This document shows, piece after piece, positions 1 through 33,613 of a stretch of DNA of 33,613 nt. How positions within the stretch are numbered: position 1 is the first letter of the stretch; every line of letters begins with the position of its first letter. Under the pieces are notes generated by a model that did no database searches, had not been told where the DNA came from, and saw nothing but the letters and a program-made list of their open reading frames with translations. Both the position numbers and the translations under genes were made by a program. This DNA comes from Desulfobacterales bacterium (GTDB lineage: Bacteria > Desulfobacterota > Desulfobacteria > Desulfobacterales > JAAELO01): NCBI GenBank assembly GCA_024226555.1, contig JAAELO010000261.1, positions 1 to 33,613 of the forward strand, read 5' to 3'.

Positions 1-46
1 CATATTATAATAGATGCATAATATCTTATAATTAATTGGTGATAAA

Positions 47-553
47 ATGGAATATATTGACTCTATAGAATCAATGCTATGGAAACAGATAAATAAATTT
101 AAAAAACAAAATAACAATTTAAGTTTTTCAGATGATGAGCTTAAACATGAGGCTGTAATAGCTGCATTAAAAGCAAGGGAAGAGTGGGGCTCAAAAAAAG
201 ATAAATTTGCAAAATTAAGTACATTTGTATGGGTAAAAGTTGATATACATTTAAAATCCTTATTATACAGAAAAAGTTTTTCTATAGAGGGTAATTCGGA
301 TCTGATAGACAGATTGTCATATGAAGATAATATAGCCATAAATGAGATTATAGAAGAAGAGTTTGAAGAAGACGATAGATTTATAGATAAACTAAAAGAT
401 GAGTTAAAATTTAAACATAAAAAAGTATTAAACCACATAATATCTGGTAAACCTCAAAATCGGATAAGCAAATTAGAAAATATAAGCCCCAATGATGTAT
501 CTAAAATAAAACAGGAAATTATAGATATAGGAAAAAAACTAATTAACGAATAG
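47..553 (+). CDS. small sigma-70-like factor
   Basis: A 168-aa protein resembling a reduced sigma-70 family factor. Residues ~27-75 (DELKHEAVIAALKAREEW, then KLSTFVWVKVDIHLKSLL) match the region 2 pattern of an acidic DD/DE-L-x-x-E start and an F/W-rich helix. Residues ~110-165 (vlnHiisgkpqNRISKLENISPNDVSKIKQEI) look like a region-4-type helix-turn-helix. It lacks regions 1 and 3, as phage and ECF-like factors do. The start is the ATG after a weak GGTGAT. It is tail-to-tail with the NusA-like gene, overlapping by 11 bp. It could instead be a phage-type regulator with a sigma fold; promoter specificity cannot be read from sequence. Confidence 0.55.
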   Translation: MEYIDSIESMLWKQINKFKKQNNNLSFSDDELKHEAVIAALKAREEWGSKKDKFAKLSTFVWVKVDIHLKSLLYRKSFSIEGNSDLIDRLSYEDNIAINEIIEEEFEEDDRFIDKLKDELKFKHKKVLNHIISGKPQNRISKLENISPNDVSKIKQEIIDIGKKLINE

Positions 554-1274
554 TATTTTTAGTTATAATTTTCTCACCATTTAATTTCTCACTTATCACT
601 TTCCTGAAGTTAGAAAATTTTTCGTTAAATTCTGAATTATTAAACTGAATATCTGTTTTAATAAGAGAAAATTCTCCACAAACTCTTCTGCGAACTGAAA
701 AAATATTTAGAGGATATTTTTCTTTTAAAAGAATACCTGGAAGTTTTTTGGAAGATCTTGAAAGTTCAACTTCAAAAGGTTTACCAAAGACCTTTAAAAC
801 AAAAAAATCTAAAGTATTTCCCTCTTTATAAAGATTAAGTTCTGATTTAACCTGATTTATTTTAGGAAATATACATTTATGATTATCAATATCAACAATA
901 TATGTATCATTGTTTTTATCAACTATTGTTCCTTTTACAACTGTCTTTAGTTTTTTTTTAAAAATATTATAAAGTTCTACATTTTTATAGTAGGCACAAT
1001 AATATTTAAAATCTTCAACAATATTTTTTTTAAGAAATTCCGGTAATATTTCTAAATTAACATATTCGATAAAAAAATCTGATGGAAGATGCTCAACCTT
1101 TGATTCTAAAAAATTAGCCTCATCAATACTTATGTTCTTATCTATCTCAAAAACTATACCTATTTCATTTGAGTTGTAGATAATGCACTGATTTGATCCA
1201 TAAAATTCATTTACGTTTTTTTCTACAGATTTATAAAAAAGAGGTAAAATATCAGATTTTTCTAATGAGTACAT
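543..1274 (-). CDS. plasmid-borne NusA-like transcription factor (NTD-S1-KH1)
   Basis: A 243-aa protein that I align by eye with the first half of NusA. Residues ~1-108 correspond to the RNA polymerase-binding N-domain. Residues ~112-170 read as the S1 domain (VKGTIVDKNNDTYIVDIDNH, ending in VELSRSSKKLPGILL, cf. NusA TRSKPEMLIELF). The tail (VRRRVCGEFSLIKTDI, FRKVISEKLNGEKI) matches KH1 (AARDPGSRAKIAV, VQAVSTELGGERI). KH2 and the acidic repeats are absent; housekeeping NusA is about 350-500 aa. It is transcribed leftward from a promoter that shares its dyad with the 1421 gene. NusA modulates pausing, termination and antitermination; a plasmid-specific role on long transcripts is inference. 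Confidence 0.72.
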   Translation of the reverse strand: MYSLEKSDILPLFYKSVEKNVNEFYGSNQCIIYNSNEIGIVFEIDKNISIDEANFLESKVEHLPSDFFIEYVNLEILPEFLKKNIVEDFKYYCAYYKNVELYNIFKKKLKTVVKGTIVDKNNDTYIVDIDNHKCIFPKINQVKSELNLYKEGNTLDFFVLKVFGKPFEVELSRSSKKLPGILLKEKYPLNIFSVRRRVCGEFSLIKTDIQFNNSEFNEKFSNFRKVISEKLNGEKIITKNTIR

Positions 1275-1311
1275 ATTATTCTTAATCCTTTAAATTATTG
1301 ATTCTTGATAC

Positions 1312-1364
1312 ATTATAAGGAATTAAAAATATTAATAGTTATATATAATTACACAACATATAAC
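1312..1364 (-). promoter_or_regulatory. leftward dyad promoter of the NusA-like gene
   Basis: On the minus strand the dyad GTTATAT-N13-ATATAAC (1338-1364) is followed after exactly 20 nt by TATAAT (plus-strand ATTATA at 1312-1317), 38 bp before the start at 1274. The same dyad serves the rightward promoter, so this is a symmetric divergent control region. No TTGACA-like -35 is present; the inner arm sits at about -39 to -33. Confidence 0.7.
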
Positions 1365-1390
1365 TAAAAATATCAAAGTCTTCCTATAAT
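1338..1390 (+). promoter_or_regulatory. rightward dyad promoter of the 1421 gene
   Basis: GTTATAT at 1338-1344, 13 nt, ATATAAC at 1358-1364, 20 nt, then CC-TATAAT-G with the -10 at 1385-1390. The arrangement is identical upstream of 4083 and 19695. The dyad overlapping the -35 position suggests an activator or repressor site. Confidence 0.75.
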
Positions 1391-1420
1391 GGTTTAAGAA
1401 ATAAAAAATAGGAGGAAAAA

Positions 1421-1768
1421 ATGTTCGATCAAAAGGGTCAAACTTCAGGAAATACTAAAACGGTTTTTTGTAACACCCAGGAAACTTATTTAATGTATGA
1501 AATGTGTGTTATCACTGATTTAATTATGAAGAACCTTAGAAATGGTGTTTTTATTAAATTTACACCGGAACAGATGCAAGAAAAAATTAATGAATTTGTA
1601 GCAGCATCAAATGGTTTATATAATGCAATAGATTCTATGAATTCATTAACTAAGTTGAAATTAAGAAAACCAAGACAATTAGAAAAGATGTCTAAAAATC
1701 TTAAGATTACAGAAAGCTTGGTTAAAAAAATTCTTTTCCCAACTGTAAATAATGGAAATGAGGAGTAA
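1421..1768 (+). CDS. conserved-looking small protein, unknown function
   Basis: A 115-aa protein that I do not recognise. It starts at ATG with an ideal AGGAGG seven bases upstream. It is soluble and probably helical, with no signal peptide or metal motif. The second half is basic (KLKLRKPRQLEKMSKNLK). It is the only gene on its transcript before the structured region at 1.77-2.08 kb and is driven by the shared dyad promoter. A regulatory or DNA-associated role in the early region is possible but unsupported by a motif. Confidence 0.7.
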   Translation: MFDQKGQTSGNTKTVFCNTQETYLMYEMCVITDLIMKNLRNGVFIKFTPEQMQEKINEFVAASNGLYNAIDSMNSLTKLKLRKPRQLEKMSKNLKITESLVKKILFPTVNNGNEE

Positions 1769-1798
1769 AATCATTTCTTTTATATAACGATTTTTTTT
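1767..1798 (+). terminator. weak terminator-like hairpin after the 1421 gene
   Basis: AAAATC (1767-1772) can pair with GATTTT (1789-1794), followed by a run of T. The stem is short and AT-rich, so termination would be inefficient. A second hairpin, GCATAT-TTTT-ATATGC (1799-1814), follows at once. Confidence 0.3.
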
Positions 1799-1816
1799 GC
1801 ATATTTTTATATGCCG

Positions 1817-1857
1817 TCCCTTTAGGGATACATTTTTCAGCAATCACTACTGAAAAA
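1817..1857 (+). other. tandem-hairpin element, copy A
   Basis: TCCC-TTTA-GGGA (1817-1828) is followed after 4 nt by an 8-bp hairpin TTTTTCAG/CTGAAAAA (1833-1840 with 1850-1857). This is the same order, a small CCC/GGG hairpin then a second hairpin, as at 2014, 3873, 26997 (minus) and 27166. No gene starts directly after this copy. It lies in the gene-free stretch 1769-2086. Confidence 0.5.
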
Positions 1858-1991
1858 TTAACTAATAGAATTAAAGAAGTTATGATTTGTTTTCCCTCAT
1901 TTCATAATGTTTCATGTTGTTTAGTGTAACAATTTAAAAAAATGAAAATTCTTTAATTCGGTGTAGGGAAATAAAATTTATAAGTAAAATC

Positions 1992-1998
1992 CTGTAAT
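1992..1998 (+). promoter_or_regulatory. possible -10 box for the primase operon
   Basis: CCTGTAATG resembles the CCTATAATG of the dyad promoters, but no GTTATAT/ATATAAC dyad lies 20 nt upstream. If used, the transcript would begin near 2005 and carry the whole tandem-hairpin leader of the primase gene. Confidence 0.3.
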
Positions 1999-2013
1999 GG
2001 GGGACAATTATTA

Positions 2014-2078
2014 ATCCCATTTAGGGATTCCTTCTTTTAGGAAATTGTCTCAATTTCTTAACTTTTCCTAAAAGGAGG
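2014..2078 (+). promoter_or_regulatory. RBS-sequestering leader of the primase gene (tandem-hairpin copy B)
   Basis: ATCCC-ATTTA-GGGAT (2014-2028) is followed by TTCCT-TCTTTT-AGGAA (2028-2043). The latter segment can instead form a 15-bp stem: CCTTCTTTTAGGAAA (2030-2044) pairs with TTTCCTAAAAGGAGG (2064-2078) with a single T·G wobble. That stem contains the complete AGGAGG Shine-Dalgarno, eight bases before the ATG at 2087. A further competing pairing is GACAATT (2003-2009) with AATTGTC in the loop. This predicts translational control of the primase by switching RNA structures. Confidence 0.65.
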
Positions 2079-2086
2079 TTTTATAA

Positions 2087-3094
2087 ATGAAAAAGTATCA
2101 AAGACTTATTAATGAGATGTACTATAAAATTGATAGAATGGTCCTTTTTAAGGATTTAAAGCCTATTAATTATGGGAATTACATCTCTTTAATTTGTCCT
2201 CAATGTGGAAAAAGAAGAGCTTTCACTATGATACCACATATGAAGACTATTAAATGCAATCGCATTAATAATTGTTCATATGAAAAAACATTTATTCAAT
2301 TCTATTCAAACAGTGATAAACCAAGAGAAGAAGAGTTTAAGAAAGTTCTTAATGATTTATGTGCAATGTCTGGTATAGAAGCAGATATTGAAGGTTTAAA
2401 CTCAAAAATAGTTTTTGAAAAAAGAAAAACAATAGATAAGAAAAAAAAGAATTCAAATTATAATCATCTCAAACCATTAATAAACAAATTCCAAAGAAAT
2501 TTAAAAAATTCTATTGGCGAAATGTACCTCTTTAAAAGAGGTCTCTCTAAAGAAATAATTAAAAGATTTAAAATTGGTTACGCTCCTTTTGGTCAATGGC
2601 CTCATTTGAAAGATGATAAGAAAGTTATGCAATCTAAGAATGGCAGGATTGTTATACCAATTTTTGAAAATCAAAATTTAATTAATCTTTATGGTAGAGC
2701 AGTTGATTTCACCGATACAGAGAAAAACAAACACGCTTTTTTACCAGGATCAAAAGGTATTTTTAATCCTCAAGGATTATACAACGATGAAGTTTATATC
2801 GTAGAGGGAGCATTTGATACCTTTTCTGTAATAATGGCGGGAAAAGAAAACGTAACGGGATTACTTCATTCATTAAGTTATAATATTTTTAAAAAATATC
2901 CTGTTAAGACTGTAATTCAAGCAACGGATCAATCTCTTAAAAAGAAATACAAAGTTAAATTTAAAGAAAAGATTATCGAGTTAGGAATTAACTATAAAGA
3001 ACTTGATAAGAAATCTTATAGGAGATGCGATGATCTAAGCGAAACATGGGAAAAATACGAAAATATAAAATTTTTATATAAAGGAGAATTTTAG
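2087..3094 (+). CDS. compact DnaG-type plasmid primase (zinc finger + Toprim)
   Basis: A 335-aa primase-like protein. An N-terminal CHC2-type zinc ribbon has Cys37, Cys40, Cys57 and Cys63. A DnaG-like core segment follows (FKRGLSKEIIKRFKIGYAP, ~residues 148-166). A Toprim domain then has the catalytic VEGAFD (Glu ~240). The usual DxD of Toprim is altered: the segment reads ATDQS, leaving one Asp where DnaG has DGD. There is no helicase-interacting C-terminal domain, and at 335 aa it is much shorter than chromosomal DnaG (~600 aa). It probably primes plasmid or transferred-strand synthesis. Its Shine-Dalgarno is buried in the leader stem. The next gene overlaps its stop (TAGTG). Confidence 0.82.
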   Translation: MKKYQRLINEMYYKIDRMVLFKDLKPINYGNYISLICPQCGKRRAFTMIPHMKTIKCNRINNCSYEKTFIQFYSNSDKPREEEFKKVLNDLCAMSGIEADIEGLNSKIVFEKRKTIDKKKKNSNYNHLKPLINKFQRNLKNSIGEMYLFKRGLSKEIIKRFKIGYAPFGQWPHLKDDKKVMQSKNGRIVIPIFENQNLINLYGRAVDFTDTEKNKHAFLPGSKGIFNPQGLYNDEVYIVEGAFDTFSVIMAGKENVTGLLHSLSYNIFKKYPVKTVIQATDQSLKKKYKVKFKEKIIELGINYKELDKKSYRRCDDLSETWEKYENIKFLYKGEF

Positions 3095-3450
3095 TGAATT
3101 TAAAAAAATCTTATAAAGACATATTGATTGGTATTCTTCCAGAATTACAGGAAAGAAAAAAAATAGTTATAAAGAGAGAAAAAAATACAACAGTAGAGAT
3201 TAGATTAAAAGATAAAGAGGTCTTTTCTGTTGGTAAATTTATTAAAGCAAATGGTGATGAGTTTTCAGATCCAGAAATAACATTGAAGATTTATCAAAAT
3301 GATATTTATCCAGTTTCGTTAGAAGTTGGAGGTTATTTTTTTGAGGAATCTGAAAGTAAAAGACTTAAATCGGAACATATGTATGAGTTAAATAAATTTA
3401 TCTCATCTAACTATGAACATATTGACGATTTTAGAATGAAAAACAATTAG
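3094..3450 (+). CDS. hypothetical protein translationally coupled to primase
   Basis: A 118-aa soluble protein that I do not recognise. It begins with GTG overlapping the primase stop codon (taGTG), with AAGGAG upstream in the end of the primase gene, so coupled translation is likely. It is charged, with a basic N-terminus. It sits between primase and SSB, which suggests a replication-associated accessory role, without a motif to support it. Confidence 0.65.
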   Translation: MNLKKSYKDILIGILPELQERKKIVIKREKNTTVEIRLKDKEVFSVGKFIKANGDEFSDPEITLKIYQNDIYPVSLEVGGYFFEESESKRLKSEHMYELNKFISSNYEHIDDFRMKNN

Positions 3451-3470
3451 AATTGAAATTAATTCAATTC
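3450..3470 (+). other. short hairpin between the 3094 gene and ssb
   Basis: GAATTGAA (3450-3457) and TTCAATTC (3463-3470) form a perfect 8-bp stem with a 5-nt loop directly at the stop codon. It lacks a T tract, so it is more likely a processing or stability element than a terminator. Confidence 0.35.
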
Positions 3471-3510
3471 GGTTAATCTTATTAATTTTATAAACATGGA
3501 GGTGTTTAAA

Positions 3511-3834
3511 ATGGCAGGAGTTAATAAAGCTATCCTTATTGGAAACCTTGGAAGAGATCCAGAGCTAACTACAACTCAAAGTGGAAAAAAAATATGTAAG
3601 TTTTCTCTGGCAACTTCAAAGAATTTAAAAGATGGTTCAAGCAAAACTGAATGGCACAGATGTACAGCTTTTGACAAACGAGGTGAAGCTATTCATAAGA
3701 ATGTAAAAAAAGGCGAACAACTTTATATCGAAGGAGAAATTCAATACGGACAATATGATAAAGATGGAATTAAATATTATACAACAGATATAATAGTTAG
3801 TCAGTTTTCATTTATAGGCTCAAAAAGAAAATAA
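3511..3834 (+). CDS. ssb: single-stranded DNA-binding protein
   Basis: A 107-aa SSB with a canonical OB-fold: MAGVNKAILIGNLGRDPELT, then CKFSLATS, TEWHRCTAFDKRGEA and KGEQLYIEGEIQYGQYDKDG. The start is the ATG at 3511, because GGAGGTG lies seven bases upstream; the in-frame ATG at 3496 lies immediately before that ribosome-binding site and would add only five residues. It ends just after the OB-fold and lacks the acidic C-terminal DDDIPF-type tail that recruits chromosomal partner proteins. It probably protects plasmid ssDNA during replication or transfer. Confidence 0.93.
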   Translation: MAGVNKAILIGNLGRDPELTTTQSGKKICKFSLATSKNLKDGSSKTEWHRCTAFDKRGEAIHKNVKKGEQLYIEGEIQYGQYDKDGIKYYTTDIIVSQFSFIGSKRK

Positions 3835-3852
3835 AACAATACTGACTAAATA

Positions 3853-3939
3853 CCCATTTGGGAACTAAGTATCCCAATTGGGACTCCTTATTTGAGGATG
3901 CTTAGTTTTTTATATTCTTACTAAGGAGGAAACACCTCC
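3853..3939 (+). promoter_or_regulatory. tandem-hairpin element copy C with orphan Shine-Dalgarno
   Basis: CCCATTTGGG (3853-3862) and CCCAATTGGG (3873-3882) are followed by TCCT-TATTTG-AGGA (3885-3898). ACTAAGTATCC (3864-3874) can alternatively pair with GGATGCTTAGT (3896-3906). CTCCTTA (3884-3890) pairs with TAAGGAG (3922-3928), the same anti-SD/SD logic as the primase leader, but the AAGGAGG here has no start codon after it. GGAGG-AAACA-CCTCC (3925-3939) is a further local hairpin. It lies between ssb and a strong terminator. It could be a leader whose gene is lost, or a trans-acting RNA or decoy. Confidence 0.5.
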
Positions 3940-3941
3940 AT

Positions 3942-3975
3942 AAAAAAGCTGTAACCTTTGGGTTACAGCTTTTTT
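3942..3975 (+). terminator. strong rho-independent terminator after ssb
   Basis: AAAAAAGCTGTAACC (3942-3956), loop TTTG, GGTTACAGCTTTTTT (3961-3975): a 15-bp perfect stem with flanking A and T tracts, potentially bidirectional. It separates the primase-ssb unit from the parM/tra operon. Confidence 0.92.
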
Positions 3976-3985
3976 AGTTTATATG

Positions 3986-4038
3986 GTTATATATTATCCT
4001 ATTACATATAACTAATAATAAAATATGAAACCTATAAT
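3986..4038 (+). promoter_or_regulatory. dyad promoter of the parM/transfer operon
   Basis: GTTATAT (3986-3992), 13 nt, ATATAAC (4006-4012), 20 nt, TATAAT (4033-4038): the same spacing as the promoters at 1338 and 19557. The -10 region is also one arm of a perfect 11-bp inverted repeat, AAACCTATAAT (4028-4038) with ATTATAGGTTT (4068-4078), which ends just before the parM ATG and could be an additional operator. Confidence 0.75.
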
Positions 4039-4082
4039 GTGATTGAAGGGTAAAAATAAAATCTTAAATTATAGGTTTAAAA

Positions 4083-5108
4083 ATGAATAATAAAAAAAAT
4101 TATAATATTGGTATTGATATAGGTTTTGGAGACACCAAAGCCTTTGCATTTGGACCTAATGGAAATTCCAAAAAAACATTCAATAAGATCTCATTTCCTT
4201 CTGCACTTGCTTACGCATCAAGTAATTACATGGGATTAGAAAGCGAAAAAAAGTATTTATCCTTTAAAAATAAGAAATATATTACTGGTGAAGAGGCTAT
4301 AAACTCTAAAGAAATAATTCCAAATAGAGATATCTCTTTTCTTCTTGAACACTCTGAATTGTTTTTGTTTACATCCATACAATTGTTATCTCAAAAATAT
4401 AATATGAAAATAGCTGATTTTCTTAATTCATCTGAAAAAATATGTGTAGGTCTTCCACTTGATTACTGGAAATCCTACAAAGATATTTTATCTGAAAAGC
4501 TTAACACTTTTGAAATAAAAAAGGGAGATGAACATTTCTCTATTAATTTCAAAAAAGTTCATGTGATGCCTCAAGGATTAGGGATTCATTTTGACATGTC
4601 CGCTTCACAAAATAAATTTTCCCTAAAAGATAAAAACATCCTTTATGTTGATATTGGTTTTGAAACTGTAGATATATTGTGCGTTTTAAATGGGATTCCC
4701 ACACAGGACTACTCAGATATGATTGAATCTGGTGGTGTTATAAAAATGTGCAGCAATTTAAATGACTATTTAAAATTACTTAAGAAGCAAAATTATAGAG
4801 GTTGCTCTGAACAGGATTTAAAAAAGATCCTTAAAGAAAAAAAGATTAGTAACTTAAATGAGACATACGATTTAACCGAAGCCGTTAATGACATTCAAAA
4901 TAAATACTCAGAATTCTTATTCAGACATATAAAAACCAAATATAAGCACCTCATGATGAAGCTTGATTATATTGTGATAGCAGGAGGTGGGAAATATTAT
5001 ATTACAGATAAATTTATAGATGAGTTTCCTGAAGGGGCTGTTCTCTTCCCACAAGAGCCAGAATATTCTAATGCTAAAGGTTTTTGTTATAAGTCAATGG
5101 GGTGCTAA
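4083..5108 (+). CDS. parM: ParM/StbA-like plasmid actin ATPase
   Basis: A 341-aa actin-fold protein. Phosphate-1 motif GIDIGFGDTK is at residues ~9-18, phosphate-2 VDIGFETVD in the middle, and an adenosine-type motif IVIAGGGKYY near the C-terminus. ParM filaments push plasmid copies apart in type II partition, bound to the centromere by ParR. The length matches ParM/StbA (~320-350 aa). No good Shine-Dalgarno precedes the ATG. The next gene starts on the base after its stop codon and encodes a ParR-like protein. It heads a ~15-kb unidirectional gene cluster that continues into transfer genes. Confidence 0.85.
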   Translation: MNNKKNYNIGIDIGFGDTKAFAFGPNGNSKKTFNKISFPSALAYASSNYMGLESEKKYLSFKNKKYITGEEAINSKEIIPNRDISFLLEHSELFLFTSIQLLSQKYNMKIADFLNSSEKICVGLPLDYWKSYKDILSEKLNTFEIKKGDEHFSINFKKVHVMPQGLGIHFDMSASQNKFSLKDKNILYVDIGFETVDILCVLNGIPTQDYSDMIESGGVIKMCSNLNDYLKLLKKQNYRGCSEQDLKKILKEKKISNLNETYDLTEAVNDIQNKYSEFLFRHIKTKYKHLMMKLDYIVIAGGGKYYITDKFIDEFPEGAVLFPQEPEYSNAKGFCYKSMGC

Positions 5109-5447
5109 ATGGAAGAAAACAGGGTTCGATTTAAATTTAATAATGAAGAGTTAATGAATTTAGTGCGTTCCCTAAAGCCTCATTCAAAAACTATTTTCAT
5201 AGAAAATTCAATAACTGCTTTTATAAGTAACGATGAAGGAAAAAGGCTTTTAAGTAGTTTATTAGAAGAATCTGGGAAAAGTGAATTAATAGAAATGTTT
5301 TTAAATGGAAAAGACAAGATCTGGAACAAATTATCTTTTCCTGTAGCTTCAAACTCTGTTCCAAAAATAAAAAAAGAAGAAGAGGTTGAAGAAGTAGATA
5401 ATTTTGAATTCAAATTAGAACCAATAGAACAGGGAGATTTCAGATGA
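5109..5447 (+). CDS. ParR-like adaptor (probable ribbon-helix-helix)
   Basis: A 112-aa protein directly abutting parM. The N-terminal third (VRFKFNNEELMNLVRSLKPHSKT, then IFIENSITAFI) fits a ribbon-helix-helix, with one beta strand followed by two helices. The C-terminal tail is acidic and proline-containing, as in ParR proteins whose tail contacts ParM. Position, size and fold all support a ParR/StbB role in centromere binding and autoregulation. No direct-repeat parC array is obvious upstream, where only the promoter dyad and an 11-bp inverted repeat are seen. Its stop overlaps the next start (ATGA). Confidence 0.6.
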   Translation: MEENRVRFKFNNEELMNLVRSLKPHSKTIFIENSITAFISNDEGKRLLSSLLEESGKSELIEMFLNGKDKIWNKLSFPVASNSVPKIKKEEEVEEVDNFEFKLEPIEQGDFR

Positions 5448-6220
5448 AAAGAACAATTTTAGTTACAATGATATTAGTATTTTTAACAACTTTAACATTT
5501 GCTGAGAACAAATGCGAAAATGTTAATATGAGGTGGCTTAGATCCCACGTAAATTTACCTCAAAAGAGCTTTATTGAAGAAAAAAACCTTCAAAGCGAAA
5601 TGTGTCAGATTATTTTGAATATAAATGAGCGATTTATTCCTCTTTATGCCGATATAGAAAGAAAATTTGTTATATCTGGTCAACTATACTCAAAACATAA
5701 ACGCATAACAAATGATAAAATTGATTCAATTAAAAAGAAAGTCTCTAAATTAAGACAATCTGAATTTATAAAAGTAAAAAAAGATTTCGACAGTATAGCT
5801 TCTTTTACTTATACACCAAAGAACCCAACCGGAGAAGAATTGTATTTTATAACAGATCCTAATTGTGGTTACTGTAAAAAAGCCGGCAAAGATATGAAGA
5901 AAATAGCCGAAAAACAAGGGATTACTATAAAAACGATTATTGTATCTATGCTTAATGGAAGCAGAAATAAAGCAACTGAAGCTATCTGCAAAAAAGTAAG
6001 CTTTGATCAATATATATCCAACTGGAAATATTCCAAATCAAACAAGTTTCTTTGCAAAGATGGATTAAATAAGATCAAAAAAAGTAATAAAATAGCGAAA
6101 AACTGGATTAAACAAGGTGTTCCGGTGTTCATTAAATCAAACGGAGAAGAGCTTGTGGGATACAACCCATCTAAGCTTTTAAAAATGTTAGAGAGAAAAG
6201 AAGAAGTTGTGAATAGATAA
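5444..6220 (+). CDS. periplasmic DsbC-like thiol:disulfide isomerase
   Basis: A 258-aa secreted thioredoxin-fold protein. Signal peptide ~1-20 (cleavage after LTFA), a helical N-terminal region, then the active site ITDPNCGYCKK with Cys141 and Cys144. A cis-proline candidate lies in QGVPVFIK, followed by a DsbC-style GYNPSKLLKML end. It probably isomerises disulfides in the cysteine-rich transfer proteins encoded downstream (TraN, TraU). ATG overlaps the previous stop. MPF_F systems often carry a DsbC or TrbB homologue. Confidence 0.82.
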   Translation: MKRTILVTMILVFLTTLTFAENKCENVNMRWLRSHVNLPQKSFIEEKNLQSEMCQIILNINERFIPLYADIERKFVISGQLYSKHKRITNDKIDSIKKKVSKLRQSEFIKVKKDFDSIASFTYTPKNPTGEELYFITDPNCGYCKKAGKDMKKIAEKQGITIKTIIVSMLNGSRNKATEAICKKVSFDQYISNWKYSKSNKFLCKDGLNKIKKSNKIAKNWIKQGVPVFIKSNGEELVGYNPSKLLKMLERKEEVVNR

Positions 6221-6237
6221 TCCTTGGGAGAGAAATC

Positions 6238-6357
6238 ATGGTTGTAAAGAATAATGCACATTTAAAAAAACTTTTAGATTTAAAAAAAATAGTAAATGAC
6301 CTGATCAATGTAGTTGATAAATCTAACGAAATAAAGAAGAGAAAATGCAAAGATTAA
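6238..6357 (+). CDS. 39-aa lysine-rich small protein
   Basis: ATG with GGGAGAG upstream, reading MVVKNNAHLKKLLDLKKIVN and ending KRKCKD. It is a basic amphipathic helix-like peptide with no recognised family. It fills the gap between the DsbC-like and transglycosylase genes and overlaps the latter's start by 13 bp, consistent with translational coupling. Confidence 0.5.
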   Translation: MVVKNNAHLKKLLDLKKIVNDLINVVDKSNEIKKRKCKD

Positions 6358-6773
6358 TAATGATACTTGTTATTGTTCCTTTGATTGCTTTAGGCGAAGA
6401 GTTTTGTTTTGAAGAAGCCGGAAAGATGTACGATATATCTGGAAAACTTCTTGAAACAATCTCTTTAACAGAAAGCAATAAAAATAATCTTGCTGAAAAT
6501 AGAAATAGAAAATCAGTTGATTCCTGTCATATGCAAATTAATAGTTTTTGGAAAAACAAACTTAATGGTGGTTGGGTAATGTTAAAAAAAGATCCTTGTT
6601 ACTGTAGTAAAGTAGGCTCATGGATCTTAAGGCAATGTATTAACAGGTACGGATACAACTGGAACTCTATAGTTTGTTATAATACTGGACACTCACTTGA
6701 TGATTTACCTGATAATAGAAAAGTATCAGCTGTAAAATATATCAATAGATTTTATCGAATATTGGATAATTAA
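6345..6773 (+). CDS. lytic transglycosylase of the transfer apparatus (VirB1/P19-like)
   Basis: A 142-aa secreted SLT-domain protein. Signal peptide ~1-17, then LLETISLTESNKNNLAENRN with the catalytic Glu probably at 43 (LTES). DSCHMQINSFW is the glycine-poor equivalent of the GLMQ motif, and the C-terminal motif is CYNTG. It opens local gaps in peptidoglycan for the conjugation channel. Four Cys residues suggest disulfides, fitting the Dsb-like neighbours. Confidence 0.82.
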   Translation: MQRLIMILVIVPLIALGEEFCFEEAGKMYDISGKLLETISLTESNKNNLAENRNRKSVDSCHMQINSFWKNKLNGGWVMLKKDPCYCSKVGSWILRQCINRYGYNWNSIVCYNTGHSLDDLPDNRKVSAVKYINRFYRILDN

Positions 6774-6776
6774 GAA

Positions 6777-7031
6777 ATGAACAATAAACTACAATATTAT
6801 TGTCAATTACTGTTTCTTATAACTTTAGGTATAGGATTTGTTTTTGAGGAATCATTTACAGATACTTTTCCTGAATATACCTTTATCATGCATTTTTCTC
6901 TATATATTTTTATTCTTGGTGTGATGTATTCAATAATCCTTAGAAACTTCATGGTATTTATTATGACAACAGGTTGTAGCCTTGTTTTACCATATCTTCA
7001 GAATTGGTGGTTTTTATATTGGCCTTATTAG
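6777..7031 (+). CDS. small membrane protein
   Basis: An 84-aa protein with about three hydrophobic segments (residues ~8-24, 36-55, 57-75) and an aromatic C-terminus (LQNWWFLYWPY). The family is not recognised. It starts three bases after the transglycosylase stop without a clear Shine-Dalgarno. Its place in the operon suggests a membrane component of the transfer machine. Confidence 0.6.
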   Translation: MNNKLQYYCQLLFLITLGIGFVFEESFTDTFPEYTFIMHFSLYIFILGVMYSIILRNFMVFIMTTGCSLVLPYLQNWWFLYWPY

Positions 7032-7045
7032 AGAGGTGATTCTAA

Positions 7046-7378
7046 ATGAATATAGTTTTTGTATGTAATGAGAATATTAATAGAAGTAAAACAGGTGAAT
7101 TATTATTTTCGCAAGTTGATGATATTAATGTTACATCAGCAGCCTTACATCCTTTAAGAAACAACATTCTTTCAAAAGAAACTGCAACTAAAGCTGATTT
7201 CATAATATGTTTTGAAAGGTGGATGATATTTAAAATCATGGGTCTAACAGGAGTAGCTAAAGATAAAATTATTAATCTTGAAATTGTGGATAATTATCAA
7301 TTTGGAGAAAATGAATTGATAAATAGAATAAAATCCCAAATTGCATATATAGTTCCTGATTTAGTAAGGTGGAATTAG
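7046..7378 (+). CDS. low-molecular-weight protein tyrosine phosphatase-like protein
   Basis: A 110-aa protein starting MNIVFVCNENINRSKTGELL, which contains the LMW-PTP P-loop CX5RS (Cys7 to Arg13-Ser14). An aspartate near residue 82 (IVDNYQF) could be the general acid. It is shorter than standard LMW-PTPs (~150 aa) and resembles the compact COG4551-type predicted phosphatases. The Shine-Dalgarno GAGGTGATT is good. A phosphatase inside a transfer operon is unusual. Arsenate reductase-like chemistry is a less likely alternative. Confidence 0.72.
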   Translation: MNIVFVCNENINRSKTGELLFSQVDDINVTSAALHPLRNNILSKETATKADFIICFERWMIFKIMGLTGVAKDKIINLEIVDNYQFGENELINRIKSQIAYIVPDLVRWN

Positions 7379-7379
7379 A

Positions 7380-8195
7380 ATGAGCAACGATAATGATAGA
7401 GGTTTAACAGCATCTGCTGCAATAATACCTGCTGACTCTCCTGTAAATTTTAAAAGTGCCACTGTTATGGGGGCATTATCGAAAATACAGCAATATTTCG
7501 TGATGGAAAAAGATGGAAGCGAAATACCTGGAGAAATGTTAACAATTCAAGGGAAACTTGAATTTTTTAACACTGGTTTTGGATCTGGATTCATCGAAGG
7601 AATCATATTCGCTCTTTTAACGATTATAATCTTACCTCTTTATGTTGATTATCAGTTACGAAGTTTTCTTATATCAATTTTTCCTTTATTTAAATTTGAT
7701 AATTTTCTGCTTCTTATTAATTGTACACCTGTTTTACTTTTTCTAATGATATGCTGTTTCTTATCTAAATATAGAGTTGGTAATATCACTAAATCTGCCA
7801 TAGATAATCTTCTGGTTGGTCGTCTTTTCTCTATGCTTTCAAAAGCTGTTATTTTATATGTCTTAATGATCTTTGTGGCCAGAACAATGACATTAGAAAA
7901 TTGTTGGTCAAATGCTTCTTTTTTATCAGGTATTTATCAGGGAATATCAAACATATTTGGTTATATTTCTGATCTTATTAGTGGAACTACAACCATAAGA
8001 ACATATACAGATAATATCCACTTAACAAACAGATTATACACAATTCTGTGGAAAATAAGACCAGAACTAATAAAACAAGCTTATGAAGTATTCTTTGTAT
8101 TTATTATAGCCTCTATCGTTCCTTTTATAACTATATGGGGAAGAGCCATATATTTAAAAATTCAGAAATATAGATATGAAAGGTTCTGGAAATGA
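7380..8195 (+). CDS. polytopic membrane protein next to the coupling ATPase
   Basis: A 271-aa protein with a ~70-aa soluble N-terminus and about four transmembrane segments (~70-92, 105-125, 150-170, 235-258). It overlaps the next gene's start (ATGA). The adjoining ATPase lacks the N-terminal membrane anchor normal for TraD/VirD4, so this may supply it as a separate polypeptide. An alternative is a TraD-partner membrane protein such as those beside traD in SXT-type elements. Confidence 0.6.
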   Translation: MSNDNDRGLTASAAIIPADSPVNFKSATVMGALSKIQQYFVMEKDGSEIPGEMLTIQGKLEFFNTGFGSGFIEGIIFALLTIIILPLYVDYQLRSFLISIFPLFKFDNFLLLINCTPVLLFLMICCFLSKYRVGNITKSAIDNLLVGRLFSMLSKAVILYVLMIFVARTMTLENCWSNASFLSGIYQGISNIFGYISDLISGTTTIRTYTDNIHLTNRLYTILWKIRPELIKQAYEVFFVFIIASIVPFITIWGRAIYLKIQKYRYERFWK

Positions 8196-9535
8196 TAAAT
8201 TTTTTCAATAAAAATAATGATATTTCCATAGGTAAAGGAATAGATCTCTTAAGCAAGGAATTAAAGTTAAGAGAAATTAAGATTAAAGAATCAAGTCGTC
8301 CTGGTCATATGCTTGTGTTTGGGTCCACAAGAATTGGTAAATCATATTTAGAATCAAATATGGTAAGACAGGATATCAGAAAGGGTAATAACGTAGTTGT
8401 ATTTGATCCTAAAGGTGATATTGATCTAATCTCAGCACTTGTCGAAGAAGCAAAAATTAACGACCGTTTAGATGATCTGTTTTTTGTTAATCCACTTTAT
8501 CCTGATTATTCAGCCCCTATAGCTCCTTTAAAATATTATACAATACCTGAAGAGATTGTTGGTCATGTGGTTGCTGGAGTTCAGGCAAAGGAAGAATTTT
8601 TTCTGAATGTTGCCGAAGAAACTACAATGTGTATTGTCGGAGCTCTCATTGCATTTAATGATGATGATCCTGAAAACGCAAAAACTATTACTTTCAAGGA
8701 ACTACATCAAAGATGTTCTGCAGAAGAACTTTTAATGCTTAAATATGAACTCGAAAAGCTTAATAGAACAGAAAAAATTGATGAAACAATTGCTATTATT
8801 GATAAGGTTACTAAAACCAAACCAGAATTTTTTAATAAAGTAACATCATCACTTAGAACAGTTCTCACTCAGATGAGAAGTGGTTCAACAGGAGCAATAT
8901 TAGGTAATGTAACAGAAAACGGGTTTATTAAGAAACTCGAAAATAATGAAAAAGTAATAATGATAGTTCAAACTGGATGCATGATCACAAAGAGATCCGG
9001 TCATGTAATGGGTAGGGTCCTATTATCGATGCTACAAGCATATATAGCCAGAAAACAGGCTTCAGGGGCAAAATTATCTCCGCCTCTTTGTATTTACATG
9101 GATGAGTTTTCGAACATCATTTACAGAGGAATTGCTGATCTGTTTTCAAAATCAGGAGGAACAAATGTTTATTTAACCGCTTTTACTCAATCCATTTATG
9201 ATTTGGAAAATGTAGTAGGTCCACATGAAGCTGCACAGATATTGGATAACACAAACTCTAAAATATATATGCGTGTTAACAATAATGATACTGCTAAATA
9301 TATAAGTCAGCAATCTCCAGAAGTAATAAAAAAATCAAATATGCTTACTTCAACAGGACAAATACTTCAAAGAGAAGGTAAAGAACCATTGATATTAGAA
9401 AGTGATGCAACAACACAAAATGTAAGAGATTTTTATTATTTCGGTTTTGAAGGGATCTTTAAAGGAAGAACTCATTTTAACAAAACATCAGGAATTCTTA
9501 TTGAATATCCTGAATTAATAACTCAGGGGATGTAG
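8192..9535 (+). CDS. traD: TraD-type conjugative coupling ATPase (soluble part)
   Basis: A 447-aa VirD4/TraD-family ATPase. Walker A is GSTRIGKS (residues 44-51), followed by NVVVFDPKGDID. Walker B is LCIYMDEFSN (Asp/Glu ~303-304), and LTAFTQSIYDLE is the sensor glutamine region. The coupling protein brings the relaxase-DNA complex to the secretion channel. It begins directly at the nucleotide-binding domain and has no transmembrane helices, so the protein is shorter than TraD (~600-700 aa). The preceding membrane gene may complete it. Confidence 0.85.
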   Translation: MINFFNKNNDISIGKGIDLLSKELKLREIKIKESSRPGHMLVFGSTRIGKSYLESNMVRQDIRKGNNVVVFDPKGDIDLISALVEEAKINDRLDDLFFVNPLYPDYSAPIAPLKYYTIPEEIVGHVVAGVQAKEEFFLNVAEETTMCIVGALIAFNDDDPENAKTITFKELHQRCSAEELLMLKYELEKLNRTEKIDETIAIIDKVTKTKPEFFNKVTSSLRTVLTQMRSGSTGAILGNVTENGFIKKLENNEKVIMIVQTGCMITKRSGHVMGRVLLSMLQAYIARKQASGAKLSPPLCIYMDEFSNIIYRGIADLFSKSGGTNVYLTAFTQSIYDLENVVGPHEAAQILDNTNSKIYMRVNNNDTAKYISQQSPEVIKKSNMLTSTGQILQREGKEPLILESDATTQNVRDFYYFGFEGIFKGRTHFNKTSGILIEYPELITQGM

Positions 9536-9536
9536 T

Positions 9537-9737
9537 ATGAAAAAAATATTAATAATAGCATTAATAATACCTGTAATATTATTTTGTTCATTTTATTTAA
9601 ATGAGGGTAATGAGACTAAAATAAATGATGATGAGCATGTATATCTTGTACCAATAGACTTAAAACACATATCACCTTTAGAATATACAGATGTTAGTAC
9701 CCACCCAATTACATGTTGTGGAGAAAGTTTTGAATAA
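9537..9737 (+). CDS. small exported or membrane-anchored protein
   Basis: A 66-aa protein with a hydrophobic N-terminus (KKILIIALIIPVILFCSFYL) and a short polar tail containing CC near the end. It is possibly a lipoprotein with a poor lipobox (ILFC) or a signal-anchored peptide. It lies between traD and traW and overlaps the chosen traW start. No family is recognised. Confidence 0.5.
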   Translation: MKKILIIALIIPVILFCSFYLNEGNETKINDDEHVYLVPIDLKHISPLEYTDVSTHPITCCGESFE

Positions 9738-10347
9738 AATATTAATAATATTAATTGTCTTTAGTATTTCTGTTGCTTCAGGTTCAAGTATAAAAAATCT
9801 TGGGACTTTTGGTTCTACATACGAAATAGCTGAAAAGAATGCCCTTGATGAGTTCAAAAAACGATCTGCTGAAGTTAACTGGAAAAAACATGTAGATGGT
9901 GCAAAAAAAAGAGTTCATGAATACAGGCCTAAAGGATTAAAAAATTTCCCTCGTGCTAAAGAAGACAGAACTTTTTTAGCAGACATGACCTCAACCCTTG
10001 CGATGGATATTCCAAATAAAGATGGTGGTATTCTTTATCCAAAGGGTTATCAATACAACCCATTAGACTATATGACATATCATGAAATTATAGTTTTAAT
10101 TGATGCTACAGATAAGAAGCAAATAGATTGGTTTCTTAAATCAAAATACAAGAATAATTTAAAAACAAAACTGCTTCTTACTAATGGGTCTGCAATTGAA
10201 TTTTCTGAAAAACATAATATGGTAGTATTTTATTCTAATAAAATAATTACAGATAGATTGCAGATAAAGGCCTTACCATCAATAGCAATGCAGAAAGACA
10301 GACACATGGAAGTAAGAGAAATATGTGTTGAAAATAAGAAGAAATAA
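9730..10347 (+). CDS. traW: TraW, F-type pilus assembly protein
   Basis: A periplasmic TraW-family protein. After the signal peptide comes KNLGTFGSTYEIAEKNALDE, matching the TraW start pattern LGxxGxxYxIAE. ILYPKGYQYNPLDYM and a C-terminal thioredoxin-like region follow. The start is TTG at 9730 because GGAG lies six bases upstream and the product then begins with a clean signal peptide (MNKILIILIVFSISVASG). The in-frame ATG at 9691 would add 13 non-signal residues. TraW acts with TrbC and TraU in pilus assembly in F-type systems. Confidence 0.85.
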   Translation: MNKILIILIVFSISVASGSSIKNLGTFGSTYEIAEKNALDEFKKRSAEVNWKKHVDGAKKRVHEYRPKGLKNFPRAKEDRTFLADMTSTLAMDIPNKDGGILYPKGYQYNPLDYMTYHEIIVLIDATDKKQIDWFLKSKYKNNLKTKLLLTNGSAIEFSEKHNMVVFYSNKIITDRLQIKALPSIAMQKDRHMEVREICVENKKK

Positions 10348-10373
10348 ACAGACGTATTTTCAAGGAGAATAAA

Positions 10374-13310
10374 TTGAAAAATTTAGTATTAATATTATTT
10401 ATCATATGTATTTATTCTACAATTTCAGCCGAAACAAAGTTTATAAATTGTGATGGAGATAAGTGTTATTTAAAGACCTATAGAGTAGATATGCCAGTGA
10501 TGCTTTCTCAGAATACTATTTTTATGACAAATGCTATTCCAATTGAAAACAATAAGGTAAAAATAGCGTTAAACGGAGTTGAATCAGAAGTTCTATGTAG
10601 CAACACATGGCAACCACTAAATTCTATTTCAGGAAAAACCGATTTACAGAATCAGATAAAATGCTCAACAGCTCCAGATGGAAAAAATATTGCTGCTGAT
10701 ATTAAAGTCTATGATCAAAGTACCTATTCAAAATTCTATAACTCAAAACCATCGGAGCAGGGGTTTGATGAACTTATAAATACAAGTAATACTTTACCAT
10801 TCTGTTCATCTGAAACAGGTACAAATTCAATTACAAACCCTTCATGGTATTGGGAAGATCATCCAGGAGAAGAGATGCCTGATCAGGTTGTAATCGAAAA
10901 TAAATATAATGCCAATGCCTGTAAATATGAAAAAGAGATAGATGGTAAATGGTACGTATTTTCTAAAACAGAAGTAACAAATTTATTAATAGGAAGTAGC
11001 TCTATACCAGATACCAAACCATTACCAACAGATGTTTGTGTAAAAGATATAGATGGTGATGGAGTAATTAACGAAACATTTGAATATGGAAAGTGTAGAA
11101 AAACAGATAAAGGGAATCTATGTTTGTTAGAGGCTGTAAAGTGCCTTGAAAAATGGGGAGATCCTAAGTGTCTTAATAGTGGTATATTTTCTTCAGAAAA
11201 AGAAAGGTGTGAATTTCCTGTAAAAATGGAATGCCCTCCTGGGGGATTATGGAGTGAAGAGAGAAAACAATGTGAAACAATTGTTAACTATAATTGCCCT
11301 TTAAATAATGAACATAATTATACAGATCCAGATTTATGTAATACAAAATGCTTAAATCCAAATGATTGTCAAAAAATAGAGAATGAAAAAATAATATATT
11401 CTATTGATTGGCCCGTTCCTGGTTATGATTTAACTCTTCACAATATGCCCACTCCGTATAATTTAACTCGTAATATGTCTACTGGAATAATTGAAAATGG
11501 AATTTGGTATTATTCATATTTTGATCCTAATTCAGGATATTCAATAACATATTTACCTGTTGTAGCGAAAAATATTTCAAATCTTAATGAACTACCATCA
11601 AATGCTGTTAAATTAGGTGCAAAACGAGCATTTCAATACCAGCCTGGACCTGAATTGAGGGATACATGGTATTTCGAAGTTTCAGGAGGGTATAAATGCA
11701 ACGGAAGTAATGTGATGTATCCATCTGCACAATCATGTCAAGTTAGTTGCGGATCTATATCTCAAACATGTTCTTCAAAATGTCCTCCTCTTTACACAAA
11801 TGTTCAAGATTCAGGAATGTGTTCATACAAATTTCAATGCCCTCCTGGTGGCACATGGAATAATGAAAGAAAAAGATGCGAAGCTATAGTTAGTTATAGC
11901 TGTCCATATGCAACTGATGTCGATTATTCAGACCCTAATGTTTGTAATACAAATTGCTTAAATCCTGATGATTGTAAAAAAACAGAATCAGAAATTGATA
12001 CAATATATACAGTAGAAGATGAAATAGAAGACGGTGAAGCTATGTTTAAAGCCTATTATGCCATGTCTACACCATACAATCTTGTTTGGAAAGGATCTGC
12101 AAATGCTGGTGGTGAGTGTCTTAAAATGTCAATGTTTGCTGATAGTTTAGGATATTCTATATCAAATCTTCCAAAAGTAACAAAATCTTTTAGTAATCTT
12201 TCACAACTTCCACCTAATGCAATAAAAATAGGAGATGTTATGACGTGGAGTTTTGCTCATTACGGTAATCCATGCAAAAGAGGTACATATTATTTCAAAA
12301 TACCAGAAGAATATAAATGTAACGGAAGTGGGGTAAAGTACCCATCTGCTCAATCATGCCAAGAAAATTGTGGCTCAATATCTCAAACGTGTGGTTCAAA
12401 ATGCCCAGATTCTTACGAAAATATTCAAAATTCTGGAATGTGTGTAAACTACCTTCAGGAATGTCCTGAAAACTATCAAAAAGATCCAGAAACAGGAGTT
12501 TGTTATTCATCACCAAACTGCGTTGAAGGTACTTACAATGGGACCGAAAAAAAGTGTTACGAAGGAAAAACCAAATGTCCTTTTGATGTTGTTGAAGGTG
12601 ACACCATCTCAAAAGAATACCCCTGCCTGGAATATGAAGGAACCAATTATTGTAACAATAGAGAATGTGTCGATCTTGCAGGAAATGAAATAGTTGATCC
12701 TTCAACAGTGGGTGAAAGCGATTTGGAGGATAATGGAGATTGGGATTCTAATGGCAATTGCCTGGGGCAGATATATATTTACAATGGAAGTGATTCGAGA
12801 TGTAGATATGATGGAGTAAAAATACTGGGAGAAAACTGCTGCACAAAGAAGAAAAATATCCTTGGAGACATTCCTGACAATGTTGCTCTTTTAACTCCAG
12901 AGACAGCACCAATTGCTTTGTTAAATAATTCTGTTTGTGAAGTTATGGAAGTGGTAGCAGGTGTAAAAGCTCAGGAAGGATTATGTGTAAATGTTGGGGG
13001 TTATTGCAGTAACAGAATAAAATTCCCTTTCGGTGGCTCAATGTGCATAGAAAGAAAGCAAACATATTGTTGTTTTAATAGTAAGTTTGGAAAAATAACT
13101 CAGGTTGAGGGAAGAAAACAACTTGGTCTAAGTTGGGGCAGTCCAGAGAGCCCAAATTGTAGAGGGTTAACACCAGACGAATTTCAAAGTATAGATTTTT
13201 CAAATATTAATTTTGATGAAGCAGTTCAGGATATGGATATTAAAAACAGCATAGACCTGAATTCTGTCAGTACTGAAAAAGCAAATGAAAATGTTCCACA
13301 AGGAGAATAA
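10374..13310 (+). CDS. traN: TraN, mating-pair stabilisation protein with tandem cysteine-rich repeats
   Basis: A 978-aa secreted, cysteine-rich protein. TTG start with AAGGAG; signal peptide ~1-19. The C-terminal TraN signature is present: CIERKQTYCCFNSKFGKI, then EGRKQLGLSWG and CRGLTPDEFQ. The centre holds two tandem copies of a ~202-residue module (residues ~287-488 and ~489-695), each with CPPGG-W--ER--CE-IV-Y-CP, C-NPDDC, YPSAQSCQ and SISQTC. TraN is the outer-membrane adhesin that stabilises mating pairs and, in F-like plasmids, influences recipient choice. The duplication enlarges the likely surface-exposed part. Confidence 0.88.
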   Translation: MKNLVLILFIICIYSTISAETKFINCDGDKCYLKTYRVDMPVMLSQNTIFMTNAIPIENNKVKIALNGVESEVLCSNTWQPLNSISGKTDLQNQIKCSTAPDGKNIAADIKVYDQSTYSKFYNSKPSEQGFDELINTSNTLPFCSSETGTNSITNPSWYWEDHPGEEMPDQVVIENKYNANACKYEKEIDGKWYVFSKTEVTNLLIGSSSIPDTKPLPTDVCVKDIDGDGVINETFEYGKCRKTDKGNLCLLEAVKCLEKWGDPKCLNSGIFSSEKERCEFPVKMECPPGGLWSEERKQCETIVNYNCPLNNEHNYTDPDLCNTKCLNPNDCQKIENEKIIYSIDWPVPGYDLTLHNMPTPYNLTRNMSTGIIENGIWYYSYFDPNSGYSITYLPVVAKNISNLNELPSNAVKLGAKRAFQYQPGPELRDTWYFEVSGGYKCNGSNVMYPSAQSCQVSCGSISQTCSSKCPPLYTNVQDSGMCSYKFQCPPGGTWNNERKRCEAIVSYSCPYATDVDYSDPNVCNTNCLNPDDCKKTESEIDTIYTVEDEIEDGEAMFKAYYAMSTPYNLVWKGSANAGGECLKMSMFADSLGYSISNLPKVTKSFSNLSQLPPNAIKIGDVMTWSFAHYGNPCKRGTYYFKIPEEYKCNGSGVKYPSAQSCQENCGSISQTCGSKCPDSYENIQNSGMCVNYLQECPENYQKDPETGVCYSSPNCVEGTYNGTEKKCYEGKTKCPFDVVEGDTISKEYPCLEYEGTNYCNNRECVDLAGNEIVDPSTVGESDLEDNGDWDSNGNCLGQIYIYNGSDSRCRYDGVKILGENCCTKKKNILGDIPDNVALLTPETAPIALLNNSVCEVMEVVAGVKAQEGLCVNVGGYCSNRIKFPFGGSMCIERKQTYCCFNSKFGKITQVEGRKQLGLSWGSPESPNCRGLTPDEFQSIDFSNINFDEAVQDMDIKNSIDLNSVSTEKANENVPQGE

Positions 13311-13311
13311 A

Positions 13312-14302
13312 TTGATTAAAATATTGTTTAAAACCATATTAATTGTTTTTTTAATTAAATATTCTTGTTTTGCTGTATGCACACCCCAACCCTCACTTAA
13401 TCCTGCAATCGATGTTGCGTGGACTGAGGTATTTCCTATGAAAATTGGTGGAGTTACAGTTGTTCCTGGTTCAAATGGTCTTCCACCAATACCCGATAGT
13501 GGCAGTTCAGTTGTTTGTTCATGTCCTGCCCCCCCCCCCTGTTTTTGTAAGATATGGAATATATGTTTCATTTTGGGAACCAGCAAGGATGATAGAAACA
13601 GTCAAAGATCCTTATTGTTTCCCAACATTAGGAGGTGCAACAATTGGCTCTGCACCTAATGGAACTTTATCAGGTGGATCTGATGAAAAAGAAGATGGCA
13701 ATAGTGCCACTTTTTCTCAATCTCATTATTATATTTTTCCTGTCTGGTCCTTAATGGAAATAATGACTGATAGCGTGTGTTTTCAAGGCAGCAGTAAATT
13801 AGATATCGGCTATATTACAGAACTTGACCCTTTCTGGCAGTCTGATTCCATGGCAATGTTATTTCAACCTGAAGTATTGTTGTTTGCTAATCCTATAGCT
13901 CAATTATCTTGTATAGCTGACAGCATCTCATCAAACCTTGGTTTTCCTCTATCAGCATTGTTCTGGTGTGCAGGTTCCCATGGTTCTGTATATCCATTAA
14001 CTGGAGCTGTTAACGATAAAAATCTTGTTCAGGCTCAAATGACCATTGCAGAAAGAATGATTTATAAACTTTCAAGACAAGCTTTAATTTGGGACCCTGC
14101 AATATGGGCATGTGCTGCTATGCCAACGCCTATATGGGTAAAGCAAAACTACCGCTTTCAATTATCTAAGCCAATTAGAACACTTTTTTCTCACCCTCCA
14201 GGAAGGAGCGATCTTTTGTGGGGATCTCTAAAGAATCCACCAACTGGTGGTGATAACTTCACATGGATAGTTTTCAGGAAGAGATTATGCTGTGCATTTT
14301 AA
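13312..14302 (+). pseudogene. traU: traU, frame interrupted at a C11 tract
   Basis: TraU-family protein (F-type pilus assembly), readable in two frames. The N-terminal part starts at TTG 13312 (SD AAGGAG; signal peptide ending YSCFA) with AVCTPQPSLNPAIDVAWTEV. The C-terminal part continues in the next frame with RYGIYVSFWEP, DPFWQSDSM, CAGSHGSVYPLTG and WACAAMP. The break is exactly at 11 consecutive C (13529-13539). With 10 C the frame runs through as CPAPPPVFVRYGIYV, as expected of TraU. It may be a sequencing error, a phase-variable tract, or a gene rescued by slippage. As written, the first frame ends at 13659. Confidence 0.85.
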
Positions 14303-14318
14303 ATTTAAAAGGAATATT

Positions 14319-15065
14319 ATGAAAATTAAAATATTTATATTTTTTGTCTTATATTCTCAGTGCTTTGCAGAGAATAAATTCATTGATTTTAATGAACTAT
14401 CAAAGTCTTTGGAAAAAGCCGAATCTCAAACAATAGACAAGTCCAAGTTTTATGAAAATAAAAAAGCTGAAGAAACAGCTAAAAAGCTTCATAAAATATT
14501 TAAGTCAAAAGAAGTTCAAAATAGAATTAAAAAAGCTGAAAATAAGCTTAAAAAAGAGGTTTTTATTACAAAATATAAAAAAAGTGCTAAAGAGCAAGCC
14601 GATAGTAATGAATTAAAAATTCATAAAGATGAAAAAGTATTGGTATTTCTAAGCTCTACAGTACCAGAATCAACTATAAGAAATTATTTATATCAAATAG
14701 ACAGAATAAAGTGTAAAAACACGGTATTCGTATTAAGGGGTTTTATTGGTGGAATAAAAAAAATGGTTCCAACTTTAAAATACTTGTCTTCAATTTTACT
14801 TAAAGATCCATATTGCGATCCAACAGAATCTAAATGCATTGCTTATGATGTAAACTTTCTTATTGATCCAGAAAGCTTTAGTGAATTTAATATTAATAAA
14901 GTTCCTGCTTTTGGATATAAAAACAAATCAGAAAAATCGGTTTTATACGGGGATATTTCTCTTTCTTATGCTTTTAAGAAATTTAAATCAGTAAGTAATA
15001 GTGATTACATCAATGAGAATATTAAAAAGTTAGAAAATAAAGGATTTTACAATGAAAGTAAGTAG
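14319..15065 (+). CDS. trbC: TrbC, F-type pilus assembly protein
   Basis: A 248-aa periplasmic protein. The start is ATG 14319 after AAAGGA, giving a clear signal peptide (MKIKIFIFFVLYSQCFA); the longer reading from GTG 14292 has no signal at its N-terminus. After a lysine-rich helical stretch comes the TrbC core: VLVFLSSTVPESTIRNYLYQ, VFVLRGFIGG, DVNFLIDPESFSEF, VPAFGY and LYGDISLSYAFKKF. It works with TraW and TraU in pilus assembly. Confidence 0.85.
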   Translation: MKIKIFIFFVLYSQCFAENKFIDFNELSKSLEKAESQTIDKSKFYENKKAEETAKKLHKIFKSKEVQNRIKKAENKLKKEVFITKYKKSAKEQADSNELKIHKDEKVLVFLSSTVPESTIRNYLYQIDRIKCKNTVFVLRGFIGGIKKMVPTLKYLSSILLKDPYCDPTESKCIAYDVNFLIDPESFSEFNINKVPAFGYKNKSEKSVLYGDISLSYAFKKFKSVSNSDYINENIKKLENKGFYNESK

Positions 15066-15519
15066 AATAGTTTTTTTTATTTTATGTTTCATTATAGCAA
15101 TGCAAATACCTTCTCATATTTTATACTCCCATAGCGATTCTCTTAATTATAATTTATTCATTTATTTTAAAGGGAATCCAGAGATAACAAAAAATAAATA
15201 TGTTGTTTTTGATATGTTTGCAGATCCAGAGATTATAGAAAATTGTTCGCCATGTCGTGTTGTTAAAAAAAGTGTTTGTCTTGAGGGAGACTTATTAGAG
15301 GTAAAAAAAGGTAAAACTTATTATTGCAATGGTTCATACATAGGAAGAGCTAAGAATAAATCATCAAAAGGAATTGATGTTAAGAATTTTGTATACAATG
15401 GAAAAATTCCAAAAAATAATATTTTCGTAAGTGGAGATTCAAATGATTCATACGACTCAAAATACAATGGTTTTATTAAAAAAAGTAGTATTTATGCTAC
15501 TGCTTATCCTTTGTTCTAA
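15052..15519 (+). CDS. TraF-type S26 signal peptidase of the transfer system
   Basis: A 155-aa membrane-anchored peptidase. One N-terminal transmembrane helix (~5-20), a probable nucleophile Ser30 (in DSLNYNLF), and a general-base Lys at 72 or 73 (VKKSVCLEGDLLEV, cf. S26 box VKRVVGLPGD). The C-terminal GDSNDSYDSKYNGFI box is typical of TraF/TrhF peptidases. These mature the conjugative pilin, often with cyclisation. The residues before Ser30 deviate from the usual PSMxP-like motif. It overlaps trbC at its start and traF at its end. Confidence 0.78.
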   Translation: MKVSRIVFFILCFIIAMQIPSHILYSHSDSLNYNLFIYFKGNPEITKNKYVVFDMFADPEIIENCSPCRVVKKSVCLEGDLLEVKKGKTYYCNGSYIGRAKNKSSKGIDVKNFVYNGKIPKNNIFVSGDSNDSYDSKYNGFIKKSSIYATAYPLF

Positions 15520-16330
15520 TAGCTTTGCAGAAGGGTATAAGGGATTTTATAAGGAAAAACCTGGAAGGGGTTTCTATTGGTATGAAGATCCTGTTGTAAA
15601 GAAGAAAGAAAAGGAAACTGAAAAAATAAATGAAAAAAAGAAAAACAGCAGGATTCCAAAGGAAAGATCCGTTGAAGAGATGTGGAATATGCACCCTGAC
15701 GACTTTCAGGTTTATATGAATAAAGTAACAAAATATGCAGTACAAAAACCAAGTGAAAAAAATATGTTAATGTTTATTAAGGCCAACTATGTTTCAAGTC
15801 AAAAATCTACAGCTTTTGCCAGTGTTTACGCACTTATGACCCAAAAACACCCAGAGCTTACAAACTCAGAAAATAATTCTGTCACTAATCCTGGAAAGAA
15901 GTCTCAGGATGAAATTAAATATAGAGAAATTGATGATTTGATTAATGAATCCAAGAATAATTTTACTATAATTCTCTTCAAAAAAGATGGTGATAAAAGA
16001 TGCGAAGCACAAAAGAAAATACTTTACTATTTTGAGCGTAAGTATAAATGGCAAATTAAAGATATAGATTTGGACCTTAACCCACATATTGCAAAAAAAT
16101 ATAAAATTAAAAGAGTTCCCTACTTACTTCTCTTAAATGATGATTTAAAAGAGATGCCTCTGTCATTAGGTGTAATCGCAATGAATACACTAACAGAAAG
16201 GCTATATAGATCAATTAGGTATATGAATGGAGATATTTCTCCAGAACAATATGTAATTCATGAGTTTAAAATGGGATCTGGATCAGACCCCCTTTCATTT
16301 TTAAACAATTCAAAGAAAAAGAAAGACTAA
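15443..16330 (+). CDS. traF: TraF, F-type pilus assembly thioredoxin-fold protein
   Basis: A TraF-family periplasmic protein of ~295 aa. The mature N-terminus carries GFYKEKPGRGFYWYEDP, the TraF G-F-F/Y-W-Y signature, then an SVEEMWNMHPDDFQVYMN segment and a C-terminal thioredoxin fold (IILFKKDGDKRCEAQKK, IKRVPYLLLL). The usual CxxC is reduced to one Cys, as in F plasmid TraF, so redox activity is unlikely. I chose ATG 15443 because GGAG lies seven bases upstream; ATG 15467 would give a more compact signal peptide. The start overlaps the peptidase gene by 77 bp. Confidence 0.82.
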   Translation: MIHTTQNTMVLLKKVVFMLLLILCSNSFAEGYKGFYKEKPGRGFYWYEDPVVKKKEKETEKINEKKKNSRIPKERSVEEMWNMHPDDFQVYMNKVTKYAVQKPSEKNMLMFIKANYVSSQKSTAFASVYALMTQKHPELTNSENNSVTNPGKKSQDEIKYREIDDLINESKNNFTIILFKKDGDKRCEAQKKILYYFERKYKWQIKDIDLDLNPHIAKKYKIKRVPYLLLLNDDLKEMPLSLGVIAMNTLTERLYRSIRYMNGDISPEQYVIHEFKMGSGSDPLSFLNNSKKKKD

Positions 16331-16334
16331 TATC

Positions 16335-16673
16335 ATGAAGATAAATATTATATTAATAATAGCCTTTTTCCCCTTTATTTCTTTAGGTTCGGCATTAGAT
16401 CAATATGCTATTGTTGTTTTTTACAGAAACGATTGTGGCTATTGTTACGCTCAACAGAGCGTATTAAATAAAATTAAGAAAAAATACAATATTACGGTTT
16501 CTTATGTTGATTATAAAAAAAGTACTTTTTCTATTCCAAAAACGCCTTATACAGTTCTGCTTAAAAGATATTACAGGCAACCAATAATACTCTCAGAAGG
16601 GTTTTCTACATTTGAAGAAATGGAAACTGAGTTAATAAGAGGGATAAACCATATAGAAGGAAACAGACGATGA
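16335..16673 (+). CDS. periplasmic thioredoxin-like protein (TrbB-like)
   Basis: A 112-aa protein with a signal peptide (~1-20) and an IVVFYRNDCGYCYAQQ active site (Cys34, Cys37). A cis-proline follows in KTPYTVLL (Pro71). It is probably a minimal disulfide oxidoreductase equivalent to TrbB, which assists folding of TraN/TraU-type proteins. Its ATG lies four bases after the traF stop, and its own stop overlaps the next ATG. Confidence 0.8.
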   Translation: MKINIILIIAFFPFISLGSALDQYAIVVFYRNDCGYCYAQQSVLNKIKKKYNITVSYVDYKKSTFSIPKTPYTVLLKRYYRQPIILSEGFSTFEEMETELIRGINHIEGNRR

Positions 16674-18283
16674 AAATTAAAATAAATATAATTATGATAA
16701 TTGTTTTTTCTGTTAATATCGCTTTTTCTGAAGACCCTATGAAATCAAACTATCAAAAAGGTGTTTCTTCAGGAAATGAGATATCAAATCAATTCTCAAG
16801 TCCGGATAAAATTAATGAGAAAATATTCAATCCTTTGTCTGGAAGTGGAGAGTTAAAAACCGTGGATGGATCTAAAAAAGGTGCTGTGAAAATACAAGCT
16901 CCTTCCTCTAAAAGTTTTTTAAAGGTTTCTGCTTTTAATACAGCTACAGGAGATATATCTATAATTGTTAATCAGGACATAGACTTAGATGGAAAATTCG
17001 ATTTTGAATACCACGTTCCTTCCTTGGTATCTGGTGTTTGTGCTAATGGATTTGTTAGTTGTACACCTGGTACATTTACAAATGAAAAATTTTATAAATG
17101 GAAGATTGTTGATAAAAAAACATCAACAGAACAAGTAACGGAACTTAAAGAAATGTCTGGATGTTATTGTGTAAATAACAGTTGTAATTCAAAGCTATTC
17201 ACAAATAACATTCAAAGAATATTGCGTGATGTTGCAGGGGGATTAGTTTCTGTTATTCAAAAGGATAATCCCCAATTGGCTATATCATCTACCGAAAATG
17301 ATAGTGTTAGTATTACATTTTTTGGACAGGAAGTTGATGGTGTTGGAAAAAATATTGTACAATCAAACCCAAATATGTATCAATCGGGAACTTCAGATCC
17401 TCAAAAATATTATGAATTAGGTAGCCTTCCTGGAGATGAAGAAAAAGATAAACAAAAAGGTAATGATAATAGTTCATATAATGTCTTAATGAGTAGTCAT
17501 CAGGCTAAGAATCCTAAAGAGTTAAAATCATGCAGAGTTGATATCACACCATATATTGATATTGTTGATGAAGTTAAAACACCTAAAGTTGATATAAAAA
17601 ATACATGTTCTGAAATACTAAATGACTCAGATTGTAATATATATAATAAAAATGCTTGTGGTCAAAATGGCTTGAGTTGCGTATCTATAATAAAAAAGAA
17701 ACAAGACACAGGGCTAACTCTTATTCCACAACAAATTAATCTTGATGATTTCACATTCACTGCTAACAGCAACCAAATAATATATACCCAAGGATCTAAT
17801 ACAGGTGTTGTTATTGCAGGGGAGAATTCTAATTTTACCACAAAATATGAATTTCTATGTACAGATTCAGACAAGGAATTTAACTATGATGATAGTTTAA
17901 ACAGTACTCACAACATAAATGAAAGTGTTGAAGTAAATGGTTCCAATGTTGCCTATGAAGCTTTTGGCAGAAGTAACAGTATAAGCATGCCTTATACAGA
18001 AAACCCTGAAACATGTGAGAAGGTTTGTAAGGTTGAACTTGTTGTAGAAGATAATGAAGTTGGTAACAATTCTGGCGAATTGGTTAAAACCTGGGATAAA
18101 AACAAAACTGATAATAATAACAAGAAAGAATATCTATATTTAGCTTGTAAAGATAACATCTGCCCTAATTCAGAAGATCAAAATGTTGTTGATCAATGTA
18201 AATGTATAAATAAATTTCCTGAAGCTATTGGAAAACTTCAATCAATTAAAAATGCTTCAAAAGATATGATCTGCACACAGTAA
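16670..18283 (+). CDS. second TraN-like secreted protein (TraN N-terminal domain type)
   Basis: A 537-aa secreted protein. Signal peptide ~1-20, then a Ser/Asn-rich segment (SNYQKGVSSGNEISNQFSSP, 26-45) that recurs in the next gene. The domain at ~54-225 has FLKVSAFNTATGDISIIVNQ, DIDLDGKFDFEYHVPSLVSG, VCANGFVSCTPGTF, SGCYCVNNSC and DVAGGLVSVI, which I associate with the N-terminal part of large TraN proteins. The rest is cysteine-bearing and low-complexity. Together with the 978-aa TraN it may represent a TraN split over two polypeptides. Family assignment is from memory. Confidence 0.6.
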   Translation: MKIKINIIMIIVFSVNIAFSEDPMKSNYQKGVSSGNEISNQFSSPDKINEKIFNPLSGSGELKTVDGSKKGAVKIQAPSSKSFLKVSAFNTATGDISIIVNQDIDLDGKFDFEYHVPSLVSGVCANGFVSCTPGTFTNEKFYKWKIVDKKTSTEQVTELKEMSGCYCVNNSCNSKLFTNNIQRILRDVAGGLVSVIQKDNPQLAISSTENDSVSITFFGQEVDGVGKNIVQSNPNMYQSGTSDPQKYYELGSLPGDEEKDKQKGNDNSSYNVLMSSHQAKNPKELKSCRVDITPYIDIVDEVKTPKVDIKNTCSEILNDSDCNIYNKNACGQNGLSCVSIIKKKQDTGLTLIPQQINLDDFTFTANSNQIIYTQGSNTGVVIAGENSNFTTKYEFLCTDSDKEFNYDDSLNSTHNINESVEVNGSNVAYEAFGRSNSISMPYTENPETCEKVCKVELVVEDNEVGNNSGELVKTWDKNKTDNNNKKEYLYLACKDNICPNSEDQNVVDQCKCINKFPEAIGKLQSIKNASKDMICTQ

Positions 18284-18308
18284 CAACAAAAATAAAGGAT
18301 GTTTAAAA

Positions 18309-18995
18309 ATGCCTACTTTAGAAGAGATAAAAAAACAGATTCAAGAAATTTCAGGTCCCATTCTAACATTAGGAACAAAAAAGGAAATTCAGTACCTTCC
18401 TGAAATTTTGAATGAAGGGGAAACTGTATTAGGACTTACATCAGGGTTGATGAATGCAAACACATGGTTAATTGTTTGTACACAAAAAAGAGTGATATTT
18501 TTAGATAAAGGTTGGATTTACGGATTGGAACAGTTTGAAATACCATTGAATAAAATTAATTCTATTAAACAAAAAACAGGGCTTTTTGTGGGTGAAATTT
18601 GTATCCAGGATGGACAGGGAGGAGTTGAAATAAAAAATGTATTAAAGAAAACTGTAAAATACTTTGTTTCTGTTGTTAGCAATGCAATAGATGGAAAGTT
18701 TAAAGCTAACGATGAAAAGATTAATCAATCAGAATCGAACTATCAAAAATGTGTTTCATCAGGAAATAAGATATCAAATCAGTTTTCAAGTCCGGATAAA
18801 ATTAATGAAACTGAATTCAATGATATTGACGAAACTATCTCAAATCTAAAAACATTCAGAGAAAAACTACCTGAGATAAGAAATTCAAAATACATAAATG
18901 AAAATGATGATCTTTCTGAAGCTGCAAACTGTTTTGAAATATCATTACATACTTTTTTACATGAAATTGAAAATAAAGAACTTCAAATTTTATAA
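18309..18995 (+). CDS. bacterial PH-domain protein carrying a duplicated TraN-like segment
   Basis: A 228-aa cytoplasmic protein. Residues ~30-112 form a bacterial PH-like domain (EGETVLGLTSGLMNANTWLI, VCTQKRVIFLDKGW, EIPLNKINSIKQKTGLFVGE). Residues 143-171 (SNYQKCVSSGNKISNQFSSP and on) are nearly identical to residues 26-54 of the preceding secreted protein, and the DNA is about 87% identical over 87 nt. A helical C-terminus follows. No signal peptide. The function in the operon is unknown; the shared segment shows a recent local duplication into a different protein context. Confidence 0.65.
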   Translation: MPTLEEIKKQIQEISGPILTLGTKKEIQYLPEILNEGETVLGLTSGLMNANTWLIVCTQKRVIFLDKGWIYGLEQFEIPLNKINSIKQKTGLFVGEICIQDGQGGVEIKNVLKKTVKYFVSVVSNAIDGKFKANDEKINQSESNYQKCVSSGNKISNQFSSPDKINETEFNDIDETISNLKTFREKLPEIRNSKYINENDDLSEAANCFEISLHTFLHEIENKELQIL

Positions 18996-19012
18996 AGGTC
19001 TGTAGATCTCAA

Positions 19013-19180
19013 ATGAACCAAAGAGAATCTAATGAAATATTATTGAATGACATCTTAATAAAGACCAATGAAATGTTAGATACTGATTTAGCTAAGACAA
19101 ACATAGAATTTAAATCAGAGCTGATATGTATATTAATAGCAATAGATGAAGCATTTAAAAAACTTAAAGCGGTGAATTAA
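19013..19180 (+). CDS. 55-aa helical small protein
   Basis: ATG start reading MNQRESNEILLNDILIKTNE, ending in EAFKKLKAVN. It is a predicted amphipathic helix with no family known to me. It lies within the operon, 17 bp after the PH-domain gene and abutting the next start. It weakly resembles the 54-aa protein at 24425 in size and TNE-containing helix. Confidence 0.45.
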   Translation: MNQRESNEILLNDILIKTNEMLDTDLAKTNIEFKSELICILIAIDEAFKKLKAVN

Positions 19181-19528
19181 TTGATTAATTTAATGAAATT
19201 AATAAACTCTCATATTAAAGAAGATGAATTCAAAGTTTGGGAATTGCTTTTAAAAGAAGCTATTCCTGCATTAGAAACTGAAAAAACATTTCGTATTAAA
19301 TTAAAAAAATTTGAAGATCCGTTTTTGGAAGAAAAATTAAAAATCTTGTCATCAACAACTATAGAATTACAGAGCAAAGATATCCATTTTGGTTTTGGAT
19401 TGATTACCGAGTTTAAGATTATTGATGGGGTTTGTGAATTTGATTTCGCAAGATCTCTTAAAAAATACATTATCGTTAATTTAAAAAACTCGAATAACCC
19501 GACTTATAAAACTCAAAGAAATAATTGA
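19181..19528 (+). CDS. hypothetical protein at the operon end
   Basis: A 115-aa soluble protein not recognised. TTG start directly after the previous stop; an ATG at 19193 is an alternative. Alternating helix and strand pattern (FKVWELLLKEAIPALE, then HFGFGLITEFKIIDGVCEF). It is the last gene of the rightward block before the next dyad promoter. No clear terminator follows. Confidence 0.55.
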   Translation: MINLMKLINSHIKEDEFKVWELLLKEAIPALETEKTFRIKLKKFEDPFLEEKLKILSSTTIELQSKDIHFGFGLITEFKIIDGVCEFDFARSLKKYIIVNLKNSNNPTYKTQRNN

Positions 19529-19556
19529 ACATTTTTCCCTCTCTTTTAATGAAATA

Positions 19557-19609
19557 GTTATATCGAACAGCATACGATATAACTATTTGTTAATTTACAT
19601 TCCTATAAT
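19557..19609 (+). promoter_or_regulatory. dyad promoter of the 19695 secreted-protein gene
   Basis: GTTATAT (19557-19563), 13 nt, ATATAAC (19577-19583), 20 nt, TATAAT (19604-19609), followed by GTGTTTAAGAA, similar to the sequence after the other -10 boxes. Here the intervening 13 nt are GC-richer, so the arms stand out clearly. The leader to the ATG is ~85 nt. Confidence 0.75.
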
Positions 19610-19694
19610 GTGTTTAAGAATCATAAATTATTGTAGTGGATGAGCTTGAAAATAGTTACTCAGATACGAAATCGAAAATTAGGATTATAAAATA

Positions 19695-20141
19695 ATGAAA
19701 TATTTTTTTAGAACAATAATAACAATTTGTTTAGTAATGATAATAAATTCTCACTCTTTTGCTTCCAACAATTACATTTATAAATATATCGAAATTAGAG
19801 AAACATTTCATAATAAATCACAAGGTAATTACATAAAAGAACATAGTTCTGATGTTGTCTATAAAGAGTTCAAATTAGAATTAATGGAAAAAAGAGATTT
19901 TGAAAAATATTTAGTTAATGAAATTCATATAAAAGCCTCAAATGAATTAGGAACAAAAGAAAAAATAATAGTATTTTTCGATTCCATTGTAAAATTCAAA
20001 GACAATACTAAAAGAATATATAATTCAGAGGTCATAATCACTTTTAAAGACCAAAAGATAATTAAATATGATGTTAAAACCAAATATAAAAACATGGCGA
20101 ATATGAGGCTTAAAATTATAGATTTTATGGATTTTGAATAG
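19695..20141 (+). CDS. secreted protein of unknown function
   Basis: A 148-aa protein with a signal peptide (~1-24, MKYFFRTIITICLVMIINSH through SFAS) and a mature basic, beta-rich domain with no cysteines. It is alone under its own copy of the shared dyad promoter, so it is likely co-expressed with the transfer operon. Candidates include an exclusion, pilus-accessory or envelope factor; nothing in the sequence decides. Confidence 0.65.
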   Translation: MKYFFRTIITICLVMIINSHSFASNNYIYKYIEIRETFHNKSQGNYIKEHSSDVVYKEFKLELMEKRDFEKYLVNEIHIKASNELGTKEKIIVFFDSIVKFKDNTKRIYNSEVIITFKDQKIIKYDVKTKYKNMANMRLKIIDFMDFE

Positions 20142-20162
20142 CCTAATATTCTGATATTGGGC
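20141..20162 (+). terminator. hairpin after the 19695 gene (TAGCC element)
   Basis: GCCTAATAT (20141-20149) pairs with ATATTGGGC (20154-20162) with one wobble, starting at the stop codon. There is no strong T tract. Related hairpins or half-hairpins follow the genes ending at 24098 and 25273. Confidence 0.4.
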
Positions 20163-20175
20163 CAAAGGAGATAAA

Positions 20176-20249
20176 ATGGATATAGTTAAAAAAGCTTTCC
20201 CATTTGCTGAATCTTTTTAAGCGCATTAAAGCCTGAACTTATAAAAATG
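20176..20249 (+). pseudogene. tiny frameshifted ORF remnant
   Basis: AAAGGAG followed by ATG encodes MDIVKKAFPFAESF and then stops at 20218. One base less in the preceding T5 run would continue it as LSALKPELIKM. It is either a very short peptide gene or the broken start of a lost gene. Low confidence. Confidence 0.25.
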
Positions 20250-20279
20250 TAATAAAAAAGTGTTAGCGATGTTGTATGG

Positions 20280-20489
20280 CTAATCTTTTGTTTCAGAAAA
20301 AAAGAAAGAATTAATTTGTGGAGCTCCGACTAAACAGGTATTAGAATAGGTAACAACTGGATCTAAACAACCTGTCATTTTTTCTGTTACGCAATATCCT
20401 TTGGATTGTAAACGTTTCATAATTTCGTTTGATGTCTGGGACCTATTATGGGTAATTATTAAACAATCTTTATCAACGAGTTCTTTCAT
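20280..20489 (-). CDS. small hypothetical protein
   Basis: A 69-aa protein with a good AAAGGAG Shine-Dalgarno, beginning MKELVDKDCLIITHNRSQTS and containing three further Cys and a GYCVTEKMTGCLDP stretch. No family is recognised. It is 28 bp downstream of the Rossmann-like gene on the same strand, so it is probably co-transcribed. Confidence 0.5.
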   Translation of the reverse strand: MKELVDKDCLIITHNRSQTSNEIMKRLQSKGYCVTEKMTGCLDPVVTYSNTCLVGAPQINSFFFSETKD

Positions 20490-20517
20490 ATTAACTCCTT
20501 TATTATAAATATTAATC

Positions 20518-21705
20518 TCATCCTATCAGAGTTTCTAATATTTTTTTATGATCAATATCACACTTGAACTTGTTAAGAAACTTAATTGTACCATTTTCTA
20601 CTTCATCTTTAAAACTATTTTCCAAATCAGTTTTTAATAAAAGCACATGTTCAGAAATTAAGATCTCAACAAATTTTTCGGATGCATAGTTAGATCCTAT
20701 AAGCCCCTCCCCTGCCATAGCTGAATCCGTATTCGATTTAGCATCTTCTGCAAGTTCCATTTTATGTTTCTCAATTAATTTAAAAATTTGTGACCTAAAA
20801 GTATCAATATTGACTTCTTTAGAGTGCTTAAGTATTAAATTATAACATTTTTCTTTAAACAAATCATAGTTCTCACCCTTTTTAAAGAATGAACCTGCAA
20901 ATTCATCCCAGATCTTATCAAACTCGAGGTTTTTTCTTCTCTTTTCATCACTATCAGGATGATAAATAATAACTCTTACGTCACTGCCATTTGTATCTCT
21001 CTTTTTTAATTGAGTGCTTATTTCTGCATGCACACCACCAGAAGGTTTTGGAAGAAAAGGTGATATATAAGGTCTATATACAAAAACAATATCTGCTTGC
21101 CGTGCTAATACATGATCCCTTACATTAATTTGTCTTTTAATTTCTCCTATTAGCATTTTTTCGGCAATAGCATATTTAATTGCTGTAAAATGATAATTCT
21201 CTAATCTTTTAAATACTGATTCATCAACATTTAAAAGTTCAAAATCATATTTATTATCAATTTTATTTCCTAAACGATGTCCATCCCCAATTGGCCATCT
21301 CTCAGATAGAGGCGGTAAGATAGCATGTTTTAGAATATCAGGTTTTTTTTCTACATTTTCCATTGAACCAAATCTAAACTCATCAATCCATGTTGGTTCA
21401 ATAATAGAAAAAAAACGGCCACAGAAATTTGCGAAATCAGTATATGAATTTATAAAATCAAACCCTCTTTTTTTATCAGGGACCGGGTTTTTGGTTCTAT
21501 GCTCTATATTGTTAATATCTCTTCTTGGCTGTGCAATAGAATGTGAAATATAGATACATTTAGCATTTTTAAAAATTATATTCCAAAATGATTTAATTCT
21601 ACCTTTTTTATGAAAAAGAAAGAAGTCTACTCCGAGACTCTGCGAAATTGATCTGGATGTAGATAGTTCTCTGTCTCTCCAATCAAGAATCTGTCGTAAA
21701 TCCAT
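20518..21705 (-). CDS. Rossmann-like (nucleoside deoxyribosyltransferase-like) cargo protein
   Basis: A 395-aa soluble protein. The N-terminal region has CIYISHSIAQPRRDI, like the first strand-loop (IYISHPI) of DUF4406/deoxyribosyltransferase-type folds. The middle has RDHVLARQADIVFVYRPY followed by GGVHAEI, comparable to the DxxxxxxAD-VVxxL...GG-xxEI pattern of that superfamily, then RVIIYHPDSDEKRR. The C-terminal ~130 aa are helical. It could act on nucleotides or NAD, perhaps as a defence sensor or effector; that is inference. Its neighbours are a 2-TM ORF upstream and a 69-aa ORF downstream. Confidence 0.55.
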   Translation of the reverse strand: MDLRQILDWRDRELSTSRSISQSLGVDFFLFHKKGRIKSFWNIIFKNAKCIYISHSIAQPRRDINNIEHRTKNPVPDKKRGFDFINSYTDFANFCGRFFSIIEPTWIDEFRFGSMENVEKKPDILKHAILPPLSERWPIGDGHRLGNKIDNKYDFELLNVDESVFKRLENYHFTAIKYAIAEKMLIGEIKRQINVRDHVLARQADIVFVYRPYISPFLPKPSGGVHAEISTQLKKRDTNGSDVRVIIYHPDSDEKRRKNLEFDKIWDEFAGSFFKKGENYDLFKEKCYNLILKHSKEVNIDTFRSQIFKLIEKHKMELAEDAKSNTDSAMAGEGLIGSNYASEKFVEILISEHVLLLKTDLENSFKDEVENGTIKFLNKFKCDIDHKKILETLIG

Positions 21706-21715
21706 GAGGTCTCTT

Positions 21716-21913
21716 TCAATATATGTATGTTATAATAGTTACTATTAGTGTAAAATTGTACAAAATTACTATTATGTGTGAATAATCAATTTCAATGAAT
21801 CTACTACTAATTATGAAAAAAAATATTAAAAAAATTATTACTAAACCAAAAGCTAATGAAAAAATAGAAGATTGAGTTTGGCGTTTATTGATTTCATTGG
21901 ACCTGAGAGTCAT
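21716..21913 (-). CDS. putative two-helix membrane protein
   Basis: A 65-aa ORF with two hydrophobic segments (residues ~19-36 and 45-64) after a polar N-terminus (MTLRSNEINKRQTQ). It has no clear Shine-Dalgarno. The region encoding its C-terminus also contains two palindromes likely to be control sites for the next gene, so this ORF may be fortuitous. Confidence 0.35.
   Translation of the reverse strand: MTLRSNEINKRQTQSSIFSLAFGLVIIFLIFFFIISSRFIEIDYSHIIVILYNFTLIVTIITYIY
21733..21769 (-). promoter_or_regulatory. two palindromes upstream of the Rossmann-like gene
   Basis: TAATAG-TTA-CTATTA (21733-21747) and GTAAAATTGTACAAAATTAC (21750-21769; TTGTACAA core with GTAA/TTAC ends) lie 28-64 bp before the start at 21705. 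Their placement fits operators over a minus-strand promoter. Confidence 0.45.
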
Positions 21914-21969
21914 AAAAAAATAAATATCATTTTGCTTTGCAGTATCAGTTGCATTATTGATTAGGTATT

Positions 21970-21985
21970 GCGATACCTTTAGTGG
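21970..21985 (+). other. short hairpin upstream of the 22049 cargo genes
   Basis: AGGTAT-TGCG-ATACCT, a 6-bp stem with a UNCG-type loop, about 65 bp before the frameshifted gene at 22049. It could be a leader structure. No known riboswitch fold was recognised in 21914-22048. Confidence 0.3.
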
Positions 21986-22048
21986 GAAACAAAATAGAAG
22001 GGTCCTGGTGAGACTTAAAGCATTTATAACAAGATAAGGATACTATAA

Positions 22049-22260
22049 ATGAACAGTGATAGAAGAAAATGCAACGTATTAGATGAAGATACAGGAGAGG
22101 TATTTGTTGGTTATTTTGAAAGATATGGAGATTCTATAGTACAGGATTTTGATAATAATAAGATGTTACAGTTTACAATTGCAAGGTTGTTACTGTTAAT
22201 CCCAACTGTATAACTTTTATTAAAGAAGAATATTATCAGGATTTTGAGAAAAAGGAGTAA
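22049..22260 (+). pseudogene. frameshifted small cargo gene
   Basis: The ATG reading begins MNSDRRKCNVLDEDTGEVFV and stops at 22213. A different frame continues coherently as VVTVNPNCITFIKEEYYQDF to 22260, next to the Shine-Dalgarno of the following gene. Joining the frames near 22180 would give a ~70-aa protein. Unknown family. Confidence 0.45.
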
Positions 22261-22264
22261 TTAA

Positions 22265-22471
22265 ATGGAGAAAATGGCAGATAATTATTACCGGTTTAAT
22301 GAATCAAAAAGCCCTTCTGAAGGAGTTAAAGTAGATTTTAGAGTTGATAAAATAGATGGTGAAGATCTTGACACAGAAGTAGAATTAAAAGGAAGATTTG
22401 CAATTATAGGGCATGAACGTGGAGAGTTTTTAGAAAGACTTGGTAACTTAATTGATGAATTTAGGATTTAA
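22265..22471 (+). CDS. small acidic hypothetical protein
   Basis: A 68-aa protein (VKVDFRVDKIDGEDLDTEVE, then RGEFLERLGNLIDEFRI) with an AAGGAG site. It is a beta-then-helix pattern with no recognised family. The first gene of a three-gene run with 22487 and 22846. Confidence 0.55.
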   Translation: MEKMADNYYRFNESKSPSEGVKVDFRVDKIDGEDLDTEVELKGRFAIIGHERGEFLERLGNLIDEFRI

Positions 22472-22486
22472 TATTATAAAGGAGAA

Positions 22487-22843
22487 ATGATGCCAGTATT
22501 TTGTAAAAACATAACAAAAGAAGAGAGAGCAGCTTTTGAAAGATTTGAAAGCATCTCTGGCTTTGAGATAATGTTTCAGAAGGAAATAGACTCAGGCGAA
22601 AAAACTCCTCAAGAAGCATTTTCAGAGAATATGGATTGGTTTGAAGGTGTCTATGCAGATGTAACCAATATTAATTTTCCTGAAAGACCTGAATGCGAAA
22701 ATGATGTTAATAATCCTTGCTGTAATAATAGAGATGTAAAATGGGTTCAGAGAAGAAACAAAGAAGCTGAAAAACTATACATGTGTGCTGAGTGCAGAAA
22801 AGATAATATTGGAACTTTTAAAATTATAGCTGATGAATCATAA
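22487..22843 (+). CDS. small protein with a C-terminal Cys cluster
   Basis: A 118-aa protein with AAGGAG upstream. The C-terminal half has PCCNNRDVKWVQRRNKE and LYMCAECRKDN, a possible zinc-binding knuckle (CC...CxxC). Function unknown. Immediately followed by the T5orf172 gene. Confidence 0.55.
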   Translation: MMPVFCKNITKEERAAFERFESISGFEIMFQKEIDSGEKTPQEAFSENMDWFEGVYADVTNINFPERPECENDVNNPCCNNRDVKWVQRRNKEAEKLYMCAECRKDNIGTFKIIADES

Positions 22844-22845
22844 CG

Positions 22846-23682
22846 ATGATAAATAAAGAACCATCTCATTTATATCTATTATTATATCCTCAATTAGATG
22901 CTTTTAAAGTAGGTAAAGCAGATATTATTCAAAAAAGAGTAGATAATTTAAAAAGATATTGGGGTGAGATAGATTATAAGGAATCATTTTACTTAGAAAC
23001 AGATATAAAAACTGTTTTTGAGATTGAGAAAATTCTTCATCTACATCTAAGAAATTATACTTGTAATTTTGAAAAGAAAGAAGGTTATACTGAGTTTTTC
23101 AAAATAGATGCTTTAGAAAAAGCTAAGTTGTTGCTTAAAACTTTAAGAGAAAATGATAATGATTTCCCTGTTCTTAAAAAAGGAATTATTAAGCCTGTAG
23201 CAACAACTGACACGGTTCTAAGAAAAAAAGAAAAATGGGAAAAACTTTCTAATAAAAATAAATCATCATATCTACAAATGTCAAAATCATTAAACCAAAT
23301 GAGAAGAATAAAACGGTTAATGATCTTCTTGTTAAGATTCCAGGACAAAATACCATACCAATGGGAAATTAAAGAAGATAGGCTATATTTTGCTTTTTTA
23401 GCAAATAGAAACTACTCTAAAAAAAATAACTATTTCACAAGCTTGCGTAATATTTTTTGCTTTGAGAGTAGTCAATATTTTAGTTTTACCGATTTGTTAG
23501 AAAATATGCATGTTATAGAACCTAAATTATGTCTTTTTACTTTTAATTACAGTCCAATGAATTTTAATGAGAACACAATAAGGTATGTAGTTTTTCAAAA
23601 TCTTTCTCAGTTTTTCCTTAAAAATATCCCAAGAAAGTCTTTAAGTTGTAAATATGATATTTTAGAGAAATTTGAGATATAA
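22846..23682 (+). CDS. T5orf172/MUG113-type (GIY-YIG-like) domain protein
   Basis: A 278-aa protein whose first ~95 residues fit the T5orf172 domain: HLYLLLYPQLDAFKVGKADI, RVDNLKRYWG, a helix with EIEKILHLHL, and GYTEFFKID. This domain is a GIY-YIG nuclease relative seen in phages and plasmids. The remaining ~180 aa are basic and unrecognised. It starts two bases after the previous stop. Nuclease activity is not assured because the GIY-YIG tyrosines are diverged. Confidence 0.65.
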   Translation: MINKEPSHLYLLLYPQLDAFKVGKADIIQKRVDNLKRYWGEIDYKESFYLETDIKTVFEIEKILHLHLRNYTCNFEKKEGYTEFFKIDALEKAKLLLKTLRENDNDFPVLKKGIIKPVATTDTVLRKKEKWEKLSNKNKSSYLQMSKSLNQMRRIKRLMIFLLRFQDKIPYQWEIKEDRLYFAFLANRNYSKKNNYFTSLRNIFCFESSQYFSFTDLLENMHVIEPKLCLFTFNYSPMNFNENTIRYVVFQNLSQFFLKNIPRKSLSCKYDILEKFEI

Positions 23683-23720
23683 AAAAAATATAATAAAAGG
23701 GAATAACGGAGAACTTTAGA

Positions 23721-24098
23721 ATGATATGGACTGCTAATAATATTACAAATATAAAGAATAAAAATAAAATTGATAATGATTTTTTCATAAAAACTAAGGA
23801 CAGATCAATCACTATAATTTTCTTATGTGGTAATGTATTATTCAAAGCAACAGATATCTTTTATGCTATAGATTTAAGAAGACTTGAAAAACACTATATG
23901 GATAAAAGAAATGATCACAATGATTTAAAATACCCCATTATACAGTTGAATGACAAATCGTACTATTCATTATCTACAGTTGTAACACTATTAAATGATA
24001 TTATTAGATCTTCTAAATCTATAAAAGGCCAAGGCGGACCACCTTATTATAATACTACTCGTTCGAGAGCTTTTGATTTGTTAGTACAATTGGAATAA
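23721..24098 (+). CDS. hypothetical protein, weakly Bro-N/KilA-N-like
   Basis: A 125-aa protein. ITIIFLCGNVLFKATDIFYA faintly recalls the FkaxDVa pattern of phage antirepressor N-domains, followed by YPIIQLNDKSYYSLSTVV. There is no firm family. Weak Shine-Dalgarno (CGGAG, 12 nt upstream). Confidence 0.4.
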   Translation: MIWTANNITNIKNKNKIDNDFFIKTKDRSITIIFLCGNVLFKATDIFYAIDLRRLEKHYMDKRNDHNDLKYPIIQLNDKSYYSLSTVVTLLNDIIRSSKSIKGQGGPPYYNTTRSRAFDLLVQLE

Positions 24099-24122
24099 TG
24101 GATAAAAAACAAGCTTGGTTTA

Positions 24123-24150
24123 ATAGCCCAATACATAAGTATTAGGCTAT
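24123..24150 (+). terminator. hairpin after the 23721 gene (TAGCC element)
   Basis: ATAGCCCAATAC (24123-24134), loop ATAA, GTATTAGGCTAT (24139-24150): 11 of 12 pairs, followed by AAAATATTT rather than a T run. It shares AATAGCCCAATAC with 25269-25281. Confidence 0.45.
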
Positions 24151-24190
24151 AAAATATTTAATAAAACAAATCAGAAAGGATCTTAATTTT

Positions 24191-24410
24191 ATGAAAAATA
24201 TTTTGGATAAAATACAAATATGCAAACCTATATACATTGCTTTATCTTATTCTTATACTTCCCTTTTTTTATATGATGTTTTTTAAAAAGATAATTGAAA
24301 TTAACCAGGAAACAATATTATTTTCTTCTGTATTTATATCTTTAATTTTATGTGGTGCTATGGGAATATGGTTTAATGTTAGAAAACCTGAAAGAGAAGA
24401 AACTAATTAA
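24191..24410 (+). pseudogene. frameshifted small membrane protein gene
   Basis: The ATG frame (MKNILDKIQICKPIYIALSY) stops at 24286. Removing one T from the T7 run near 24264-24270 continues it into FYMMFFKKIIEINQETILFS and a second transmembrane segment, ending at 24410 with a basic tail. An intact version would be ~72 aa with two transmembrane helices. Confidence 0.45.
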
Positions 24411-24424
24411 GAAAGGAAATTTTT

Positions 24425-24589
24425 ATGAGTTTAAAAGAAGAGTTTTCAGAAATTCAAAAAGGAACTAATGAAATAGTAGCTTTATCAGAAAAATTAATGG
24501 AAAAAAAAGATAGCTCAAGATTTTTAAAAACAACATTGAATATTATTTTGAGCGAAATTGAAGCAAAAGAGAATAAATTAAACCGTTGA
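24425..24589 (+). CDS. 54-aa helical small protein
   Basis: MSLKEEFSEIQKGTNEIVAL and on to EAKENKLNR, with AAAGGAAA upstream. It is probably a coiled helix. Similar in size and character to the 55-aa protein at 19013; homology is not established. Confidence 0.45.
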   Translation: MSLKEEFSEIQKGTNEIVALSEKLMEKKDSSRFLKTTLNIILSEIEAKENKLNR

Positions 24590-24928
24590 TTAGATCTTTT
24601 TGTCAGAAAATCCAATTGTCGGTATAATAAAGTAGATCATTATAAAAACAAAGATTCCAAGACTTATATATAAAATATATTTTATATCAGTTATAGAATA
24701 GATTCCAAAAGATAAGAAAAATGAAGCTGCTGATAGTAACAAAAATTTATCAGAGAGATATCTGTCATTCCAAATTCTATGTAAAAGAGTTTTGAAAAGA
24801 TGCGATTTATCTGTTTTTCTTAAAAATTCATCTATTATAACATTTTCATCCCGTCTTTCTAAAGTATCTGTTTTAACATCAGAAAATAGTGATAATAATA
24901 ACTCGTTTACTGTGGAGTACGGAATGAA
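24590..24928 (-). pseudogene. 5'-truncated gene for a two-helix membrane protein
   Basis: An open minus-strand frame with no start codon encodes NELLLSLFSDVKTDTLERRD, then an acidic/basic helix and two transmembrane segments (FLLLSAASFFLSFGIYSI and YILYISLGIFVFIMIYFI), ending GFSDKKI. The frame simply ends at a stop near 24929 where the oppositely oriented truncated gene begins. The N-terminus has therefore been lost. Confidence 0.5.
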
Positions 24929-25273
24929 TTAACAGGAGGTGCTCTTGATGGATATCCTTCTGCTAAAATAGTTAAATGCCGTATGAGTAACTTATCTTGG
25001 AGTCTCAAGGAGTCCAAGATACCATCCGCAATAACAATGGATCAGTTCAGAGAAATAAGCGGTATGAGCTTTGTCGAGAAAGGTATGGTCATAATACAGA
25101 CCTCTAATAATAGAAGAGGTCATATTTCAGGTGCAAATAGTAGTTCAAATTTAAAAATTACATTTGATGGCGATGTTTATAGCCAAAATTGTCACTCAAA
25201 ATGGATGATTAAGTATTTTGATTCAAAAAACAATTTAATAAAAGAATACAAAGCATATAAGGAAATTGAATAG
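24902..25273 (+). pseudogene. 5'-truncated gene of unknown function
   Basis: Coding-like sequence starts without an initiation codon as VRNELTGGALDGYPSAKIVK and continues through the first ATG (24983, no Shine-Dalgarno) to SNLSWSLKESKIPSAITMDQ, ending near 25273. It faces the truncated minus-strand gene across the same point (~24.90-24.93 kb), suggesting a deletion or recombination junction. A functional short form from 24983 (96 aa) cannot be excluded. Confidence 0.45.
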
Positions 25274-25336
25274 CCCAATACCGGGATACATTTTAAGAAG
25301 TTACTTACCACTTAATAAAGTAAGCTTATTTTGCAA

Positions 25337-25377
25337 TAAAAAACCCGATAAGTCTGTAACTTATTCGGGTTTTTTTT
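25337..25377. terminator. bidirectional rho-independent terminator
   Basis: AAAAAACCCGATAAGT, loop CTGTA, ACTTATTCGGGTTTTTT (stem within 25338-25377), with A and T tracts on both sides. It sits between the rightward relic gene and the leftward GAF-like gene and can serve both. Confidence 0.9.
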
Positions 25378-25535
25378 GGAAATTATTTAAATTATTATTT
25401 TTTATCTATTTGTTATTTAAAATCTTTAATGTATTTTTTACAGATTTATTGAATCTAACAGGTTCAAACTTATCCATCGACTTTTGTGTTGCTCTGTCAA
25501 TTTTTACTTTTATAACAACTTTATTTGTTTTATTA

Positions 25536-26489
25536 TTAAGCGGATAATTTATACTCATTAGATTTCTCCTTCATAATTAATAAACTATGTTCCATAGATA
25601 TTCTCATTGCAAATTGTTTAATAATCCATTTGTATAATTCAATATGTTTTTCTTTTAAACAACGTGATCTATTACCTGCTATAGAAATAACATATTCAAT
25701 ATTGCCAGTTGACATATGAATTATAGGATAACATAATTGTGATCCATTTTCAAACTTTTGAGTATTTCCCTTAATATATCTTTCTTTTTTAATCATCTCC
25801 TTTTGAATATCTTCTACAACAATAATTGATCTATTTTTTATACTGTTTGAAACAGTACTCGATACAGCACCCAAATCCTTTGCTTCAGTTCTTGGGGGTA
25901 AAGAAATAGGGTCAAATGCAAACCATTGATCCGGTTTATCATTAACAACTGATATCAACCCAACTCTAAATTCAGCTTCTGTTTTATCGATTGATAAAAA
26001 CATCCTTCTTAACCCGGCTATTAAAAGAGCTATCTGCTGATCAGGTTTTGTAATCTTATTAAATGTTGTTTCTCCACAAACAGAGCTTGAAGCAATTGCT
26101 TTTTTAGCCTGTTTGCACATTCTGTTAGTTTTATCACCAACGATTATATCAAAAGCTTCTATCAGGGTTATTAAATGCTTAAATTCAAGCACTTTATCAG
26201 AGTTTGCATAGTTTTCGATTCCTGCATATATAGCTCTTAAAAGAATAACATATAAAAAGGTTCCCAAAATTATTAATATTGCTGATTCATTAAGAAAATC
26301 ACCAATTGGTTGCCCTACATAGTTTATAACTTCATCTTTTAAACCCTTTTTAGCTACTATTGTAGTAGTAAAACTTGGCAATATAAAAAATACAGGTCTT
26401 ATAAAATACTTAAAAAAGAATGATTCACATATATTTATACATTTTTTACATAAGTTACGTTTAAAACCCACTTGTGCCATTGGTTCCAT
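25536..26489 (-). CDS. membrane-anchored GAF-like sensor protein
   Basis: A 317-aa protein. Two N-terminal hydrophobic segments (~27-45 and ~70-92), a helical linker, then a GAF-like domain at ~165-300: VGLISVVNDKPDQWFAFDPI, SIIVVEDIQKEM, QLCYPIIHMSTGNIEYVISI and ending AMRISMEHSL. GAF domains bind small molecules or nucleotides. It is monocistronic, with a perfect dyad (GTTATATAT/ATATATAAC) 90-110 bp upstream. A role in plasmid sensing or defence is inference. Confidence 0.55.
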   Translation of the reverse strand: MEPMAQVGFKRNLCKKCINICESFFFKYFIRPVFFILPSFTTTIVAKKGLKDEVINYVGQPIGDFLNESAILIILGTFLYVILLRAIYAGIENYANSDKVLEFKHLITLIEAFDIIVGDKTNRMCKQAKKAIASSSVCGETTFNKITKPDQQIALLIAGLRRMFLSIDKTEAEFRVGLISVVNDKPDQWFAFDPISLPPRTEAKDLGAVSSTVSNSIKNRSIIVVEDIQKEMIKKERYIKGNTQKFENGSQLCYPIIHMSTGNIEYVISIAGNRSRCLKEKHIELYKWIIKQFAMRISMEHSLLIMKEKSNEYKLSA

Positions 26490-26578
26490 TTAATTATTTC
26501 CCTCATAATCATGAATAAAATAATCATTATAAATAAAACATAAGGTTTTATTAAATCATTTTTTATTATTATTCACTG

Positions 26579-26601
26579 GTTATATATTCTTTATATATAA
26601 C
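26579..26601 (-). promoter_or_regulatory. dyad resembling the shared promoter operator
   Basis: GTTATATAT-TCTTT-ATATATAAC is a perfect 9-bp inverted repeat with the same arm sequence as the shared promoters, but with 9 rather than 13 nt between the 7-nt arms and no TATAAT at the 20-nt distance on either side. Possibly a binding site without the matching promoter. Confidence 0.45.
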
Positions 26602-26650
26602 TGATATTATGCATTTTGCTAAATAACAATAGCCAGCACATAATATCAGT
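26600..26650. repeat. 12-bp perfect inverted repeat
   Basis: ACTGATATTATG (26600-26611) and CATAATATCAGT (26639-26650), separated by 27 nt, between the two leftward genes. It could be a long hairpin ending the 26691 gene's transcript or a two-site operator. No T tract follows. Confidence 0.5.
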
Positions 26651-26690
26651 CAAGTTCAACATCAATTAACACTAAATAAATTTACTATAC

Positions 26691-26927
26691 TTATGTTAAT
26701 TCTTTTTTTACCTCTGAAAGTGATTTCTCGCTCCAGGATAAATCTAATTGAACTTTTCTTGATGATAATATTTCATCAAGATAAATAGAACCTAATTCAG
26801 CACAAACAGGATCATTTAGAAATGCATAACCATAAGGTTTTATCTCATTAAGTTTATTTTTAACTCTGTTCCTTTTTAGATAATTAAATTTAATTTTTAG
26901 TTCATTGAAAATTGATAATAATTTCAT
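26691..26927 (-). CDS. 78-aa hypothetical protein with structured leader
   Basis: A basic N-terminus (MKLLSIFNELKIKFNYLKRN) and an acidic/helical C-terminus (LDLSWSEKSLSEVKKELT). No family recognised. Its Shine-Dalgarno AAAGGA lies in the 3' arm of the second hairpin of a tandem-hairpin leader, as at the primase gene, suggesting shared translational control. Confidence 0.5.
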   Translation of the reverse strand: MKLLSIFNELKIKFNYLKRNRVKNKLNEIKPYGYAFLNDPVCAELGSIYLDEILSSRKVQLDLSWSEKSLSEVKKELT

Positions 26928-26933
26928 AGATTA

Positions 26934-26997
26934 TTCCTTTCTCTTAAAAGGAACATTAATATCCCTGAATTGGGAAAATTAATATTCCCAATTAGGG
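26934..26997 (-). promoter_or_regulatory. tandem-hairpin leader, copy E (minus strand)
   Basis: Reading the minus strand: TCCC-AATTCA-GGGA (26975-26962) then TTCCTTT-TAAGAG-AAAGGAA (26953-26934), and the ATG follows at 26927. A preceding CCCTAATTGGGAA can instead pair with TTCCCAATTCAGGG as one long stem, so alternative folds exist. The ribosome-binding site is within the second stem. Confidence 0.55.
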
Positions 26998-27000
26998 TTA

Positions 27001-27348
27001 GTTTAAAACTGATATAAAACAGTTTTATATTTATGATTTATTGTTGATTTTTATCATAATAAAGTTCGGCAAAGCCTAACATTAATAAAGAACTGAGGGG
27101 TTCTTATATTAACCTTTAGAATGAATTTTAATTAATTAGTAGAAGTATTATAACAATACTTGTATCCCAAAAGGGACTGCTTATTTAAAAGCTAAAATTT
27201 CACAAAATATAATAGTTATTAATTAAGAATGCAAGTTAAAATCTTAAATGTAATTAAATATTGAGGCAATCAAAAATAGATTAATTGTAGTGCTAAATTC
27301 ATTGTAAGGATATATTTTCTTTTTTAATAGATCAAATGCATAAAAAAA
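27001..27348. other. gene-free AT-rich stretch with structured segments
   Basis: No convincing ORF. It contains AAAACTG/CAGTTTT (27003-27024), a compact segment around 27063-27105 with AGTTC...GAACT enclosing GGC-AAA-GCC, and tandem-hairpin copy D. A small RNA is possible; no family was recognised. Confidence 0.3.
27162..27192 (+). other. tandem-hairpin element, copy D
   Basis: CCC-AAAA-GGG (27166-27175), then ACT, then GCTT-ATTTAA-AAGC (27179-27192). The segment GTATCCCAA..GGGACT.CTTATTT matches copy C almost base for base, while the second stem changes both sides (TCCT/AGGA to GCTT/AAGC). No gene starts downstream. Confidence 0.5.
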
Positions 27349-27388
27349 AACGTTTAAAATATTTAGAAAAATAAATATCTTAAACGTT
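27349..27388 (-). terminator. rho-independent terminator for the 27406 gene
   Basis: AACGTTTAAAATATTT (27349-27364) and AAATATCTTAAACGTT (27373-27388) form a 15-bp stem with one mismatch. On the minus strand it is followed by nine T, a canonical terminator for leftward transcripts, 18 bp after the small gene's stop. Confidence 0.75.
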
Positions 27389-27405
27389 CTCTTCTTTGAA
27401 GTTAA

Positions 27406-27552
27406 CTATAAAGCTTTTCTTTTATCTCTGCATTCTATATGTATCTGGTTTACATATAAAACATCTATAATTTCATTAATTGTTTTTTTCAACCCTATAA
27501 GCTTTTTTTGTTTAACCTCCTTTTCATCTTCTTTTAAACACCTTGTTTCCAT
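27406..27552 (-). CDS. 48-aa lysine-rich small protein
   Basis: METRCLKEDEKEVKQKKLIG and on to HIECRDKRKAL. GAGG four bases before the ATG; a TATAAT box (minus strand, 27573-27578) lies just upstream, and a good terminator follows directly. The surrounding signals make this a credible tiny gene. Function unknown. The remaining stretch 27580-28100 shows only AT-rich sequence with no gene I can support. Confidence 0.5.
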   Translation of the reverse strand: METRCLKEDEKEVKQKKLIGLKKTINEIIDVLYVNQIHIECRDKRKAL

Positions 27553-28107
27553 AAGCCTCAGTTTAAATACATATTATATTTAAACCCTCCCTTTAAAAGA
27601 TTCTTTTAAATGTTTAAAAATATCACTAAACTTTCGTGACAACTATAACCAGATTTCCATAACAAATGAAAATCGATAATCTTAAATCGGTTTCTTTCTT
27701 AAATTATAAAGTTTTCTTATTGTAATTGTTATTTGAGGTGTTATAAATTGATAACATTGATTAAAAATAGATAAAGGAAAATTTAAAAAAAACATAAACA
27801 CATCCTGGGCAAATCTGTTAAGTCGAATTTCTTTAAAGGTTTAACTACTGAATAATATTTACATTATTTTTTTAGCAAAAGAAAACAATATAATTAAATT
27901 TTTATGTTTTATTTGATTTAAAAACATTAAATTTTTATTTTCATAGGAGACAGGTCTTTTATTGATCTATGATTGAACCAATTGCACCACAACAGCAGAA
28001 TAAACACAATATTATCTAGACATATAACAAGTAATAATTCATTCATAATAAAAATGTGATTAATTTCATAATAAACCACCAATTAAACCATGTTTATATC
28101 AAAAAAA

Positions 28108-29121
28108 CTATCTTCCATCTAATATATCTTTCATATCTTTATTTGTAACTCTTAAATATTGCATGGACATCATGGGGTTTTTATGACCTAACTGTTTTTG
28201 TACAGCTGCCACATTTCCGGTTTTTTCCATAATATAAAGACCCATTGCATGTCGTGCTGAGTGGGGAGTTCTGTTTTTTATATTTGTTGATTCGCAAACT
28301 TTGTTCCAGATTACATTTATCATCTGAGGTGCTAACCTTCCGTTACCTTTAGCTATAGAGTTTGATGAAAGAAAAAGAGCTGGGCTTTTCCACTTTTCAA
28401 AATCACTCTCTCTTTCTTTATCGATATAATCTTTAATAGTATTAAGTCCTAAGCTACTAATACTGTAGGGTTGAGTGATTCCTCCCTTTTCGACAACAGA
28501 AATAACAGAAGAATTAAAATCTATATTATCAATATTGATCTGAGTAACAGCCTCTCTTCTCATTCCTGTTTCTATAAGTGTATATAAAATAGCTCTATTT
28601 CTGTAACACCTTGTTTTTATACTTTTTTTACCATTATTTTGTATGAGAAGATCCGCAAACTCTAATATTATTTCCCTTTCAGTTTTAGTAATAGCTCTGT
28701 CAATTTCAAGATTATTTCCAAGGGGCTTGTTTTTTATCTTCTCCATTGGATTCCCCAGGGGGAACTCTGCTATCTTATTTATCCATTTCGCAAAGGTTTT
28801 CAGATGAGCTAAAATCCTGTTTACTGTTTTATCTCCCCACCTTCTTGAACCGTAAGAATCAAGTAGTGTGGACAGATAATGTTTAAAATCCTGAGATAGT
28901 TTTGGAGTCCATATTTTTCTTAGATCAGAGCCTTTTTCATCTATCATAAATTTTATAAAAAGCTTAAGATCTCTTTTTTGAACCTCTATACTTTTTTTAA
29001 CCGTTGTAACCTCGACCTCAAAATAGAGATCAAACCAAACAGATATTAAATCCTTCTCTTCGGATTTGGAAACAAGAAAATTATCTCTTTTATTAATACT
29101 TATAATTTCATTATTATTCAT
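28108..29121 (-). CDS. XerC/D-type tyrosine recombinase
   Basis: A 337-aa phage-integrase-family recombinase. A SAM-like N-terminal domain lies at ~20-125 and the catalytic domain at ~135-335. Arg I is in ETGMRREAVTQINIDNIDF, the HxxR box is HSARHAMGLYIM, the second His is in QKQLGHKNPMMSM and the nucleophile Tyr in QYLRVT. Length and motif spacing are normal, so it should be active. On a plasmid it may resolve multimers or integrate cargo. A perfect 7-bp inverted repeat lies ~86 bp upstream. No att site was identified. Confidence 0.9.
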   Translation of the reverse strand: MNNNEIISINKRDNFLVSKSEEKDLISVWFDLYFEVEVTTVKKSIEVQKRDLKLFIKFMIDEKGSDLRKIWTPKLSQDFKHYLSTLLDSYGSRRWGDKTVNRILAHLKTFAKWINKIAEFPLGNPMEKIKNKPLGNNLEIDRAITKTEREIILEFADLLIQNNGKKSIKTRCYRNRAILYTLIETGMRREAVTQINIDNIDFNSSVISVVEKGGITQPYSISSLGLNTIKDYIDKERESDFEKWKSPALFLSSNSIAKGNGRLAPQMINVIWNKVCESTNIKNRTPHSARHAMGLYIMEKTGNVAAVQKQLGHKNPMMSMQYLRVTNKDMKDILDGR

Positions 29122-29206
29122 TTTAAAATCTCTCCGTATCCGATTTTAATTAATATTTTCAAAACATAATATCATTAAAGAAAAATAATGGCTAGTATAA
29201 TGTTTG

Positions 29207-29224
29207 ACGAAAGAATCCTTTCGT
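29207..29224 (-). promoter_or_regulatory. inverted repeat upstream of the recombinase
   Basis: ACGAAAG-AATC-CTTTCGT, a perfect 7-bp dyad. It lies 86-103 bp upstream of the recombinase start, near a minus-strand TATACT, so it may be an operator or a recombinase-binding site. Confidence 0.45.
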
Positions 29225-29384
29225 ATAACGTTTTGTACCCTTATTATACATACAACAAGCTCTTAAAGCCCATATTTATTATAGTTTACAAATAATCCGT
29301 TTCTATGCGAATCTTTTTTGATTTTTGTATCTAACTCCACCTGTTATTTAAGCAGATCTGTTTGATTTTCAAATCATTGACTTT

Positions 29385-29405
29385 AAAATGACATCATGTC
29401 ATTTT
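29385..29405 (+). promoter_or_regulatory. operator-like palindrome upstream of the CI-like gene
   Basis: AAAATGACAT-C-ATGTCATTTT is a perfect 10-bp dyad just after TTGACT and before TATATAAG, 47 bp ahead of the CI-like ATG. It is a likely autoregulatory operator. Confidence 0.6.
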
Positions 29406-29451
29406 ATATAAGATTTTAAAAGTCCATCTATATATAAGGTAAAAGTTTAGA

Positions 29452-29694
29452 ATGGTAATTAGAGAAAATCTTGATCTGAATATTGAAGAAATTTATGGAA
29501 GAATCTGTGAAGTACTTTGTTATGAAAAACCTATTGATAATGAAATAATTTCTAAAGCTTTAAGTGTTAAATCAAATACGGTTTCTGCATGGAGAAAAAG
29601 GAATACAATCCCCTGGGATTCTTTATATGTTTTTGCAAAAAAAAATAAAATTTCTTTTACCTGGTTAATAGACGGATCAGGTTCAATGAATTAG
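29452..29694 (+). CDS. CI-repressor-type HTH regulator
   Basis: An 80-aa protein matching the phage CI-repressor N-terminal domain: NEIISKALSVKSNTVSAWRK (HTH at ~37-58), then NTIPWDSLYVFAKKNKISF and TWLIDGSG, the typical SxxWLLxGxG end. It has no C-terminal peptidase domain, so it cannot be an SOS-cleavable CI; it is a minimal DNA-binding regulator. A perfect palindrome lies upstream. It may control the recombinase or itself. Confidence 0.75.
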   Translation: MVIRENLDLNIEEIYGRICEVLCYEKPIDNEIISKALSVKSNTVSAWRKRNTIPWDSLYVFAKKNKISFTWLIDGSGSMN

Positions 29695-29817
29695 TAATTA
29701 TTCTCTTCATGATCATCTTTATAAAATCGACCTGCTTTTATTTATTTTTTATTAAAAAAATTCATTTTCAAATATATTGTAGAAATATACTTTGTGAGTT
29801 CTTACTTAGAATTATTT

Positions 29818-29923
29818 CTGAAGCTTTAAATTTTTAAAATGAATTATGGATACATTAGCCTGGTGAATTCTATTTATGTGTTTGCCAAAAAAACAAAATA
29901 TCTTTTACCTGGTTTGATTTTAA
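29818..29923 (+). pseudogene. decayed partial copy of the CI-like gene
   Basis: The segment GAAGCTTTAAATTTTTAAAA, then CCTGGTGAATTCTATTTATG, then TGCCAAAAAAACAAAATATC and TTTTACCTGGTT parallels 29570-29670 of the intact gene (encoding DSLYVFAKKNKISFTWL) with deletions and shifts. No open frame remains. Confidence 0.55.
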
Positions 29924-29925
29924 TT

Positions 29926-30038
29926 TGTTTTTATAAATTCCATTATTAGGAATTTATTAAAATATTACTTGTAATATAATTTTTTAAATGTTTTTATAAT
30001 CAACAAATCTGTTTTTATAAATTCCATTATTAGGAATT
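29926..30038 (+). repeat. perfect 29-bp direct repeat upstream of parA
   Basis: Two identical 29-bp copies at 29926-29954 and 30010-30038, 84 bp apart (eight helical turns). Each contains the inverted repeat AATTCC-ATTATTA-GGAATT. They lie directly before the parA start at 30069. They are candidates for the ParB centromere site or ParA operator. Confidence 0.75.
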
Positions 30039-30068
30039 GATAAATTTTATCTAAAAAAGGAGAAAATT

Positions 30069-30749
30069 ATGGGAAAAATTATATTGTTTGGTGGTCAAAA
30101 AGGTGGTGTTGGGAAATCAACATATGCAACAAATATGTCCGCAATTTTAGCAATAAATGGATATTCCGTAATACTTGTTGACTCTGATAAACAAGAAAGT
30201 TCTTATGGATGGGCTGAAACAAGGGGTGAAAATGAAAATTTAGCAACTGTTGATGTAGCAAAATTAGTTCTAAGAAATAATGATAAATCTAAAATATTGG
30301 TTAATCAGTTGAAATCCTTTTCAGAAAAATATGATTTTGTTATTGTTGATGCAGGTGGGAGAGATTCTATGGAATTAAGAGCAGCTATTTCTGTTTGCAA
30401 TAAATTTTTTATTCCTTTAAAAGCATCTCAACCAGATTTTGATACAATTCCTAAAATGATACAAATGGTAGATGATCTGGAAATTATTAATCCTGATATT
30501 CAATTTAAAATACTGATGTCTATGATTAGTCCAAATCCTGTAGTTAAAGAAAATTTAGAATTTAAAGAAGGTATTAAAGAATTAGAAGAATTATTAGATA
30601 TAAAAATACCTCTTTTAAATGAAGAAATAAATGATAGAAAAACCTATAGAGATGTATTTAAAGAAGGAATGTCTGTTCTTGAAATAAATAAGCCAAACGC
30701 AAAAGCAAAGAAAGAAATGAATGCATTATTAAAGGAGGTTCTTAAATAA
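30069..30749 (+). CDS. parA: ParA partition ATPase
   Basis: A 226-aa deviant Walker A ATPase: GGQKGGVGKSTYATNMSAIL (residues 8-27), VDSDKQESSYGWAETRGE (A'-like motif) and VIVDAGGRD (Walker B). Without an N-terminal HTH it is the short, type Ib-like size. It positions plasmids on the nucleoid together with ParB. AAAAGGAG precedes the ATG, and its stop overlaps the parB start. Confidence 0.92.
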   Translation: MGKIILFGGQKGGVGKSTYATNMSAILAINGYSVILVDSDKQESSYGWAETRGENENLATVDVAKLVLRNNDKSKILVNQLKSFSEKYDFVIVDAGGRDSMELRAAISVCNKFFIPLKASQPDFDTIPKMIQMVDDLEIINPDIQFKILMSMISPNPVVKENLEFKEGIKELEELLDIKIPLLNEEINDRKTYRDVFKEGMSVLEINKPNAKAKKEMNALLKEVLK

Positions 30750-31603
30750 TGGCATTAAAAATTAGAAATAAAGGTAGCAAACCAAAAGATTTAGATGAAT
30801 TTATTAACAGAGTTGATGAAAAGGTTAATCTAATAGGACATGATGAAAACATAGTTGTAATATCTATTAAAGATATAAAAAATAATCCTTATCAACCACG
30901 GAAGACAATTGATAATGAATCAATCAAAGAATTAGCTGCTTCTATTAAAGAAAAAAATCAGTTAACTCCAATTATTGTAAATAAGGATAATGTATTAGTT
31001 GCTGGCCAAAGAAGAATATTAGCTCTTAAATTATTAGGAAAAAATAAAGTAAAAGCTATAATTATAGATGTTTCTAAGAATGATATTATGGAAATATCAA
31101 TTATCGAAAATATACAAAGAGAAGATTTAAATTATATTGAAGAAGCAGAATCAATAAATAACTTAAGTGAAATAGGATATAGCAATGAAATAATATCTAA
31201 AAAAATAAGTAAAGATATAAAAAGAGTTTACGAATATATAAGCATTTCAAAGTTACCTGATGAAATCAAAAATTATTATAAATCTCAAAAGAAAATAAAA
31301 AAGACATTTATAAAATCGTTAATTAATAAAACATCATCATTACAATTAGATCTTTTCTATAAAGAAATTGGAAAAAAGAAATTAGAAAAAAAAGAACAAC
31401 AAAATATTAAACCATCTAAAAAAAATGGTTATAGAAGAAAATCGGAAATTTTAGTAGATAAATTTTCTAACACATCCTTAGAGATTGAAAAATTTGAAAC
31501 TAAATTAGATAAAGATGATCAATTTGACAAAAAGGAAATTTCAGAAATTAAAGATAGTTTAAAAATTCTTAGAGACAAAATTGATAAAATACTAATAAAA
31601 TAA
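30749..31603 (+). CDS. parB: ParB centromere-binding CTPase-like protein
   Basis: A 284-aa ParB/Spo0J-family protein. IKNNPYQPRKTID is the N-terminal motif, VLVAGQRRILALKLLG box I (usual GERR is GQRR), and ISIIENIQREDLNYIEEAES box II. An HTH-type region follows (YSNEIISKKISKDIKRVYEY) and a Lys-rich coiled-coil C-terminus. ATG overlaps the parA stop (taATG). The E-to-Q change in box I is notable because that motif binds CTP in characterised ParBs. Confidence 0.9.
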   Translation: MALKIRNKGSKPKDLDEFINRVDEKVNLIGHDENIVVISIKDIKNNPYQPRKTIDNESIKELAASIKEKNQLTPIIVNKDNVLVAGQRRILALKLLGKNKVKAIIIDVSKNDIMEISIIENIQREDLNYIEEAESINNLSEIGYSNEIISKKISKDIKRVYEYISISKLPDEIKNYYKSQKKIKKTFIKSLINKTSSLQLDLFYKEIGKKKLEKKEQQNIKPSKKNGYRRKSEILVDKFSNTSLEIEKFETKLDKDDQFDKKEISEIKDSLKILRDKIDKILIK

Positions 31604-31730
31604 TTTTTTATAACATCATTAATTAAGAAAACTCAATATTTCATTATATTTCTAAAACATTTAAAAACCAGTTCATATAAATATTAATATTTTTTACTTA
31701 TAAGATGTAGAATTATGATAAATTAAATAT

Positions 31731-31890
31731 CGCTCATATGGGTATACATAGTAGGAAAGCATTGTGAATAAAGCGACTACAGCATAACGCTCATTTGGTA
31801 ATTACATAACGCTCATTTGTGTATTCTTTTAAGCTCAATTGGGTATAAGATTTAGCTCATTTAGGTATAGCATTTCGCTTATATGGGTAT
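31731..31890 (+). repeat. iteron cluster with 22-bp spacing (probable replication origin)
   Basis: Six imperfect copies of GCTCATTTGGGTATA. The last five begin at 31789, 31811, 31833, 31855 and 31877, exactly 22 bp apart; the first lies at 31732. Two-turn phasing is typical of Rep_3-family origins. The surrounding AT-rich gene-free DNA (31604-31987) fits a melting region. No clear DnaA box was found. Confidence 0.8.
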
Positions 31891-31987
31891 TTATAATTCC
31901 TGAAACATAATGTATATAAGCTTTTAGAGGTTCCCTTAAAAGATAAAAGAATAAAAGAATAAAAGAAAATTAAGAATTATTTTTTTA

Positions 31988-33262
31988 TCAATTCTTTAAT
32001 TCTATCTCTAATATTTTTGATATAGGTTTTAGTTCTGATTTATTCAATTTTTTAATATTTTCAATAAATAAATCTATAAAAATTCTTTGGTTTGATCTAT
32101 TCCATTTTTTATTAAATGAATTTGTTGCATTATTTTCAATGAAAATTTTAAAATCACGTTTTTGTTTTTCTGTTAAATTATCTATTTTCGTTTCCTTAGA
32201 AGCAACTATCTTTTTATCTAATTCCTTTTCATCATTTCTTTTATCAATCTCTTTTTTATCTTTAACATTTTTTATAGCTTCTGAGTAACCTACTGGATCA
32301 CCATATTTTTCATTAATTAGACATTTATAAAAATATTTTGAGCTCTTTTTGGATATATCTGTCTTTTTTAATTCAACTAATTTTTCCTCAATCCATGTTT
32401 TCCAATGTTTTCCATTTATTTCTTTTCTAATTGTAATAATTTCATTAATTTGTTTTTGGTTAAGTTTTAATTCATTTTTAAGATTAAAAGATAAAGATTC
32501 ATCTTCTATAACTTTAGTCTCTTTATCAAATGGTAAATCTAATTGTTTATAGTCTTCATTCTTAGAAAAAGTAAATTTAATATGAGTAAATGATCTTCCG
32601 TACTTTCTATAAGGTTCAAAAGTAAAAACAATGTCAGTATGTGATTTAAAGTTTTTTTGAGCAACTTCAAGAACTCTCTTCTTAAATTTGCTCCATAGTC
32701 TATAGCTTTTCTTTACTCCTAAATGATTATAGAGATCTTCTAAAAGAAATTCTTTATAATAATAATCTTTTTGAAAATACTGTTTTAATATTTCATAAAG
32801 TCTTATTGAATAAGAAGATGTTATTCTCATAATAATTTCTAAGTTTAGTTTTGTAAAATTTCCTTTTAAATCCAATAAAAATTTTTTCATATCTTCAGAA
32901 AAACGAATTTCAATAAAACCTTTATTTGGTATGTATTTACATCTATCCAAAAATGGATACTTAAGCCACCCACCATCTTCTAAAGGAACTTTAATAATTT
33001 TATTCATCAAATTATCGGTTATTACATCTATAAGTTTTTCTTCTTTTCCAAATTCATTAATTTTTTTTCTGTATAAAGAACCAGATTTATTGATAATTTT
33101 ATTAACAGGAATTCTTTGCATTTGAAAAGATTTATCTTTTGTCGTTATTTGAGCTATAGCTAATGAAACTATTCTAAGTGAACTAACATCTAATTTTTTT
33201 ATTTGAGAATTAATTAAATCATTTGATTTTTTAATGATATTGTTCTCTTCAGAAATTTTCAT
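31988..33262 (-). CDS. Rep_3-family plasmid replication initiator
   Basis: A 424-aa initiator. It has tandem winged-helix architecture: residues ~1-120 (SQIKKLDVSSLRIVSLAIAQ) and ~135-235 with ITSSYSIRLYEILKQYF, EFLLEDLYNHLGV and YRLWSKFKKRVLEVAQKNF, the Rep_3 signature. A long charged extension beyond residue ~245 makes it larger than RepE/Pi-type proteins (~250-310 aa). Flanked by iterons on both sides, which it should bind. Confidence 0.88.
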   Translation of the reverse strand: MKISEENNIIKKSNDLINSQIKKLDVSSLRIVSLAIAQITTKDKSFQMQRIPVNKIINKSGSLYRKKINEFGKEEKLIDVITDNLMNKIIKVPLEDGGWLKYPFLDRCKYIPNKGFIEIRFSEDMKKFLLDLKGNFTKLNLEIIMRITSSYSIRLYEILKQYFQKDYYYKEFLLEDLYNHLGVKKSYRLWSKFKKRVLEVAQKNFKSHTDIVFTFEPYRKYGRSFTHIKFTFSKNEDYKQLDLPFDKETKVIEDESLSFNLKNELKLNQKQINEIITIRKEINGKHWKTWIEEKLVELKKTDISKKSSKYFYKCLINEKYGDPVGYSEAIKNVKDKKEIDKRNDEKELDKKIVASKETKIDNLTEKQKRDFKIFIENNATNSFNKKWNRSNQRIFIDLFIENIKKLNKSELKPISKILEIELKN

Positions 33263-33310
33263 CTTTATTCCTCCATTAGTATAATTATCCTAATAAAAGC
33301 ATAGTGTACC

Positions 33311-33338
33311 CATTGTGTCAATAATAAAATGACAATGT
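33311..33338 (-). promoter_or_regulatory. inverted repeat in the rep upstream region
   Basis: CATTGTGTCA (33311-33320) and TGACAATG (33330-33337) form a dyad with a 2-nt bulge, 50 bp ahead of the rep start. It is a likely rep autoregulatory operator. Confidence 0.45.
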
Positions 33339-33339
33339 G

Positions 33340-33373
33340 TATAGAAGGTGTGTACTTATAGAAGGTGTGTACT
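33340..33373. repeat. 17-bp tandem direct repeat upstream of rep
   Basis: TATAGAAGGTGTGTACT occurs twice head-to-tail (33340-33356, 33357-33373). It is unlike the iterons and could bind a second regulator of rep transcription. Confidence 0.7.
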
Positions 33374-33384
33374 AATAAAAAATA

Positions 33385-33437
33385 GTTATATCTATATGCA
33401 TAAAATATAATCAAATGTATAGATCAATATCTATAAT
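33385..33437 (+). promoter_or_regulatory. dyad promoter reading rightward through the iteron array
   Basis: GTTATAT (33385-33391), 13 nt, ATATAAT (33405-33411, one mismatch to ATATAAC), 20 nt, TATAAT (33432-33437). The spacing is identical to the other dyad promoters. Transcription would run through the 36-bp iterons and out of the window. Confidence 0.6.
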
Positions 33438-33458
33438 AATTATGAAATTAATAAAAAA

Positions 33459-33613
33459 CAGAAACGCTCATTTGGGTATAGTTGTGTAAAAAAACAGAAA
33501 CGCTCATTTGGGTATAGTTATGTAAAAAATCAGAAACGCTCATTTGGGTATAGTTATGTAAAAAATCAGAAACGCTCATTTGGGTATAGTTATGTAAAAA
33601 ATCAGAAACGCTC
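33459..33613 (+). repeat. 36-bp tandem iteron array, continuing past the window end
   Basis: Four full units and a partial fifth, with GAAACGCTC beginning at 33461, 33497, 33533, 33569 and 33605. Each contains CGCTCATTTGGGTATAGTT. They are nearly identical, unlike the degenerate 22-bp cluster. It is a Rep-binding array that could control copy number or incompatibility, or act as a second origin. The window ends inside the array. Confidence 0.85.

Follow-up and report, generated by a model that had tools for sequence, protein, structure and literature searches.

The window analysed here, an entire contig (C261 of genome G000) of 33,613 bp with a GC content of 0.28, encodes a Rep3 initiator, ParA/ParB, a ParM-like protein, SSB, TraN, TraU, TrbC, TraF and a TraD-like coupling protein, and as judged from these genes it is an F-type (TraU/TraN) conjugative plasmid or a relative. 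The traU gene is split over two frames (13285-13659 and 13445-14302, forward strand), which reflects either an assembly error or a real frameshift. A second contig of the same genome, C273 (32,487 bp; locus L027), carries genes whose translations we take to represent the rest of the F-type transfer system, and it is probably part of the window's plasmid. The dyad GTTATAT-N13-ATATAAC has four exact occurrences in the 7.69-Mb genome, three in the window (1338-1364, 3986-4012 and 19557-19583) and one on C273 (219-245). The dyad is followed, after a fixed gap, by a -10-like box (CCTATAATG/TCTATAATG), and a weaker dyad is located at 33385, upstream of rep; these promoters look like one plasmid regulon. 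Just before the dyad promoter of C273, tandem repeats of about 36 nt (1-210) were recognised by eye and are iteron- or oriT-like. The same contig codes for a 655-aa TnpB/Cas12f-like protein (15813-17780, reverse strand; Pfam Cas12f1-like_TNB, 1.8e-14).

The operon of interest lies on the forward strand and starts with the gene for a DnaG-like primase of 335 aa (2087-3094; Pfam DNAG_N, 9e-7; TIGR01391 dnaG, 3e-10, below its cut-off). It is followed by a 118-aa ORF (3094-3450), which starts on the last base of the primase ORF and has a weak, below cut-off likeness to DUF6908, and by ssb (3511-3834; Pfam SSB, 2e-29). The three genes are closely spaced on one strand, and with a strong intrinsic terminator after ssb (3941-3976) they are likely to form one operon. 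Upstream, the window contains a gene for a NusA-like protein (543-1274, reverse strand; TIGR01953, 3.6e-9, far below the cut-off), adjoined by a gene for a sigma-ECF-like protein (47-553, forward strand; 1.1e-6, below the cut-off).

Another record (contig C2 of G048) is very likely the plasmid of Desulfosarcina sp. BuS5; since BuS5 was placed in the same order as the window's genome, it probably belongs to the Desulfobacterales. This record contains NusA-like and annotated sigma-70-family genes near the homologue of a 115-aa ORF in the window (at 1421). A spacer of about 500 nt (6322-6817 of locus L029) separates this homologue from ssb in BuS5 and ends in a different SD-masking stem, with an opening cost of 7.8 kcal/mol and a fold z-score of -2.2.

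The stem over the primase Shine-Dalgarno sequence

A reading made from the sequence only had proposed that the Shine-Dalgarno (SD) sequence of the primase gene is buried in a 15-bp stem, and the coordinates bear this out. The anti-SD arm CCTTCTTTTAGGAAA (2030-2044) pairs with TTTCCTAAAAGGAGG (2064-2078) across a 19-nt loop, with one G.U pair (U2033.G2075) and no run of bulges or mismatches, and the SD, AGGAGG (2073-2078), lies wholly inside the stem. It ranks second in length, behind a 16-bp terminator, among the forward-strand stems of the window that are uninterrupted, contain no more than one G.U pair and enclose loops of 3-60 nt. Folding of the RNA 1990-2100, the check suggested by that reading, gave -32.4 kcal/mol and a z-score of -3.5, with none of 200 shuffles as good, and the stem wins for eight of nine assumed starts. 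For the RNA 2004-2110 the z-score was -3.1 (3 of 200 shuffles), and a stem of 15 bp arose in one of 1500 dinucleotide shuffles of this segment.

The cost of opening the primase SD is 7.1-11.4 kcal/mol for eight of the nine assumed 5' ends (range 1960 to 2030). The stem also forms with assumed 5' ends at 1893 and 1960, and it is kept in a read-through RNA from 1397 (P ~0.94 for most pairs). With a 5' end at 2045, the 5' arm is lost and the opening cost falls to 2.8 kcal/mol. Transcripts starting downstream of 2044 were one circumstance under which the sequence-only reading would have been wrong; a scan for the sigma-70 consensus, which covers this promoter type alone, lends them no support, the nearest forward-strand matches being at 1858-1886 and 2112-2139. 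SD-opening costs were compared across 141 genes that have an SD and encode at least 100 aa, of which 100 come from a 264-kb sample of the same genome and 41 from the two plasmid contigs. The primase SD is the costliest to open, at 9.3 kcal/mol as compared to a median of 2.0 kcal/mol.

An SD held in a hairpin could act as an RNA thermometer. In the model, the primase stem does not open at any temperature between 10 and 60 °C, and it has no run of bulges or mismatches. Temperature control is therefore unlikely, and we regard a thermometer at this site as barely credible.

Two alternative pairings had been thought to release the SD. Both exist, and the first, TTCCT/AGGAA (2028-2032/2039-2043), does compete with the stem: it forms a small hairpin, P3 (2028-2043), which is seen in the SD-open folds, would free the SD and contains TCCTTNTTTNAGGA, a segment shared with the second copy of the leader element described below. 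The second, GACAATT/AATTGTC, extends to a 9-bp helix, S1, between GGGACAATT (2001-2009) and AATTGTCTC (2043-2051), with one G.U pair and a segment-shuffle P of about 0.01-0.03. It overlaps the 15-bp stem by nucleotides 2043-2044 only and shares none with the 13-bp core of the stem, so S1 alone would not release the SD.

Upstream of the stem, a hairpin, H1 (1990-2027), appears in the minimum free energy folds and coincides with a match at 1990 to the tandem hairpin pattern presented below. In H1, a degenerate P0 element, TCCTGTAATGGG, is paired with P2, and the 5' strand of S1 is placed in the loop or the stem. P2 can also fold as a hairpin of its own, TCCCATTTAGGGA (2015-2027), which is common to the second copy and to other leaders. 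The box CCTGTAATG at 1991 was at first read as the -10 element of a primase promoter, because CCTRTAATG follows the dyad at a distance of 19 nt in three other places; this assignment is weakened by the fact that the same letters form the P0 hairpin of the leader set.

A copy of the leader element behind ssb

A paralogue of the leader element, here called U, was identified by alignment and by pattern match in the 3'UTR of ssb (3852-3929, forward strand). It consists of P0 (3852-3863), S1 (3863-3871/3899-3907), P2 (3872-3883) and AGGAGG (3924-3929). The local alignment of the primase leader with U scores 56, as compared to a maximum of 52 in 2000 shuffles. The primase leader was also compared to blocks of 146 nt placed at 40-nt steps along both strands of the window. 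Those overlapping U were the best matches (64 and 56, with 53 for the next block), and the pattern TCCCNNTTN{0,2}GGGANTCCTT has exactly two sites in the 7.69 Mb, the primase leader and U. In both copies, the 9-bp S1 encloses P2 and an anti-SD-like arm (P 0.013 and 0.008), and the 3' strand of S1 is flush against that arm. U also resembles a terminator, with a 12-bp stem followed by T6, an equally ordinary role.

Directly after U comes AAACACCTCCAT (3930-3941), which is exactly complementary, over 12 nt, to the SD region of ssb, ATGGAGGTGTTT (3496-3507), or else forms the 3' half of a local GGAGG/CCTCC hairpin. In a comparison of the complementarity between the 3'UTR and the gene's own SD in 38 genes, ssb ranked best with its 12 nt, while the others did not exceed 9 nt, of which no more than one was a G or C. 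Only 0.1% of 20,000 shuffled ssb 3'UTRs reached 12 nt (P 0.001), and in the folded operon the core of the pairing has P ~0.94. In S. aureus, a C-rich motif in the icaR 3'UTR is reported to pair with the SD of its own mRNA (PMC3868564). Control of this type blocks initiation and creates an RNase III site. The ssb gene has such a motif, complementary to its own SD and predicted to pair with it, and by analogy the pairing of 3930-3941 with the ssb SD would mask the latter. It differs from the case of icaR in that the predicted pairing covers 12 nt, involves a segment that immediately follows a second leader element and has a local hairpin as a competitor. U may thereby add control of ssb to that of the primase, and an SD-hiding leader combined with a 3'UTR able to mask the SD of the last gene would be unusual in one operon.

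A rival explanation is autogenous control. SSB of the plasmid would bind the leader and its copy in the 3'UTR, and incoming single-stranded DNA would titrate SSB, such that primase and ssb are turned on together in conjugation. This is in line with the location of ssb in the same likely operon and of U in its 3'UTR, followed by the 12-nt complement of the ssb SD, and with a pseudoknot of S1 and the stem that looks geometrically possible, given the flush strands. A precedent is provided by the gene 32 translational operator of T4 and RB69, a structured leader near the SD in the mRNA of an SSB gene (PMC535899). Here, however, the leader belongs to a primase gene and its relatives to RadC, DUF932 and other genes, and the binding of SSB is hypothetical. 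None of the other leaders in the set stands directly before ssb, and the ssb leader of BuS5 is different, for which reasons we consider this explanation quite improbable.

Leaders with the same architecture

A model built from the primase leader and U (R1) gave weak further matches on the two plasmid contigs, with E-values of 0.05-0.23. Two of the three were on the strand opposite to the leaders, as the hairpins are near-palindromic. The sites share a common plan: P0 (ACCC-N4-GGGA), 8-10 nt, P2 (TCCC-N4-6-GGGA), and then an SD and a start codon. Four looser relatives are leaders on this plasmid, namely W26998m in the window (26928-26998, reverse strand), which has P0, an 11-bp S1, P2 and an anti-SD/SD hairpin and precedes a 78-aa gene (26691-26927, reverse strand), and C18358, C18953 and C19790 on C273. 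In W26998m, C18953 and C19790, S1 joins the P0-P2 spacer to the strand after P2 by 11 bp of unlike sequence, while a bulge interrupts it in C18358 and leaves a longest run of 5 bp (P 0.75). The proteins encoded by the C273 genes at 18424, 19018 and 19877, behind three of the leaders, appear by eye to have a C-terminal segment in common.

A descriptor of the tandem hairpins that uses neither S1 nor the anti-SD had no site in the background contigs of the genome (264 kb). It matched on each of the two plasmid contigs and, among 33 loci from relatives (594 kb in total), in L029, L041 and L043; a later scan added L022. The 33 loci had been chosen for other reasons, and the later scan left out 15 locus names that duplicate the window, C273 or the BuS5 record, as well as a 10-base stub. 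Its 14 sites, together with C19790, which it did not list and which was added from reading around the R1 matches, make 15, of which 11 were classed as leaders. Six leaders were located on four other records, two each from BuS5 and G046 and one each from G023 and G081. The BuS5 leaders precede an operon for a DUF932-TOPRIM primase and a gene for RadC, and the G046 pair is orthologous to them; the G023 and G081 leaders precede RadC. The RadC domain was confirmed behind three of the four RadC leaders, and the TOPRIM domain of the DUF932-TOPRIM primase was confirmed as well; the RadC gene of G046 runs off the contig and was named from its likeness to that of BuS5. The G081 contig (L022) also holds a broken, N-terminal homologue of the primase.

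In 10 of the 11 leaders S1 comprises 8-11 bp, and in 10 of the 11 the anti-SD pairs with the SD over 5-9 bp; the near-identity of the BuS5 and G046 leaders means that the 11 represent about nine independent cases. The remaining 4 of the 15 sites, with 5-6 bp in S1 and 3-4 bp between anti-SD and SD, were judged to be due to chance. In the three strands that would exchange partners, an SD-mimic, the anti-SD and the SD, sequences differ in concert between leaders, most plainly in those on the other records: GGGGAC/GTCCTC/GGAGGAC, GGGGCA/TGCCTC/GGAGGCA and GGGAGGT/ACCTCC/GGAGGT (with the anti-SD also given as ACCTCCC). The anti-SD can pair with either the mimic or the SD, with 4-7 nt common to the two pairings in 9 of 10 leaders. 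The exception is the primase leader, which has the tandem hairpins with a degenerate P0 and an S1 of 9 bp against a lower bound of at least 8 bp (shuffle P 0.027), but in which the 3' strand of S1 pairs with the SD over only 4 bp and the actual anti-SD arm is separate, with 2 nt in common with S1.

The formal count of paired changes was made on an alignment of three leaders (A4; C18953, W26998m and C18358), because MAFFT alignments of the whole set misplace S1 or P2. In A4, 7 of 13 pairs change on both sides, all of them in S1; this was matched by one of 500 shuffles, and versions slid along the sequence failed to reach it. A covariance model from these three leaders (R2) ranked C19790 first among those plasmid sites that were new to it, with E 0.0008 in 66 kb and 0.095 over the entire genome. 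It did not recognise the primase leader on its own strand (E 2.1), gave at best E 2.2 (L041) for the BuS5-type leaders on theirs, and met L043 7767, L043 9756 and L029 11474 on the opposite strand (E 0.03-0.42). Since R2 misses both the primase and the BuS5-type leaders, the groups are linked by architecture rather than by one scored model, and convergence is possible. As to the covariation in homologous leaders that the sequence-only reading had called for, related leaders keep the layout with changed sequence; a leader of a close primase orthologue was not found in the collections named below. The broader proposal that this layout serves translational control is partly supported. It gains from the similarly built leaders elsewhere on the plasmid and on four further records, and of the agents then considered temperature is unlikely.

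No convincing copy was found with R1 or R2 in the other genomes of the 379 and 370, respectively, that were searched in the order. The best R2 match in these 370 genomes has E 0.005, and the 11 matches inspected look like chance or terminators. In a collection of viral contigs, neither the pattern of the primase leader and U nor that of the dyad promoter had a match, and none of 48 stretches with GGGAGGTTTTCTCCC had a rightly placed GGAGG and ATG. One DUF932 leader from Xanthomonas had no tandem element. Close homologues of the primase were not found in a collection of genome contigs, the viral contigs, seven genomes with a near TraU and 58, 389 and 389 genomes of the order or class (in overlapping draws); plasmid and phage matches (2 and 7 records) are distant, with 27-34% identity. 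Nothing in the window reached the gathering score in Rfam, and the other stretches searched gave sub-threshold matches only. One of these, the DUF2815 RNA for C18358, was rejected, with 23 bits as compared to the 41.2 needed, E 0.012 on 101 bases and agreement at the two ends only. Literature searches, weak on subscription journals, returned no description of a set of tandem-hairpin leaders that switch an SD.

The tandem hairpins might matter as DNA rather than RNA. If they were operators of a plasmid repressor, the RNA folds would be a by-product; P0 and P2 are indeed near-palindromes in tandem, 20-25 bp or about two helical turns from start to start, and the promoter-like CCTGTAATG overlaps P0 in the primase leader. 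Operators leave S1, the anti-SD, the concerted changes and the copy at the end of ssb unexplained, and we hold them to be a very improbable explanation. Hairpins would form in single-stranded DNA too. The Frpo and ssi elements in the leading regions of F-like plasmids are single-stranded DNA promoters, and structures of this kind, as promoters or priming sites, could act on the transferred strand. The ssb gene is of a leading-region type, as presumably are those for primase, RadC and DUF932, and the hairpin elements resemble Frpo and ssi elements (PMC11541004) in being repeated near early plasmid genes. Frpo and ssi elements are promoters, however, whereas the structures found here end at SDs and pair with them, and H1 is by inference too short for a -35/-10 promoter. 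Their action as single-stranded DNA therefore seems more remote still.

A candidate bistable switch

The explanation that we favour, by a narrow lead over its negation, is that F-type conjugative plasmids of Desulfobacterales carry a set of bistable leader RNAs for translational control, to which the primase leader belongs as a divergent member. In the proposed OFF fold, the long hairpin H1 would hide the SD-mimic, and the anti-SD strand would be paired with the true SD. For the ON state, the halves of H1 would fold apart as P0 and P2, the mimic would pair with the anti-SD to form S1, and the SD would be free. Translation would most likely be off by default, with H1 and the anti-SD:SD pairing in place, and the formation of S1 would turn it on. 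Computation shows the pairings and how they recur in 11 leaders, as well as concerted differences in sequence and, in most leaders, small energy gaps; from these we infer that the leader RNAs may switch in cells and that switching would set translation.

The OFF energy minus the ON energy ranges from -9.2 to +1.9 kcal/mol in 10 leaders and is within 5.5 kcal/mol in 8 of the 10; in the eleventh, C18358, OFF wins by 1.8 kcal/mol. Three leaders hide the SD weakly, with opening costs of 1.0, 1.6 and 3.6 kcal/mol. The primase leader is the least typical of the set, with its degenerate P0, separate anti-SD arm, OFF lead of 9.2 kcal/mol and E-value of 2.1 with R2. Its much stronger OFF stem and its own anti-SD arm suggest that tight repression would be the default.

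The same figures can be read in terms of a constitutive brake, a stem that is never opened and that keeps primase translation low or protects the mRNA, with a likeness to the other leaders that is partly due to chance or convergence. With eight of the nine assumed starts, the OFF fold is ahead by 7-11 kcal/mol; its competitors P3 and S1 are weak, a ligand-binding site cannot be identified and R2 fails to recognise the primase leader. P0, P2 and S1 would be superfluous to a silent brake, yet they recur with concerted changes and in U, and several related leaders have nearly equal OFF and ON energies, which leads us to view a mere brake as unlikely.

If the leaders are bistable switches, the balance between OFF and ON could be tipped by factors encoded on the plasmid, with the NusA-like protein (543-1274) and SSB as candidates, and the genes for primase, DUF932-primase, RadC and the small proteins would presumably be controlled together by one signal. 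A wider version, possible if rather doubtful, is a plasmid-wide RNA regulon in which one signal flips the shared three-strand SD switch and the copy in the ssb 3'UTR reaches the ssb SD. The signal would perhaps be the NusA-like protein, SSB or the entry of single-stranded DNA, and the conjugative plasmid would open its establishment genes at the level of translation.

The proposed mechanism is of a known kind. In translational riboswitches, an exchange of strands between anti-SD and anti-anti-SD creates mutually exclusive helices that decide whether the SD is free. One example is SAM-II in S. meliloti (PMC9373788). The leaders described here are similar in the mutually exclusive helices that would govern the SD, but they contain no aptamer recognised at the Rfam gathering score, have a core of tandem CCC/GGG hairpins and precede plasmid genes rather than metabolic genes. 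Expression of repZ in IncI/IncB plasmids is controlled by a stem, a leader peptide and a pseudoknot. The likeness to repZ lies in a plasmid gene of replication type with its SD in a stem; the primase leader differs in having no convincing leader peptide, the only ORF being one of 8 codons with a TTG start (2045-2071) and AGGA 2 nt away, which was read by eye and rejected.

The set is thus a candidate new RNA family of translational leaders borne by conjugative plasmids. If real, it would be a cis-regulatory RNA family specific to such plasmids, and the gating of their early genes at translation would add to the transcriptional control already known for genes of the leading region. The BuS5-type leaders of RadC and DUF932, in which the strands differ in concert, are suited to clean tests by compensatory mutations.

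A second repeat family, of about 145 nt, was also observed on the two plasmid contigs. Its four copies are 74-80% identical and carry GCAGTCCC..GGGATACA; they are located at 27197-27055 (reverse strand) in the window and at 18125-18278 (forward strand), 22392-22236 (reverse strand) and 24483-24623 (forward strand) on C273. Both bases are changed in 4 of 16 pairs, and from the sequences a non-coding RNA is possible. Two of the copies end about 57 and 80 nt before leaders of the tandem-hairpin set.
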